Assembly: GCA_021323635.1 (NCBI GenBank)
Contig: JAJPKQ010000033.1
Coordinates: 1-56,233 of the forward strand
Origin: a bacterium
GTDB lineage: Bacteria > Actinomycetota > Thermoleophilia > Solirubrobacterales > Solirubrobacteraceae
Direction of reading: 5' to 3'
DNA: 56,233 bases
Shown here: piece after piece, positions 1 through 56,233 of the stretch
Numbering within the stretch: position 1 is the stretch's first letter
How the letters are laid out: each line of letters starts with the position of its first letter
Notes under the pieces: model-generated
Told to the model about the DNA's origin: nothing
The model's database searches: none
Seen by the model: only the letters and a program-made list of their open reading frames with translations
Position numbers and translations under genes: made by a program

Positions 1-735
1 CTGATCGCCTATCGACGCCGCCATGACCGCCTGATCGAGCGGGTGGTGCGCGTGCACCTGCCGACGGCATTTGGCGAGTTCGACGCCGTCGGCTACCGCT
101 CGCTGATCGACGACAAGCACCATGTCGCGCTCGTCAAGGGGAGCGTGGAGGGCGCCACGGACGTGCTCGTGCGCGTGCACTCGGAGTGCCTGACCGGCGA
201 CGTCTTCCACTCGCTGCGCTGCGACTGCGGCGAGCAGCTGACCGCGGCGCTGGCGATGATCGAGCGCGAGGGGCGCGGGGTGCTGCTCTACCTCTCCCAG
301 GAGGGGCGCGGGATCGGGCTGCTCAACAAGCTGCGCGCCTACCGCCTGCAGGAGGACGGCCTCGACACGGTCGAGGCCAACGAGCGCCTGGGGCTGCCGG
401 CCGACCTGCGCGACTACGGGATCGGCGCGCAGATCCTCGCCGACCTCGGCCTCTCCTCGATCCGCATCCTCACCAACAACCCCAAGAAGATCAAGGGGTT
501 GGAGGGCTACGGCCTCTCGGTCACCGCGCAGATCCCGCTGGAGCCGGCGCCGAACGTGCACAATGCCTCATACCTGCGCACCAAGGCCCAGCGCATGGGC
601 CACATGCTCCACCACCAGGGCCTCAACCTCGACGCAGAGCTGCTGCACGAAGAGCGCGAGCATGACCGCGGCGGCGAGCGCTCCGCCGGCGGCAAGGAGG
701 GTGTGCGGGGCACCGCGGAGCGGCGCGCGCGGTGA
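1..735 (+). CDS. ribBA: RibBA C-terminal part: GTP cyclohydrolase II (5' truncated by window)
   Basis: GTP cyclohydrolase II opens the ring of GTP to start riboflavin synthesis. The frame is open from base 1 and its first residues, [15 protein letters not shown], match the linker between the DHBP synthase (RibB) and GCH II (RibA) halves, so this is probably the end of a bifunctional RibBA. Seen: the zinc site [17 protein letters not shown] (Cys 63, 74 and 76 of the 244-residue fragment), the GTP-binding stretch [12 protein letters not shown] and the [15 protein letters not shown] signature. It overlaps ribH by four bases (GTGA), so the two are translationally coupled. The tail after the core is short and charged. 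The start lies outside the window. Confidence 0.93.
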
Positions 736-1196
736 GCGAGACCCCCGCGCGGGCGCCGGAGCGCCCGAACGCATTTGCGATCGTCGTGGCGCGCTTCTAC
801 GAGGAGCTTGCCGAGCGGCTGCTCAAGGGCGCCGAGGGGGCGCTGCGCGAGCAGGGCGCGAGCTTCTCCGTCTTCGCCGTGCCGGGCGCCTTCGAGCTGC
901 CCCTCGCCGCCCGCTGGGCGGCGCAGAGCGGGCGCTTCGCGGGCATCGTCTGCCTGGGGGCGGTGATCCGCGGCGAGACCGACCACTACGACTATGTCTG
1001 CGCCGAGGTGGCGCGGGGCACCCAGCAGGTGGCGCTCGAGCACGGTCTGCCCTGCAGCTTCGGGGTGCTGACCTGCGGCAGCTACGAGCAGGCGCTCGCC
1101 CGCGCGGACGGCACGCGGCGCGATCAGGGCCGTCTCGCCGCGCAGGCGGCGCTGGCGATGGCGCGGCTGCGGACGCAGATCGAGGCGCCACGATGA
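732..1196 (+). CDS. ribH: 6,7-dimethyl-8-ribityllumazine synthase
   Basis: Condenses 5-amino-6-ribitylaminouracil with 3,4-dihydroxy-2-butanone 4-phosphate, the penultimate riboflavin step. The 154 residues are normal for the family and contain [24 protein letters not shown] with the catalytic His region, and [13 protein letters not shown]. The GTG start overlaps the ribBA stop as GTGA, so it lies in a rib operon whose upstream members are outside the window. The C-terminal [13 protein letters not shown] helix is typical. Confidence 0.94.
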
Positions 1197-1207
1197 GGCT
1201 GCGCCGC

Positions 1208-1222
1208 CAAAGCGTCTAAACT
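1208..1222 (+). promoter_or_regulatory. rpmB promoter, -10 TAAACT
   Basis: TAAACT at 1217-1222 ends 9 nt before the rpmB ATG, so the mRNA would have little or no leader. The 12-mer CAAAGCGTCTAA at 1208-1219 recurs exactly in front of rpsP at 14534-14545. No clear -35 element is seen. Confidence 0.55.
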
Positions 1223-1231
1223 CCTGCGCTC

Positions 1232-1423
1232 ATGGCAAAGCTCTGCTACTCCTGCGGCAAGCGACCGGCCTTTGGCCAGAGCCGCAGCCATTCGATGGTC
1301 GCCACCAAGCGTCGCTTCGAGCCCAACCTTCAGAAGGTGCGGATCCTGGTCGGCAGCACACCCCGCCGCGAGTACGTCTGTACGCGCTGCTTGAAGGCCG
1401 GAAAGGTGACCAAGGCGCCCTAG
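1232..1423 (+). CDS. rpmB: 50S ribosomal protein L28
   Basis: 63-residue large-subunit protein. It starts MAKLCYSCGKRPAFGQSRSHS and contains RRFEPNLQKVRI, both typical of L28. It is the zinc-ribbon form, with CysxxCys at residues 5 and 8 and a second CTRC pair near residue 53. It has its own promoter-like hexamer just upstream and no strong Shine-Dalgarno. It is followed after 16 nt by the DAK2 protein gene, an order often seen in Actinobacteria and Firmicutes. Confidence 0.95.
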   Translation: MAKLCYSCGKRPAFGQSRSHSMVATKRRFEPNLQKVRILVGSTPRREYVCTRCLKAGKVTKAP

Positions 1424-1439
1424 GGCGCCGCGCGCGACG

Positions 1440-3227
1440 ATGGCTGAGCGCGCTGGCGCGAAGGAGATCGCCGGCCACGCTCCGCAGGCGCGCTGGAACG
1501 GTGGGTGGCCCCGCGAGGGCGGCGGCGGCTTCGCGCTGGGACTTGCGCAGCGTGGCATCCAGGCGGAGAACCTCAGGCGCTTTCGCACCGCCGTGGCGGG
1601 CGCGCTCGCGCATCTGGAGATGCGCCGCCAGGAGATCAACGACCTCAACGTCTTTCCGGTCGCCGACGGCGACACCGGCGACAACATGGCGCTGACCCTG
1701 CGCGCGGTGCTTGATGAGCTCGACCGTCTGCAGGCCGGCAGCGGCGAGCGCTCGCTCGCGGAGCTCGATCGCGAGGAGATCGTGGAGTCGGTGGCGCGCG
1801 CGGCGCTGCTGGGCGCGCGCGGCAACTCGGGCGTGATCCTCTCGCAGCTGATCAGGGGCGCCGCCGAGGAGCTCTCCTCGCGCCCGGGCGAGCTGATCGA
1901 CCCGGCGCTGATCGGTGCGGCGATGCTCAAGGCCGCCAACCGCGCCTACGAGTCGGTGCGCGAGCCCGCGGAGGGGACGATCCTGACCGCCGCCCGCGAG
2001 ATGGCCCATCAGCTGGTCGCCGATGTCGCGCACGGCGCTGGCGCGGCGCGCCTTGGCGCCGATGCCTCCGCGCAGGAGCAGGATGACGTGATCGCCGCGG
2101 CGCTCGAGCGCGCGCTCGGCGTGGGGCAGGAGTCGGTGCGGCGCGGGCCCGAGCTCTTGGCCGCGCTGCGCGAGGCGGGCGTGGTCGACGCCGGCGCCTA
2201 CGGCCTGACGATCATCTTTGCGGGCGTGATCGCGGCGCTGCGCGGCGATCAGGCGCCGTCGCTGCCCCACCACGCCCCCGCCCGCATCACGCACCCTCAG
2301 CACTGCTCGAGCACCTACCGCTACTGCACGAACTTCGCCGTCACCGGCAGCGAGCTCTCGCCCGGACGCTTCATCGCGCCGCTCGAAGAGCTCGGCGACT
2401 CGGTGCTGGTGGTCGGGGACGCGCGCACGCTCAAGGTCCACGTGCACACCAACGACCCCGAGGCCGCGGTCGCGCTGCTCTCCCCCCACGGCGAGGTCTC
2501 GCGGCTGGACATCGCCGACATGCACGCGCAGGAGCGCGAACGCAGCCAGCGGCTGGCGGCCGGGGGCGGCGCCAACGGCCGCCAGCAGCGCGTGCGCTGC
2601 GCGGCGCTCGCGGTCGTCGACGGCGAGGGGTTCGTCTCCCTCTACGACGAGCTTGGCGTCCGCACGCTGCGCGGCGGCGCGACGCTGAACCCCTCGACCT
2701 ACGAGCTGCTGGCGGCGATCCACGCCGCGGACGCCGAGGAGGTGATCGTCCTCCCCTGCAGCCCGAACGTGCTGCTGGCCGCCGAGAAGGCGGCGGAGCT
2801 CTCCGAGCGGCAGGTTGCGGTGCTGCCGGCCTTCAGCCAGCAGGCCGGCGTCGCGGCAGCGCTCGCGCTCGACCGCGAGCGCTCGCTGGAGGACAACCGC
2901 GTCGCGCTCGCGCGCGCGCTTGCTGCGGTGCGCTGCGGCGCGGTGGGCGAGGCCGCGCGCGACGATCCGCAGGGGCGCTACCGCCGCGGCGAGGCGGTCG
3001 GCCTGATCGGCGAGGAGACGGTCGCCTGGGGAGACCCGCAGCGGACGCTGCTGGCGGTGGCCGAGCGCCTTGCGGCCGACGCGGAGCTGCTCTCGGTCTT
3101 CTGCGGAGCGGCCGCCCCGCTGGGCTCCGATCAGAGCGAGGAGCTGATCGCAGGCGCCCTCGCAGTCGAGCTTGAGGTCCGCGAGGGCGGGCAGCTTGCC
3201 TACTGGTGGCTGCTCAGCGCCGAGTAG
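1440..3227 (+). CDS. DAK2 domain protein, FakA-like fatty acid kinase
   Basis: 595 residues. The N-terminal half is a DhaL/DAK2 nucleotide-binding domain with NVFPVADGDTGDNM at about 70-83, whose aspartates bind Mg-ATP, followed by the ARGNSGVILSQ segment. The C-terminal half fits the FakA middle and C-terminal (DegV-like) region, with HVHTNDPE and VVVDGEGF-type segments. In Firmicutes FakA phosphorylates fatty acids presented by FakB; no fakB is visible here. The N-terminal 45 residues are extra and glycine-rich. recG starts inside its 3' end. The family is clear; the substrate is inferred. Confidence 0.8.
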   Translation: MAERAGAKEIAGHAPQARWNGGWPREGGGGFALGLAQRGIQAENLRRFRTAVAGALAHLEMRRQEINDLNVFPVADGDTGDNMALTLRAVLDELDRLQAGSGERSLAELDREEIVESVARAALLGARGNSGVILSQLIRGAAEELSSRPGELIDPALIGAAMLKAANRAYESVREPAEGTILTAAREMAHQLVADVAHGAGAARLGADASAQEQDDVIAAALERALGVGQESVRRGPELLAALREAGVVDAGAYGLTIIFAGVIAALRGDQAPSLPHHAPARITHPQHCSSTYRYCTNFAVTGSELSPGRFIAPLEELGDSVLVVGDARTLKVHVHTNDPEAAVALLSPHGEVSRLDIADMHAQERERSQRLAAGGGANGRQQRVRCAALAVVDGEGFVSLYDELGVRTLRGGATLNPSTYELLAAIHAADAEEVIVLPCSPNVLLAAEKAAELSERQVAVLPAFSQQAGVAAALALDRERSLEDNRVALARALAAVRCGAVGEAARDDPQGRYRRGEAVGLIGEETVAWGDPQRTLLAVAERLAADAELLSVFCGAAAPLGSDQSEELIAGALAVELEVREGGQLAYWWLLSAE

Positions 3228-5389
3228 CGCGCCGACCGGCGCTGCAGGCGCCGCTCCGCGGCTTTGCCGGGGGCGGGACGCTCGCGCGCGCGCAGCTGCT
3301 TGCGGCGCCGCTGCGCTGGCCTGAGCCAGAGCGGCTCGCCGCCGGGCCGCCCGGCGCCACGCGCCGCGCGCAGGAGGCGCTGCGCAAGCTCGGCCTGGAG
3401 AGCATCGGGGCGCTGCTCGAGCACCTGCCCGCGGGCGAGGAGAGCCTGCGCACGCTCGCAAGCCTGCGCGTCGGCGAGCGGGTGAGCGTCGCAGTCGAGG
3501 TCGAGCGCCTCCTCGGGCGCTCGCGCGCGCGTGCGCAGGGGGTCGCGGCAGTGCAGGCGCAGGTGCGCGATCACACCGGCAGCGCGCGCGCTGTCTTCTT
3601 CAACCAGCCGTGGCTACAGCAGCGGCTCTCGGCGGGCACCCGCCTGCTCCTGCGCGGCCGCGTCGACGCCCGCCGGCGGATCGCGGTCTGGAGCCATGCG
3701 CGCATCGGTGCTCACGAGCTGCCGCGCGGCGCAACGGCGCTCTATCCGGCCGGCGGCGGGCTGCGCGGCGAGGCGCTCGCGGGGGTGCTGGCGGCGTGCG
3801 CGGGCGCGCTTTGCGATGTGGTCGAGCGCCTGCCCGGCCGACTGCGCGCGAGCTTCGCGCTGCCGACCCGCGCCGAGGCGCTTGCGGCGCTGCACTTCTG
3901 CCGTGGCCAGGAGCAGCGGGGCGAGCGGGCGCTGCGGCGCTTGGCCTTCGAGGAGCTGCTGCTGCTGCAGCTGCGCTACCTGCGCCGGCGCAACGCCGCG
4001 CGCGGCCTGCGCGCGCGCGCTCTCTGCGGGCCGCCGGGCCTGGCCGCGCGCTGGATCTCAGAGCAGCTGCCCTTCGCTCCGACCGCAGCGCAGCTTGAGG
4101 CGGTCGCGACGATCGCCCGCGACCTGCAAGAGCGCTCGCCGATGCGCCGCCTGCTGGTCGGGGAGGTGGGCTCGGGCAAGACGGTGGTCGCCCTCTGGGC
4201 GATCCTGCGCGCGGCAGAGCATGGTCATCAGGCGGCGTTGATGGCGCCCACGGAGACGCTTGCCGAGCAGCACGCCCGCACGGTACAGACGCTGCTCGGC
4301 GACCTGCCCGTGGCCTGGGCGCTGCTGAGCGGATCGAGCAGGGCGCGGGAGCGGCGGGAGATCCTGGGGGCGCTTGCCGCGGGCGAGCTGGCCTTCGTGA
4401 TCGGAACCCACGCGCTGATCGAGCCCGAGGTCCGCTTCGCCTCGCTGGCGCTCGCGGTGATCGACGAGCAGCACCGCTTCGGCGTGCGCCAGCGCGCGCA
4501 GCTTGGCGCCAAGGGCCCCGGCGCGATCGTCCCCCACACGCTGCACTTGAGCGCCACGCCGATCCCGCGCTCGCTTGCGCTCGTGCAGTTCGGCGACCTC
4601 GACATCACCCTGATGCGCGAGCGCCCGGCGGCGCGCGCGCCGGTGCGCACCTGCCTGGTGGACGCCGGCAGCGGCCGCGGCAGGGCCTACGCGGCGCTGC
4701 GCGAGCAGGTCCGCGCCGGCCATCAGGCCTTTGTCGTCTGCCCGCTCGTGAGCGCAAGCGAGCAGAGCGGGGCGCAGCTGCGAGCCGCCGAGAAAGAGCT
4801 TGAGGCGCTCTCGGCGGGCGAGCTGGCAGGGCTGCGCATCGCCCTCCTGCACGGCCAGATGCACCCCGGCGAGCGTCAGCGCGCGATGCGCGACTTCGCC
4901 GAGCATGCGATCGATGTGCTTGTCGCCACGACCGTGATCGAGGTGGGGATCGACGTGCCGAACGCCACTGTGATCGTGATCGAGAACGCCGAGCGCTTCG
5001 GGCTGGCGGCGCTGCACCAGCTGCGTGGCCGGGTCGGGCGCGGCAGCGCCCAGGGCTGGTGCTTCCTGGTCTGCGCCCGCCCGGGCGCCGCCGGCGCGCG
5101 TCTGCGCGCGATGGCCAAGATCAGCGACGGTTTCCGCCTGGCCGAGCTTGACCTCGCCCTGCGCGGGCGCGGCGAGCTGGCGGGGGTGCGTCAGTCCGGC
5201 GCGCCGGAGCTGCGCTTTGCGCGCCTGCCGCAGGATCGCCGCACGCTGCTTGAGGCACGGCGCTGCGCCCTCCAGCTGCTTGCCGCAGACCCCGAGCTTG
5301 CCGCCCCCGAGCACGCGCTGCTGGCTGATGCGCTGCGCGCGCCCGCCGGGGAGGGCGACCGGCCCGTGCGCGAGGGCATGCTCGCATGA
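3206..5389 (+). CDS. recG: ATP-dependent DNA helicase RecG
   Basis: Helicase that regresses stalled replication forks and processes Holliday junctions. 727 residues: a reduced N-terminal wedge/OB region, then helicase domains with Walker A GEVGSGKT at about 319-326, the DEQHRFG box at about 420, SATPIPRS, TTVIEVGIDVPNAT and QLRGRVGRG. The GTG start at 3206 overlaps the DAK2 gene by 22 nt and is uncertain, because the first 45 residues are not conserved-looking. It overlaps rsmD by ATGA. The usual TRG/helical-hairpin region near the C-terminus (ISDGFRLAELDLALRGRGE) is present. Confidence 0.92.
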   Translation: MAAQRRVARRPALQAPLRGFAGGGTLARAQLLAAPLRWPEPERLAAGPPGATRRAQEALRKLGLESIGALLEHLPAGEESLRTLASLRVGERVSVAVEVERLLGRSRARAQGVAAVQAQVRDHTGSARAVFFNQPWLQQRLSAGTRLLLRGRVDARRRIAVWSHARIGAHELPRGATALYPAGGGLRGEALAGVLAACAGALCDVVERLPGRLRASFALPTRAEALAALHFCRGQEQRGERALRRLAFEELLLLQLRYLRRRNAARGLRARALCGPPGLAARWISEQLPFAPTAAQLEAVATIARDLQERSPMRRLLVGEVGSGKTVVALWAILRAAEHGHQAALMAPTETLAEQHARTVQTLLGDLPVAWALLSGSSRARERREILGALAAGELAFVIGTHALIEPEVRFASLALAVIDEQHRFGVRQRAQLGAKGPGAIVPHTLHLSATPIPRSLALVQFGDLDITLMRERPAARAPVRTCLVDAGSGRGRAYAALREQVRAGHQAFVVCPLVSASEQSGAQLRAAEKELEALSAGELAGLRIALLHGQMHPGERQRAMRDFAEHAIDVLVATTVIEVGIDVPNATVIVIENAERFGLAALHQLRGRVGRGSAQGWCFLVCARPGAAGARLRAMAKISDGFRLAELDLALRGRGELAGVRQSGAPELRFARLPQDRRTLLEARRCALQLLAADPELAAPEHALLADALRAPAGEGDRPVREGMLA

Positions 5390-6012
5390 GGGTGATCGCA
5401 GGGCGCCTGGGCGGACGCATCCTGCGCGCGCCGCGGGGGGCGATCACGCGCCCGACCGCGGCGCTCGTGCGCGAGGCGCTCTTTGCGCTGCTTGGCGACA
5501 TCTCCGGGGCGCGCGTGCTCGACCTCTTCGCGGGCAGCGGCGCGCTTGGCATCGAGGCGCTCTCGCGGGAGGCCGCCGAGGTGCTCTTCGTGGAGCGCGA
5601 TCGGCGCGCGAGCGGCGTGCTGATGGGCAACCTGCGCGCTCTGGGCCTGACGCCGCCGCAGGCTCGCGTGTTCCGCGGCGAGGCGCTAGCGGCGCTGCGC
5701 TCTGCACGGCGTCAGCGGGAGAAGTACGATCTGATCCTGATCGACCCGCCCTATGCGCAGGGGCGCCGCTGGGAGCCGCAGCTGCGGGAGCTGCTTCCGG
5801 ATGTGCTCAGCGCACGTGGGCGCGTGGCGATCGAGAGCGACCGACGGCAGGCGCTGGAGCTGGCGCTGCCGCTGGCGATCGAGCGCCGCTATGGTCAGAC
5901 GCTGGTCAGGATCTACGAGGCAGGCACGGAGATGGCAGCGGCAGAGGTGAAGGAAACCGGAGCAGAGCAGAGAGAGCCGACTGAGCGCTTCCAAGGGCAC
6001 GGCGCGCCGTGA
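5386..6012 (+). CDS. rsmD: 16S rRNA (guanine966-N2)-methyltransferase RsmD
   Basis: SAM-dependent methyltransferase acting on 16S rRNA G966. Seen: the N-terminal MRVIAGRLGGRIL, RPTAALVREALF, the SAM-binding LDLFAGSGALGIEAL, and the catalytic DPPY at residues 120-123. At 208 residues it is longer than usual; the last 20 or so residues are polar and run into the coaD overlap. It is coupled to recG (ATGA) and coaD (GTGA). The recG-rsmD-coaD order is widespread in Gram-positive bacteria. Confidence 0.93.
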   Translation: MRVIAGRLGGRILRAPRGAITRPTAALVREALFALLGDISGARVLDLFAGSGALGIEALSREAAEVLFVERDRRASGVLMGNLRALGLTPPQARVFRGEALAALRSARRQREKYDLILIDPPYAQGRRWEPQLRELLPDVLSARGRVAIESDRRQALELALPLAIERRYGQTLVRIYEAGTEMAAAEVKETGAEQREPTERFQGHGAP

Positions 6013-6509
6013 GCGCCCGCCGCTCGGTTGCGCTGTGCCCGGGCTCCTATGACCCGGTCACAAACGGCCACCTTGACATCATCGGGCGTGCTGCGGCGCT
6101 CTGGGACGAAGTGGTCGTCGGCGTCGTCAACCATCCCGTGCGCAAGGGCGCGACGCTGTTCGACGTCAAGGAGCGCATCGCCTTCATCGAGGAGGCGACG
6201 GCGGAGCTGCCGAACGTCCGCGTCGAGGGCTTCTCGACGCTGGTCGTCGAGCTGGCGCGCGCGGTGGGCGCACGGGCGATCGTGAAGGGCCTGCGCGCGA
6301 TCTCCGACTTCGAGTACGAGCTTGAGATGAACCAGCTCAACCGCCAGCAGGCTCCGGACATCGAGTCCGTCTACCTGATGGCCTCGCCCCGCTACAGCTT
6401 CCTCTCCTCAAGCGGCGTCAAGGAGCTGGCGATCTTCGGGGGCGTCATCGACAGCCTCGTGCCCGCCACGGTCGCGCGCCGCCTGCGCGAGGAGCTTGCG
6501 CGCTCCTGA
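6009..6509 (+). CDS. coaD: Phosphopantetheine adenylyltransferase
   Basis: Transfers AMP to 4'-phosphopantetheine, the penultimate step of coenzyme A synthesis. 166 residues, normal length. The PGSYDPVTNGHLDI motif (residues 11-24) holds the TxGH nucleotidyltransferase signature, KGLRAISDFEYELEMNQLN is conserved, and SSSGVKELA matches the ISSS.VKE element. The GTG start overlaps the rsmD stop. CoA supply fits the acyl-carrier and acyl-CoA genes that follow. Confidence 0.95.
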   Translation: MSARRSVALCPGSYDPVTNGHLDIIGRAAALWDEVVVGVVNHPVRKGATLFDVKERIAFIEEATAELPNVRVEGFSTLVVELARAVGARAIVKGLRAISDFEYELEMNQLNRQQAPDIESVYLMASPRYSFLSSSGVKELAIFGGVIDSLVPATVARRLREELARS

Positions 6510-6542
6510 GGGGGCAGGAGATGGACAGCTGCCGCGGAAGTG

Positions 6543-6548
6543 TAAGAT
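6543..6548 (+). promoter_or_regulatory. Candidate promoter in the coaD-6674 gap, -10 TAAGAT
   Basis: The 164-nt gap 6510-6673 carries TAAGAT with TGGACA at 6522-6527, 15 nt upstream, a slightly short spacing. It would give a leader of about 120 nt. No riboswitch or terminator was recognised in that leader. Confidence 0.35.
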
Positions 6549-6673
6549 TGTGAGCGGCGATGCGATGGGAGCGAGCCTGCGAGCGTCCGCTGGGCGCCTG
6601 CGGCTTGGCCCTATCATCACGATGTCAGCGCTGACCTCGTGCGTCTGCAGGCGGAACGGATGAAGGTGGAATC

Positions 6674-7138
6674 TTGGACGTTTTAGTTTTGATCGACAAG
6701 CTCGACGACCTCGTGCACAACGCACGCGCCGTTCCGCTCACCGACCAGGTGCGCGTGGACAAGGAGGAGATCTACGAGATCCTGGACCGGATGCGCGAAA
6801 CGATCCCCGAGGAGATCAAGCAGGCCCGCTGGATCGTCAAGGAGCGCCAGGAGATGCTGGCCGAGGCCAAGCGCGAGGCCGAGCGCATCATCAAGGAGGC
6901 GCAGGAGCGTCAGCAGCGGCTGATCAGCCAGGAGGAGATCACCCGCCAGGCCGAGCGTGCCGCCGAGGAGATCATCGAGGACGCCAGAGCGCGCGAGCGC
7001 GAGATCAGGCTCGGCGCGGAGGACTACGCCGACGAGATCCTGAACACGCTCGAGGTCAACCTCTCGAAGTTCATAGCTGCGGTGCAACGGGGAAGAGATC
7101 GGCTTCAGGGCAAGGACGAGCCCGCCGAGGTTGGCTAG
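6674..7138 (+). CDS. Coiled-coil protein of the DivIVA / F0 subunit b-like type
   Basis: 154 residues with no membrane segment. Residues from about 35 to 125 are heptad-rich and strongly charged (EEIKQARWIVKERQEMLAEAKREAERIIKEAQERQQ), resembling the peripheral stalk of F0 b and actinobacterial proteins labelled cell division initiation protein. The position between coaD and DUF177-rpmF is conserved in Actinobacteria, which supports a real gene. The start is TTG at 6674, chosen because GGTGGA lies just upstream and MDVLVLIDKLDDLVHNAR begins the homologous segment. Function unknown; a scaffold role in growth or division is only inferred. Confidence 0.8.
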   Translation: MDVLVLIDKLDDLVHNARAVPLTDQVRVDKEEIYEILDRMRETIPEEIKQARWIVKERQEMLAEAKREAERIIKEAQERQQRLISQEEITRQAERAAEEIIEDARAREREIRLGAEDYADEILNTLEVNLSKFIAAVQRGRDRLQGKDEPAEVG

Positions 7139-7172
7139 GCGGCAGGCCGGCCAACCGACCAACCGTCACTAC

Positions 7173-8789
7173 GTGAAGAACTCGACGAGATACAAGCTCC
7201 AGGTGGCGGCGTCGCTGCTGCGCACCGGCATGGCCGCAGGCGCGCGGCCCGACCGCATCTTCAGGGCGATGGGCGTGCTGCGCGCCTGGGGGCCGGGCCT
7301 GGCCTCCGGCTGCATGACCGCAGCGGCGCGCTATCCCGGCCGCACGGCCATCGTCGACGAGCGCGGCACCCTCACCTTCGGGGAGATGAACGAGCGCACC
7401 AACGCGCTTGCCAACGCGCTGCTGGCGCGCTCGATCGGCCCCGGCAGCGGAGTCGCGGTGATGTGTCGCAACCACCGCGGCTTCATCGACGCGACCGTCG
7501 GGATCGCCAAGGCGGGCGCCGACGTGCTCTATCTGAACACCGAGTTCGGCGCGCCGGCGATCGCCTCGGTGCTGCGCCGCGAAGGCGCCCAAGCGCTGAT
7601 CTACGACGAGGAGTTCGCCGGGCTGGTGAGCGAGGGCGGCGCGGGCCTGATGCGCTTTGTCGCCCACCACGAGCCCGACAGCGCTCCCGCTGACACCTCG
7701 CTGGAGGAGCTGATCGCCTCCTCCAGCGCGCTGCCGCCGAAGGCGCCCGAGCGCCCGGGGCGCGTGATCATCCTGACCTCGGGCACCACCGGTGCGCCCA
7801 AGGGAGCGCTGCGCCGGCCCCCATCCAGCCTCGAGCCGGCCGCTGCGATCTACTCCTCGATCCCGCTGCGGGCGCGCGAGACGACGGTCATCGCCGCGCC
7901 GCTCTTTCACTCCTGGGGCTATGCGCACTTCATCCTCTCGCTGCCGCTCGCCTCGACGATCGTGCTGCGCAGGCGCTTTGACCCCGAGGAGACGCTGCGC
8001 GCGGTCGCGCAGCATCGCGCCAGCGCGCTGATCGTGGTGCCGGTGATGCTGCAGCGCATCCTCGAGCTGCCGGAGGCGACCCTGCGCCGCTATGACACAA
8101 GCTGCCTGCGTGTGATCGCAAGCTCAGGCTCGGCGCTTCCCGGCGAGCTTGCGCTGCGCGTGATGGATGCCTTCGGCGATGTCCTCTACAACCTCTATGG
8201 CTCGACCGAGGTCGCGTGGGTCTCGGTCGCCGGCCCGCAGGATCTGCGCGCGGCGCCGGGCACGGCCGGCCGTCCGCCGCTGGGAACCGCGGTGCAGCTG
8301 CTCGATGAGCATGGCCAGCCGGTCGCGCCGGGAGAGCGCGGGCGCATCTTCGCCGCCAACTCCTTCGTCTTCGACGGCTACACCGACGGCTCCAACAAGG
8401 AGGTGCGCGGCGAGTTCACAAGCACGGGCGATGTCGGGCACTTCGACGCCCAGGGCCGGCTGTTCGTCGATGGCCGCGATGACGAGATGATCATCTCCGG
8501 CGGTGAGAACGTCTACCCGCGCGAGGTCGAGGATCTGCTCGCCACCCACGAGGACGTCGAGGAGGTGGCGGTCGTGGGCGTGCCCGACGAGGAGTTCGGC
8601 GCGCGGCTGCGCGCCTACATCGTGCCGCGCGCCGGAGCCAGCCCGGGCGTCGAAGAGATCAAGGACTTCGTGCGGCGCAACCTCGCCCGCTACAAGGTGC
8701 CGCGGGATGTCATCTTCCTCGATGAGCTGCCGCGCAACGCCACGGGCAAGATCCTCAAGCGGTCGCTGGACGCGACGAGCGCACGCTAG
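7173..8789 (+). CDS. AMP-dependent acyl-CoA synthetase/ligase
   Basis: ANL-superfamily enzyme that activates a carboxylate as acyl-AMP and then forms a thioester. Seen: the P-loop-like LTSGTTGAPKGA, YGSTEVAWVSV, the hinge GRDDEMIISGGENVYPREVE, and the C-terminal catalytic lysine region RNATGKILKR. About 538 residues from GTG 7173; an upstream TTG at 7131 or ATG at 7230 are alternatives, and the N-terminal 60 residues are weakly conserved. Substrate unknown, probably a fatty acid given the adjacent plsX-acpP genes. Confidence 0.85.
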   Translation: MKNSTRYKLQVAASLLRTGMAAGARPDRIFRAMGVLRAWGPGLASGCMTAAARYPGRTAIVDERGTLTFGEMNERTNALANALLARSIGPGSGVAVMCRNHRGFIDATVGIAKAGADVLYLNTEFGAPAIASVLRREGAQALIYDEEFAGLVSEGGAGLMRFVAHHEPDSAPADTSLEELIASSSALPPKAPERPGRVIILTSGTTGAPKGALRRPPSSLEPAAAIYSSIPLRARETTVIAAPLFHSWGYAHFILSLPLASTIVLRRRFDPEETLRAVAQHRASALIVVPVMLQRILELPEATLRRYDTSCLRVIASSGSALPGELALRVMDAFGDVLYNLYGSTEVAWVSVAGPQDLRAAPGTAGRPPLGTAVQLLDEHGQPVAPGERGRIFAANSFVFDGYTDGSNKEVRGEFTSTGDVGHFDAQGRLFVDGRDDEMIISGGENVYPREVEDLLATHEDVEEVAVVGVPDEEFGARLRAYIVPRAGASPGVEEIKDFVRRNLARYKVPRDVIFLDELPRNATGKILKRSLDATSAR

Positions 8790-8807
8790 GAGCGCGATTC
8801 TCCCCGC

Positions 8808-8813
8808 TACGCT
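8808..8813 (+). promoter_or_regulatory. -10 TACGCT for the DUF177 gene
   Basis: TACGCT ends 6 nt before ATG 8820, so transcription would begin at or next to the start codon. It fits the leaderless class seen through the window. Confidence 0.5.
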
Positions 8814-8819
8814 GGCCCT

Positions 8820-9347
8820 ATGGGCGCAGTCGGCGAGCAGCTTGATCTTGCGGCGCTGGGCCTGGCGGCGGGAGCCGCCCGCAGCCTGGAGCTGAGCGTG
8901 CCGGTCTCACCGCTGCGCTTCGGCGGCGAGCGCTATGAGATCGAGCCCGAGCAGGTGCCCGTGGCGCTCACCGTCACGCGCATGGCGGGCACGGGCTTCG
9001 CGCTGGAGCTGCGCTGCGAGGCGCAGCTGGTCGGGCCCTGCGTCCGCTGCCTGGGCAGCGCGCGCAGGCGGATCGCCGCCCACGCCGCCGAGGTCGACGT
9101 GCCGGGGGGCGAGGAGGAGCTGCGCAGCCCCTATCTCGATGGCCCGCTGCTTGATCTCTCCGCCTGGGTCCGCGATGCGCTGATCCTTGCGCTGCCCGCG
9201 AAGATCCTCTGCCGCAGCGACTGCCGCGGGCTCTGCGCACTGTGCGCGGCGAACCTCAACGAGGCGGGCGAGGGACATCATCACGACGCTGCGCCCGACC
9301 CGCGCCTGGCGCCGCTGCGCGAGCTTCTGGCGCGCGAGCGCAGCTGA
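8820..9347 (+). CDS. DUF177 (YceD-like) protein
   Basis: 175 residues. The family precedes rpmF in most bacteria and has been linked to 23S rRNA accumulation in plants and to ribosome assembly. Here it also lies just before rpmF. Seen: a beta-rich centre with CVRCLGSARR, and the C-terminal cysteine cluster CRSDCRGLCALCAANLN, which is the family hallmark and probably binds metal. The ATG at 8820 is fixed by the hexamer 6 nt upstream. Precise biochemical role unknown. Confidence 0.85.
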   Translation: MGAVGEQLDLAALGLAAGAARSLELSVPVSPLRFGGERYEIEPEQVPVALTVTRMAGTGFALELRCEAQLVGPCVRCLGSARRRIAAHAAEVDVPGGEEELRSPYLDGPLLDLSAWVRDALILALPAKILCRSDCRGLCALCAANLNEAGEGHHHDAAPDPRLAPLRELLARERS

Positions 9348-9360
9348 GGAGCGCGCGCTG

Positions 9361-9385
9361 GCATCGGCGCCGCCGGCGCCGATGC
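9361..9385 (+). repeat. Perfect hairpin abutting the rpmF promoter
   Basis: Two perfectly complementary 11-nt arms, GCATCGGCGCC and GGCGCCGATGC, flank a GCC loop. It starts 14 nt after the DUF177 stop and ends 2 nt before the rpmF -10. No T-run follows, so it is not a classical intrinsic terminator; it may be a terminator without a T-tract or an operator. Confidence 0.6.
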
Positions 9386-9387
9386 GC

Positions 9388-9393
9388 TAGCCT
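9388..9393 (+). promoter_or_regulatory. -10 TAGCCT for rpmF
   Basis: TAGCCT ends 9 nt before ATG 9403. The perfect hairpin at 9361-9385 occupies the spacer and -35 region. Confidence 0.5.
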
Positions 9394-9402
9394 GGGGCGC
9401 CG

Positions 9403-9618
9403 ATGGCAGTCCCCAAGCGCAAGCAGTCCCACAGCCGCACCGCCAAGCGACGCGCCAACCACGGCATCGGCGCGCCGCGGCTGAGCGCCTGCCCCACCTG
9501 TGGAGCACCCCGCCTGCCCCACCGGGTCTGCGCGCAGTGTGGAACTTATGCTGGACGCCAGGTGCGCGCCGCGCGGGCGCACGAGCATGAGCACGATCAC
9601 GGCGGCGAGCGCTCCTAG
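9403..9618 (+). CDS. rpmF: 50S ribosomal protein L32
   Basis: 71 residues beginning MAVPKRKQSHSRTAKRRANH, the L32 hallmark. It is the zinc-binding form, with CPTCG and CAQCG pairs around residues 30-46. After the ribbon comes an unusual His/Glu/Asp tail, HEHEHDHGGERS, whose codons overlap the first 32 nt of plsX. The tail may be a by-product of that overlap. Confidence 0.94.
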   Translation: MAVPKRKQSHSRTAKRRANHGIGAPRLSACPTCGAPRLPHRVCAQCGTYAGRQVRAARAHEHEHDHGGERS

Positions 9619-10732
9619 CCGTCCGGCGATCGCCCTGGACGCAAACGGCGCCGACCGCGGCCCGGCGGAGGTTGCGGCAGCGGCCGCGCGCGCAGCGCAG
9701 GCGGGCGCACGGGTGATCCTCTTCGGTCCCGCAGAGGAGCTGCGCCCGGCGCCGGCGGGAGTCGAGGTCGTCGACGCGCCGGTCTCCATCGCCAAGGCCG
9801 CCGATCCGGCGCGTGCAGTGCGCGCGCACCCTGAGGCCTCGATCGTGCAGGCGGCGCAGGCGGTCGCGCAGGGACGCGCCGCGGCCCTGGTGTGCGCAGG
9901 GGCGACCGGCGCGGCGCTGGCTGCTGGGCTCTTTCACATCCGTCGCGCGCAGGGCATCCATCGCCCGGCGCTGGCGCTGCCGATCCCCGTGCCCGGGCGC
10001 CCGCTGCCGGTGGTGCTGATCGATGTCGGCGCCAACGCCGATGCGCGTGCCGAGCACCTGGTCCAGTTCGCCTTCATGGGCGCGGCCTTCGCCACGCACG
10101 TGCTCGGGATTCCGAGGCCGCGGGTGGCGCTGCTGGCCAACGGCAGCGAGCGCGAGCGTGGCAGCGCGCTGGTGCTGGCGAGCAGCGAGCGTCTGCGCGA
10201 GCGCGCGCAGAGCAGCGCGGGCCTCCCCTTCACGTTCGCCGAGAACGTCGAGGGCGACTCGCTCTTTGCGGGCGCGGTCGACGTCGCCGTCTGCGACGGC
10301 TTCACGGGCAACGTCGCGCTGAAGGTGGCCGAGGGCGTGGCGGATCGGCTGATGGGCGCGCTGCGGGACGCCGCGCTCTCCTCCGCGCGCGGTCGCCTCG
10401 GCGGAGCGCTGCTGCGCCCGCAGCTGCTCGCGCTGCGCTCGGAGCTTGACGCGGAGGCTCAGGGCGGCGCCTACCTGCTCGGGTTGCGCGCGCCGATCGT
10501 GATCGCGCACGGGCGCTTCTCGCAGGTGGGGCTTGCGGCTGCCGTGGCGCGCGCCGAGGCGGCGGTGCGCGAGGATGTCTGCGGGCGCACGCATGGTGCG
10601 CTGGCGGCGGCGGAGGCGCTGCGCAGGCACCCGGCGGAGGCGGGAGCGGCGCAGGCGCAGGGCGCAGAGGAGGCGGCCGCGAGCGCGACGCCATCGCTGA
10701 GTGCGCCTTCCGTCATCCGCGAAGCCCGCTAG
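9587..10732 (+). CDS. plsX: Phosphate acyltransferase PlsX
   Basis: Converts acyl-ACP to acyl-phosphate for phospholipid synthesis. 381 residues from ATG 9587, chosen because IALDANGADRGP (the family's iavDAMGGD.aP motif, here with Asn and Ala in place of Met and Gly) begins about 15 residues in. Other family stretches: SIVQAAQAVAQGRAAALVCAGATGA, IPVPGRPLPVVLIDVGANADARAEHL, FAENVEGDSLF and VAVCDGFTGNVALK. The C-terminal 45 residues are low-complexity. It overlaps rpmF and precedes acpP by 12 nt. Confidence 0.9.
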   Translation: MSTITAASAPSRPAIALDANGADRGPAEVAAAAARAAQAGARVILFGPAEELRPAPAGVEVVDAPVSIAKAADPARAVRAHPEASIVQAAQAVAQGRAAALVCAGATGAALAAGLFHIRRAQGIHRPALALPIPVPGRPLPVVLIDVGANADARAEHLVQFAFMGAAFATHVLGIPRPRVALLANGSERERGSALVLASSERLRERAQSSAGLPFTFAENVEGDSLFAGAVDVAVCDGFTGNVALKVAEGVADRLMGALRDAALSSARGRLGGALLRPQLLALRSELDAEAQGGAYLLGLRAPIVIAHGRFSQVGLAAAVARAEAAVREDVCGRTHGALAAAEALRRHPAEAGAAQAQGAEEAAASATPSLSAPSVIREAR

Positions 10733-10735
10733 CCT
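10730..10735 (+). promoter_or_regulatory. -10 TAGCCT for acpP, using the plsX stop codon
   Basis: TAGCCT begins with the TAG stop of plsX and ends 9 nt before the acpP ATG. It allows acpP-rnc to be transcribed independently of plsX. Confidence 0.5.
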
Positions 10736-10744
10736 GCAGAGCCG

Positions 10745-10993
10745 ATGCGCACGCGCGACGAGGTGCTTTCGCTGATTCGCAACCATCTGGCGAGCGAGCT
10801 TGAGGTTGACGTGCGGCGGATCGGCGAGACGACACGCTTCAAGGAGGATCTGGACGCGGACTCGCTCGACCTCTACGCGCTCGTGCAGGAGCTCGAGGAC
10901 GTCTATGGCATCAGGATCCCCGACGAGGAGGCGCAGGAGATAGCCACGGTCGGCCAGGCCGCCGACTTCGTCCTGGCGCACTCCGAGCGATGA
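10745..10993 (+). CDS. acpP: Acyl carrier protein
   Basis: 82 residues. Carries growing acyl chains on a phosphopantetheine attached to the serine of DADSLDLYALVQELEDVYGI (Ser near residue 40). Helix 2 is acidic as in AcpP. It overlaps rnc by ATGA. The plsX-acpP-rnc-smc order is the standard Gram-positive arrangement, but fabD and fabG are absent. Confidence 0.93.
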   Translation: MRTRDEVLSLIRNHLASELEVDVRRIGETTRFKEDLDADSLDLYALVQELEDVYGIRIPDEEAQEIATVGQAADFVLAHSER

Positions 10994-11715
10994 GCGCGCA
11001 GCTGCTGGAGCACGATGCGCCCGGAGCGGGCGGGATGGGCGGCGCGAAGCTGATCGCGCTCGCCGGGGAGCTGCCCAGCGACCTGGCGCGCCAGGTCTTC
11101 ACGCACGCCTCCTGGAGCGAGCACCGCTCGGGCTCCTACGAGCGCCTGGCCTTTCTTGGCGACTCGGTGCTGGGGCTGGCGATCACAGCCCACCTCTATC
11201 CGCGCCTGGCTGCCGAGCGCTTCGGCGCGGGTAGGCTGACAAAGATCCGCGCGCAGGTCGTCTCCGGCCCTTCCTGCCGGCTGGTCGCGCAGCGCCTGGG
11301 GCTGCTCGAGCGCCTGCAGGGCGCCGCGCCGCAGAGCAGCGGACCCCAGCAGATGCGCGATCTGGCCACCGAGCGCGTGCTTGCCTCCGTGCTCGAGGCG
11401 CTGATCGGCGCCTGCTTCCTGCAGGTCGGCTACGAGCGCAGCGCGGCGGCCGTCGTCGATGCCTTTGCGCCGGAGATCGAGCGGGCGCTTCAGTTTCCGC
11501 TCGACTTCAAGTCGACCCTGCAGGAGCAGCTCGCGCGCAGCGGCGAGCGTGCCGCCTACGAGCTGATCGACGAACGCGGGCCCCCGCACCGGCGCACCTT
11601 TGCGGTCGGCGTGCGCCTCCGTGGGGAGCTGGTCGGCCGCGGCGAGGGGCCCAGCAAGAAGGTTGCCGAGCAGGAGGCCGCCCGCCAGGCGCTCGAGCGG
11701 CTGGGAGAGGGATGA
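10990..11715 (+). CDS. rnc: Ribonuclease III
   Basis: Double-strand-specific endonuclease that processes rRNA and mRNA. 241 residues: N-terminal endonuclease domain with the signature ERLAFLGDSVLGLAI, a second acidic site in ASVLEALIGACFLQVG, and a C-terminal dsRNA-binding domain (about 165-238) ending GEGPSKKVAEQEAARQALERL. It starts with ATG overlapping the acpP stop and is 7 nt from smc. Confidence 0.95.
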   Translation: MSAQLLEHDAPGAGGMGGAKLIALAGELPSDLARQVFTHASWSEHRSGSYERLAFLGDSVLGLAITAHLYPRLAAERFGAGRLTKIRAQVVSGPSCRLVAQRLGLLERLQGAAPQSSGPQQMRDLATERVLASVLEALIGACFLQVGYERSAAAVVDAFAPEIERALQFPLDFKSTLQEQLARSGERAAYELIDERGPPHRRTFAVGVRLRGELVGRGEGPSKKVAEQEAARQALERLGEG

Positions 11716-11722
11716 GCAGGCG

Positions 11723-14518
11723 ATGCACCTGAAGCGCATCTCGATCAGGGGCTTCAAGTCCTTCCGCGACCGCACCGCCCTTGAGCTCGGGCCGGGCGTG
11801 AGCGTGATCGTGGGGCCCAACGGCTCGGGCAAGTCAAACATCACCGACGCGATCCTCTGGGCGCTCGGCGAGCAGTCGCCGAGCGTTGTTCGCTCCAAGG
11901 CAATGGAGGATGTGATCTTCGCCGGCGGCAGCGGGGTGCCCGCAAGCGCCGCCGCGGAGGTCGAGCTGGTGCTCGCCAACGAGGAGGATGCGCTCGCGCT
12001 GCCCTTCGGCGAGGTGGCGATCGCGCGGCGCCTTGGCAGCGACGGCGAGGGCGAGTACCTGCTCAACGGCGCGCGCTGCCGGCGCGCGGAGATCCTCGAG
12101 CTTCTCTCCGACGCCGGCCTGGGCAAGGAGGCCCACTCCGTGGTCTCGCAGGGGCGCATCGAGGCGGTGGTGAGCGCCAGGCCGGCGCAGCGCCGCGCGC
12201 TGATCGAGGAGGCGGCGGGCCTGGCGAAGCATCGCGCCCGGCGCGCCAGCGCGCAGCGCAAGCTCGAGCGCACGCGCGAGAACCTGGCGCGCGCGCTCGA
12301 CGTGGAGCGCGAGGCGCGCAGCAGCCTGCGCCCGCTCGAGCGCCAGGCGCGCGCCGCCGAGCTCCATGAGCGCCTGGCAAGGCAGATGGCGGAGGTGCGC
12401 CTGGCGCTGGTCGGCGAGCGCTACAGCGCGGCGCTGGCCGAGCGCGATCGCACCCGCGCGCAGGCGCAGCGCGCGCACTCCGAGCGTGCGCAGCTGGAGC
12501 AGCGGCTGAGCGCTGTGATGGAGCGCCGGCAGCGGGCCGAGGAGGCGCTTGCAGAGCGCTCGGCGCGCAGCGAGCAGGCGACCGCCCTCCTCTACGAGCT
12601 GCGCTCGGCCTTCGAGCGCCTGCAGGGTCGCGCCGAGCAGACGCGTGCGCTTGGCGCGAGCGTCACCGAGCGCCTGGCGGATGCGCGCGCCCAGGCGGCA
12701 GAGCTGCGATCGCTGCCGGAGCGCTCCGTAGCGCAGCGGCAGGCGGCAAGCAGCCGGATCGAGGAGCTGCAGGCAGCGCTCGAGCGCGCCGAGCAGGAGC
12801 GCACGCTGGCGCTTGCCAAGCGCACCGAGGAGCACGAGCGCGCGCTGCAGTCGGCGCGCGAGGCGCGCAGCCAGGCGCAGGCCGTGCTCGTAGGGCTGCG
12901 CGAGCGGGCGCAGCAGGCGCAGCGCGCGCTCTCGGCGGAGCGCGCAGGGGTGCTTTGGGAGCGCAGCTGGGAGGAGGTGCGCGAGCTGCTGCGCGATGGC
13001 GTCGAGGAGCTGGTCGCGATCGCTGATGCAGCGCAGCGTGCCACGGCGCTCGATGCGCTGCTTGTGCGCGCCCAGGAGGTTGCGCGGACGGCGCTGCAGA
13101 GCGCGCTGGGCGCAGTCGACGCGGCCGAGCGGGAGGCGGAGCGGGCAGGCGCGCAGCTGCTGGCGGGCGAGCGCGCGCTGGCGGCGGCAAGCGAGGCCGA
13201 GCAGCGCGCAGCGTGGCTGATCGAGCGTGAGCGCACCGCGGCCGCGCACGGCGAGCAGGCGCTGCGCGTGGCCGCGATCTCCGGAGAGCTCGCGGCGGAG
13301 CGCCGCGCCCTTGAGCGCGCCCAGGAGGAGGCGCAGCGCAGCGCAGCGCGCTTGGCGGAGCTGGAGGAGCAGATCGCTCGCCTGCAGGCTCTCCCCGATC
13401 TGATCAGCGCCGGTGCGGATGCGCTCGGCGATCTGGTTGCGGCAGGCAGCGGTCATCTGCAGCGCGCCCAGGCGGCGCTTGAGCGCGAGCGCGAGGCGGG
13501 CGCCGGGCTGGCCGGCCAGCTGCGCGCCTGCGCGAGCGAGGAGGCGGAGCTGCAGGGCAGACTGCACCAGGCAAGCGAGGCGCTCACCAGCTGCAGGCTG
13601 GAGTCAGGGCGCGCGGAGGACCGCGCCGCCGAGCTCCACCGCGAGCTTGGCGCGCTCTGCGCAGAGCTCGGGCGAGATCTCACGCAGCTGCAGGAGCAGG
13701 ATCTGAGCCTCGCGGAGGATGAGCGCGCCGGGCTGCAGACGCGCCTGCAGCGGCTGGAGCGCCGCCGCGAGGCGCTCGGCCCGGTCAACCCGCTGGCGCA
13801 GGAGGAGCACGCGCAGGCGCTCGCTCACGTCCAGGAGCTCCAGCGCCAGCGCGAGGACACCGAGAGCGCGCTGCGCGAGCTAGAGCAGGTGATCCGCGAG
13901 GCCGATCGGCGCATCCGCGAGACCTTTCAGCAGACCTTCAGGCAGGTGGCAGAGAGCTTTGAAGCGGTGATCGGGGAGGTCTTTCCGGGCGGCTCCGGCC
14001 ACCTTGAGCTGGTCGAGGAAGCGCCTGCGCGCGAGGCGCTGCCCGAGGAGGAGGGGGGCGAGCAGCCGGCGCTCTCCGGGGAGGACGACCCGACGCTCCA
14101 GGAGGAGGGAGTGGAGGCTGGAGAGCCGGCGCAATCCGGGCGCGAGCGACGTCTGGGCGTGGAGATCGAGGTGCGTCCGGCCGGCAAGAGCTCCAAGCGC
14201 CTGTCGCTGCTCTCCGGCGGGGAGAAGTCGATGACCGCGCTTGCCTTCCTGTTTGCGATCTTCCTCGCCCGTCCCTGCCCCTTCTACGTGCTCGACGAGG
14301 TCGAGGCGGCGCTCGACGACGTCAACCTCGAGCGCTTCGTCGCCCTGCTGCGCCGCTGTGCAGGCGAGGCTCAGTTCATCGTCATCACCCACCAGAAGCG
14401 CACGATGGAGGCCGCCGACTGGCTCTTTGGCGTCTCGATCGGGCGCGACGGGGTCTCGAAGGTGCTCTCGCGCAGGATGACCGAGCCGCTTGAGCCGGCG
14501 CTGCCCGGCACGGCATAG
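11723..14518 (+). CDS. smc: Chromosome segregation protein SMC, short form without recognisable hinge
   Basis: ATPase that organises the chromosome. From ATG 11723, giving [14 protein letters not shown], it has 931 residues against roughly 1150-1200 for typical SMC. Walker [10 protein letters not shown] is at 31-39, [11 protein letters not shown] is the Q-loop region, the ABC signature LSGGEKS is at 830-836 and Walker [14 protein letters not shown] at about 856-868. Between the heads (about 170-745) is Ala/Glu/Arg-rich coiled coil. I could not find a folded hinge with its conserved glycines. An acidic linker (about 768-812) sits before the C-terminal head. The frame is unbroken, so this is shortening, not a frameshift. 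ftsY and ffh do not follow. Confidence 0.9.
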
Positions 14519-14533
14519 CAGGCGCTGCGCGCT

Positions 14534-14548
14534 CAAAGCGTCTAAGCT
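14534..14548 (+). promoter_or_regulatory. rpsP operon promoter, -10 TAAGCT
   Basis: TAAGCT at 14543-14548 lies within the same 12-mer (CAAAGCGTCTAA, 14534-14545) as the rpmB promoter. The predicted leader is about 55 nt with an AGAGAAG-type ribosome site next to ATG 14610, so this mRNA is not leaderless. Confidence 0.5.
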
Positions 14549-14609
14549 TCGCTCTTGCGCGCGTGCTGCGCGCCGTGATGATGAGCGAACAGCGGAGATA
14601 CGAGAGAAG

Positions 14610-14876
14610 ATGGCGGTAAGGCTGAGGCTGAGGCGCGTAGGTGCGCGCAAGGACCCCGTCTGGCGCGTGGTCGTCGCCGACCAGCGCTCGCCGCGCGACG
14701 GTCGCGTGATCGAGACGATCGGTCATTACAACCCGCAGAGCGCGCCCTCGACGGTGCGGATCGACTGCGCGCGCGCAGACTGGTGGCTGGCCCACGGCGC
14801 GCAGCCGAGCGCTGCGGTGCGGCGGTTGCTGAAGATCGCGCGGGAGGGCTCCTCGCAGTCTGTGGAGTCGGTGTGA
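14610..14876 (+). CDS. rpsP: 30S ribosomal protein S16
   Basis: 88 residues starting [20 protein letters not shown], with [19 protein letters not shown] and the [17 protein letters not shown] segment. ATG 14610 is chosen over longer upstream frames because it gives the universal S16 N-terminus. It overlaps khpA by GTGA and begins the rpsP-khpA-trmD unit. Confidence 0.95.
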
Positions 14877-15139
14877 GCGAGGGCGCTGATGCGGCGCGCG
14901 AGCTGCTCGAGGAGCTGGCACGGGGTCTGGTGAGCGACCCCGACGCGGTCGCTGTCGAGGAGTTCGACGAAGGCGACGGGGTGGTGCTCTTCGAGCTTGC
15001 GGTCGCCGATCAGGACTATGGCAAGGTGATCGGCCGCGGCGGGGCGACGATCAAGGCGCTGCGCCGCGTGGTGGCCGCGGCGGCGCGCTTGCGCTCGGGC
15101 GCCAGCCGCACGCGCGTCATGATCGACGTCGTCGAGTAG
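14873..15139 (+). CDS. khpA: KH-domain RNA-binding protein KhpA
   Basis: 88 residues. A single KH domain with the GxxG loop in [17 protein letters not shown] (about 47-61). In Firmicutes KhpA pairs with KhpB/Jag to bind many RNAs and influence cell elongation. The GTG at 14873 overlaps the rpsP stop, a conserved coupling. Downstream, rimM would be expected, but only 24 nt separate khpA from trmD. Confidence 0.9.
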
Positions 15140-15163
15140 GCGCGCTCGCGCGGCACCGCAGCG

Positions 15164-15841
15164 GTGCAGATCGACGTCTTCACGCTCTTCCCGGAGGCCT
15201 TCGGGTGGCTCCTCGCCCAGCGGCACTTCCGCAACGCGCTCGCCGGGCAGCTCGCGATCGAGCTGATCGACTATCGCGCTACCACGCCGCTGAAGGGCGG
15301 GCGGGTCGATGATCAGCCCTTCGGCGGCGGCGCGGGGATGGTGATTCGCGTCGATGTCCTTGAGGCCGCGCTGCGCGCCCGCTACGCGATCGACCCGGTG
15401 GCGCTGCGCGCGCGCCGGCGGGTGATCGCGCTCTCGCCCGGCGGGCGGCTGCTCGACGAGGAGCTGGTCGGCGAGCTCTCCCGTGAGCGCGAGCTGACGC
15501 TGCTGTGCGGTCGCTACGAGGGCTTCGATGAGCGGATCATCGAGCACTTTGCGACCGAGACGATCTCGATCGGGCGCTATGTGCTTGCCGGCGGCGAGCT
15601 GCCGGCGATGGTGCTGGCCGACGCGGTCATCCGCAAGCTTCCCGGCGCGCTCGGCGACGAGCGCTCAGCGGCGGAGGAGTCCTTCAGCGCGGCGCTTGAG
15701 GGCAACCCCGAGTATCCGCACTACACCCGCCCGGCGGAGTTCCGCGGCTGGCGTGTCCCCGAGGTGCTGCTCTCGGGCAACCACGAGCAGATCCGCCGCT
15801 GGCGCGTGGCGCAGGCGCGGGCGCGCGCACAGCGCCGCTGA
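15164..15841 (+). CDS. trmD: tRNA (guanine37-N1)-methyltransferase
   Basis: Methylates G37 of tRNAs to prevent +1 frameshifting. 225 residues. The SPOUT trefoil-knot signatures are visible: VDDQPFGGGAGMV, LCGRYEGFDERI and ISIGRYVLAGGELPAM. The last has Arg where most TrmD have Asp (SIGDYVLSGGE). PEYPHYTRPAEFRGWRVPEVLLSGNH is canonical. GTG start at 15164. It ends 134 nt before rplS, which has its own promoter. Confidence 0.94.
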   Translation: MQIDVFTLFPEAFGWLLAQRHFRNALAGQLAIELIDYRATTPLKGGRVDDQPFGGGAGMVIRVDVLEAALRARYAIDPVALRARRRVIALSPGGRLLDEELVGELSRERELTLLCGRYEGFDERIIEHFATETISIGRYVLAGGELPAMVLADAVIRKLPGALGDERSAAEESFSAALEGNPEYPHYTRPAEFRGWRVPEVLLSGNHEQIRRWRVAQARARAQRR

Positions 15842-15885
15842 GGTCGGCGGGCGGCACAGGTGCACACGCACGCTGGCCTGTCCGC

Positions 15886-15891
15886 TACCAT
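15886..15891 (+). promoter_or_regulatory. rplS promoter, -10 TACCAT
   Basis: TACCAT would start transcription near 15898 and give a leader of about 78 nt ahead of rplS. No convincing -35 element is visible. Confidence 0.4.
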
Positions 15892-15906
15892 TGCGCCCTG
15901 CGCGGC

Positions 15907-15956
15907 GCGCAGACCTCTCCAGAGGCGGGGACTGGCCGGGCCCCGTGTCTGCATGC
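15907..15956 (+). ncRNA. Candidate structured rplS leader (three-way junction)
   Basis: GCAGAC (15909-15914) pairs with GTCTGC (15947-15952). Inside, CTC/GAG (15915-15917 with 15922-15924) forms one hairpin and CGGGG/CCCCG (15926-15930 with 15941-15945) a second. The result is a compact three-way junction 20 nt before rplS. Ribosomal-protein leaders often autoregulate this way. GC-rich sequence folds easily, so covariation is needed. Confidence 0.4.
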
Positions 15957-15975
15957 AAACTGACCGAAGCACAGA

Positions 15976-16536
15976 ATGAGCACCGTCATAGACAGCCTCG
16001 AGCGCGCCCAGCTGCGATCGGCTCCGCCCTTCCATCCCGGCGACCGCGTGCGCGTCCACTTCCAGGTGATCGAAGGCACTCGGCGCCGCACGCAGGTGTT
16101 CGAGGGGATCGTGATCAAGCGCCAGGGGCATGGCGCGCGCGAGACCTTCACGGTGCGCAAGCAGTCCTTCGGGGTGGGCGTGGAGCGCACCTTCCCCGTG
16201 CACTCGCCGAAGATCGAGAAGATCGAGGTCGCCGCGCGCGGCGATGTGCGCCGCGCGAAGCTCTACTACCTGCGCGGGCGCGTCGGCAAGCGCGCGCGCG
16301 TGCGCGAGCGGCGCTACGGCGGCGGCGAGGCGGCCGATCTCGCAGCTACCGCGGTGGCGGCCTCCGCGCCCACGAAGGTCGCGCCCGCCGAGCAGGGAGC
16401 GTCCGAGGAGGAGCAGGAGCAGCCCGCGCTCGCGCCGGAGCAGGCCGCCGAGGAGCAGGCGCAGGGGGCTCCGGCGGCTGAGGCCCCAGTGGCCGACGAG
16501 GCGCAGAGCGATGCCGCCGGTGGCGCTGATGACTAG
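15976..16536 (+). CDS. rplS: 50S ribosomal protein L19 with acidic C-terminal extension
   Basis: 186 residues; ordinary L19 is about 115. The first 115 are typical: [62 protein letters not shown] and [19 protein letters not shown]. The remaining 70 or so are Ala/Glu/Gln/Pro-rich and presumably disordered. L19 lies at the 30S-50S interface. It is preceded by a potential structured leader. It ends 15 nt before lepB. Confidence 0.94.
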
Positions 16537-16551
16537 CGGGCGCGCGCGGGC

Positions 16552-17211
16552 GTGAGGCTTCGAGCGCGCTCTGCCGCAGGCTCGGTTGTTGAGCTGCTGA
16601 TCATCGTTGCGGTTGCTGTCGGGCTAGCTTTCGCCATCCAGGACTTCATCGTCAAGCCCTACAAGATCCCGAGCGGCTCGATGGAACCGACGCTGATTCC
16701 CGGTCAGCGAGTGCTGGTGTCGCGGATCACGATGGACTTCGGTGCGCCGAGCGTGGGTGACATCGTCGTCTTCCATCCCCCCCAGGAAGCCGAACGGATG
16801 CTCTGCGGCCCGATCGCCCACGCGGTCGTCTCCGGCGGGAGCCCTTGCGCTGCGCCGATCCCCGAGCAGGACGGCGCGGTCAACTACATCAAGCGGATCG
16901 TCGCCGGGCCGGGCGAAGAACTGTTCGTGTCAAAGGGCCGTGTCTACCGCTGCAAGCCGCGCAGCTCAACCGCCAAATGCGCACCGAGCGAATTCAAGAC
17001 GCAGCCCGAACCGTTCATCAGGCCTTGCGACGAACGCAGCGAGTGCAACTTCCCGGTGCCGATCAAGGTTCCGGCCGGACACTGGTTCATGATGGGCGAC
17101 AACCGTGGCAACTCCGACGACAGCCGCTACTGGGGGCCGGTTCCGACAAGCTGGATCGTCGGCGAGGCGTTCGCCACCTACTGGCCTCCGGACCGCATCG
17201 GCACCCTCTAG
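16552..17211 (+). CDS. lepB: Type I signal peptidase
   Basis: Membrane-anchored protease that removes signal peptides from exported proteins. 219 residues: one N-terminal membrane segment (about 12-30), catalytic Ser43 in IPSGSMEPTL, catalytic Lys114 in NYIKRIVAGPGE, and box E GDNRGNSDDSRYWGPVP. A central insertion contains several cysteines (RCKPRSSTAKC, PCDERSEC) that could form disulfides outside the membrane. GTG start. Glutamate codons are mostly GAA (8 of 12), whereas the neighbours use GAG almost exclusively. It follows rplS as in many Actinobacteria. Confidence 0.94.
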   Translation: MRLRARSAAGSVVELLIIVAVAVGLAFAIQDFIVKPYKIPSGSMEPTLIPGQRVLVSRITMDFGAPSVGDIVVFHPPQEAERMLCGPIAHAVVSGGSPCAAPIPEQDGAVNYIKRIVAGPGEELFVSKGRVYRCKPRSSTAKCAPSEFKTQPEPFIRPCDERSECNFPVPIKVPAGHWFMMGDNRGNSDDSRYWGPVPTSWIVGEAFATYWPPDRIGTL

Positions 17212-17266
17212 CGCGAGGCAGCGCCCGCGCAGCGAGCGTCTTTTCGCCTTCGACCGCGCCCAGCAG

Positions 17267-17857
17267 GTGCGCTTCATCGCCGGCGCTGACGAGGCAGGAC
17301 GGGGCGCTCTGGCCGGGCCGCTGGTGGCGGCCGCCGTGCTGTTTGACTACCAGCGCCTTGAGGGGCAGGCGGAGCGCGCGCTGGCGGCGCTCGACGACTC
17401 CAAACGCCACGGCGCCCAGGCCCGCCAGGAGCTCTTTCCGGCGGTCCTCAGAGCGGCGGCTCGCGTCGCGGTGGTGACGCGCTCGGTGGCGGCAATCGAA
17501 AGCGAGGGCCTGCACGCGACCAACCTGGCAGCGCTCGCTGACGCGCTGACTGCGGTCTGCGCGGGAATCTCCGGCCCGCACCTCTGCCTGGTCGACGGCT
17601 TCGCGCTGCCCGCACTGGCGGCGCCCCAGCTGGCGGTGCGCGGCGGTGACCGCAGCAGCGCCGCGATAGCCGCCGCCTCGATCATCGCCAAGGTCACCCG
17701 TGACCGCGTCATGGAGTCCGCCGCAGGCGTGTTTCCGCACTGGGGCTTCGCGCAGCACGTCGGCTACTCGACGGCTGAGCATCGACAGGCGATCAGATGC
17801 CATGGAGTGAGCCCGCTGCACCGGCTTTCCTTCCGCTCGGCCGCCTTCGGCGGCTAG
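17267..17857 (+). CDS. rnhB: Ribonuclease HII
   Basis: Removes ribonucleotides from DNA. Seen: AGADEAGRGALAGPLVAAAVL with the catalytic Asp-Glu, LDDSKRHGAQAR, LVDGF and the SIIAKVTRDRVM stretch with the third acid. GTG 17267 gives 196 residues, but the upstream in-frame residues ERLFAFDRAQQ look conserved, so the real start may be the ATG at 17105 inside lepB; no other start codon lies between. It closes the rplS-lepB-rnhB group. Confidence 0.88.
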   Translation: MRFIAGADEAGRGALAGPLVAAAVLFDYQRLEGQAERALAALDDSKRHGAQARQELFPAVLRAAARVAVVTRSVAAIESEGLHATNLAALADALTAVCAGISGPHLCLVDGFALPALAAPQLAVRGGDRSSAAIAAASIIAKVTRDRVMESAAGVFPHWGFAQHVGYSTAEHRQAIRCHGVSPLHRLSFRSAAFGG

Positions 17858-17868
17858 CCGCCGAAGGC

Positions 17869-18250
17869 TCAGAGCGCTCCACTCGGGTGTCGAATTGTCG
17901 GCTGCCCCCGCGCTGGGTCGATCAGCACCCCCAGCAGATCGACGCGCAGCTCACGCGCAAAGGACTCGGACCGAGGAGGCCTCCGGGCAGGTCGGCTCAC
18001 AGCCAGCCGGCGCAGGCGCAGACGCCGGCGGCTGCTTGGGCGCGCGAGCGCGACGGCGCAGAGCCGGCGCGACTTCACCTCGATGAAGACGAGCGCCGCC
18101 CGCTCGCGGGCGATCAGGTCGATCTCGCTCGCGCGTGCGCACGTTGCGCGCCAAGATCGTCATTCCGGCCCGGCGCAGGTGCTCGTCGGCCGGCGCCTCG
18201 CCGCGGCGCCCGAGCGCGATGTGCCCGCTGCTGGCATGATCGGCGCTCAT
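17869..18250 (-). pseudogene. YraN/UPF0102 endonuclease-like gene, frameshifted
   Basis: The N-terminal part reads IALGRRGE...DEHLRRAGMTILARNVRTR in the frame starting at ATG 18250. The next conserved part, EIDLIARERAALVFIEVKS, is in another frame that runs to the stop at 17869. The junction near 18124-18132 has four bases where the family normally has the six of two codons, so two bases appear lost. Its place after rnhB is the usual one for yraN. A sequencing error or programmed shift cannot be excluded. Its start codon overlaps that of thiD on the opposite strand. Confidence 0.7.
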
Positions 18251-19154
18251 GGCAGGATCATCGCAGGCGCCCCCCGTCGCGCTCTCGATCGCCGGTCTGG
18301 ACCCCAGCGGCGGCGCGGGCGTGCTGGCGGACATCAAGGCCTTCTCGCGCTGCTCTGTCTATGGCGCCTGCGCGCTGACGGCGGTGACTGTGCAGAACAC
18401 GGTGGCGGTGCGCTGCATCAGGCCGCTTGCGCCCGCGCTGGTGCGCGCTCAGGCGGAGGCGGTGATCGAAGATCTCGCGCCCGCCGCGATCAAGATCGGG
18501 ATGCTCGCAAGCGCCCCGATCGCGCGCACCGTCGGGCAGCTGCTTGCGCAGCTGCCCGCAGATGTGGCGGTGGTGGTGGACCCGGTGCTGCGGTCAAGCA
18601 GCGGCACCCGCCTGCTCAGCTCCGCGGGCCTCAGGGCGCTGATAGAGGAGATCCTGCCGCGTGCCACCGTCATCACCCCCAACCACGCCGAGGCGCGGGC
18701 GCTGCTGCAGGCGGCGCACGGCGCCGCCGTCGCCGAGCAGGGCTCCCCGCAGGCCCTGCTTGAGGCCCTGCTTGCGCTGGGCCCTGCCGCCGTCGTCCTG
18801 ACCGGCGGCGACCTCGCAGCGCAGGGCGCGCCCGCCGGGCGGGTTCACGATCACTTTCTCAGCGCCGAGCCGGGAGCGAGGATGGTCACGCTCAGCGGGG
18901 CGCGCCGGCAGCCGGCCTCCGGCCACGGCTCCGGCTGCACCCATTCGGCGCTGATCGCCGCCCAGCTTGCCGCCGGCAGCCAGCCGCTTGCAGCGGCGCG
19001 GCGAGCGCGCGCGGCAAGCGCCGCCGCGATCGCTGCGGGCGCGCGTGCTGCGCTTGGCAGGGGTGCGCCGCCGGTCGACGTGCTGGGCCTCGTCCGCCGC
19101 CGTGGCGGGGCGGCGGCAGCTAAACTGCCAGGCGATGCGTTTCCTGCGCCTTGA
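18249..19154 (+). CDS. thiD: Hydroxymethylpyrimidine / phosphomethylpyrimidine kinase
   Basis: Ribokinase-fold enzyme that phosphorylates HMP and HMP-P in thiamine synthesis. 301 residues with SIAGLDPSGGAGVLADIKAF at the N-terminus, VDPVLRSSSGTRL, ITPNHAEARALL, and GHGSGCTHSALIAAQLA with the anion hole and catalytic region. The C-terminal 40 residues are not conserved. No thiE or TPP riboswitch is nearby. ATG 18249 lies in a CATG shared with the opposing yraN start. Confidence 0.9.
   Translation: MAGSSQAPPVALSIAGLDPSGGAGVLADIKAFSRCSVYGACALTAVTVQNTVAVRCIRPLAPALVRAQAEAVIEDLAPAAIKIGMLASAPIARTVGQLLAQLPADVAVVVDPVLRSSSGTRLLSSAGLRALIEEILPRATVITPNHAEARALLQAAHGAAVAEQGSPQALLEALLALGPAAVVLTGGDLAAQGAPAGRVHDHFLSAEPGARMVTLSGARRQPASGHGSGCTHSALIAAQLAAGSQPLAAARRARAASAAAIAAGARAALGRGAPPVDVLGLVRRRGGAAAAKLPGDAFPAP
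19121..19126 (+). promoter_or_regulatory. -10 TAAACT for the 19135 gene, inside thiD
   Basis: TAAACT ends 8 nt before ATG 19135 and lies within the thiD coding region. It decides the start of the small downstream gene. Confidence 0.5.
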
Positions 19155-19383
19155 GCCCGGCCATGGCGAGATCCTCTTGGCTGAGGGTGACCCGCAGGTG
19201 GAGCGCGAGCAGGAGGCGCTCGTGGCGGAGTTTCGCCGTCAGCTCGACCTGGGAATGGCTGCGGCGGTGCCGCTGCAGGCGCCCGCCGGCCGGCGGGCGG
19301 CGGAGCTGGTCAAGAGCTTCGACGAGGTGCCCCGCGACGCCGAGCGGGTGATCTTCTTCCCGCGCGCCGCCGGTGGCCGCTGA
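19135..19383 (+). CDS. Hypothetical protein, 82 residues
   Basis: MRFLRLEPGHGEILLAEGDP is followed by a predicted helix (VEREQEALVAEFRRQLDLGM) and a strand-like end, DAERVIFFPRA. No membrane segment or cysteine. ATG 19135 overlaps the end of thiD by 20 nt and is supported by a hexamer 8 nt upstream. It precedes another unknown gene by 8 nt, with which it may form an operon. I do not recognise the family. Confidence 0.6.
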   Translation: MRFLRLEPGHGEILLAEGDPQVEREQEALVAEFRRQLDLGMAAAVPLQAPAGRRAAELVKSFDEVPRDAERVIFFPRAAGGR

Positions 19384-19391
19384 GGTCGCCG

Positions 19392-20006
19392 ATGCTGCTT
19401 GCGCTCGGTGCCTGCGCGCTCGTGGCGCTCGCCCTTTGCGTTGAGCTTCTTGCTGAGCCCCTGCAAGGCGCTCTTGCACGCGGGCGCGCAGCGCTGGGGG
19501 GCGGCGATCGCTCCGCGGCGGCGCCCTTTGATCCCGGCCGCGAGCTGCGCGCCGAGCGCCGTGCCCGCGCCCTGCTGCGCTCCTGTGTGAACCGTGAGGA
19601 GTGGGAGATGTTCTGCGAGCTTGGCTTCATCCGCGTCTGGGGCGCCAATGTCGGCGAGCGGGCGGAGCAGGGCGCCGCCTACGCCTACCTGATCTATCCG
19701 CACAAGCCGGTGGTCGGCTACCTGGTGGGCAGCGGCGAGGTGATCGGCGAGTACTGCGTGAGCTTCCCGCGCGAGCACCTCGGCAGCGAAGGGCGCCTGC
19801 CCGATGCCGACGATGTGCTTGCCAAGTGGATGCTGCTGACCGGCGATGAGCAGGCGCTGCTTGCGACCGCAAACGTCCATCTGCCCGGCCGTCAGATCGA
19901 TCCGCAGCGTCTGCGTGCGGACCTGCTGCGCCTGGAGCGCTTCGAGCGCCGCCACCGCGCCCACGCGAGCGCAGGGCGGGGGGCGGCAGGACCTCAGCGC
20001 CGGTAG
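19392..20006 (+). CDS. Hypothetical membrane-anchored protein
   Basis: 204 residues. The N-terminus (MLLALGACALVALALCVELLAEPL) is a probable membrane anchor or signal peptide. The body contains NREEWEMFCELGFIRVWG and AYLIYPHKPVVGYLVGSGEVIGEYCVSFPRE, which looks like a compact conserved domain, then DADDVLAKWMLLTGDEQALLATANVHLPGRQ. The C-terminus is basic and disordered. The TAG stop doubles as the start of the ilvD -10. Function not recognised. Confidence 0.65.
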   Translation: MLLALGACALVALALCVELLAEPLQGALARGRAALGGGDRSAAAPFDPGRELRAERRARALLRSCVNREEWEMFCELGFIRVWGANVGERAEQGAAYAYLIYPHKPVVGYLVGSGEVIGEYCVSFPREHLGSEGRLPDADDVLAKWMLLTGDEQALLATANVHLPGRQIDPQRLRADLLRLERFERRHRAHASAGRGAAGPQRR

Positions 20007-20009
20007 TCT
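20004..20009 (+). promoter_or_regulatory. -10 TAGTCT for ilvD, using the upstream stop codon
   Basis: TAGTCT begins with the TAG stop of the preceding gene and ends 9 nt before the GTG start of ilvD. Confidence 0.5.
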
Positions 20010-20018
20010 TCAGCGGCA

Positions 20019-21707
20019 GTGACCGCGGAGCGCTTTGACGTCAAGCACAAGAGCAGAGCCCTCACGGAGGGGCCTCAGCGCGCCCCTGCGCGCGCCTATC
20101 TGCACGGGATCGGCTACTCGCGTGAGGATCTGGAGAAGCCGATCGTGGGCGTCGCGCACTCCTTCACCGAGACGATGCCCTGCAACTTCAACAACCGTGT
20201 GCTGGCGGCAAAGGTCAAGCAGGGCATTCGCGCGGCGGGCGGCACGCCGATGGAGTGCAACACGATCGCGATCTCCGACGGGATCACGATGGGCACCCCC
20301 GGGATGCGTGCCTCGCTAGTCTCGCGCGAGCTGATCGCAGACTCGATCGAGCTTGTCGCAAGCGCTCACTGCTTCGATGCGCTGGTGGCGATCTCCGGGT
20401 GCGACAAGACCATTCCGGGCACGGTGATGGCGATCGCGCGGCTGAACATCCCCGCGGTGATGCTCTACGGCGGGTCGATCAGGCCTGGCTGCTTCAAGGG
20501 CGAGGAGGTGACGATCCAGCAGGTGTTCGAGGCGGTCGGCGCGTTTGCTGCGGGCAGGATCGACGAAGCGGAGCTGCACTCCCTCGAGGAGGTCGCCTCT
20601 CCGGGCGCAGGCGCCTGCGGCGGCCAGTTCACCGCCAACACGATGGCGATGGCCTTCGAGCTGCTGGGGATCTCCGCCGTCGGATCGGCGATGGTGCCGG
20701 CCGAGGACGGGCGCAAGCTGGAGGTGGCGCACGAGGTGGGCGAGCTGGTGATGTCCGTGCTGCGCGATGGCCTGCTGCCGAGCGCGGTGATAACCAAAGC
20801 GGCGCTGGAAAACGCGATCGCCGCGGTCGCCATGAGCGGCGGCTCGACGAACGCGATACTGCACCTGCTGGCGGTGGCCAAGGAGGCCGGAGTGCAGCTT
20901 GAGATCGACGAGTTCGACCGCATCTCCGAGGCGACGCCGCTGCTCTGCGATCTGCAGCCGGGCGGGCGCTTCGTCGCAACGGACCTCTATGCCGCGGGCG
21001 GCGTGCCGCTGGTGATGCGGCGCCTGCAGGAAGCGGGGCTGCTCAAGGAGCAGGCGCTGACGGTCTCGGGCGGGACGATCGGGGAGCACGCCGCGCGCGC
21101 CAGCGAGACGCCGGGCCAAGAGGTCGTGCGCCCGCTCTCCGCGCCGCTCGCGAAGACGGGAGGCTTTGCGATCCTGCACGGCAACGTCGCTCCGGAAGGG
21201 TGCGTGGTCAAGCTTGCCGGACACTCTCGTCGCCGCCATGTCGGGCCCGCGCGCGTCTTCGAGGGCGAGGAGGCGGCGATGGCGGCGGTGCTCGCCAAGG
21301 AGGTTCGCGCGGGCGAGGTGGTCGTGATCCGCGCGGAGGGGCCCGCGGGGGGGCCGGGAATGCGCGAGATGCTTGCCGTCACCGCCGCCATCGTGGGCGA
21401 GGGCCTGGGTGAAGAGGTTGCGCTGATCACCGACGGGCGCTTCTCGGGGGCCACGCACGGCCTGATGGCCGCGCACATCGCCCCTGAGGCCGCCCGCGGC
21501 GGACCGATCGGGGCGCTGCACGACGGCGATGAGATCACGATCGACGTCGACGCGCGGCGGATCGACGTTGCGCTCTCCGAGCAGGAGATCGCAGCGCGGC
21601 TTGCCGCCTATCAGCCGCCTCGCCCCGACCCCGCAACGCTGCCGGTGGCGATCGCAAAGTACGCTCGCCAGGTCGGCTCGGCTGCCGAGGGCGCCCTCAC
21701 GCACTGA
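20019..21707 (+). CDS. ilvD: Dihydroxy-acid dehydratase
   Basis: Iron-sulfur enzyme that dehydrates dihydroxy acids to the keto acids of valine, leucine and isoleucine. 562 residues, normal length. Cluster cysteines lie in [27 protein letters not shown] and [17 protein letters not shown]. Other family motifs: [42 protein letters not shown] start. It overlaps the convergent hydrolase by 11 nt at the 3' end, so no terminator separates them. Confidence 0.96.
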
Positions 21708-22596
21708 GCGCCCGGCCGAGCAACGCCCGCTCCGAATGCTCTTCGAGCAGCGCGTTGACGCGCTCGGGCGCCTCGAGCATCGCGACATGCCCGACCTCGG
21801 GCAGGATCACCTTGTGCGGATCGGCAAGCTCGGCCGCAAAGCGCTCGGCGAAGCGGACGGGGAGCACACGATCGCGCTCGCCCCAGATCAGCAGGGCTGG
21901 CGCGCTGATCGCCTGCAGGCGTCCCGCCAGCGAGTGGCGCATGAGGCTGTCGAGGGCGGGCGCCAGGCCGGGCTTTCCCATCCCCCGCAGCTGCTCGGCG
22001 GCAAGACGGCCGTCGATGCGCTCCGGATGGGCGGCGACCGTGCCCATCAGCCGCGCGCGCAGGCGCGGTCGCCTGGCGACCTGCTCAGCGTGGGCGCCGA
22101 TCCAGCCGCCGGCCAGGTCAACTGCTCCCGCAAGCGGTCGCAGCAGCCGCAGGCGCCCGGCAAGGTGCTCGAGCGGAAAGCCGGCGGGCGAGATCAGCGC
22201 CAGCGAGACGACGCGCTCAGGCGCAGCGAGCGCCAGCTCGCAGGCCAGCAGCCCGCCCATCGAGTTGCCGACCACCTCGACCTGCTCCAGCGCAAGGGAG
22301 TCGAGCAGCTCGATCAGCGCGCGCGTGTAGAGGCGCATCGTGATCGGCTCGGTGCGGGGCGCAGGCGAGCTGCCGAAGCCGGGCAGATCGAGCGCCAGCA
22401 CACGCCGGCGCGCGGCAAGAACGGGCAGCTGCTCCAGCCAGTTTGCCCAGCAGCCGCCCAGGCCGTGAATGAAGAGCATCGGCGCGCGCTGCTCGGAGGC
22501 TGCCGCAAGCGAGACCGTGTTCAGCTGCCCGGAGGCGGTGGCGATGTAGCGCTGATGCGCGGACCAGTCGATCTGCAGCCAGGGTGGCTCGGGCAC
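21697..22596 (-). CDS. Alpha/beta hydrolase
   Basis: 299 residues with the full catalytic set: oxyanion motif HGLGG near residue 45, nucleophile elbow GNSMGG (about 109-114), acid in WGERDRVLP and histidine in [15 protein letters not shown]. It resembles small-molecule esterases, epoxide hydrolases and MhpC-type enzymes; the substrate cannot be told. GTG start at 22596, 8 nt after TAGAGT. Its 3' end overlaps ilvD on the other strand. Confidence 0.85.
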
Positions 22597-22603
22597 GGGC
22601 AGG

Positions 22604-22610
22604 TACTCTA
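22604..22610. promoter_or_regulatory. Overlapping divergent -10 elements
   Basis: TACTCTA reads TACTCT on plus (toward xerC/D, ATG 26 nt on) and TAGAGT on minus (ending 8 nt before the hydrolase GTG). A single AT-containing site could therefore serve both genes, so polymerase binding would be mutually exclusive. Confidence 0.4.
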
Positions 22611-22635
22611 GGCCCCCGCGCCGAAGCGTGAGGCG

Positions 22636-23622
22636 ATGGCAGGCGGCGAGAGCGAAGCGAGGCTGAGCGCGGCCCGGCGCGCGGAGGTCACGGCAGGCTG
22701 GTCGCAGGCGCTTGACCGGCTGGCGGCCGACCTAAGACGTTCGGGCGCCGCCGCGGCAACGCTTGCCGCATACGGGCGCGACTGCGCTCAGCTTGCCGCG
22801 TGGGCGAGCGCGCGCGGCATCGGCCCGGACGCGATGCAGCCGCGGACGCTGCGCCGCTACGTCGCTGAGCTTGCCGAGGCGCGGATGGCGCCGAGCACGC
22901 GCGCGCGCAAGCTCTCGGCGCTGCGCGCGCTCTTTGAGAGCATGCGGGGTGCCGGCCAGATTGCGGCCAACCCGGCGGCGCTGCTGATGAGCCCCAAGCG
23001 CGGGCGCACGCTGCCCAAGCTGCTGAGCGCGCCCGAGCTCAGGCGCCTGCTTGAGTCGATACCGACTGCAAGCGCCCTGGAGCTGCGCGACCGCGCGCTC
23101 TTCGAGCTTGCCTACGGCGCCGGGCTGCGCGCCGCGGAGCTGACGACGCTGACGCTCGCCGCGCTCGACTTCGACCGCGAGCAGCTGCGCGTGGAGGGCA
23201 AGGGGGCACGCACACGCCTGGTGCCGATCGGCGAGCACGCCTCCTTCTGGCTGCGCGAGTACCTTGTCAGGGGGCGCCCGGCGCTTGCTCGCAGCGCGCC
23301 TGGGGGGGCATCCGGCGGCGCACGGCGCGGGGGGGCGCAGGACTCGCAGCCGCTGTTTCTATCCCGCTTCGGCGCGGCGCTTTCCACCAGCGACATCCGT
23401 CGCCGGCTGGCGCTGTGGCTCACGCGCGCAGGCCTTGCCGGCGCCGGCACCCCGCACGCCCTGCGCCACAGCTTCGCCACGCACCTGCTCGACGGCGGCG
23501 CGGACCTGCGCAGCATCCAAACGCTGCTCGGACACCGCTCGATATCGACCACGCAGGTCTATACCCATGTCAGCGCCGCAGGGCTTAGGCATGCCTATAA
23601 CAGAAGCCACCCGCGCGCCTGA
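22636..23622 (+). CDS. Tyrosine recombinase XerC/XerD
   Basis: Resolves chromosome dimers at dif with a partner recombinase. 328 residues: N-terminal SAM-like core-binding domain (about 25-115), then catalytic domain with Arg in GAGLRAAELTTL, Lys in EGKGARTRLVPI, HALRHSFATHLL, LLGHRSISTTQVYTHV and the nucleophilic tyrosine in the last. A Gly/Arg-rich loop (ALARSAPGGASGGARRGG) interrupts the catalytic domain. No phage or transposon genes adjoin it, so a housekeeping role is likely; XerC and XerD cannot be told apart here. Confidence 0.88.
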   Translation: MAGGESEARLSAARRAEVTAGWSQALDRLAADLRRSGAAAATLAAYGRDCAQLAAWASARGIGPDAMQPRTLRRYVAELAEARMAPSTRARKLSALRALFESMRGAGQIAANPAALLMSPKRGRTLPKLLSAPELRRLLESIPTASALELRDRALFELAYGAGLRAAELTTLTLAALDFDREQLRVEGKGARTRLVPIGEHASFWLREYLVRGRPALARSAPGGASGGARRGGAQDSQPLFLSRFGAALSTSDIRRRLALWLTRAGLAGAGTPHALRHSFATHLLDGGADLRSIQTLLGHRSISTTQVYTHVSAAGLRHAYNRSHPRA

Positions 23623-23658
23623 GCGCAGGTGCGCCTCCGGAATGTGGGCGGATGCGCA

Positions 23659-23664
23659 TAAACT
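23659..23664 (+). promoter_or_regulatory. Candidate whiG promoter, -10 TAAACT
   Basis: TAAACT in the 136-nt gap after the recombinase gene would give a leader of about 88 nt. No GCCGATAA box for autoregulation by a sigma-28 type factor was seen. Confidence 0.35.
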
Positions 23665-23758
23665 GGTTGAGGTACTGAGAAGGCTGCCGCAATGCGCGAT
23701 GCGTCGCAGTGGCGCTGATGCGGGCGGAACGGCGGCGGATGAGCGATAGGAGCGGACC

Positions 23759-24544
23759 CTGGAGACGACGAACGTCAAAGCAATCGAGCTACGCGATCTC
23801 TGGCGCCGGTTCAAGGGCGATGGCGACCTCAAGGCACGCGATCGGCTGGTGCTCGCCTACTCGCCGCTGGTCAAGTACGTCGCCGGGCGGATCGCCGCGA
23901 GCCTGCCGCCGCACGTCGATGAAGCGGACCTCATCTCCTACGGCCTGAGCGGGCTGATCTCGGCGATCGAACGCTTCGACCCGGGGCGGGAGATCAAGTT
24001 CGAGACCTACGCGATCACGCGCATCAAGGGCGCGGTCATCGATGAGCTGCGCGCGCTCGACTGGGTGCCTCGGAGCGTGCGCACGCGCGCGCGCGAGATC
24101 GAGCGTGCCAACGCGCGCCTTGAGAACCGCCTGCAGCGCGCGCCCACCGATCAGGAGCTCGCCCTCGAGCTCGGCATCTCGCCCGCCGAGCTGCAGGAGT
24201 CGCTGCTGTCGATCTCGCACTCCTCGCTGGCGGCGCTCGACGAGCTCTGGAACGTCTCCGACGCCAGCGGCGACCAGGTCTCGCTGCTGGACACGCTCGA
24301 GGACCCGGGCGCGCCCGACCCCGCCAAGGCGCTCGACCTGGGCGACCTCAAGGATCGCATGGCCGACGCGATCGCGCGGCTGCCCGAGCGTGAGAAGCTC
24401 GTGATCGGGCTCTACTATTACGAGAACCTGACCCTGCGCGAGATCGGAGAGGTGCTGGGCGTGACTGAGTCGCGCGTCTCACAGCTGCATACGAAGGCGG
24501 TGCTGCGTCTGCGCTCCCGCCTGCAGGGCGAGTCGCTGGAGTAG
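23759..24544 (+). CDS. RNA polymerase sigma factor, WhiG/FliA (sigma-28) family, CTG start proposed
   Basis: 261 residues. Region 2 SPLVKYVAGRIAA...DLISYGLSGLISAIERFDPGREIKFETYAITRIKGAVIDELR is the WhiG/SigD hallmark; region 4 ends NLTLREIGEVLGVTESRVSQLHTKAVLRLR. The common start GTG 23849 would cut off ELRDLWRRFKGDGDLKARDRL, which is conserved in the family. Upstream, the frame closes at TAG 23747 and the only start-like codon is CTG 23759, 6 nt after a perfect AGGAG (23748-23752). WhiG controls sporulation in Streptomyces and FliA controls flagella elsewhere; the target regulon is not visible. EF-G2 follows by 6 nt. Confidence 0.88.
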   Translation: METTNVKAIELRDLWRRFKGDGDLKARDRLVLAYSPLVKYVAGRIAASLPPHVDEADLISYGLSGLISAIERFDPGREIKFETYAITRIKGAVIDELRALDWVPRSVRTRAREIERANARLENRLQRAPTDQELALELGISPAELQESLLSISHSSLAALDELWNVSDASGDQVSLLDTLEDPGAPDPAKALDLGDLKDRMADAIARLPEREKLVIGLYYYENLTLREIGEVLGVTESRVSQLHTKAVLRLRSRLQGESLE

Positions 24545-24550
24545 GCGGCG

Positions 24551-26623
24551 ATGCCCAGCGCCCCTGACAAGATCCGCAACGTCGCGATCGTCGGGCACCG
24601 GGGCGCAGGCAAGACCTCGCTGCACGAGGCGCTCCTCTACGAGGCGGGCGTGATCTCGCGGATGGGCACGGTCGCCGACGGGACGACCGTATCGGACTCC
24701 GACGAGGATGAGCGCGAGCGGGCGATGTCGATCGCCACCTGCGCCTCCACCTTCAGCTGGGAGGGGCGCACGATCAACCTCCTTGACACGCCCGGCGAGC
24801 CGAGCTTCGTGGCCGATGCGCTCTCGGCGCTGCACGTCTGCGAGGCGGCGATCTTCGTTGTCAACGCGGTCGTGGGGGTGGAGGTTCAGACGGTGCGGCT
24901 GTGGGAGCGCGCGCGCGAGCTTGACCTGGCGTGCCTGCTCTACGTGAACATGCTCGATCGCGAGCGTGCTGACTTCTTCGCGGTGCTCGAGCAGCTGAAG
25001 GCGTCTTTCGGCCCGCACGTCGTCGCGACCGAGGTCCCGCTCGAGGGCGAGGGCGAGATCGCGGGGGTGATCGACCTGGTCGACATGTGCGCGCTGCGCC
25101 AGCAGGGCCCCGCGCGCGGGGCGGTTGCCCAGGAGGAGATCCCGCCTGCCCAGATGGAGCGCGCGCAGGAGTACCGCGAGAAGCTCATGGACGAGGTCTC
25201 AGAGCTCTCCGACGCGCTCATGGAGCGCTACCTGGAGGGCGAGCAGATCGAGCACGCAGAGATCGTCGCGGCGCTCAAGGAGGGAACCAACCACGGCTCG
25301 CTGTTCCCCTGCGTCTGCGGCGCGGCGACGCGCAACCTCGGCACCGGGCGGCTGCTTGGCGCGATCGTCGAGGACTTGCCCTCGCCGGTCAAGCACGGCG
25401 AGCTTGCGATCGGCGCGCGCAAGCTCGCGCCGCAGCCCGGCGCGCCGCTGCACGCCTATGTCTTCAAGACCCGCGCCGACGCCTATGCCGGCAGGGTCAA
25501 CCTGCTGCGCGTCTTTCAGGGAACGCTGCGGCACGACACGCAGGTCTACAACTCGCGCACCCATGGACGTGAGCGGATCGGCCAGATCGTCCGCTTCGCG
25601 GGAGCCGGCGTCGAGCACGTCGGAGAGCTCTCCGCGGGCGAGATCGGAGCGGTCGCAAAGCTCAAGGAGACCCACGCGGGCGACTGGCTGCTTGCCCAGG
25701 ACGGCGAGCTGCGCGCGCTCAGCCTGCGTGCGCCCGCGCCGGTGATGGCCTTCGCGGTCTCGCCCAAGAGCCATGGCGACGAGGAGAAGATGCTCTCCTC
25801 GCTGCGGCGCCTGCAGGAGGAGGACCCGCTGATCGACCTGCATCGCGACCCCCAGACCGGCGAGCAGATCGTGGGCGGGCTCTCGCAGGTGCATGTGGAA
25901 GTGCTGCTCGAGCGCCTGCGCCGTCGCTTTGGCGTGGAGGTCGAGTGCAAGCCTCCGCGCGTTCCCTACCGCGAGACGATCCGCCGCTCCGCCTCCGGGC
26001 ACGGGCGACACAAGAAGCAGTCCGGCGGGCGTGGGCAGTTCGGTGACTGCCGGATCGAGATCGAGCCGACAGACGCCGAGGCCGAGCTTGAGTTCATCGA
26101 TCAGATCAAGGGCGGCGTGATACCGGCCTCCTTCATCCCCGCTGTCGAGAAGGGCGTGCGCGAGGCGATGTCAGCGGGCGTGCTCGCGGGCGCCCCGGTG
26201 CGCGGCGTCCGCGTGCGCCTCGTCGACGGCGCCTACCACTCCGTCGACTCCTCCGAGCTGGCCTTCAAGCTCGCCGGCGTCGCGGCGATGCGGGAGGCGC
26301 TGCGCGCGGCCGATCCGGTGCTCTTGGAGCCCGTGATGCTGGTGCGCGTCTCGGTGCCGGAGGAGTGCGTGGGCGACGTGATCGGCGACCTCTCCTCGCG
26401 GCGCGGGCGACCACAGGGAATGGCGCCCGCCGGAGGGCTGACGGAGATCCGCGCGGAGGTGCCGATGGCAGAGCTTTTGAGCTACGCAGGCGAGCTGCGC
26501 TCGATCACGGGCGGCCGCGGCGACTACACGCTGGAGCTGCTGCGCTACGAGGAGGTCCCAGCGCAGATCGCCGCGCGCGTCATCGAGGCTGCCGGCGCGC
26601 CGAGCGAGGCAGCGCATGTCTGA
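24551..26623 (+). CDS. Elongation factor G-like protein (EF-G2 type)
   Basis: 690-residue translational GTPase. G1 GHRGAGKTS at 15-23, DERERAMSI in the switch I position, DTPGE (G3), and NMLD where true EF-G has NKMD (G4). The later domains have KSHGDEEKMLSSLRRLQEEDP, GLSQVHVEVLLERLRRRF, and GRGQFGDCRIEIEP (domain IV), with LSSRRGRPQGMAP near the C-terminus. Such paralogues usually accompany a canonical fusA in the str operon, so this is probably not the main translocase. Its coupling to a sigma factor gene (6-nt gap) is notable. Confidence 0.85.
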   Translation: MPSAPDKIRNVAIVGHRGAGKTSLHEALLYEAGVISRMGTVADGTTVSDSDEDERERAMSIATCASTFSWEGRTINLLDTPGEPSFVADALSALHVCEAAIFVVNAVVGVEVQTVRLWERARELDLACLLYVNMLDRERADFFAVLEQLKASFGPHVVATEVPLEGEGEIAGVIDLVDMCALRQQGPARGAVAQEEIPPAQMERAQEYREKLMDEVSELSDALMERYLEGEQIEHAEIVAALKEGTNHGSLFPCVCGAATRNLGTGRLLGAIVEDLPSPVKHGELAIGARKLAPQPGAPLHAYVFKTRADAYAGRVNLLRVFQGTLRHDTQVYNSRTHGRERIGQIVRFAGAGVEHVGELSAGEIGAVAKLKETHAGDWLLAQDGELRALSLRAPAPVMAFAVSPKSHGDEEKMLSSLRRLQEEDPLIDLHRDPQTGEQIVGGLSQVHVEVLLERLRRRFGVEVECKPPRVPYRETIRRSASGHGRHKKQSGGRGQFGDCRIEIEPTDAEAELEFIDQIKGGVIPASFIPAVEKGVREAMSAGVLAGAPVRGVRVRLVDGAYHSVDSSELAFKLAGVAAMREALRAADPVLLEPVMLVRVSVPEECVGDVIGDLSSRRGRPQGMAPAGGLTEIRAEVPMAELLSYAGELRSITGGRGDYTLELLRYEEVPAQIAARVIEAAGAPSEAAHV

Positions 26624-26654
26624 GGCGGGCGGAGCCTCGGGGCGCCTGCGGCGC

Positions 26655-26660
26655 TAATCT
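26655..26660 (+). promoter_or_regulatory. -10 TAATCT for the 26672 gene
   Basis: TAATCT ends 11 nt before ATG 26672, giving a leader of only a few bases. Confidence 0.4.
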
Positions 26661-26671
26661 GGGCGGCCAGG

Positions 26672-27436
26672 ATGGCTGCTCGAACGATAGTCACCTCACG
26701 GCCTGACGTCTTCTGCGCCGTCTGCGGCCGACGCCTGCTTGCGGGCGAGCGCCCCAGCCGCTATCTGGCCGGAGCGGAGGCGGTGGACGTCTGCGAGCTG
26801 TGCACCCTTCAGGCACGCGAGTCCGGCTGGCGCCCCGCCGATGAGCAGCCCCCGCGAGCTGAGCCTGCGAGCGCGCGCGAGCGCCGCCGCAGCGGGGCGC
26901 TCGGCCGGCTGCGCGCAGCGCTCGGCGATCGCCTGGGCGCGCAAACAGCGGCGGGCGAGCGCCCCGCCGAGCGCCCCGGCCGCGCACGTGCCCGCCGCTG
27001 GCGCCGCCGTGAGCGCGCCGATCGGCAGGGCGCCGAGACGCTACGCCCGGCCGCCGCGCAGGCGCCGGCGGCGAGCGTCGTGGGCTCAAGCCGCCCCGCG
27101 TCCGCCGGCAATGAGCTTGCCGCGGCGCTTGACCTCTTCAACCAGACGGCAGAGACGCAGCGGATCGCGGGGGTCGCAAGGACGCTTGGCGCGCCGCTGG
27201 TCACGATCCGCGCGGCGCCCGCGCAGGGGGCCGGCGCGGATGGCGGCGCGGGCCGCTTCATCCTCACCGCAGCATGGGAGATATCGTGGTATCGCTGGGA
27301 GCTTGACCTGCAGGTGGCGGCGCTGGATGCGCAGCTTCTGGCCAGTGGCCACGATCCCGAGGAGCTCTCCGCCGAGGAGCTGGTCGGCAACTGCCGCGCC
27401 GATCAGCGCGGACGGCTGATGCTGGTGGAGGGCTAG
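26672..27436 (+). CDS. Hypothetical protein with N-terminal zinc ribbon
   Basis: 254 residues. FCAVCGRRLLAGERPSRYL...VDVCELC (about 14-44) is a four-cysteine zinc ribbon. A long Arg/Ala-rich, presumably disordered linker (55-145) leads to a C-terminal domain, NELAAALDLFNQTAETQRIAGVARTLGAPLVTI, then FILTAAWEISWYRWELDL. The composition suggests nucleic-acid contact. No family recognised. It has its own near-leaderless hexamer and is followed by another unknown gene after 68 nt. Confidence 0.65.
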   Translation: MAARTIVTSRPDVFCAVCGRRLLAGERPSRYLAGAEAVDVCELCTLQARESGWRPADEQPPRAEPASARERRRSGALGRLRAALGDRLGAQTAAGERPAERPGRARARRWRRRERADRQGAETLRPAAAQAPAASVVGSSRPASAGNELAAALDLFNQTAETQRIAGVARTLGAPLVTIRAAPAQGAGADGGAGRFILTAAWEISWYRWELDLQVAALDAQLLASGHDPEELSAEELVGNCRADQRGRLMLVEG

Positions 27437-27491
27437 CGCGCAGCCCTCCACCCCGGCCCGGGCGCCGCTTGCGCTCCGCCCGGGGAGCGTG

Positions 27492-27497
27492 TACCAT
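27492..27497 (+). promoter_or_regulatory. -10 TACCAT for the 27505 gene
   Basis: TACCAT ends 7 nt before GTG 27505. TTGCGC at 27468-27473, 18 nt upstream, could be a -35 element. This fixes the GTG as the start. Confidence 0.5.
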
Positions 27498-27504
27498 CAC
27501 GCCT

Positions 27505-27753
27505 GTGATCTACCAGGTCGTCCCCAAGGAGGCTGGGGAGCAGCTCTACCGCCAGCTCGTTGAGCACTACCGTGATGACCCCAACGTGACGGTGATCGTC
27601 GACCGGCGCAGCGGCGACCGGCGCCGGCAGCGCAGCGGCGAGAGCGTTGCTGCCCAGAGCGACGGCCGCGCCGAGGAGCAGCGCCAGATCCGCGATCGTC
27701 GGCGCCGACGTGTCGTGGGAGAGCTCTCGCGCGTGCAGACCTACTCGGGGTGA
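27505..27753 (+). CDS. Hypothetical small arginine-rich protein
   Basis: 82 residues: MIYQVVPKEAGEQLYRQLVEHYRDDPNVTVIVDRR, then a very basic stretch with repeated DRR (DRRSGDRRRQRS, RQIRDRRRRR). The short alpha/beta start plus basic tail resembles small nucleic-acid-associated proteins, but no family is recognised. It overlaps the RNase H-like gene by GTGA, so the two are translationally coupled. Confidence 0.6.
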   Translation: MIYQVVPKEAGEQLYRQLVEHYRDDPNVTVIVDRRSGDRRRQRSGESVAAQSDGRAEEQRQIRDRRRRRVVGELSRVQTYSG

Positions 27754-28262
27754 GCGAGCTCGCGCCCGCGCCGCAGGGCACCCTGATCGTTCGCTTTGAC
27801 GGTGGCGCGCGCGGGAATCCCGGGCCGGCGGCGGCTGCCGCGGTCGTCGAAGATCGCGCCGGAGGCGTGCTGGCCGAGGTCGCCGAGCCGCTCGGCGAGA
27901 CGACCAACAACGTCGCGGAGTACCGCGCCCTGCTGCTCGGGCTGGAGCGCGCGCGCGCTCTGGGCGCAAGCGCGGTCGAGGTGCGCGGCGACTCCGAGCT
28001 TGTGATCCGGCAGCTGAGCGGCGCCTACAAGGTCCGCAGTGCCCTGCTGCGGCCGCTCTATGAGCGCGCGCGCGCCGCCCTGGAGGCCTTTGACGCCCAC
28101 ACGCTGAAGGCGGTTCCACGCGCGCAGAACGCGCGCGCCGACGCGCTGGTGAACGCAACGCTCGATGGCGTGCGCACGCAGGGCAGCGGGAGGGCGCAGG
28201 CGCGCCCCGGCGGCGCTGCCGCGGCGGGCGCAGCGCTCGGGAGGGCGTCGCAGCGGCGCTAG
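27750..28262 (+). CDS. RNase HI-family protein
   Basis: 170 residues. The RNase H fold is plain: FDGGARGNPGPAAAAAV (first Asp), TTNNVAEYRALLLGLERA (Glu), VRGDSELVIRQLSG (second Asp) and QNARADALVNATL (fourth acid), so all four catalytic acids are present. It resembles the N-terminal RNase HI domain of mycobacterial Rv2228c. It would degrade RNA in RNA-DNA hybrids. The C-terminal 30 residues are low-complexity. GTG start coupled to the Arg-rich gene; its TAG stop forms part of the downstream -10. Confidence 0.85.
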   Translation: MSELAPAPQGTLIVRFDGGARGNPGPAAAAAVVEDRAGGVLAEVAEPLGETTNNVAEYRALLLGLERARALGASAVEVRGDSELVIRQLSGAYKVRSALLRPLYERARAALEAFDAHTLKAVPRAQNARADALVNATLDGVRTQGSGRAQARPGGAAAAGAALGRASQRR

Positions 28263-28265
28263 GCT
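28260..28265 (+). promoter_or_regulatory. -10 TAGGCT for the RodA/FtsW gene, using the RNase H stop codon
   Basis: TAGGCT begins with the TAG stop of the RNase HI-like gene and ends 7 nt before GTG 28273. Confidence 0.5.
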
Positions 28266-28272
28266 GAGGCCG

Positions 28273-29673
28273 GTGCTCTCTCCGCGCAACCGCGAGCTCT
28301 TCGGCCTATTGCCGGCGGCTCTGCTGGTGACGGCCGGCTTCACCGCGATCTTCATCCAGGCCCAGAACAGCAGCGCGGGCGCGGCGACGAACGCGACGCT
28401 CAACCACATCTCCTCGACCTCGCTCACCTACGGGGCGATCTTCCTGGCGCTGTGTGTCGCCGGCCATGCGGTGATCCGCATCGCGCTTCCTCACGCCGAC
28501 CCCTACCTCTATCCGCTGGCGGCGGTGCTGGCAAGCGTCGGCATCGTCGTCATCTACCGCATCAACCCGACGCTCGCACGCCAGCAGGCGCAGTGGATGG
28601 TGGTCGGCCTGCTGTGCTTCACCGCGACGATCGTGCTGCTGCGCCGCCGCGGGCTGGTGCTGCTGGAGCGCTACCGCTACACGATCGCTCTGGTCGGGAT
28701 CCTGATGACGCTGCTGCCGCGCTTCCCGGTGATCGGCGGCGAAGTCAACGGCGCCTATCTCGACATCCACGTCGGCAGCCTCTCCTTCCAGCCCGCCGAG
28801 CTCGCGAAGATCGCGATCGTGATCTTCCTCGCCAGCTACCTGCACGACAACCGCCAGCTGCTGGTCACCGCCGGCAGGCGCCTGCTGGGGGTGCGACTGC
28901 CCTCGATGAAGCACCTCGGGCCGATGCTTGTGATCTGGGGCGCGGCGATGGCGACGCTCCTGATCACGGGCGAGCTCGGCACCTCGCTGATGTTCTACGG
29001 CGCCTTCCTGGCGCTGCTCTACGTCGCAACCGGCCGGCTGCTCTACCCGCTGGCAGGGATCGCGCTGTTTGCGATCGGCGGCTACCTGATCGTCACCCAC
29101 GTCGGGCACGTCCACGCGCGTCTGCTGGACTGGGAACACCCCTTCGACCGCGCCACCTACGAAGCCCCCGGCGGCTCCTACCAGCTCGCTCAGTCGCTCT
29201 TCGCCCAGGCCGAAGGCGGTCTCTTCGGCACCGGCTTCGACCGCTCGCTGCTGCGGCTGCCCCACCACGGGCCGGCGCTGCTGCCGGTGCCCGAAAGCGA
29301 CATGATCTTCGCGGTGATCCTCGATGAGCTGGGGCTGGTCGGCGGCATCGCGCTGCTGCTCGTCTACCTGCTCTTCGTCGCGCGGGGGATGAAGATCGCA
29401 GCGCTTGCGCGCGACTCCTTCTCGAAGCTGCTGGCGACCGGGCTGGCGGTGACGGTGGCGCTGCAGGTGTTCGTGATCGTCGGCGGGGTCACGCGCCTGA
29501 TTCCGCTGGCGGGGGTGACCCTGCCCCTCGTCGCCTACGGCGGCTCCTCGGTGGTTATGAACTTCGTGCTGGTGGCGCTGCTGCTGGTGGTCTCCGACCG
29601 CGCCCGCCGCCCGCACGCGTCGGGGGGCGCTGGGGCGCAGATCGGCGGCGCGCCCGCGCGCCTGCGCCGCTGA
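28273..29673 (+). CDS. SEDS-family peptidoglycan polymerase, RodA/FtsW type
   Basis: 466-residue integral membrane protein with roughly 12 segments. SEDS signatures: FQPAELAKIAIVIFLASYL, GELGTSLMFYGAFLALLYV, SYQLAQSLFAQAEGGLFGTGF, PVPESDMIFAVILDELGLVGG and TRLIPLAGVTLPLVAYGGSS. It polymerises lipid II into glycan strands with a class B PBP. The two extra N-terminal membrane segments are typical of actinobacterial RodA. No PBP gene follows, so RodA and FtsW cannot be separated with certainty. GTG 28273 is supported by the hexamer. Confidence 0.88.
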   Translation: MLSPRNRELFGLLPAALLVTAGFTAIFIQAQNSSAGAATNATLNHISSTSLTYGAIFLALCVAGHAVIRIALPHADPYLYPLAAVLASVGIVVIYRINPTLARQQAQWMVVGLLCFTATIVLLRRRGLVLLERYRYTIALVGILMTLLPRFPVIGGEVNGAYLDIHVGSLSFQPAELAKIAIVIFLASYLHDNRQLLVTAGRRLLGVRLPSMKHLGPMLVIWGAAMATLLITGELGTSLMFYGAFLALLYVATGRLLYPLAGIALFAIGGYLIVTHVGHVHARLLDWEHPFDRATYEAPGGSYQLAQSLFAQAEGGLFGTGFDRSLLRLPHHGPALLPVPESDMIFAVILDELGLVGGIALLLVYLLFVARGMKIAALARDSFSKLLATGLAVTVALQVFVIVGGVTRLIPLAGVTLPLVAYGGSSVVMNFVLVALLLVVSDRARRPHASGGAGAQIGGAPARLRR

Positions 29674-29787
29674 GCAGGCGCGCCCTCACACCCCAAGAGC
29701 GCGCGGCGCAGCCTTTCTGCAGCTTTCGGGCGCCGATCCTGCGCGCTTTTGCGCGGGCGCTTGAAACGGCGCCAAGCCGCGCCGAGG

Positions 29788-30675
29788 ATGGCCGTCACGA
29801 TGCCGAGCGCGACCCTCGCAGCCGCCCACCAGCTTGCCTTCAGCGCGCTGCCGCCCGCGCGCCCGCGCCGCATGCGCATCAGCGGAGCCGTCGGCGGTTG
29901 GCTTGCCCCCTCGGGAGCGCGGCTGCGCCAGGCGCTGCGCGAGGAGCGGCTGGTCCTGCACTTCCAGCCGATCCTCGAGCTGGCGAGCGGGGTGGTGGAC
30001 CGCTATGAGGCGCTTGTGCGGATGCGCGGCGAGGTTGCCGGCAGGCTGCATGCGCCGGCCCGCTTCCTGCCCGGCGCCGAGCGCAGCGGGCTCGTGCGCG
30101 AGCTGGACCGGGTGGTGCTGCGCAGAGCCCTGCAGGAGCTTGCGCGCAGCGACGTCCAGCTGGCGGTCAACCTCTCCGCGCTGTCGGTGAGCGCGCCTGC
30201 GACGCTCCCCTACCTGGAGGCGGTGCTTGCAGAGCACGCCGTGGCGCCGGGGCGGCTGCTGATCGAGATCACCGAGACCGCCGCGATCGCCGACATGGCG
30301 CTGGCGCGTGCCTTCTGCGAGGGGGCGCAGGCGCTTGGCTGTCGCGTCGCCCTCGACGACTTTGGCGCGGGCTTCTGCTCGCTGCAGTACCTGACGGAGC
30401 TGCCCTTCGACGTGATCAAGATCGACGGCCACTTCATCCGCGACCTGGCGCGCTGCCACCGCGACCGCGTGGTGGTCGGCGCGCTCGCGCAGCTTGCCCG
30501 TGCCCTGGGCAAGGAGACCGTGGCGGAGTTCGTCGGCGACACCGAGACGATCGAGCTGCTGCGCGAGCTGGGCGTCGATCACGCCCAGGGCTTTGCGGTC
30601 GGGCGCCCGCGCAGCACGCTCGCGGGCGCCACCAGGCGCTTTGCCGCCGGCGCCGGAGGCTCGCTGATCGACTAG
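29788..30675 (+). CDS. EAL-domain cyclic di-GMP phosphodiesterase
   Basis: About 295 residues, a stand-alone EAL domain without GGDEF or membrane segments. Motifs run in order: FQPILELASGVVDRYEALVRM (the EAL), LAVNLSALS, LLIEITETA, VALDDFGAGFCSLQYL, FDVIKIDGHFI, ETVAEFVGDTETIELL and HAQGFAVGRP. Metal- and base-binding residues appear intact, with AEFV in place of the common AEGV, so activity is likely. Start uncertain: TTG 29749, ATG 29788 or ATG 29872; 29788 has a weak CGAGG ahead. It does not obviously belong to an operon with its neighbours. Confidence 0.85.
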   Translation: MAVTMPSATLAAAHQLAFSALPPARPRRMRISGAVGGWLAPSGARLRQALREERLVLHFQPILELASGVVDRYEALVRMRGEVAGRLHAPARFLPGAERSGLVRELDRVVLRRALQELARSDVQLAVNLSALSVSAPATLPYLEAVLAEHAVAPGRLLIEITETAAIADMALARAFCEGAQALGCRVALDDFGAGFCSLQYLTELPFDVIKIDGHFIRDLARCHRDRVVVGALAQLARALGKETVAEFVGDTETIELLRELGVDHAQGFAVGRPRSTLAGATRRFAAGAGGSLID

Positions 30676-30678
30676 GGT
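30673..30678 (+). promoter_or_regulatory. -10 TAGGGT for the dehydrogenase gene, using the EAL stop codon
   Basis: TAGGGT begins with the TAG stop of the EAL gene and ends 10 nt before ATG 30689. Confidence 0.45.
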
Positions 30679-30688
30679 GTTGCGCGTC

Positions 30689-31726
30689 ATGCGCGCGCTC
30701 ACCTTCGAGGCACCCGGCCAGGTTGCTCTGCGCGATGTCCCCGATCCGCAGCTGCAGGGACCGGACGACGCCCTCGTTGCCGTCGGCGCTGCGGGGGTGT
30801 GCGGATCGGATCTGCACATCTACCACGGACGCGTCTGGGTCGATCCGGGCTTCGTGATCGGGCATGAGCTGGTCGGCACGGTGCTCGCCGTCGGCGAGAG
30901 CGTGCGCAGCGTGGCGGTGGGCGAGCGCGTGGTCGCCTGCTTTCACAGCGCCTGCGGACGCTGCTTCTACTGCCTGCAGGGCGAATACCAGCGCTGCGCG
31001 CACGGCCGCACCTTCGGCCATGGCAGCGCGCTGGGCAACCTGCCCGGCGCGCAGGCCGAGCGGGTGCTCGTCCCCTACGCGGACATGACGCTGCGCAGGG
31101 TGCCTGAGGGCATGGCGGACGAGGTCGCGCTCTTCGCGGGCGATGTGATGGGCACCGCCTACCACGCCGTGGCGGAGGGGCGCCTGCAGCCCGGCGAGAG
31201 CGTGGCGGTGCTCGGCCTGGGGCCGGTCGGCCTCTGCGCGGTGCAGGTTGCGCGCGCGGCGGGCGCAAGCAGGATCTTCGCCGTGGACTCGGTGGCGGCG
31301 CGCCTGCAGATGGCCGAGCGCTTCGGCGCTCAGCCGCTCGATCTAAGTGAGGGGGAGGGCGTGAAGGAGCGCGTCCGCGAGGCCACCGGCGCTCGCGGCG
31401 TCGACGTTGTGATCGAGGCGGTCGGCAGCGCGAGCGCGCTTGAGCTGGCCCTCTACCTGGCCCGGCCCGGCGGCCGGCTGGCGGTGATCGGGGTGCACGC
31501 GGAGCGCGCCGAGGCGCACCTGGGCCTGGCCTGGATCAAGGGGCTGAGTGTGCGCATGGGCCTGGCCAACGTGATCGCGCACTGCGAGCGCGTGCTGGCG
31601 CTGATGGCCGCGGGCGTGCTCGATCCCGCGCCGCTGGTCACGCATCGCATGGCGCTTGCGGAAGGCCCCGCCGCCTATGAGCTCTTTGACCGCCGCGAGG
31701 CGCTCAAGGTGATCCTGAAGCCCTGA
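30689..31726 (+). CDS. Zinc-dependent medium-chain alcohol dehydrogenase
   Basis: 345 residues. Catalytic zinc: Cys38 in GVCGSDLHIYHG and His in GHELVG. Structural zinc: the lobe ACGRCFYCLQGEYQRC. NAD(P)-binding fold: AVLGLGPVGLCAVQVARAAGASRI. It resembles glutathione-independent formaldehyde, sorbitol or threonine dehydrogenases of the MDR superfamily; substrate unknown. ATG 30689 is preferred over GTG 30677 because the hexamer overlaps the latter's immediate upstream. It precedes the glycosyltransferase operon by 10 nt. Confidence 0.85.
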   Translation: MRALTFEAPGQVALRDVPDPQLQGPDDALVAVGAAGVCGSDLHIYHGRVWVDPGFVIGHELVGTVLAVGESVRSVAVGERVVACFHSACGRCFYCLQGEYQRCAHGRTFGHGSALGNLPGAQAERVLVPYADMTLRRVPEGMADEVALFAGDVMGTAYHAVAEGRLQPGESVAVLGLGPVGLCAVQVARAAGASRIFAVDSVAARLQMAERFGAQPLDLSEGEGVKERVREATGARGVDVVIEAVGSASALELALYLARPGGRLAVIGVHAERAEAHLGLAWIKGLSVRMGLANVIAHCERVLALMAAGVLDPAPLVTHRMALAEGPAAYELFDRREALKVILKP

Positions 31727-31736
31727 TCCTGATTCG

Positions 31737-33242
31737 ATGAGGCAGGCCAGGCACAGCGGCCGCGCTCAGGGTGCGGCGATCTCCACCGGCCCCGCCGGGG
31801 CGCCGAGCGTCGCGCCCCCCGCGCGGGCGGCGGGGGCGCCGGCGCTCGGGCGCCTGATCGCCCGGCGCGCACGCGCGCATGCGCAGGGCGCGCCGGCCAG
31901 CCGCTGGCAGATTGCCCTCGGCGCGCTCGCCGCCGCCGCGATGGTGCTTACGACAGGCTGGATCGTCGCCGACGCGGCGGTCGGCGGATCCCCGCTGCTG
32001 CCCTACTCGCCCTACTTCACCGGCTGGCTGCGCCACCTGACCGGCGATCGCCTGACCTATTCGGTCTTTCTCGGCTGCCTTCTTGGCTTCACCGCCGCCT
32101 ACGCGGCGCTGATGCCCCTCGCCAGGCATCTGCCCACGCGCGCGCTGGTGGCGCTGCTGGCGCTGCTGTACCTGATCTGCTTGATCGGCCCGATCCTGCT
32201 CTCGACCGATGTCTTCTCCTACATCGCCTACGCGCGCATGGGCGCGATTCACGGGCTCAACCCCTATGTCTACGCGCCCGCGAACATCGCGCATGATCCG
32301 ATCTACCCCTTCGTCGGCGGCGACTGGATCTTCACTCAGACCGCTTACGGCCCGCTCTACACGCTGCTTTCCTATCCCTTCGCGTTCCTCGGCGTGGTGG
32401 GCGCGATCTGGGGGATGAAGGCGCTTGCGCTGGGCGGCTGCGTGGCGATGGACTGGCTGGCCTGGCGCTGCGCGCAGCTGCGCTCGATCGACCCCAGGAC
32501 GGCGCTGATCGTGGTCGGGGCCAACCCGCTGGTGGTGATCTACTCGCTTGCGAGCGCGCACAACGACTTCCTGATGATCGCGCTGATGATGCTCGCGATC
32601 TTCCTGACGATCGGCGCGCCCGTCGCGGCTGAAGGCAGCGCGGCGGCGGGCTCTACAGCGCGCGTGCCCACGGGCGGACGGCGGGCGATGACGCTGCGCC
32701 GCGAAGCGTGGTCGGCGGCCGCGCTGGTTGTGGGAGCGCTGGTGAAGGCGACGGTCGCGGCGATCCTGCCCTTCATGATCCTGGGGCGGCGGCGCGCGGG
32801 GGCGATCCTGGGCACGGTGGCCTCGCTGGTGGTCGGGCTGGGGATCGCCTACCTCGCCTTCGGCATCCACGGCGTGGACATCATCTCGGTGCTCAATCGC
32901 GACTCGATGTATGTCTCCACCGACAGCTTTGCCACCGAGATCGCGCACCTGCTGGGCAAGCCGGGCGTCTACCCGATCGACCACACGATCCTGAAGGGTG
33001 TGCTGGTGGCGATCGGGCTCTACCTGCTCTGGCGCACCTGGCGCGGCTATGACTGGGTCGCGGCAGCGGGCTGGGCGCTGTTGGCGATCACGGTCACCAG
33101 CACCTGGCTGCTGGCGTGGTACCTGATCTGGCCGCTGCCGATCGCCGCGGTCTCGCGCGACCGCCGCCTGCTCTACGCCACCCTCGCGGTGCAGCTGTTC
33201 TTCGTCATCCACCAGATCTCCCCGCTCTTCACGCCCGAATGA
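31737..33242 (+). CDS. GT-C glycosyltransferase, MptB-like (polyprenol-phosphate mannosyltransferase family)
   Basis: 501-residue membrane protein with about 12 predicted segments and a 60-residue low-complexity cytoplasmic start. STDVFSYIAYARMGAIHGLNPYVY, with the Asp of the first extracellular loop, and WIFTQTAYGPLYTLLSYPF are typical of actinobacterial alpha-1,6-mannosyltransferases and DUF2029 proteins. These use polyprenol-phosphate sugars outside the membrane. It overlaps the next gene by ATGA. The acceptor is unknown; lipoglycan or hopanoid-linked sugars are possible but unproved. Confidence 0.75.
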   Translation: MRQARHSGRAQGAAISTGPAGAPSVAPPARAAGAPALGRLIARRARAHAQGAPASRWQIALGALAAAAMVLTTGWIVADAAVGGSPLLPYSPYFTGWLRHLTGDRLTYSVFLGCLLGFTAAYAALMPLARHLPTRALVALLALLYLICLIGPILLSTDVFSYIAYARMGAIHGLNPYVYAPANIAHDPIYPFVGGDWIFTQTAYGPLYTLLSYPFAFLGVVGAIWGMKALALGGCVAMDWLAWRCAQLRSIDPRTALIVVGANPLVVIYSLASAHNDFLMIALMMLAIFLTIGAPVAAEGSAAAGSTARVPTGGRRAMTLRREAWSAAALVVGALVKATVAAILPFMILGRRRAGAILGTVASLVVGLGIAYLAFGIHGVDIISVLNRDSMYVSTDSFATEIAHLLGKPGVYPIDHTILKGVLVAIGLYLLWRTWRGYDWVAAAGWALLAITVTSTWLLAWYLIWPLPIAAVSRDRRLLYATLAVQLFFVIHQISPLFTPE

Positions 33243-33856
33243 GCACGCTCGATCAACACGCGCGCGAGCGCCCGCCGGCGGGCGCTCGCGGCGAGGGGCT
33301 CTTCGCGCGCCTGCCCTCCTGGCTGGCCCCCCGCGACAGCGAGCGGCGCGGCCGCGGCGAGCAGCGGCTGATCGAGAGCTTCATCCTGATCGTGGTCGCG
33401 CTCCTGCTCGCGGTGGCGACGATCCACGACACCGCGCGCGAGGTGGGCATCGGCGAGCGACTGCACGCGGATCTCCGCAGCTGGGTGCGCTACACCGATC
33501 CCTATTTCCACGACGCCTACGGCACCTACCACAACCCGTTGATCGAACAGAACGCAACCACCTTCACTACGCGCGACGTCGTCTGCGCGAACACCGCGGA
33601 CGTGAAGCCGGCGGGCACGGTGCAGGTCTGCCTGATCTTCAAGGGGCCGGTGCACAACGGCTTCAGGCGCGCCGTGGGCGGCTACTACCTCTATGCGGCG
33701 GGCAAGGACATCCACGAGCCCGTGCTCGACCGGCCGCAGTACAGCTTTGGGTGCTTTGGCGGGGCAAAGACCGAACTGAGGCCCGACGGCGAGCCCAACT
33801 GTGCGATGGCAAGCCCGCCGAAGGTCTACGACCCGCCGCTGATCGGAGGCCGGTGA
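33239..33856 (+). CDS. Hypothetical single-pass membrane protein
   Basis: 205 residues. A basic N-terminus precedes one membrane segment (LIESFILIVVALLLAVATI, about 45-63). The outer part has TDPYFHDAYGTYHNPLIEQN, VCANTADVKPAGTVQVCLIF and YSFGCFGG...NCA, four cysteines that could form disulfides. ATG overlaps the stop of the glycosyltransferase before it and its own stop overlaps the start of the next, so the three are one unit. Possibly an accessory to the flanking transferases; no family recognised. Confidence 0.7.
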   Translation: MSTLDQHARERPPAGARGEGLFARLPSWLAPRDSERRGRGEQRLIESFILIVVALLLAVATIHDTAREVGIGERLHADLRSWVRYTDPYFHDAYGTYHNPLIEQNATTFTTRDVVCANTADVKPAGTVQVCLIFKGPVHNGFRRAVGGYYLYAAGKDIHEPVLDRPQYSFGCFGGAKTELRPDGEPNCAMASPPKVYDPPLIGGR

Positions 33857-35427
33857 GCGCGGCCGGCGCGCAGAGCGCTCAGGCGCCGGGTGCCTCGCCG
33901 CGCCGGATCCTGCCGGTGGGAGCGCAAGCAGGCAGCAGCGGCGCAGAGCGGGGCGGCGGCGCGCTGTGGCCGCTCTACGCGATCCTCGCGGCGGGCGCGG
34001 CGCTGCGCCTCGCGACGCTCGGGCTGCAGAGCCTTTGGTATGACGAGGCCTTCACGGCGGTGCACGTCTTCGGCGGCTCCTTTGCGCACATGCTCGCGCA
34101 ACTGCCGCGCACGGAGAACACGCCGCCGCTGTGGTACCTGCTGGAGTGGGTGGCAATCCAGCTGCTGGGCAACGGCGCCGTGGCGCTGCGGCTGCTCTCG
34201 GCGCTGGCCGGGATCGCGCTGATCGGCGTGATGTGGGCGGTCGGGCAGCAGCTCTACGGGCGGCGCGTGGCGATCCTCGCCGCGGCCTTGACCGCCGCAA
34301 GCCCCCTCTTTCTGTGGTACTCGCAGGAGGCGCGCGCCTACTCGCTCTACACGCTGATGGTCGCGCTCGCCTTCCTGGCCTTCCTGCGCGCCGATGCGCG
34401 GCCCACGGCGGGGCGCATCGGCGCCTTTGCGGCAGCCGGCGCGCTGGCGCTGATGACCCACTACTTCGCGGTCTTCCTGCTCGTGCCGATGGCGCTCTAC
34501 CTGATCCGCTCGCGCGCGCGCCTTGCCTCGCCGGCGCCGATCGCGCTCCTGGCGATCGGCCTGACCGGCGCGGCGCTGCTGCCGCTGGCGCTAGCTCAGG
34601 GCGGCAGGGGGGCCGAATGGATCGCGCAGAGCAGCCTGCTTGCCCGTCTGGAAGCGATCCCCCAGTACTACCTGACCGGCTACTCGGGGGCGCCGCTCGG
34701 CCACGCCATCGAGCTGCTGATCGCGCTGCCGCTGATCGGCGCCTGCCTGGTCGGCCTCTGGCGGCTGATCGACCCGCGCGCGGGCGAGGGGCGCGCGCTG
34801 CGGGGGGTCGCGATCTGCATCGCGCTTGCGGCCTGCGGGGCGCTGATCCCGCTGCTTTTGACCGCCTTCGGCCAGGACTTCTTCGACCCCCGCAACGTGA
34901 TCGGCGCGATGGTGCCGCTGACCGCTGCCGTCGCGCTGCTGGCGGGCGCCGGCAGCGCCGGCCGCTCGGCGGTGGCGCTCGCCGTGATCGGCGCCTGCGC
35001 GCTGCTTGCCGTCGGCATCGATGTCGACTTTAACGGCCGCCTGCAGCGCGGCGACTGGCACGGCGTGGCAACGACGCTTGCGGCGCAGACGCGCGCGCTT
35101 GGCATCGCCAAGCGCGAAGTGCTGATCGGCAGCGTCCACCTCGGCAGCGCGCCGCTTGAGTACTACATCCCGCAGCTGCGTCCCGCTCCCAGCGCCGGGC
35201 TGCGGGTGCGCGAGATCGCCCAGGTCGGCTACGCGCCGCTTGCCGCCGATGCGGCGCAGGCGCCGGCGGCGGGCTTTCAGCTGGCTGCAAGGCGCGTGGT
35301 GCGCGGCCTTGACCTCTACGTCTTCACCGCGCCGGTGGCGCACATCATCCCGCCGCAGAAGCTGCTCTCCCACCCGCTGACGCCCGAAGCGGGAACCCAG
35401 GCGCTGCTGCGCTACGCGAGCGGCTAG
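33853..35427 (+). CDS. GT39/ArnT-like membrane glycosyltransferase
   Basis: 524 residues with about 11 membrane segments. LQSLWYDEAFTAVHVFGG holds the Asp-Glu of the first periplasmic loop, followed by ENTPPLWYLLEW and FLWYSQEARAYSLYTLM, standard for the PMT/ArnT superfamily that transfers sugars from polyprenol phosphates. The C-terminal 110 residues form a soluble part. GTG 33853 overlaps the preceding stop. Donor and acceptor unknown. It ends 44 nt before the squalene-hopene cyclase gene, which has its own promoter. Confidence 0.8.
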   Translation: MSAAGAQSAQAPGASPRRILPVGAQAGSSGAERGGGALWPLYAILAAGAALRLATLGLQSLWYDEAFTAVHVFGGSFAHMLAQLPRTENTPPLWYLLEWVAIQLLGNGAVALRLLSALAGIALIGVMWAVGQQLYGRRVAILAAALTAASPLFLWYSQEARAYSLYTLMVALAFLAFLRADARPTAGRIGAFAAAGALALMTHYFAVFLLVPMALYLIRSRARLASPAPIALLAIGLTGAALLPLALAQGGRGAEWIAQSSLLARLEAIPQYYLTGYSGAPLGHAIELLIALPLIGACLVGLWRLIDPRAGEGRALRGVAICIALAACGALIPLLLTAFGQDFFDPRNVIGAMVPLTAAVALLAGAGSAGRSAVALAVIGACALLAVGIDVDFNGRLQRGDWHGVATTLAAQTRALGIAKREVLIGSVHLGSAPLEYYIPQLRPAPSAGLRVREIAQVGYAPLAADAAQAPAAGFQLAARRVVRGLDLYVFTAPVAHIIPPQKLLSHPLTPEAGTQALLRYASG

Positions 35428-35458
35428 CCGCCGCGCGCGCCCCTCGCGCGCCGCCAAA

Positions 35459-35464
35459 TAAGAT
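35459..35464 (+). promoter_or_regulatory. -10 TAAGAT for shc
   Basis: TAAGAT ends 7 nt before GTG 35472 in an AT-rich pocket, making the hopanoid operon message leaderless. Confidence 0.55.
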
Positions 35465-35471
35465 TTGCAGC

Positions 35472-37361
35472 GTGGCCACACGAGTGCTGACCGGCGAGCG
35501 CGGGGCGCTGACCGACGCCCTGACGCGCGCGCGCGACCACCTGCTCTCGCTGCAGAGCGCGGAGGGCTGGTGGAAGGGAGAGCTTGAGACGAATGTCACT
35601 ATGGATGCGGAGGACCTGCTGCTGCGCGAGTTCCTCGGCATCCGCGAGCAGGGCAAAAGCGAGCGCACGGCAGCCTGGATCCGCTCCCAGCAGCGCGCCG
35701 ACGGCACCTGGGCGATCTTCTACGGCGGTCCGGGCGACCTCTCTACGACGATCGAGGCCTACTGGGCGCTGCGCCTGGTCGGCGATGTGCCCGAGGCCGA
35801 GCACATGCGCTCGGCCGCGGAGTTCATCCGCGCGCAGGGCGGCATCGCGCGCGCGCGCGTCTTCACGCATCTGTGGCTTGCGCTCTTCGGGCTGTGGCCG
35901 TGGCGGGCGGTGCCCGCGCTGCCGCCGGAGATCACGCTTGCGCCGCCCTGGCTGCCGCTGAACATCTACGACTTCGGCTGCTGGGGGCGCCAGACGATCG
36001 TCGCGCTCTCGATCGTCCGCGCTTATGAGCCCTGCCGGCCGCTGCCCTTCGACCTCTCCGAGCTGGAGGTCGAGCCCTACCGCGCCCCGCAGCCGCGCTC
36101 TGTCGCCGGTCGCGCGATCGCCGCAGCCGAAGCGCTCTGGCGCCGCTATGAGCGCATTCACCCGCGGGTGCTCCGCGAGCTTGCGCTCGCCCGCGCGGAG
36201 CGCTGGGTGATCGCCCGCCAGGAGGCCGACGGATCCTGGGGGGGCATCCAGCCGCCGTGGGTCTACTCGCTGATGGCGCTTGCGCTGCGCGGCTACCCGC
36301 TCGAGCACCCCGTGATGCGCGCGGGAATCGAGGGGATCGAGGGCTTCATCATCGAAGAGGACGGCATGCGCCGGCTGGAGGCCTGCCAGTCACCGGTATG
36401 GGACACCGCCTTTGCGATCGTCGCGCTGCGTGAGGCGGGGCTGCCCGCAGATCACCCGGCGCTCGCCGCCGCTGCGCGCTGGCTGCTCTCCCAGGAGGTC
36501 ACCCACCGTGGCGACTGGGCGGTGCGTCGTCCCGATCTGGCTCCCGGTGGCTGGGCATTCGAGTTTGCCAACGTCAACTATCCCGACGTCGACGACACCG
36601 CGGAGGTCGTCCTGGCGCTGCTGTCGCTGCGCGAGGAGGCCGGCGGGCTGCCACCCGGCGCCGAGCAGGCGATCGCGCGCGCCCAGCGCTGGGTTGAAGG
36701 GATGCAGAGCAAGGGCGGGGGCTGGGGCGCATTCGATGCCGACAACACACGTGCGCTCGTGCGCGAGCTGCCCTTCCTTGACTTCGGCGAGCTGATCGAC
36801 GCCCCCTCCGCCGATGTCACCGCCCACGCGCTGGAGATGCTCGCGGCCCTCGGCTGCGCCGATGGCGCGCGTGCGCGGGAGGGCCTGCGCTGGCTGCTGG
36901 AGCAGCAGGAGGCCGACGGCTCCTGGTTTGGGCGCTGGGGCGTCAACTACATCTATGGGATCGGCGCCGCGCTGCCGGCGCTTGTCGCCTGCGGCATCCC
37001 GACTGAGCACCGGGCGATCCGCCGCGCGGTCGCCTGGCTCTATGAGCACCAGAACGCCGACGGGGGCTTCGGCGAGGACTGTCGCTCCTACCGCGAGCAC
37101 TCCTACGCCGGCCGCGGGGCCTCGACCGCCTCGCAGACCGCCTGGGCGCTGCTTGCCCTGCACGCTGCGGGGGAGTGGGGCGAGGGGGTGCAGAGGGCGC
37201 TTGCGTGGCTGCTCGAGCGCCAGCGCCAGGACGGCAGCTGGGATGAGCCCCACTACACCGGCACCGGCTTCCCGGGCGAATTTCACATCAACTACCACCT
37301 CTATCGGCTGGCCTTTCCGGTGATCGCGCTTGCGCGCTACGCCGGCGGGCACCCGCGCTGA
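35472..37361 (+). CDS. shc: Squalene-hopene cyclase
   Basis: Cyclises squalene to hopene/hopanol at the membrane. 629 residues, family length. The protonating motif DVDDTA is at 372-377, and QW-type repeats (QEADGSWGG, QKADGSW-like QQEADGSWFGRWG, NADGGFGEDCRSY, QRQDGSWDE) are spread along both alpha barrels. RRLEACQSPVWDTAFA and the C-terminal YTGTGFPGEFHINYHLYRLAFP are canonical. GTG start follows a leaderless-type hexamer. Its stop overlaps hpnC-D (TGATG), starting the hopanoid operon. Confidence 0.96.
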   Translation: MATRVLTGERGALTDALTRARDHLLSLQSAEGWWKGELETNVTMDAEDLLLREFLGIREQGKSERTAAWIRSQQRADGTWAIFYGGPGDLSTTIEAYWALRLVGDVPEAEHMRSAAEFIRAQGGIARARVFTHLWLALFGLWPWRAVPALPPEITLAPPWLPLNIYDFGCWGRQTIVALSIVRAYEPCRPLPFDLSELEVEPYRAPQPRSVAGRAIAAAEALWRRYERIHPRVLRELALARAERWVIARQEADGSWGGIQPPWVYSLMALALRGYPLEHPVMRAGIEGIEGFIIEEDGMRRLEACQSPVWDTAFAIVALREAGLPADHPALAAAARWLLSQEVTHRGDWAVRRPDLAPGGWAFEFANVNYPDVDDTAEVVLALLSLREEAGGLPPGAEQAIARAQRWVEGMQSKGGGWGAFDADNTRALVRELPFLDFGELIDAPSADVTAHALEMLAALGCADGARAREGLRWLLEQQEADGSWFGRWGVNYIYGIGAALPALVACGIPTEHRAIRRAVAWLYEHQNADGGFGEDCRSYREHSYAGRGASTASQTAWALLALHAAGEWGEGVQRALAWLLERQRQDGSWDEPHYTGTGFPGEFHINYHLYRLAFPVIALARYAGGHPR

Positions 37362-39265
37362 TGGGCGCCCGGCCCGCTCTCGATGACGCCCTTGCGGCGC
37401 CGGCGGGCATCGAGAGCCCGCAGGCGCTGCTTGCCCGCGCTCGCGCGGAGAACTTCACCGTCGCCTCGCGACTGCTGCCGGGGCGCCTGCGGGGCGAGCT
37501 GCTTGCGCTCTACGGCTTTGCCCGCCTGGTGGACGAGCTCGGCGACGCGCTGCCGGGGGAGCGCATGGCTGCGCTCGACTGGCTCGATGCGGAGCTCACG
37601 CGCGCCTTTGAGGGGCGCGCGCGGCACCCGCTGCTGGTGGCGCTGGGAGACCTCCAGCGCGCACGCGCGCTGCCGCGCCGCCCGTTTGAGCGGCTGATCG
37701 AGGCCAACCGCGCCGATCAGCAGGTCAGCCGCTATGAGACCTTCTCCGACCTGCTCGCCTACTGCGACCTCTCCGCCAACCCGGTGGGCGAGCTGGTGCT
37801 GCACCTGCTCGATCGCGCCAGCCCGGAGCTGATCGACGCCTCCGATCGGGTCTGCTCGGCGCTGCAGGTCATCGAGCACCTCCAGGATCTGCGCGAGGAC
37901 TACGCGCGCGGTCGCATCTACCTGCCCGCGCAGGACATGGCGCGCTTCGGCGTGGAGGAGCGAGAGCTTGCCGGCGCGCACGCCGGCGAGGCGCTGCGCG
38001 CGCTGGTCGCCTTTCAGTGCGACCGCGCCCGCGCGCTGCTCTACGGCGGCGAGGAGCTGCTGCGCGCGCTGCCTCCGCTCGGTCGCATCGCTGTCGCCGG
38101 CTACATCGCCGGCGGCCACGCGGCGCTCGATGCGATCGCTGCAGGGCGCTTTGACGTGCTGGCAGCGCAGCGGCGGGCGAGCGCGCCGGCGCGGGCGCGC
38201 TGGACGGCACTGCTGCTGACGCGCAGCGTGCTGCCACGTGCAGGCGGCGCGGCGCGGGGGCAGCCCACCGCTGCTGCGCCCGACCTCGGCGCTCGCGCGG
38301 AGGGGGCGGCGGGGCGCGCGCCGATCGACGCCGAGCAGGCGCTGCGGGCGTGCGTCGCGATCACCCGCCGGGAGGCGCGCAACTTCTACTACGGCATCCG
38401 CCTGCTACCCGAGGCAAAGCGCGGCGCACTCTGCGCCGTCTACGCCTACGCTCGCCAGTTGGATGACCTGGGCGACAGCGCCCTCCCCGACGATCGCCGC
38501 CTGGCGGCGCTGGCGGCGCTCGAGCGCCGCCTCCAGGCGGCGCTCAGCGCCCCTGACCGGGAGGCTCCCGGCGGCGCGCCGCCTTGCGCCTGGCGCGACG
38601 AAGACCCGGTGCTGATCGCGCTTGCGCACACCTGCTCGCGCTATCCGCTGCCGTGCGAGGACCTCCACGCGCTGATCGAGGGGATGCGCATGGATGTGCG
38701 CGGCGAGCGCTACGAGACCTTCGACCAGCTGCTGCGCTACTGCGATCGGGTGGCCGGCACGATCGGGCGCCTGGCGCTTGCCATCTACGGCGTGAGGAGC
38801 AAGCGCGCGCTCGCCTGGGCAGGGCGGGCCGCAAGCGACCTCGGCATCGCGATGCAGCTGACCAACATCCTGCGCGACCTGCGCGAGGACGGCGCGCGCG
38901 GGCGGGTCTATCTACCCGCAGATCAGCTTGAGCGCAGCGGGGTGCTTGCGGCCGCCGGCGGCAGGGAGGCGCTGGCATCAGCGCTTGCTCAGGGGGCGCT
39001 TGCGGGCCCAGCGGCGGAGCGCATGCACGCGCTGATCGCGGAGGTGGCCGAGCAGGCCGAGGGCTGGTATGAGCGCGGCCTCTCGCTCACCGACCAGCTT
39101 GACTGGCGCAGTCGCGCCTGTGTGCTTGCGATGTGCGGCATCTACCGCGCGACGCTTGCGCGCATCCGCAGCAACCCCGAGTTGCCCCTGCGCGGGCGCA
39201 TCTCGCTTTCGGCTCCGCGTAAGGGAGCGATCGCATGCGCGGCGCTGGTGGGGCTCGAGGCCTGA
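37361..39265 (+). CDS. HpnC-HpnD fusion: hydroxysqualene synthase and presqualene diphosphate synthase
   Basis: 634 residues containing two complete trans-prenyltransferase-like domains. Domain 1 (about 25-285, HpnC-like) has VDELGD at 57-62 and DLREDYARGRIYLP at 176-189. Domain 2 (about 325-600, HpnD-like) has LDDLGD at 367-372, GMRMDVRGERYETFDQLLRYCDRVAGTIG, and RDLREDGARGRVYLP from 505. A low-complexity linker joins them. HpnD makes presqualene diphosphate from two FPP; HpnC converts it to hydroxysqualene. These are normally separate genes; here one continuous frame. Start overlaps the shc stop. Confidence 0.88.
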   Translation: MGARPALDDALAAPAGIESPQALLARARAENFTVASRLLPGRLRGELLALYGFARLVDELGDALPGERMAALDWLDAELTRAFEGRARHPLLVALGDLQRARALPRRPFERLIEANRADQQVSRYETFSDLLAYCDLSANPVGELVLHLLDRASPELIDASDRVCSALQVIEHLQDLREDYARGRIYLPAQDMARFGVEERELAGAHAGEALRALVAFQCDRARALLYGGEELLRALPPLGRIAVAGYIAGGHAALDAIAAGRFDVLAAQRRASAPARARWTALLLTRSVLPRAGGAARGQPTAAAPDLGARAEGAAGRAPIDAEQALRACVAITRREARNFYYGIRLLPEAKRGALCAVYAYARQLDDLGDSALPDDRRLAALAALERRLQAALSAPDREAPGGAPPCAWRDEDPVLIALAHTCSRYPLPCEDLHALIEGMRMDVRGERYETFDQLLRYCDRVAGTIGRLALAIYGVRSKRALAWAGRAASDLGIAMQLTNILRDLREDGARGRVYLPADQLERSGVLAAAGGREALASALAQGALAGPAAERMHALIAEVAEQAEGWYERGLSLTDQLDWRSRACVLAMCGIYRATLARIRSNPELPLRGRISLSAPRKGAIACAALVGLEA

Positions 39266-40815
39266 TCGCGATGGCTATAAGCGGCGGGCGCCCGGAGCAG
39301 GCTGGCGGCGCAGGGGTGAGCGGGAGGCCAGCGGCGGGCGCCGCAGTGGTCGTGATCGGCGGCGGCGTCGCGGGGATCGCCGCGGCGCTCGACTGCGCGC
39401 GTGGCGGCGCGCGCGTGACGCTCGTGGAGGTCCGCCCGCGCCTTGGCGGCGCCGCCTACTCCTTCGAGCGCGAGGGGCTTGAGCTTGACAACGGACAGCA
39501 TGTCTTCCTGCGCTGCTGCAGCGCCTACCGCTCCTTCCTGGCGGATCTGGGCTCCGAGCGCCTGGTGGCAGTCCAGGAGCGTCTGGAGATACCGGTGCTT
39601 GCGCCGGGCGGGCTGCGCACGCGCATCGCCCGCAGCAGCCTCCCCGCGCCCGCGCACCTGGCCGGCGCGCTGCTGCGCTTCAGGCTGCTCTCGCCCGCGG
39701 CGCGGCTGCGCGCCGCCCTTGCGATGCGCGCGCTGGCAGATGTCGACCCGGCTGCGCCCGCCAACGATGACGTGGCCTTCGGCGAGTGGCTGGCAGCGCA
39801 CGGCCAGGGCGAGAGCGAGCAGCGCGACCTCTGGGAGCTGATCGTGCTTGCGATCCTCAACGTGCCCGTGGCCGAGGCCTCGCTGGCGCTTGCCGCCTTC
39901 GCGCTGCAGACCGCTCTCCTGGGGGACCGCGCAGCCGCTGACATCGGCTTTCACGAGGCCCCGCTGGGGCGGGTGATCGGCGAGCCCGCAAACCGCCGCT
40001 TGGCGCAGCTTGGGGTCGAGCTGCGCCTCGGCGTCCGTGCGCAGTCGCTGATGCGCACGGACGCCGGCGACTACCGCGTAGGGCTGATCGCAAGCGGCAG
40101 CGCCCGTCAGGAGCTCGCCGGCGATGCGGTGATCATCGCGCTTCCCCACGCGCGCGCCGCGGCGCTGCTGGAGGCCCCGGCGGGGATCAGCGGCCCGGGC
40201 GCCGAGCGCCTGGCCGGGCTGGCGCGCTCGATCGCAGCGCTGCGCTCAGCGCCGATCGTCAACCTCCACGTCATCTACGATCGGCCCGTCAGCGAGCTGC
40301 GCTTCTTTGCGGGGGCGCGCTCGCCCGTGCAGTACGTCTTCGATCGCTCCGAGGCGCTCGGCCTGCAGGCGGGCCGCTACCTGGCCGTCTCGCTCTCCTG
40401 CGCGCGGGCGGAGATGGCGATGAGCGCACAAGATCTGCGCGGGCGCTACCTGCCGGCGCTCGAGCAGCTGCTGCCCCGCGCGCGCGCCGCGCGTGTCGAG
40501 GCCTTCCACATCAGCCGCGAGCACGCGGCAACCTTCGCCGCGCTGCCGGGTGCCGGCGCGCTGCGCCCGGGGCCCGCTACGCCGCTGCCGGGGCTGTATC
40601 TGGCCGGCGCCTACACCGCGACCGGCTGGCCCGCGACGCTCGAGGGAGCGGTGCGCTCCGGTCGCGCCGCCGCGCAGATGGCGCTTGCGCAGCTGGGGCG
40701 CTCGCCCGCGCTGCGCACGGCGCAGGGAGCGGCCACGGGCGCGCCGGCGCAGGCTGATCGGCGCACGCCCTCGCCTGCAGGCGCGCCGGCGCAGCGGGAG
40801 CAGGAGAGCCGATGA
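39235..40815 (+). CDS. hpnE: HpnE, FAD-dependent hydroxysqualene dehydroxylase
   Basis: Reduces hydroxysqualene to squalene. 526 residues. The dinucleotide fold VVVIGGGVAGIAAALDCARGGARVTLVEVRPRLGGAAYSFE and the C-terminal FAD motif GLYLAGAYTATGWPATLEGAVRSGRAAA are clear, as is DNGQHVFLRCCSAYRSFL. ATG 39235 is preferred over 39271 because AAGGGAG lies 7 nt before it, though it overlaps the fusion gene by 31 nt. The last 40 residues are low-complexity. Confidence 0.88.
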   Translation: MRGAGGARGLIAMAISGGRPEQAGGAGVSGRPAAGAAVVVIGGGVAGIAAALDCARGGARVTLVEVRPRLGGAAYSFEREGLELDNGQHVFLRCCSAYRSFLADLGSERLVAVQERLEIPVLAPGGLRTRIARSSLPAPAHLAGALLRFRLLSPAARLRAALAMRALADVDPAAPANDDVAFGEWLAAHGQGESEQRDLWELIVLAILNVPVAEASLALAAFALQTALLGDRAAADIGFHEAPLGRVIGEPANRRLAQLGVELRLGVRAQSLMRTDAGDYRVGLIASGSARQELAGDAVIIALPHARAAALLEAPAGISGPGAERLAGLARSIAALRSAPIVNLHVIYDRPVSELRFFAGARSPVQYVFDRSEALGLQAGRYLAVSLSCARAEMAMSAQDLRGRYLPALEQLLPRARAARVEAFHISREHAATFAALPGAGALRPGPATPLPGLYLAGAYTATGWPATLEGAVRSGRAAAQMALAQLGRSPALRTAQGAATGAPAQADRRTPSPAGAPAQREQESR

Positions 40816-41429
40816 GCGCGCGCTCGCCGCTCGTGGCCGTGCCGATGCGGGTGGAGGCAGGCCTCGTGCGCCGCGGCGCGCCCGCGTGGGAGATCGAGCG
40901 CATCGGCATCGGGCCGCGGCGCGCGAGCGCAGCGGGCGAGCGGATCGCGCCGTGCCTGCACGGGCGCCCGGTGCTCGTGCTCGGCTTTGCAGGCGCGCTT
41001 GACGAGCAGCTTGCGGTGGGCGATGTGGTGATCGCCAGCCGGCTGCTTGCCGAGGGCGAGCAGCCGCTCGATGTACCGGGCGGCGCGGCTCTGCAGGGCG
41101 CGCTGGAGGCCGCCGGCCTGCGTGCGCGCCTGGGCCCGGTCTTCTGCGCCCGCCGCCCGGTGCTCGGCGCCCGGCGCACGCGCCTGCACGAGAGCAGCGG
41201 CGCGATCGCGGTTGAGATGGAGTCGATCTTCCTCGCGCGGGCGCTGTCGGCAGCGCCATTCGTGGTGCGCGTGATCTCTGACGGGGTGCGCCGCGGGCGG
41301 CCGAGCCCGCTTGGCGCCTTCCTCTCCTTCCTCGAGGCTCGGCGCGTGCTGCGGGCCGCGGCAGGAGCGCTGGCGGGCGCGCCCGAGCTGCTTGCCCACG
41401 CCGCGGGGTCCGAGCGGAGGATCGACTAG
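40812..41429 (+). CDS. HpnG-like hopanoid-associated nucleoside phosphorylase
   Basis: 205 residues of the PNP/MTAN family: [23 protein letters not shown] near the N-terminus, the active-site [12 protein letters not shown] and [12 protein letters not shown] with the catalytic Asp. HpnG releases adenine from adenosylhopane to give the ribosyl side chain. Alternatives are another 5'-methylthioadenosine or S-adenosylhomocysteine type enzyme, but the position between hpnE and hpnH is decisive. ATGA overlap with hpnE. Confidence 0.8.
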
Positions 41430-41432
41430 GCT
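41427..41432 (+). promoter_or_regulatory. -10 TAGGCT for hpnH, using the hpnG stop codon
   Basis: TAGGCT begins with the TAG stop of the hpnG-like gene and ends 13 nt before ATG 41446, so the leader would be about 6 nt. Confidence 0.4.
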
Positions 41433-41445
41433 TGTGCCGACCGCC

Positions 41446-42582
41446 ATGGGGATTCCAGTCAGACAGAGCGCGCGGATCGGTTGGTATCTGGCGCGCCAGC
41501 GCATGGCCGGCCGCAAGCAGTTCCCGCTCACCGTGGAGCTTGAGCCGCTCTTTCAGTGCAACCTTGCCTGCGCGGGGTGCGGCAAGATCCAGCACCCCGA
41601 GCACATCCTCAAGCGTCGCATGCCCGTCGAGCAGGCGGTGGCGGCGGTCGAGGAATGCGGAGCGCCCGTGGTCTCGGTCGCGGGCGGCGAGCCGCTTGTG
41701 CATCCGGAGATCCACCTGATCGTCGAGGAGCTCATCAAGCGCAAGCGCTTCGTGTACCTGTGCACGAATGCGATCCTGCTCGAGCGCAAGCTGCATCTCT
41801 TCAAGCCCAGCCCCTACTTCGCCTTTGCGATCCACATCGACGGCTTGCGCGAGCGCCACGACGCCTCCGTCGAACGCGCGGGGGTCTTCGACAAGGCGGT
41901 CGCCGCGATTCGCGCGGCGAAGGCGCGCGGCTTCCGCGTGACGACCAACACGACCTTCTTCACGCACGACTCGCCCGAGACGGTGCGCGAGGTGCTCGAC
42001 TACTTGAACGACGACCTCGGCGTCGACCAGATGATGATCTCACCGGCATATGCGTATGAGAAGGCGCCGGACCAGGAGCACTTCCTGGGCGTCGAGCAGA
42101 CGCGGGCGCTGTTCAAGGCGGCCTTCGGCGAGGGGCGGCGCCGGCGCTGGCGGCTCAACCACTCCCCGCGCTTCCTCGACTTCCTCGAAGGCAAGGTCGA
42201 ATATCAGTGCACGCCCTGGGGCATCCCCAGCTACTCGCTCTTCGGCTGGCAGCGCCCCTGCTACCTGATGGCCGACGGCTACGCGAAGACCTACAGGGAG
42301 CTGATCGAGGAGACCGACTGGTCGCGCTACGGCCGCGGGCGGGACCCGCGCTGCGCCAACTGCATGGCCCACTGCGGCTACGAGCCAACCGCCGTGCTCG
42401 ACACGATGCGCTCGCCGCGCCAGGCGCTGCGCTCGCTCGTCGATCAGCTCACGCCAAGTCGGCGCTCGGGTCCCCGCCCGCAGAGCCCGGAGCCTGCTCC
42501 ATCGCTTGCCGCTGCGCGAGCGCCGCTGAGCGCACCTCGCGCCAGCTCATCCCCTCGCCCACGAGAGCGGGTGCGCCCATGA
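41446..42582 (+). CDS. hpnH: HpnH, radical SAM adenosylhopane synthase
   Basis: Adds the 5'-deoxyadenosyl radical to hopene, the first step to C35 hopanoids. 378 residues from ATG 41446 ([20 protein letters not shown]). The 4Fe-4S motif CNLACAGC is at 38-45; [10 protein letters not shown] and the C-terminal [15 protein letters not shown] are characteristic. The final 45 or so residues (Pro/Ser/Arg-rich) go beyond the usual end and are encoded antisense to the opposing flippase gene, overlapping it by 134 nt. An alternative start is GTG 41434. Confidence 0.93.
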
Positions 42583-43528
42583 GCAGCGCGGTCAAAAGCT
42601 CGACCGCCTGCAGCGCGAAGCCGTAGGCGAGCGCGTGCGCCGCGGAGACGCCGAAGGCGGCGAGGACGACCAGGCAGGCGGCCTGGAAGATGCCGACGTT
42701 GGAGGGCGTCGGCGGCAGGATCGCTGAGACATTGACCGCGAGCAGCACCGCGGCGGCGGCGACGAGCCCGTTGTGGGCGCCGAGCGCCAGCGCGAGCAGC
42801 ACGGCGTAGCAGGCAAGCCACTGCAGCGCCCATGCCGACAGCTGGGCGGCAAGCGCCGGCAACGCGTGGCGGGGTCGCGCAAAGACGACCATGCCGCGAC
42901 GGGCGAGTGCGAGGATGCGCTCGGCAAGCGCCGCCGCGCGGGCCGCGCGTGGCCTGCGCGAGCGCGCCAGCGCGCGCAGCAGGCGCGGCGCGAGCGCGAG
43001 CGCCACCACCGCGATGGCCGCCACCAGCGCGGCCGCATAGAGGCCCGACTCATGCCCGGCAAAGACCGAGACGCTTGAGAAGGTGACAAGCGCCAAGAGC
43101 GCCAGCGCGATCAGGTTCATCACCGTCTGGGAGAGCATCGTGCCCGCGACCAGCGGCAGCAGCGGCGCGGTGCGCCCGGGCAGGCGGCGGGCGAGGATCA
43201 CGGCGCGCGCCGGTTCGCCAAGCCGTCCAGGGAAGATCGCGGAGCCCATCACGCCGATCATCGCCGCGCGGATGATCGCCCCCATCGGCAGGCGCATCCT
43301 CGGCAGCGCCGCGCGCAGCACCTGCTGCCAGGAGAGCGCGCGCATCAGGAAGGCGCTCATCATCAGCGCGAAGGCGAGCGCGATCCAGGAGAGGCGGGCG
43401 TGCGCGAGCGCGCGCCCGACAGCGCCCAGGCTGACCTCGCTCAGGAGCAGCCCGACCGCGGCGGCGATCAGCGCGATCGCGGTGGTCAGAGCAAGCGCAC
43501 GCAGCCAGCGCGGCGAGCGCCCGGCCAA
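42449..43528 (-). CDS. Flippase-like membrane protein (LPG synthase TM / UPF0104, HpnL-like)
   Basis: 359 residues, about 8 membrane segments. [22 protein letters not shown] and [44 protein letters not shown] are the conserved loops of the flippase-like family that includes HpnL. Proximity to hopanoid genes suggests a role in hopanoid or lipid traffic, but it is transcribed the other way, 7 nt after thrC. The TTG start at 43528 is inferred from the spacing and the immediate membrane segment. The 3' end overlaps hpnH. Confidence 0.75.
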
Positions 43529-43535
43529 CGCCGCC

Positions 43536-44846
43536 TCAGGCGGCCAGGCGCGCGCCGGCAGTGGCGCGCAGCTGCTCGAGCTCTGAGCGCATCGTCTCGG
43601 GCCTGGCCGGCACGGCGCTGGGCCAGGGCTTTACAGGGTGATCCTCGATCGTCTTCATGCCGTTGCCCGTGACCACGGTCACGACCGTATCCTCCGGCGC
43701 GATCGCGCCGGCGTCGATCAGCTTGATGAGCGAGGCGATCGCGGTCCCGCCGGCGGGCTCGGTCAGGACGCCCTCGGTCGCGCCAAGCAGGTCGATCGCG
43801 GCAAAGATCTCCGCGTCGCTGACCGTTGCCGCGCTGCCGCGGCGATCGGCCACCGCGGAGAGCACGAGCGGCGCGTCCCCGGGCGCGCCGATCGCCAGCG
43901 AATGGGCGGCGGTGGTCGGCTGCACGGGCGTGATCTCCGAGGCGCCCGCGATGATCGCGGAGGCGATCGGCGAGCAGCCCTCGGGCTGGGCGATGTGCAG
44001 CCGCGTGTGGGCGGTCTGCGCGAGGCCGACCAGCTCGAGCTCGCGCAGGCCCTTGTGCACGCGCGAGGAGAGCGTCCCGCCTGCGGCCGGCAGCACGATG
44101 TGATCGGGCGAGCGCCAGCCCAGCTGCTCGACGATCTCAAAGCCCTCGGTCTTGCCGCCCTCGGAGTAGTAGGGACGCAGGGTGATGTTCGCAAACTCAA
44201 GCCCCGACTCCTCAGCGAGGGCGCGGCAGGCGCGGTTGGCCTCGTCGTAGTTGGCGTCAAGCTGGCAGACGCCTGCGCCCAGCGCGCGGCAGAGCTTGGC
44301 CTTGGTCGGCTCGAGGCGGTTGGGGTAGAAGATGTAGGCGGGGATGCCTGCTGCGGCGGCGAGCGCTGCGACGGAGTGCCCGACGTTGCCGGTCGAGACG
44401 CAGCCGATCTCGTCCTTGCCCAGCTCGAGCAGGCGCGCGATCGACATCGAGACGACGCGGTCTTTGTAAGAGAAGGAGGGGCGCATCGTCGAGTCGTCCT
44501 TCAGATAGAGACGCTGCAGGCCCAGCTCCGCGCCCAGGCGCTGAGCGTGTATCAGCGGTGTGAAGCCGGAGTGGGTGCCGACGCGCGCGCACGCCTGGGC
44601 GTCGAGGATCGGCAGCAGCTCCGAGAAGCGCCAGATGCTCTGCGGGCGCTGCTCGGCGGGGAGCTCGCGGATCCGCTTGGCGGCAAGCTCGTAGTCGTAG
44701 GTGACGTCAAGCGAGCGGTTGCACTCCGGGCAGAAGGCGTCAGGCTCCGATAGCTCGAAGCGCCGCTCGCAGCGCGGGCAGATCAGCCCCGTCGCGGCAG
44801 AGCGCGTGAGGGTGTCTTGCCCTGATCTGTCGTTGCCTGCAGCCAT
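43536..44846 (-). CDS. thrC: Threonine synthase
   Basis: PLP enzyme converting O-phosphohomoserine to threonine. 436 residues. N-terminal zinc-ribbon (LICPRCERRF...FCPECNRS), PLP lysine in RPSFSYKDRVVSMSIARLLE, STGNVGHSVAALAAAAGI, and PAAGGTLSSRVHKGLRELE. ATG 44846 is chosen because MAAGNDRSGQDT leads directly to the ribbon; AGGAGG lies 13 nt upstream, somewhat far. Cysteate synthase and other homologues are less likely given the full length. Confidence 0.87.
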   Translation of the reverse strand: MAAGNDRSGQDTLTRSAATGLICPRCERRFELSEPDAFCPECNRSLDVTYDYELAAKRIRELPAEQRPQSIWRFSELLPILDAQACARVGTHSGFTPLIHAQRLGAELGLQRLYLKDDSTMRPSFSYKDRVVSMSIARLLELGKDEIGCVSTGNVGHSVAALAAAAGIPAYIFYPNRLEPTKAKLCRALGAGVCQLDANYDEANRACRALAEESGLEFANITLRPYYSEGGKTEGFEIVEQLGWRSPDHIVLPAAGGTLSSRVHKGLRELELVGLAQTAHTRLHIAQPEGCSPIASAIIAGASEITPVQPTTAAHSLAIGAPGDAPLVLSAVADRRGSAATVSDAEIFAAIDLLGATEGVLTEPAGGTAIASLIKLIDAGAIAPEDTVVTVVTGNGMKTIEDHPVKPWPSAVPARPETMRSELEQLRATAGARLAA

Positions 44847-44871
44847 CCGCCGTGTCTTGCCTCCTGGGGTG

Positions 44872-44877
44872 ATCTTA
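44872..44877 (-). promoter_or_regulatory. -10 TAAGAT for thrC, using the leuS stop codon
   Basis: On the minus strand TAAGAT begins with the TAA stop of leuS and ends 25 nt before the thrC ATG, with AGGAGG (44860-44865) between. Confidence 0.4.
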
Positions 44878-47169
44878 CGCGCTTTCGACCACCGCGTCGC
44901 TGTCGGGCGCAAGCTGCGCCTGCTCGAGCACCGCAGCGCCGCGCTGCTTCAGCTCGGTCGCAAAATGCGGGGCAAAGGGCTCGAGCAGCTCCAGCAGCAG
45001 CGCCAGGGCGGCCAGCAGCGCCTCCTGATCCTCGCGCCGCAGCTCGCCGCGCTTCTTGATCACCGGCGCCAGGAAGCTCTTGCGGATCCGTTCCTCGAAG
45101 CGCATCAGCTCGCGCACGGCCGTGTGCATCTCAAGCTCCGCGGTGGCCGCAAGGATGCGTGCCTGTGCGGTCTCACACCACCTCTGCAGCTTGCGGCGGA
45201 GGTGATCGGTCGCAAGCTTGGGCGGCTCGCCGAGGGCGCTCTGAAGCTCCGCTGGCGGCGTCGCAAAGGCCTCCAGCGAGAAGGACCAGAGGTTGCGCAG
45301 GAAGCGGTTGCAGTGGGCGACCGCGCTCTCGGTCCAGTTGAGCGAGCGCTGGGGGCGCGCGGCCCAAAGCACGGCAAGGCGCAGCGTGTCTGCGCCGACC
45401 TCGGCGACCAGCTCGTCAGGCTCGACGACGTTGCCCAGGTGCTTTGACATCTTGCGACCGTCGCGGATCACCATCTCGTGCATCAGCGCGCCCGCGAAGG
45501 GCTCGCCCGCAGAGAGGAAGCCCAGATGGCCGCTGTCGCGCAGCGCCTTGGTCACGATGCGCTGGTCGAACATGAAGTTGCCCGAGTCCGAGCCGGCGAC
45601 GAGGCGCTCAGAGGGCAGCCAGGCGCGCAGCTCATCGAGCGCCAGGATCTGCTCAAGCGGGAGCTCGCGGCACTCCGGCGGCACGCAGGCGGGGATCCAC
45701 AGCCAGAGCGCGTCAAAGTGGCAGTCGAGGGTGTCGGTCTCACGGCGCGCGGGACCCTGGCAGCGCGGGCAGTCGGTCTCATAGAAGGATGGCGCGCTCG
45801 CCAGCGGGTTCTCCGCGCCGGTGGGCTGCAGCTCTGCGGGCAGCTCCAGCGGCAGCTCGGATGCGCTCAGCGGCACGGTGCCGCAGCGCTCGCAGTAGAC
45901 GATCGGGATCGGCGTGCCCCAGTAGCGCTGGCGGGAGATCGAGAAGTCCCGCGCGCGGTAGCGCACGGCGGCGCGCGGCTCGATCGCGCTGCCCGCCGGC
46001 GCGCCGGCGCCCTCCTGGTGCTCGGGCAGCGCGAGCTGGAGGCGCTCGGCGATCACGCCGTCGGTGCGGTCGCAGGCGGGGATGCCCAGGACCGCGGTGG
46101 GGCCGAAGCGCTGGTCGACGAGCGGCGAGATCACCACCGGCAGCCGACCGGATCCGACGGGCGCGCGCACGGCAAGGCCGGTGTCGATCAGCGGCACCGC
46201 CCGCGCATCGCGCGCGGAGCGCGCGAAGCCGCCCAGGCGCAGCTCCTCAAGCGCGCCGGCGACGCGCTCGTCCGCGACCCAGCGCTCCAGCTCCGGGTGG
46301 CGCGGGGAGATCGCCACGAAGGCGGCTGCAGCAAGCGCATCGCCGTGCGGGGTGAAGGCGGTCAGCGTGAAGCCCTCCCTGTGAGCGTCGGGGAGGTCGA
46401 CCTCGACGCCCTCCAGGCGCCCGAGCACTTCGCGCTGAGAGCCGAGCGCGGTCTCTTCCCAGAGGGAAAGCTCGGCCGCGCGGGCGTCGTTCTCGGGGAC
46501 GTAGGCGGAGATCCGCAGCAGCCACTGGGGGCGCTCAAGCAGGATGACCGGGCCGTGGCAGCGCCAGCAGTGCCCGTCCTCGACCTGGATCGACGCCAGG
46601 GTCGTGTTGCAGGAGGGGCAGAAGTCGACGCTGCCGGTGCCGCGATAGATCAGGCCGCGCTCCAGCAGCGTCAGGAACAGCCACTGCGACCAGCGGTACA
46701 TGGAAGGGTCGGAGCTGACGAAGGAGCGATCCCAGTTGAAGGAGAAGCCAAGTCGCTTGAGCTGGCCGGTCATCCGCTGCGCGCAGCGCGCGACCCACGC
46801 GCTCGGGTGCACCCCGGCGGCGATCGCGCCCAGCTCCGCGGGCAGCCCGAAGGAGTCGTAGCCGAACGCAAAGAGCACGTTGTCACCGCGCGCGCGGCAG
46901 TAGCGGGCGTAGGCGTCGCCGATCGCATAGGAGCGGACGTGGCCCATGTGGATGTTCCCCGAGGTGAAGGGGGCGGAGGCCTTGATGTAGATCCAGCGCG
47001 GTCGCGCAAGCGGCTGGGGCGAGAGCCCGGCCGCGGCCGCCCCTTCTGCCGCGCCCTCTGCGCCGGCCAGGGGCGCAAGGAAGGCGCGCTCGCGCTCCCA
47101 GCGCTCCTGGAGCGCGGTCTCGATGCGCTGGTGGTCGTAAGGGGGGAGCTTGTTGGCGGCGCTCTGCAC
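44875..47169 (-). CDS. leuS: Leucyl-tRNA synthetase, short form with eroded editing domain
   Basis: 764 residues; most LeuRS are 800-970. HIGH motif HMGH at 74-77 in SGNIHMGHVRSYAIGDAYARY, KMSKH at 573-577, ISRQRYWGTPIPIVYCERCG, and LNWTESAVAHCNRFLRNLW. The CP1 editing domain is shrunken: the family's TTRPDT element reads TPHGDA, and the later PAHDxRD element reads PACDRTD, so mischarging correction may be lost. Whether another LeuRS exists cannot be seen. GTG start 6 nt after TAAGCT. Confidence 0.85.
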   Translation of the reverse strand: MQSAANKLPPYDHQRIETALQERWERERAFLAPLAGAEGAAEGAAAAGLSPQPLARPRWIYIKASAPFTSGNIHMGHVRSYAIGDAYARYCRARGDNVLFAFGYDSFGLPAELGAIAAGVHPSAWVARCAQRMTGQLKRLGFSFNWDRSFVSSDPSMYRWSQWLFLTLLERGLIYRGTGSVDFCPSCNTTLASIQVEDGHCWRCHGPVILLERPQWLLRISAYVPENDARAAELSLWEETALGSQREVLGRLEGVEVDLPDAHREGFTLTAFTPHGDALAAAAFVAISPRHPELERWVADERVAGALEELRLGGFARSARDARAVPLIDTGLAVRAPVGSGRLPVVISPLVDQRFGPTAVLGIPACDRTDGVIAERLQLALPEHQEGAGAPAGSAIEPRAAVRYRARDFSISRQRYWGTPIPIVYCERCGTVPLSASELPLELPAELQPTGAENPLASAPSFYETDCPRCQGPARRETDTLDCHFDALWLWIPACVPPECRELPLEQILALDELRAWLPSERLVAGSDSGNFMFDQRIVTKALRDSGHLGFLSAGEPFAGALMHEMVIRDGRKMSKHLGNVVEPDELVAEVGADTLRLAVLWAARPQRSLNWTESAVAHCNRFLRNLWSFSLEAFATPPAELQSALGEPPKLATDHLRRKLQRWCETAQARILAATAELEMHTAVRELMRFEERIRKSFLAPVIKKRGELRREDQEALLAALALLLELLEPFAPHFATELKQRGAAVLEQAQLAPDSDAVVESA

Positions 47170-47175
47170 CAGCGC

Positions 47176-47181
47176 AGCTTA
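47176..47181 (-). promoter_or_regulatory. -10 TAAGCT for leuS
   Basis: Read on the minus strand TAAGCT ends 6 nt before the leuS GTG at 47169, again leaderless in form. Confidence 0.5.
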
Positions 47182-47316
47182 GAAGGCCGCGCCTAAAGCG
47201 CTTGGCGCGGATGCGCCGGCCTTAGGCTGCCGCAGCTGCACGCGCCGTGGCTGTGGACGCCTGCGCGGAGCGCGCAGCAAGCGGCAACGCCGCCTGTGGC
47301 TATCGTGCCTTCTCAT

Positions 47317-47330
47317 CGAACATATGTTCG
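47317..47330 (+). promoter_or_regulatory. LexA (SOS) box
   Basis: CGAACATATGTTCG is a perfect 14-bp palindrome that fits the Gram-positive/actinobacterial SOS consensus CGAACRNRYGTTCG at every position. It lies 43 nt before ATG 47374, and TATGTT within it could be the -10, so bound LexA would block the promoter. leuS starts about 150 nt away in the other direction with its own hexamer. Confidence 0.8.
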
Positions 47331-47373
47331 CATCCGGCAACCAGGAGCGAAAGCAGAGAGCGAGGTGGTGAAG

Positions 47374-47823
47374 ATGAGAACAATCGGCGAGGCGCGCCTT
47401 GCGCACAGCGCGGCGATCAGCGCCGCACGCGAGCTGGGCGCGCGTCTGGCCGCGGCGGTGGAGGCGCGCGGCAGTTGCGGCGAGTCGCCGAGCGCGCTGC
47501 TCTGCGAGCTGCGCCGCAGCTGCGCAGAGGTGGCGGTGCTGGGCGCGCAGATTGCCCACAGCCAGGCCGCCGGGCGGCTGCCGGGCGGCGAGAGCCCCGC
47601 GGAGCTGCTGGCGCGCCTGCGGGCGCTGGCGCTGGAGCGCAGCGCGCTGCGCCTGGCGGCGGCTGCGCAATGGCGCGCGAGCGCGTCTGCAAGCGCTCGG
47701 CGGCCGGCGCGCGCGCTCGATTCGGCGGCGCTCGAGCGCCGCCTTGCCGAGCTTGCCGCCGAGCAGGTTGAGCTGCGCGCGCGCCTTGAAGAGCACAACT
47801 GGACGACCGCGCTGATCGGCTGA
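47374..47823 (+). CDS. Hypothetical coiled-coil protein, probably SOS-regulated
   Basis: 149 residues, no membrane segment. Mostly helical: MRTIGEARLAHSAAISAARELGARLAAAVEAR, LCELRRSCAEVAVLGAQIAHSQ, then SAALERRLAELAAEQVELRARLEEHNW. ATG 47374 is preceded by GAGGTGG. The SOS box just upstream implies induction by DNA damage. It does not resemble LexA, RecA, DNA polymerases or the known division inhibitors, which usually carry a membrane or LysM segment. Function unknown; a damage-response regulator or checkpoint is possible. Confidence 0.65.
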   Translation: MRTIGEARLAHSAAISAARELGARLAAAVEARGSCGESPSALLCELRRSCAEVAVLGAQIAHSQAAGRLPGGESPAELLARLRALALERSALRLAAAAQWRASASASARRPARALDSAALERRLAELAAEQVELRARLEEHNWTTALIG

Positions 47824-47846
47824 GGGGAGTGGCTCGATCATGGGGC

Positions 47847-47852
47847 TAGGCT
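47847..47852 (+). promoter_or_regulatory. -10 TAGGCT for the Uma2-like gene
   Basis: TAGGCT ends 6 nt before ATG 47859, leaderless form. Confidence 0.5.
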
Positions 47853-47858
47853 TGGCGC

Positions 47859-48380
47859 ATGGCGACGCTCGTCCTTGACCCCGAGCCGCTTGAGCTGCGC
47901 GCGCTGCGCGAGCGACGCCGCCGGCTCGGCCAGGATCGCTTCGACGAGGTCTGGGGTGGGGTGTACCACATGAAGCCCGCCCCCGGATACGCGCATGCGG
48001 TCACCGAGCCGCAGGTCCTGGCGCTGCTGCACGCCGCCGGTCGCGCTGCCGGGCTGACGCCGATCGGGCAGTTCAACCTCGGCGGCCGTGAGGACTACCG
48101 GGTTCCCGACGGTGGGCTGCTCTGCTCTGCGGCGAGCGGAGCGCCCGTCTACCTGAGCACGGCAGCGCTGGTCGTGGAGATCGTCTCGCCTGGCGATGAG
48201 AGCTTCGACAAGCTCCCCTTCTATGCCGAGCACGGGGTCGACGAGGCGCTGCTGGTCGACCCGCAGCGGCGCGAGGTGCGCTGGCTGGCGCTGCGCGAAG
48301 GCACCTACGCCGCTGTGGAGCGCAGCGCCCTGATCGACCTTGGGCGGGAGCAGCTCGAGGCGCAGATCAGGTGGCCATGA
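47859..48380 (+). CDS. Uma2-family (DUF820) putative endonuclease
   Basis: 173 residues. The PD-(D/E)XK-like core is visible: YRVPDGGLLC (Asp), LVVEIVSPGDESFDKLPFYAEHGVDEALLVDPQRREV (Glu, Lys). The FDEVWGGVYHMKPAPGYAHAVTEPQVL start is typical. The family is abundant in cyanobacteria and Actinobacteria but no substrate has been shown. No partner gene is obvious. It is followed by a 132-nt gap before the NlpC/P60 gene in which nothing convincing was recognised. Confidence 0.8.
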   Translation: MATLVLDPEPLELRALRERRRRLGQDRFDEVWGGVYHMKPAPGYAHAVTEPQVLALLHAAGRAAGLTPIGQFNLGGREDYRVPDGGLLCSAASGAPVYLSTAALVVEIVSPGDESFDKLPFYAEHGVDEALLVDPQRREVRWLALREGTYAAVERSALIDLGREQLEAQIRWP

Positions 48381-48512
48381 GGAGCCTCCTGCGGGGCTGC
48401 TTCTGCCTACGCAAGCTTCCTGCACGCGGCACGTTGATCGCCGGCAGGGCAATCCGTCCAGAATCGCCGGCAGAGGCGATTGATCTGCATCTCGCTGCCG
48501 ATCGGCGCAGCG

Positions 48513-49643
48513 ATGAGCGCGCTTCATCGGCACGGCCGCCGCAGGGCAGGCGCAGCGCCGCCGTCGCCGCCGGGCGGCCGGGTCTGCGTGCGGGCGCTGC
48601 TTTGCGCCCTCTTTGCAGCTGCCGCCGCGGCGCCGCCGGCGCTTTGGCAGGTCGCAGGTGTGGCTGTGGCAAGGGAGTCCGGGGCCAAGGGGGCGCGCAC
48701 GCGCGCCAACTTCGACCTCGGCGCCCAGCACGCGGTGGTCGCAGCTGGGCTGATGAGCGCCGAAGGGCGCTCCTTCGGCGGCGGGCGGGCGCTCTCGGCG
48801 ACGAGCACGTCGGCTGCGCTCACAAAGCTCGCTGAAGCGCTGCAAGCCCGCGGGCTCAGCTCAGCGGTAGCGGCGCGCGCCGGGCACGGGCCCGTGAGCA
48901 TGGTGTCGTTCGACGCGCTGCTCGTCGACACCCTTGGCCTCAGCGCAACCGCGGCGCACGTGCAGCAGGTGGCAGCCGGCGCCGGCCTGCGCCCGCCGTG
49001 GTACTTCGGCAGCGAGGTCGTCGCTCGCTTCCTCGGCCTGCGCTATGAGCAGCCGATCGGCTTTGAAGCGCTCGACCTCTACCCCGGCGAAGCGCTCACC
49101 CGCGCGGAAGCGGCCTACTCGCTTGCCAAGGCGCTTGCGCTGAGCGAAGGCGACATCGTCGGGGCGCGCGAAGCGCTGGGGGCCTTTGCGCTGCCCCGCT
49201 ACAGCGCAGATCAGCTTGAGCCGCTGCGCATCGCCGTCTCGCTGATCGGCTACCCCTACGTCTGGGGCGGCACGACCGATGGCACCGAAGATGGCCTTGC
49301 GCACGGCGGCTTTGACTGCTCGGGCTTCATCTGGCGCGTCTACAAGCTCTCGGGGCTGCCGTGGGGCGAAGCGATCAGGGGTCGCACCGCGGCCGCCCAG
49401 GCCGGTGAAATCCCCAAGCGCGCGAGGCTGCGCGTCGCGCAGCTGCGCCCGGGCGATCTGCTCTTCTTCGGCAGCGCCGGCTACAACGGCAAGGTTACGG
49501 AAAGGTCTATTGATCACGAGGGCCTCTACCTCGGCGACAACTGGGTGATCCACTCCTCCGAAGAGGGCGTCTACGTCCTGCCCCTGCAGGGCAGCTGGCT
49601 GGGTGAGAGCTTCTCCTTCGGCCGGCGCGTGCTGGCGCATTAG
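48513..49643 (+). CDS. Secreted NlpC/P60 peptidoglycan hydrolase with SLH-like region
   Basis: 376 residues. A basic start and hydrophobic stretch (VCVRALLCALFAAAAAAPPALW) form a signal peptide. The middle (about 55-215) has two S-layer-homology-like repeats, the second ending GEALTRAEAAYSLAKAL. The C-terminal NlpC/P60 domain has Cys269 in GGFDCSGFIWRVYK, His335 in SIDHEGLYLG and His347 in WVIHSS, so the catalytic residues are present. It probably cleaves stem peptides in the cell wall. The SLH part could anchor it to wall polymers. Confidence 0.85.
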   Translation: MSALHRHGRRRAGAAPPSPPGGRVCVRALLCALFAAAAAAPPALWQVAGVAVARESGAKGARTRANFDLGAQHAVVAAGLMSAEGRSFGGGRALSATSTSAALTKLAEALQARGLSSAVAARAGHGPVSMVSFDALLVDTLGLSATAAHVQQVAAGAGLRPPWYFGSEVVARFLGLRYEQPIGFEALDLYPGEALTRAEAAYSLAKALALSEGDIVGAREALGAFALPRYSADQLEPLRIAVSLIGYPYVWGGTTDGTEDGLAHGGFDCSGFIWRVYKLSGLPWGEAIRGRTAAAQAGEIPKRARLRVAQLRPGDLLFFGSAGYNGKVTERSIDHEGLYLGDNWVIHSSEEGVYVLPLQGSWLGESFSFGRRVLAH

Positions 49644-49668
49644 CGCTCAGCCGTCGTCGGGGCGCGCT

Positions 49669-51354
49669 TTAGTGCAGGTGCGCCTGCACTTCGGCGTCAA
49701 GCACCCCGAGCGAGGCGTATTCGCCGATGTGCAGCCCCACGACCTTGCCCTGCGGCGAGATGAAGATCGTGTCCGGCAGGCCAGTCACCGGAGCGAGCGA
49801 GTTGAGGCCCGCCTGCGTCGTCTGGTAGCTGGGATAGCTCAGCCGATGGCCCGCCAGAAAGGAGCGTGCGGAGCCGAGCGGGTCTTCGGTGTCGGCGCCC
49901 AGGAAGGCGACCTGGGCCCCGAAGCGCAGCGAGGCGCTCTCGAGCAGGGGCGCCTCCTGCTGGCAGGGGGTGCACCACGAGGCCCACGCGTTGACGACGA
50001 TCGGATGGCCGCGCAGGGCGGCGATGCGCGCTGAGAGCGCGCGCTGGCCGCCGGGCAGGATCTCGCCGCCCTCGGCGTGGAGCGCCGCAAGCGGCGCCGG
50101 CGAGCCCGCCAGCGCGCGGGCAGCGCTCTGTTGATCGGGGCTGGCCTTGCTCAGGGCGGCGCGGATCTGCGCGATCAGCGCGCTCTCGCTGGGCCAGCCC
50201 GAGGCGGCCACGTCGTAGTACCAGAGGACCTTGCCGCTCGCGGAGGTGAGCACCAGCCAGGGCTCTTCTTCGAGCTGATAGAGGTCCGCGAGGCGACCGC
50301 TCTGATCGATCGCCACCGGGTAGGCGAGCGCGGCAGGCAGCGTCCGCACGAGCGCGGGCAGCGCTGACGCGGAGGGCTCGACCGGCGCGAGGTCAACCGC
50401 AACCAGCTCAGGCAGGCCGGCGGCCGCCGCGCCTGTGGCATAGGTGTTAAGCGAGTCAAGGCGCGCGGCGAGGTCTTCGACCTCACGGTCCCAGGTCGCA
50501 AAGAAGAGCAGCAGGTGCGGGGCGCCGGTTGCGCCCAGCCGCAGCCTGCCGCCCGCGAGCGTTGGCAGCGTGATCGCTTGGTGGGCGGAGTAGGGGGCCG
50601 GGCGCCGGTAGGAGAGCGAGGAGCGCACCTGCGGGTGGCCTGGCAGCAGCGATGAGAGCTCGCGGGCCAAGATCTGCGCCTGCTGGTCTCGCCCGGCAAA
50701 TGCCGTCGGGGTCATGTAGACCTTGACGAGGTCCCCAGCGGGGCTGATGATGTAGACGGCCGGGGTGTGGTCGATCTGGCCGTGGATCACGCGCGCTTCG
50801 ATGCCGTACTGGTGCCAGACGTGCCTGAGCGCGGGAAGCTGAGCGGTGAGGAAGTACCACTGGCGCATCAGGCCGTGCACTGCCGAGTAGCTGCGCACGT
50901 CAGCGACGCTTGTGGCGGTGGGGTTGGCGTCGACGCCCAGCAGCTGTACCTCGCTGCCGGCGCTGCCGAGCATGCGCTTGGCAAGCGCCATCTCGGCGGT
51001 GGTCAGCGGGCAGACGCCGAGGCACTGCGGATCGTTGAAGGCAAGCACGACCGCCTTGCCGCGGAAGGAGGCCAGCGAGACGCGTCGGCCAAACTGGTCG
51101 GTGAGGGTGAAGCCCGGCGCGGGCCTGCCGGGCAGCGCCGTGCCCGGTTCAAGTTCGGGGTTGGCCTCAAGCGGGCTTATGGCGCCAGTTGGGCGCTCGG
51201 GCAGGAGCAGCGAAAGCGCGATCGCAAGCGCGATCGCGGGCGCCAGCGCCAGCAGGTAGGGCGAGTGCGTGAGCGCCCAGCGCAGGCGTGCCTGCCACCT
51301 GCCGCCATTTGCGCCCTGCGGCGCTTGCTGGTGGGGCGGCGCCTGCGCTGACAT
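49669..51354 (-). CDS. Triple thioredoxin-fold fusion: Sco1/SenC - degenerate domain - TlpA
   Basis: 561 residues. One membrane segment (about 32-52) then domain 1 with the copper-site DPQCLGVCPLT (Cys111, Cys115) and later VIHGQIDHTPAVYIISP whose His matches Sco1. Domain 2 (about 270-410) has the fold (HLLLFFATWDREVEDLAARLD) but no cysteines. Domain 3 has AWASWCTPCQQEAPLLE with CxxC at 461-464, typical of TlpA/ResA. It may deliver copper or reducing power for cytochrome oxidase assembly outside the membrane. No cox genes lie nearby. ATG 51354 gives MSAQAPPHQQ. Confidence 0.8.
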   Translation of the reverse strand: MSAQAPPHQQAPQGANGGRWQARLRWALTHSPYLLALAPAIALAIALSLLLPERPTGAISPLEANPELEPGTALPGRPAPGFTLTDQFGRRVSLASFRGKAVVLAFNDPQCLGVCPLTTAEMALAKRMLGSAGSEVQLLGVDANPTATSVADVRSYSAVHGLMRQWYFLTAQLPALRHVWHQYGIEARVIHGQIDHTPAVYIISPAGDLVKVYMTPTAFAGRDQQAQILARELSSLLPGHPQVRSSLSYRRPAPYSAHQAITLPTLAGGRLRLGATGAPHLLLFFATWDREVEDLAARLDSLNTYATGAAAAGLPELVAVDLAPVEPSASALPALVRTLPAALAYPVAIDQSGRLADLYQLEEEPWLVLTSASGKVLWYYDVAASGWPSESALIAQIRAALSKASPDQQSAARALAGSPAPLAALHAEGGEILPGGQRALSARIAALRGHPIVVNAWASWCTPCQQEAPLLESASLRFGAQVAFLGADTEDPLGSARSFLAGHRLSYPSYQTTQAGLNSLAPVTGLPDTIFISPQGKVVGLHIGEYASLGVLDAEVQAHLH

Positions 51355-51363
51355 CGGCGTCCG

Positions 51364-51369
51364 ATTATC
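51364..51369 (-). promoter_or_regulatory. -10 GATAAT for the Sco1-TlpA gene
   Basis: On the minus strand GATAAT ends 9 nt before ATG 51354, close to the TATAAT ideal; it decides this start over GTG-type upstream codons. Confidence 0.4.
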
Positions 51370-51448
51370 GCAGAGGGCGCCGCCGTCGATTACGGGGCTG
51401 CGGTGATCGCTGCGGGCCGACATCGGCTGCGGTTGTCAGAATCGCCCT

Positions 51449-52690
51449 ATGGTCTATCTACTGGGCGCGCTGCTGCTGGTGGCGCTGGTCGCGATCGCGC
51501 TGCTGGCGCGGCGACTGCTGGCGGCGGGAGAGCGCCCGAGCGCGCTTGACCCCGGCGAGCGCGAGCAGCTGGCGCAGTTGATGCGCGCAGAGGTGCTGCG
51601 CCTCCAGGAGGAGGTGCAGAGCGCGGGAGTGCAGCAGCTTGTCGTCCAGAACAAGTCGCTGCTCGCGCAGGAGACCGCGCGCGGCGAAGAGCAGCTGAAG
51701 GCGCGCCAGCAGGAGATCGACCGCACCCTCGGCGAGGTGCGACGCGAGCTTGAGGGGCTGCGCGAGTTTGTGCTCACGGTCGATAAGCAGCGCGGGCAGT
51801 CGATCGTCGAGCTGGCAACTGTCACGCGCGAGAGCGGCCGCCAGACCGAGCTGCTGCGCCAGGAAACCAAGCGCTTGAACGAGGTGCTCTCCGGCGCCCA
51901 GAGCCGCGGGCAGTGGGGCGAGCGCATGGCCGAGGACGTGCTGCGCCTGGCGGGGATGATCGAGGGGGTGCAGTATGAAAAGCAGCGAGCGCTCGGCGAT
52001 GGGGCGCGCCCGGACTTCACCTTCCTGATCGAGGGCAAGCGGCTGAACATGGATGTGAAGACGCCTATGGCCCACTACCAGCGCTACCTTTCGGCTGCCA
52101 GCGACGCCGAGCGCGCCGCCGAGGCGCGCGCCTTTCGCGCCGATGTGCGTGCGCGCATCTCCGAGGTGCGCGGCCGCGACTACATCGACCCGGAGGCCGG
52201 CACCCTCGACTACGTCCTCGTCTTCATCCCCAACGAGCAGGTCTACGCGTTCCTGCACGAGAACGACCCCGATCTGATCGATGAGGCGCTCGCGCAGCGC
52301 GTCGTGCTCTGCTCGCCGCTGACGCTCTTTGCGGTGCTTGCGGTGATCCGACAGGCGGCTGAGAACTTCCGCTTTGCCAAGCGCACCGACGAGGTGCTGC
52401 GGGCGCTCGGTGCCTTTGGCGCCGAGTGGCGGAAGTTCAAGGATCAGATGGGCAAGCTCGAGCGCGCCCTGGAGAGCGCGCGGCGCGCCTACGACGCGCT
52501 GGCGGGCACGCGCACCAGGCAGCTCGATCGGCGACTGGAGCGAATCGGCGAGCTGGGCGCAGAGCCGGGGCTGCCGGCCGGCTCGCCGCTGCAGGCGCTG
52601 GCCAGCGCGATCGATCAGGAGGCCGGTGATCCGCAGGCGGGAGAGGGGGGCTCAGATGCCCATCGGCCGCCCGCGCAGGCCGATGGCTGA
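51449..52690 (+). CDS. rmuC: DNA recombination protein RmuC
   Basis: 413 residues: one N-terminal membrane segment (MVYLLGALLLVALVAIALL), a coiled coil (about 40-140), and a nuclease-like domain with GAQSRGQWGERMAEDVLRLAGMIEGVQYEKQ, RPDFTFLIEGKRLNMDVKTPMAHYQRYL and FIPNEQVYAFLHENDPDLIDEAL. RmuC limits inversions at repeats in E. coli; a direct biochemical function is not settled. Divergent from the Sco1-TlpA gene, 94 nt between them. Its 3' end overlaps the DUF167 gene by 35 nt. Confidence 0.9.
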   Translation: MVYLLGALLLVALVAIALLARRLLAAGERPSALDPGEREQLAQLMRAEVLRLQEEVQSAGVQQLVVQNKSLLAQETARGEEQLKARQQEIDRTLGEVRRELEGLREFVLTVDKQRGQSIVELATVTRESGRQTELLRQETKRLNEVLSGAQSRGQWGERMAEDVLRLAGMIEGVQYEKQRALGDGARPDFTFLIEGKRLNMDVKTPMAHYQRYLSAASDAERAAEARAFRADVRARISEVRGRDYIDPEAGTLDYVLVFIPNEQVYAFLHENDPDLIDEALAQRVVLCSPLTLFAVLAVIRQAAENFRFAKRTDEVLRALGAFGAEWRKFKDQMGKLERALESARRAYDALAGTRTRQLDRRLERIGELGAEPGLPAGSPLQALASAIDQEAGDPQAGEGGSDAHRPPAQADG

Positions 52691-52970
52691 GGGCCTTCCC
52701 GAGCACGAGCTCGCGGTGCGCGCGATCGCCGGCGCCAGCGCCAACACGATCGCAGGCGAGCGCGGCGGCGCGCTGGTCGTGCGCGTGAGCGCGCCGCCGG
52801 AGCGCGGCAGGGCCAACGTGGCGATCTGCAGGCTGCTTGCCGATCGCCTCGGGCTTGCCGCGAGCGCGGTCTGGGTCGTGCGCGGGCAGGCAAGCACGCG
52901 CAAGGTCGTGCGCGTGCGCGGCATCGCCGCACCCGCGCTCGAAGAGCAGCTTGGCGTCCGCGTGCGCTGA
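52656..52970 (+). CDS. DUF167 (YggU-like) protein
   Basis: 104 residues. ERGRANVAICRLLADRLGLAASAVWVVRGQASTRKVVRVRG is the family signature, with the typical lysine/arginine turn. Function unknown. ATG 52656 is preferred because GGAGAGGGGGG precedes it; ATG 52683 is an alternative giving 95 residues. It overlaps the end of rmuC. Confidence 0.85.
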   Translation: MPIGRPRRPMAEGLPEHELAVRAIAGASANTIAGERGGALVVRVSAPPERGRANVAICRLLADRLGLAASAVWVVRGQASTRKVVRVRGIAAPALEEQLGVRVR

Positions 52971-53033
52971 GCGCACCGAGCATGGCGCGAGGCGGGGGCT
53001 ACCGCTGGCGCAGGCGCCGTCCGCGCCCGCGCA

Positions 53034-53039
53034 TAGGCT
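53034..53039 (+). promoter_or_regulatory. -10 TAGGCT for the adenine methylase gene
   Basis: TAGGCT ends 6 nt before GTG 53046, leaderless form. Confidence 0.5.
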
Positions 53040-53045
53040 GCGGCC

Positions 53046-54125
53046 GTGATCAAGTACATCGGCTCCAAGCGGGCGCTGGCGCCCGCGATTGTGGCGCTGG
53101 CAAGGGCGCTGCCGGTGAGCAGCGCATGCGATCTCTTTGCGGGCACGACGCGGATCGGTCAGGCGCTGCGCAGCGCCGGCCTGCGCGTGTGGTCGAACGA
53201 CACCGCAACCTACAGCGAGGTCTTCGGTCGCGCCTATATCGAAGCCGACGAGCGCATCGATCGAGCGCGCATGGGCGCTTTGCTGGGGCGGCTAGAGGCG
53301 CTGCCCGGACGCCACGGCTACTTCACCGAGACCTTCTGCGAGCGCGCCCGCTACCTGCAGCCGCACAACGGCATGCGGGTCGATGCGATCCGCGAGGCGA
53401 TCGAGCGGCTCTCGCTCTCTGGCATCGAGCGCGCGCTGCTGCTGACAAGCCTGATCGAGGCCGCCGATCGCGTCGACTCCACCTGTGGGCTGCAGATGGC
53501 ATATGTCAAGCGATGGTCGCAGCGCTCCTACGGCGATCTACGGCTGCGCCTGCCGGCGGCGGTGCAAGGTCCGCCCGGCATCGTCACGCGGGCGGACGCC
53601 AACGCGCTGGCGGGGGAGCTCGGTGAGATCGACTGCGTCTACATCGACCCCCCCTACAACCAGCACTCCTACTTCTCCAACTATCACCTCTGGGAGACGC
53701 TCGTGCGCTGGGATCGCCCCGAGCACTACGGCGTGGCCTGCAAGCGGATCGACTGCCGGAAGGTCAAGTCCCCCTACAACAGCCGCCGGCGCGCCTGGGC
53801 TGCGCTGGGCGACCTGATCGCGCGCCTGCCAACCCCATGGCTCATCCTCTCCTTCAGCGACGAGGGCTTTCATCGGCCTGAGGACCTGCGTGCGCTCCTT
53901 GCCGAGCGCGGGCACCTCGCGGCGATCGCGGTTGACAACAGACGCTACGTCGGCGCGCAGATCGGCATCCACGACCGGCGCGGCCGCAGGGTCGGGGCCG
54001 TCTCGCACCTGCGCAACCGCGAGCTGCTGTTCATCGTCGGCCCGAGGCGCAGCCTGGTCGAGCGTGCCGCCGCAGCGGCCGCGCGCGCTCTGGCCCCTGC
54101 TCGGCTCGCGGTGGCGGGAGGATGA
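53046..54125 (+). CDS. D12-class DNA adenine methylase, apparently orphan
   Basis: 359 residues. N-terminal IKYIGSKRALAPAIV and SAM-binding ACDLFAGTTRIGQALR mark the Dam/D12 class; the catalytic DPPYN is at 201-205. It would make N6-methyladenine in a specific site. No restriction endonuclease is adjacent, though the opposite-strand VapBC and the Uma2 protein are nearby. GTG start fixed by the hexamer. The C-terminal 25 residues are Ala-rich. Confidence 0.82.
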   Translation: MIKYIGSKRALAPAIVALARALPVSSACDLFAGTTRIGQALRSAGLRVWSNDTATYSEVFGRAYIEADERIDRARMGALLGRLEALPGRHGYFTETFCERARYLQPHNGMRVDAIREAIERLSLSGIERALLLTSLIEAADRVDSTCGLQMAYVKRWSQRSYGDLRLRLPAAVQGPPGIVTRADANALAGELGEIDCVYIDPPYNQHSYFSNYHLWETLVRWDRPEHYGVACKRIDCRKVKSPYNSRRRAWAALGDLIARLPTPWLILSFSDEGFHRPEDLRALLAERGHLAAIAVDNRRYVGAQIGIHDRRGRRVGAVSHLRNRELLFIVGPRRSLVERAAAAAARALAPARLAVAGG

Positions 54126-54207
54126 GCTACGCGACCTGCACAGCAATGGCGCGCTCGGTCGCCAGGCGGCCCGGATCAGCAAGATGGTCAGGTTTGCAGC
54201 GCGTCAG

Positions 54208-54621
54208 CTAGCGCCCCGGCGAGACCGTGCGCATGCCGGCAAGTCGCGCCGCCGCGCATTGGCGCTCGTCGTAGCTGACGAATGCGTCGATCGGGGAGAG
54301 CTCGATCGCCGCGGCGAGGTGGATCGCGTCCAAAGCCCGCAGCGCCGGCTCGTCGAGGGCTCCGGCGGCGATCAGCAGCGCGCGGTCGAGAGGCAGCAGC
54401 GCGACTGCGCCGAGGACCGCCTCGGCTTGACCGAGGAGCTTAGGGGCGGGCAGCGCCGGATCCTCGGCCGCGGCGCGAATGATCGCGCGCGGCACCTCGG
54501 TGAGCGCGAGCTCGCTTGAGAGCAGGTCGGCGTGCGCGAGGAAGCTAAGCAGCGCGCCGGTCTCCGGCTCGGCGCGCACGAGCTTGACCAGCGCGGACGC
54601 GTCGAGATAGAGCAGAGCCAC
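54208..54621 (-). CDS. VapC-type PIN-domain toxin
   Basis: 137 residues. PIN-domain acids: Asp7 in YLDASALVKL, Glu in ALTEVPRA, Asp in RALDAIHLAAAI and FVSYDERQCAAA. This is the RNase toxin of a type II pair. GTG at 54621 starts 2 nt after the antitoxin stop. An 82-nt stretch separates its end from the methylase end; nothing else seen there. Confidence 0.85.
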   Translation of the reverse strand: MALLYLDASALVKLVRAEPETGALLSFLAHADLLSSELALTEVPRAIIRAAAEDPALPAPKLLGQAEAVLGAVALLPLDRALLIAAGALDEPALRALDAIHLAAAIELSPIDAFVSYDERQCAAARLAGMRTVSPGR

Positions 54622-54623
54622 CC

Positions 54624-54893
54624 TCAGCGCTCGCCGCGGATCTCATCGAGCGCGCGACTGAGCGCTCTCAGATCGCCCGCAAGCTGCAGCGGCTCAGGCA
54701 GGACGCGACGCGACGGGCGCGCGAGGCGCCCTTCGGCAATCAGCCGGTCGAGCGCCTCGCCGGTGCTGGGCGGCGGGCCGAGCTCGGCGACCGGCCTGTT
54801 GCGATCGGTCACGAGCAGCCGCTCGCCGGCGGCTGCGCGACGGAGATACCGGCTCAGGTTCTGGCGGAGATCGGCGACGCCCACGCTGCTCAT
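54624..54893 (-). CDS. VapB/Phd-type antitoxin
   Basis: 89 residues from ATG 54893. MSSVGVADLRQNLSRYLRRAAAGERLLVTDRNRPVAELGPP is a Phd/YefM-like DNA-binding N-terminus; the C-terminal half (EPLQLAGDLRALSRALDEIRGER) would bind the toxin. ATG 54893 rather than 54899 is supported by TACTTT 7 nt upstream and by the ATGA overlap with the XRE gene stop. Confidence 0.8.
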   Translation of the reverse strand: MSSVGVADLRQNLSRYLRRAAAGERLLVTDRNRPVAELGPPPSTGEALDRLIAEGRLARPSRRVLPEPLQLAGDLRALSRALDEIRGER

Positions 54894-55315
54894 GTACATG
54901 AAAGTAGCACTTCGTGCGGCGGCCGGCCGGCTGCCGCTGATCCTGCTCGCGGGATAGCCAGCTCGAGTCGTTCGCTGAGCGACGATGGTCCTCCCGCAGC
55001 GCTGATCGGCTGCCGCGCTCGGTAGCGCCGTCGCCTCCAGCGCTGCTCGCGCTCGGGCGCTGCGATCGGCAGGGGGGCCGATTCCGGGATTGCGGCATCG
55101 AGCCCTTCGAGCAGCGCGAGCGTTCGTAGGACCTTCACCAGCGACGTTGTCTGCGCCGATCTCCCGCTCTCCAGACGCTGGACTGTGGCCCGGCCGGCGC
55201 CGGCCTCGCGCGCCAGGTCACTCTGCGTCCAGTTGCGCTCGGGACGGTGGCGGGCGAGGCGAAGGTCGAGCTCGCTGAGCATCGCAGCATCGGCATGGAG
55301 GTCGGTCAAGCGCAT
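54890..55315 (-). CDS. XRE-family regulator, HipB-like
   Basis: 141 residues. HTH in NWTQSDLAREAGAGRATVQRLESGRSAQTTSLVKVLRTLALLEGLDAAIPES (about 28-80) resembles HipB-type antitoxin regulators normally paired with hipA; no hipA is here. The C-terminal 55 residues are basic and Ser/Ala-rich. Its TGA stop overlaps the vapB ATG (ATGA), so XRE, vapB and vapC form one tightly packed unit. It probably controls the operon through the dyads upstream. Confidence 0.75.
   Translation of the reverse strand: MRLTDLHADAAMLSELDLRLARHRPERNWTQSDLAREAGAGRATVQRLESGRSAQTTSLVKVLRTLALLEGLDAAIPESAPLPIAAPEREQRWRRRRYRARQPISAAGGPSSLSERLELAIPRAGSAAAGRPPHEVLLSCT
54901..54906 (-). promoter_or_regulatory. -10 TACTTT for vapB, inside the XRE gene
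   Basis: TACTTT on the minus strand ends 7 nt before ATG 54893. It lets vapBC be transcribed without the XRE gene. Confidence 0.45.
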
Positions 55316-55321
55316 CAGATT

Positions 55322-55357
55322 TGATGTGTTATCGACAATTATGGGAGTTACGCATCA
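55322..55357. repeat. Inverted repeat TGATGTGT / ACGCATCA upstream of the XRE gene
   Basis: TGATGTGT (55322-55329) and ACGCATCA (55350-55357) are complementary at 7 of 8 positions and lie just upstream of the XRE ATG. The stretch is AT-richer than the rest of the window. A plausible operator. Confidence 0.45.
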
Positions 55358-55435
55358 CGTGTGAGGCAAACGGTAGGACATCCAAGCGATATGAAACATC
55401 AACTTTTATGCGCCATTGGCGTGATCAGCTGCGCA

Positions 55436-55451
55436 GCATCAGTAATGATGC
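55436..55451. repeat. Perfect dyad GCATCA-GTAA-TGATGC
   Basis: A 6-bp arm dyad with a 4-nt centre, sharing the GCATCA half-site with the repeat near the XRE start. Confidence 0.5.
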
Positions 55452-55457
55452 ATAAAA

Positions 55458-55471
55458 ATGCGTATACGCAT
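55458..55471. repeat. Perfect 14-bp palindrome ATGCGTATACGCAT
   Basis: Palindrome lying 6 nt after the previous dyad and carrying the same GCAT/ATGC core. The three dyads fall within 150 nt. The 268-nt stretch 55316-55583 has no convincing gene. Confidence 0.55.
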
Positions 55472-55583
55472 CGACCGCTGCGCCTCGCACGGCGCGGGGC
55501 GAGGAATCGGGGATTCGCGAATGAACTGCGCGCGCACCATGATCGCCTCAGCCACAGCGATCAAGCAAAGCGCCCCGGTGCCC

Positions 55584-56072
55584 TCACGCAGCCAATCGGA
55601 GGAGGGTCGATCGAGATGCGCGGCCGCCGGCAGCCGCGGCGGCCGGCGGGCGTGTGGCAGCTCGCCCGATGAGCCAGACGGTCGCGCCCAGCAGCGCCAG
55701 CGCTGCCGCGAGGAAGATGCCGGTCTCCAGTCCCTGCAGAGGCCAGTAGTGGCTCGATGGCTGGTATACGACAAGAAGCTGCAGCTGGCGCGCGAGCGCA
55801 TTCGTACAAGAGGGGAAGGCGGCGCCCGCGAGCCCACCAGGGACCTTGGCGGCGCCGGCTCCGGTGTATCGCGGCAATCCCTCTGCAAGCGTTGGGCATG
55901 CGCGGAGGAGCAGCTCGTGCAGCTGCGCGTTGCTGACGGCTCGGCCGGCGCGATCGACGACAGGGGATGAGAGCACCCAGGCGTTGGCCAGCGCCCGATC
56001 GCCGGTGGAGGCTCCGATAGTAGCGTCCACGCACGTGGTGTACGGCCCGACTCTCGCGGAGCGGCCCGGCAC
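55584..56072 (-). CDS. Hypothetical membrane protein, possibly N-terminally incomplete
   Basis: 162 residues from GTG 56072. WVLSSPVVDRAGRAVSNAQLHELLLRACPTL leads to LLVVYQPSSHYWPLQGLETGIFLAAALALLGATVWLIGR, a soluble outer domain followed by one membrane segment near residue 125. The YQP..hYWPLQ..E pattern before the helix is common in actinobacterial proteins of unknown function. The N-terminus lacks the expected first helix, and a TGA lies just upstream, so a frameshift or truncation is possible. Confidence 0.5.
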   Translation of the reverse strand: MPGRSARVGPYTTCVDATIGASTGDRALANAWVLSSPVVDRAGRAVSNAQLHELLLRACPTLAEGLPRYTGAGAAKVPGGLAGAAFPSCTNALARQLQLLVVYQPSSHYWPLQGLETGIFLAAALALLGATVWLIGRAATRPPAAAAAGGRASRSTLLRLAA

Positions 56073-56155
56073 GTAGCGCGGCCATCGCGGGATCCTTCGT
56101 AGATCAAGTCAAACGAGACGAAGTAGATGACCACTCTTGGCCGGCACCCCACAGC

Positions 56156-56233
56156 ATGAACCTTTCCGAGCTCGTGAGTGCTCAAGCGCCAACAAGTGCA
56201 CCCCAACACCTTGCGCTCGCTGCTGAAGACTCA
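56156..56233 (+). CDS. Possible start of a gene running off the window
   Basis: ATG 56156 opens a frame, MNLSELVSAQAPTSAP, still open at the last base (26 codons). No promoter hexamer or strong ribosome site is visible. Too short to identify; may be chance. The stretch 56073-56155 holds nothing I recognise. Confidence 0.2.
   Translation, partial: MNLSELVSAQAPTSAPQHLALAAEDS

Follow-up and report, generated by a model that had tools for sequence, protein, structure and literature searches.

A sole Smc protein without a hinge domain in a member of the Solirubrobacteraceae, and hingeless relatives in other Actinomycetota

It is commonly taught that Smc proteins always depend on the hinge as their dimer contact. 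What could hold two Smc proteins together if the hinge is missing? This question is raised by a gene on contig JAJPKQ010000033.1 (assembly GCA_021323635.1) of an uncultured bacterium of the family Solirubrobacteraceae. We analyzed positions 1 to 56,233 of this contig and refer to this stretch as the window. An earlier note, made from the letters of the sequence, had described the smc gene at 11723-14518 (+ strand) as intact, with both ATPase halves and 931 residues, and had found no discernible hinge. As described below, this protein is the sole Smc of its genome.

Absence of the hinge from the window Smc

Translation of 11723-14518 gave 931 uninterrupted residues followed by a stop codon, and third-position GC stayed at 0.84-0.95 along the entire frame, equal to that of the neighboring genes. 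The split ABC ATPase head is present with Walker A, signature and Walker B. The N-terminal ATPase half and its neck (11723-12337) carry a Walker motif at residues 31-39 and were modeled by AF2 with pLDDT mostly above 85. The C-terminal half (13775-14518) carries the signature LLSGGEK from residue 829, a Walker motif at residues 854-866 and the H-loop THQ at residues 889-891. When aligned with congeners, all of these ATPase motifs are invariant. The Pfam families SMC_N and AAA matched the protein, and TIGR02168, the bacterial Smc equivalog model, scored 634.6 bits against a cut-off of 567.35. The intact frame, its length and both ATPase halves were thus confirmed by translation, Pfam and TIGR02168.

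The TIGR02168 alignment covered model positions 2-518 and 679-1179 and skipped about 160 positions in between (519-678), which are those of the hinge. The hinge family PF06470 (SMC_hinge) did not match the window Smc, even at E≤10. The search was sensitive enough for this purpose, since in 130 of the order's 232 genomes the same family exceeded its cut-off, with E values mostly of 1e-8 to 1e-22. It also matched 22 of 22 hinged control proteins, and it was not among the families matched by at least two of 37 hingeless Smc, each scanned singly. A search of all six frames of the genome, which is 97.5% complete at 2.64 Mb in 46 contigs, found no PF06470 match, hence no separate hinge gene, and no second Smc. 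The earlier note had named a hinge fold inside the coiled coil and a second full-length smc as observations that would overturn its reading. Neither was found, the former by Pfam or AF2 and the latter by the six-frame search. We consider it nearly certain that this Smc has no hinge.

The deletion junction and the predicted tip

The window Smc is about 50% identical to its hinged congeners, and alignment with them showed one clean deletion, in which about 37 residues of the canonical hinge-proximal ascending arm are gone together with the hinge. The remaining ascending arm (12338-12946, residues ~206-408) leads into the deletion junction and a recoded hinge remnant at 12947-13024 (residues 409-434), which is predicted to be next to the tip of the hairpin. 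After the deletion, the sequence continues from the glycine that precedes the final hinge segment, where the hinged congener G017 has GRVWLAKWGEVRQMAEGG. Residues 409-432 are still recognizable as the C-terminal end of a hinge, for which hinged congeners have GRVWLAKWGEVRQMAEGGAERVLA. G409, W416, R420 and G426 are invariant across 8 aligned congeners. On the opposite flank of the tip (13025-13108, residues 435-462), the hingeless congeners have the motif AExxARxxxExAL in common. The descending arm follows at 13109-13774 (residues 463-684).

In hinged G017, a short near-repeat, CGTGCGGGCG / CGTGCGGGGCG, flanks the hinge-coding segment on both sides (L136). This RAG-encoding repeat could be a lead to the deletion mechanism; in GC-rich DNA it may also be due to chance.

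We modeled the window Smc as a monomer with AF2. Between the heads the model has helices at residues 338-433 and 440-657 and no strands, and residues 409-434 are predicted to be helical. The earlier note was right that no hinge is discernible here; its unbroken coiled coil needs refining at residues 409-432, which retain a recognizable piece of hinge. The heads are well formed (mean pLDDT of ~90), and the tip is poorly defined (pLDDT <50), the alignment behind the model containing hinged relatives only, which weakens the model at the tip. The full-length model turns at residues 434-439. When the isolated segment 330-560 was modeled without an alignment, the turn was at 407-411. We favor the turn at 434-439 because the arms measured from the conserved neck would then be about 231 and 248 residues long, nearly equal as in hinged relatives. 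The hinge remnant would in that case stand in for the missing end of the ascending arm. A fold search of the PDB matched heads and arms of Smc and condensin and gave nothing informative for the tip.

Locus, partners and distribution of hingeless Smc

The rnc gene (RNase III, 10990-11715, + strand) ends 7 bases upstream of smc, and rpsP (S16, 14610-14876, + strand) is directly downstream. Relatives with and without a hinge have the same gene order, yceD-plsX-rnc-smc, which makes the window smc an orthologue and not a paralogue. In the window, rpsP starts 91 bases past smc (14519-14609 lie between); in the relatives checked, both hinged and hingeless, this gap is mostly several kb. In G009 the gap holds ftsY, genes for an SPFH-like protein and a methyltransferase, and ffh, all assigned by eye from the translations, and this block seems to have left the locus in the window genome. 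No parS-like site was found in the window, where the best match had 5 mismatches in 16 positions.

Looking for scpA and scpB had been suggested in the earlier note, and both are present in the window genome, G000 (ScpA at C33:147598-148254 and ScpB at C33:147026-147496). Of the order's hingeless genomes searched for both partners, all have the pair except G001, which is only 63% complete. Among genomes drawn from hingeless families, 23 of 24 have ScpA. The hinge has therefore been lost and the kleisin kept.

Five other genomes of the genus (G001, G006, G007, G009 and G012) encode colinear Smc of 936-961 residues with the same deletion junction; the smc of G012 is cut by a contig end. Thirteen congeners retain a hinge above the PF06470 cut-off, and 5 more, whose smc is either absent or interrupted by contig ends, fall outside this tally. 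One hinged genome, G022, has a second Smc-like fragment on the short contig C138 (L156). It is strongly hinge-positive (PF06470 4e-22) and is possibly contamination.

Family f3 of the same order contributed 29 hingeless Smc of ~780-820 residues. They come from eight genera, and one of them is encoded by G063, a genome in a single contig. A conserved ERAxxxARRAExLLGxR block lies in the arm of the f3 proteins. Four f3 genomes (G061, G067, G080 and G081) retain the hinge. An even sample of 149 Actinomycetota genomes was used to survey the phylum. Hingeless Smc were found in eight genera of f9 (~1020 residues, one copy cut by a contig end), in f37 (G299, 916 residues), in f30 (G265 and G287, ~890 residues) and in f12 (G250, 736 residues). 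The f9 proteins (L255-L262) contain a very conserved stretch, LVRAEGSEAAGRATIGSIEARV, within the ascending arm and far from the expected tip. Three proteins of f24 and f10 that looked hingeless by length (G249, G264 and G233; L264, L265 and L266) were rejected because the hinge is present. These Smc of ~967-985 residues have short arms and a retained hinge, which is another way to be short.

The head tree placed the hingeless congeners at three spots. G000 groups with G001 and G006, G007 lies beside hinged G008 (100/94), and G009 and G012 are found among hinged species. An rpoB tree agreed for the window genus, where 4 of the hingeless members had data, and for f3. Across the phylum, the head tree requires at least eight switches between hinge and no hinge, and a single hingeless clade was rejected (p-AU 5e-82; 4e-76 for f1 plus f3 alone). 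The positions of f12, f30 and f37 in this tree are unsure owing to long branches. The hinge has been lost independently in other Actinomycetota families. Within f3, two hingeless groups flank the hinged species, with only moderate support (89/83 and 81/73), an arrangement that either two losses or one loss followed by a regain may explain.

Within the window genus, the hingeless proteins come together in the tip segment only and not in the flanking arms; trees of the heads, the N-arm and the distal C-arm scatter them. In the tree of this segment (residues 416-500 of G007), the hingeless congeners were united at 100/99, G000 being left out for its long branch. One hingeless group was disfavored by the N-arm (p-AU 0.017) and the distal C-arm (0.037), and the heads were indecisive (0.11-0.24). 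Between G009 and G012, identity is 64% for the tip segment, against 41% and 51% for the arms. In an identity permutation of the tip segment, hingeless pairs were more alike at p = 0.076 only. The pattern is compatible with a tip cassette that moved by recombination, which the permutation does not prove, or with convergent remodeling after separate deletions.

Dimerization without a hinge and comparison with known systems

We considered what else such a protein might be. In a draft assembly of 46 contigs, an assembly error or frameshift might have removed the hinge codons, and we give this almost no credence. Six genomes of the genus, 29 of f3 (including a single-contig one) and members of four other families have the same architecture in open frames, and relatives that share it refute an artefact in practice. 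In Rad50/SbcC, RecN and proteins of the MukB/MksB/JetC type, the head likewise sits on a coiled coil and the canonical hinge is lacking, so another SMC-like machine might have been misread as Smc. This is just as improbable. TIGR02168 scored above its cut-off, and the Rad50 models reached at most 66 bits against cut-offs of 700-1087. A CxxC zinc hook is absent from the translation, the smc locus order and ScpAB are retained, and identity to hinged congeners is about 50%. It is also conceivable that a condensin which has lost its hinge is falling into disuse, its heads being kept for now in a lesser role. Smc is dispensable in some actinobacteria, and the G000 branch of the head tree is long (1.21 against a median of 0.16, the rpoB branch being normal), so that constraint on Smc is possibly relaxed in the window genome. 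We judge such decay unlikely, in view of the open frame with its third-position GC, the invariant ATPase motifs, the retained ScpAB and the persistence of hinge-free Smc throughout many f3 and f9 genera. Orthology, head and partners place the window protein in the Smc family, as a member that lacks the hinge, and it is very probably still the condensin of the cell, working with ScpAB.

How its dimer is held together can be approached from engineered systems. In Bacillus subtilis, cells whose Smc had its hinge replaced by a Rad50 zinc hook grew normally, and Smc was non-functional when hinge dimerization was abolished (PMC5344682). A Wadjet motor without the elbow-to-hinge segment extrudes loops if its arms are cross-linked, and only the bypass of obstacles is lost; in Wadjet, the hinge channel serves as the gate through which obstacles on an ssDNA or RNA tether are bypassed (PMC12647877). 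Given the B. subtilis failure, hinge loss would require compensation. The earlier note had argued that a hinge-less Smc needs another dimer contact or a rod-like mechanism, which seems reasonable and agrees with this published work. Because of the zinc-hook and cross-linking results, a natural hingeless Smc should require a contact of some kind at the apex. Our candidate for it is the conserved tip around W416-R420-G426, and in f3 the ERAxxxARRAExLLGxR block may fill this part.

We therefore put forward a working Smc-ScpAB condensin in which hairpin tips replace the hinge as the dimer contact and the hinge channel is forfeited; as a whole, this is probably the right account. Its central element, tip-to-tip dimerization, has about an even chance of being the replacement contact; we infer both this contact and the function of hingeless Smc. 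The vertically inherited Smc-ScpAB ATPase would have undergone a deletion of ~175 residues that took the end of the ascending arm and nearly the whole hinge. Each Smc would fold as one head on a coiled-coil hairpin, and the former hinge end, a glycine-rich strand end recoded to helix, would lie beside the hairpin tip. Two hairpins would then join tip to tip in a four-helix contact and also along their arms. ScpA would bridge both heads into a closed ring or rod, ATP-driven loop extrusion would continue, and the hinge channel would be lost.

Alternatively, the tips may never meet. The hairpins would then be held only by ATP-dependent head engagement, by ScpA/ScpB and perhaps by contacts between arms lying side by side; the rod would be open at its far end, and no closed Smc ring would be needed for pumping or bridging DNA. 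We think this possible and give it about a quarter of our belief. Conserved ScpA and ScpB, rod contacts known between the arms of hinged Smc (PMC5526789) and the variation of tip sequences among hingeless lineages are all compatible with it. It is harder to reconcile with hinge-free Wadjet cores that are active only with cross-linked arms (PMC12647877), with the failure of B. subtilis hinge-dimerization mutants (PMC5344682) and with a tip that is conserved in a lineage-specific manner. We continue to prefer hairpins joined at their tips.

In a wider and more tentative reading, which we hold to be somewhat doubtful, the hinge is a dispensable module that was repeatedly discarded in Actinomycetota. 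Tip-joined or contact-free hairpins would extrude loops, the bypass gate would have been traded away, and the tip cassette would have been recombined between species of the window genus. In recent Wadjet work the hinge is a bypass gate only and not a part of the motor. Lineages that lost the hinge and kept ScpAB are a natural experiment on this point, and a single genus even offers sister species of both kinds. Should complexes without a hinge prove to extrude loops, any extrusion model that requires one is excluded. If they do not, chromosomes are folded differently from what is assumed across a large part of the phylum.

A hinge-less Smc was published in 2025 for one abundant marine actinobacterial cluster (PMC12153180), and we found no other report of such proteins in the open-access literature. 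According to the available portion of that report, the marine proteins share with the window Smc a head and coiled coil, the absence of both hinge and zinc hook, a single copy and an actinobacterial host. The window Smc likewise has neither hinge nor CxxC hook. The marine cluster is described there as one monophyletic clade from ocean metagenomes; here hingeless Smc occur in at least five lineages, including the window's own order. As a guess, the marine clade may correspond to f30, a family with small, AT-rich genomes. The same portion of PMC12153180 does not deal with ScpAB, the tip, recurrent loss or variation inside a genus. The recurrence, the retained ScpAB and the tip remnant appear to be new, and we add a larger second set of lineages and a genus with hinged and hingeless sister species.

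Compared with canonical Smc-ScpAB (TIGR02168), the window Smc has the same head halves, arms, kleisin ScpA, ScpB, gene neighborhood and orthology. It differs in that PF06470 is missing, the ascending arm is shorter, the hinge end is now a helix and the protein has 931 residues instead of ~1090-1160. Rad50/SbcC dimerizes via a CxxC zinc hook and has Mre11/SbcD as its partner, whereas the window Smc has no CxxC and its partner is ScpAB. Further parallels are the engineered SMCs, the Wadjet ecJET core (PMC12647877) and the B. subtilis zinc-hook Smc (PMC5344682), in which loop extrusion or growth can do without the hinge fold if the arms are joined. Those proteins are artificial and carry an added cross-link or hook, whereas the window Smc is a natural state with a putative replacement contact.
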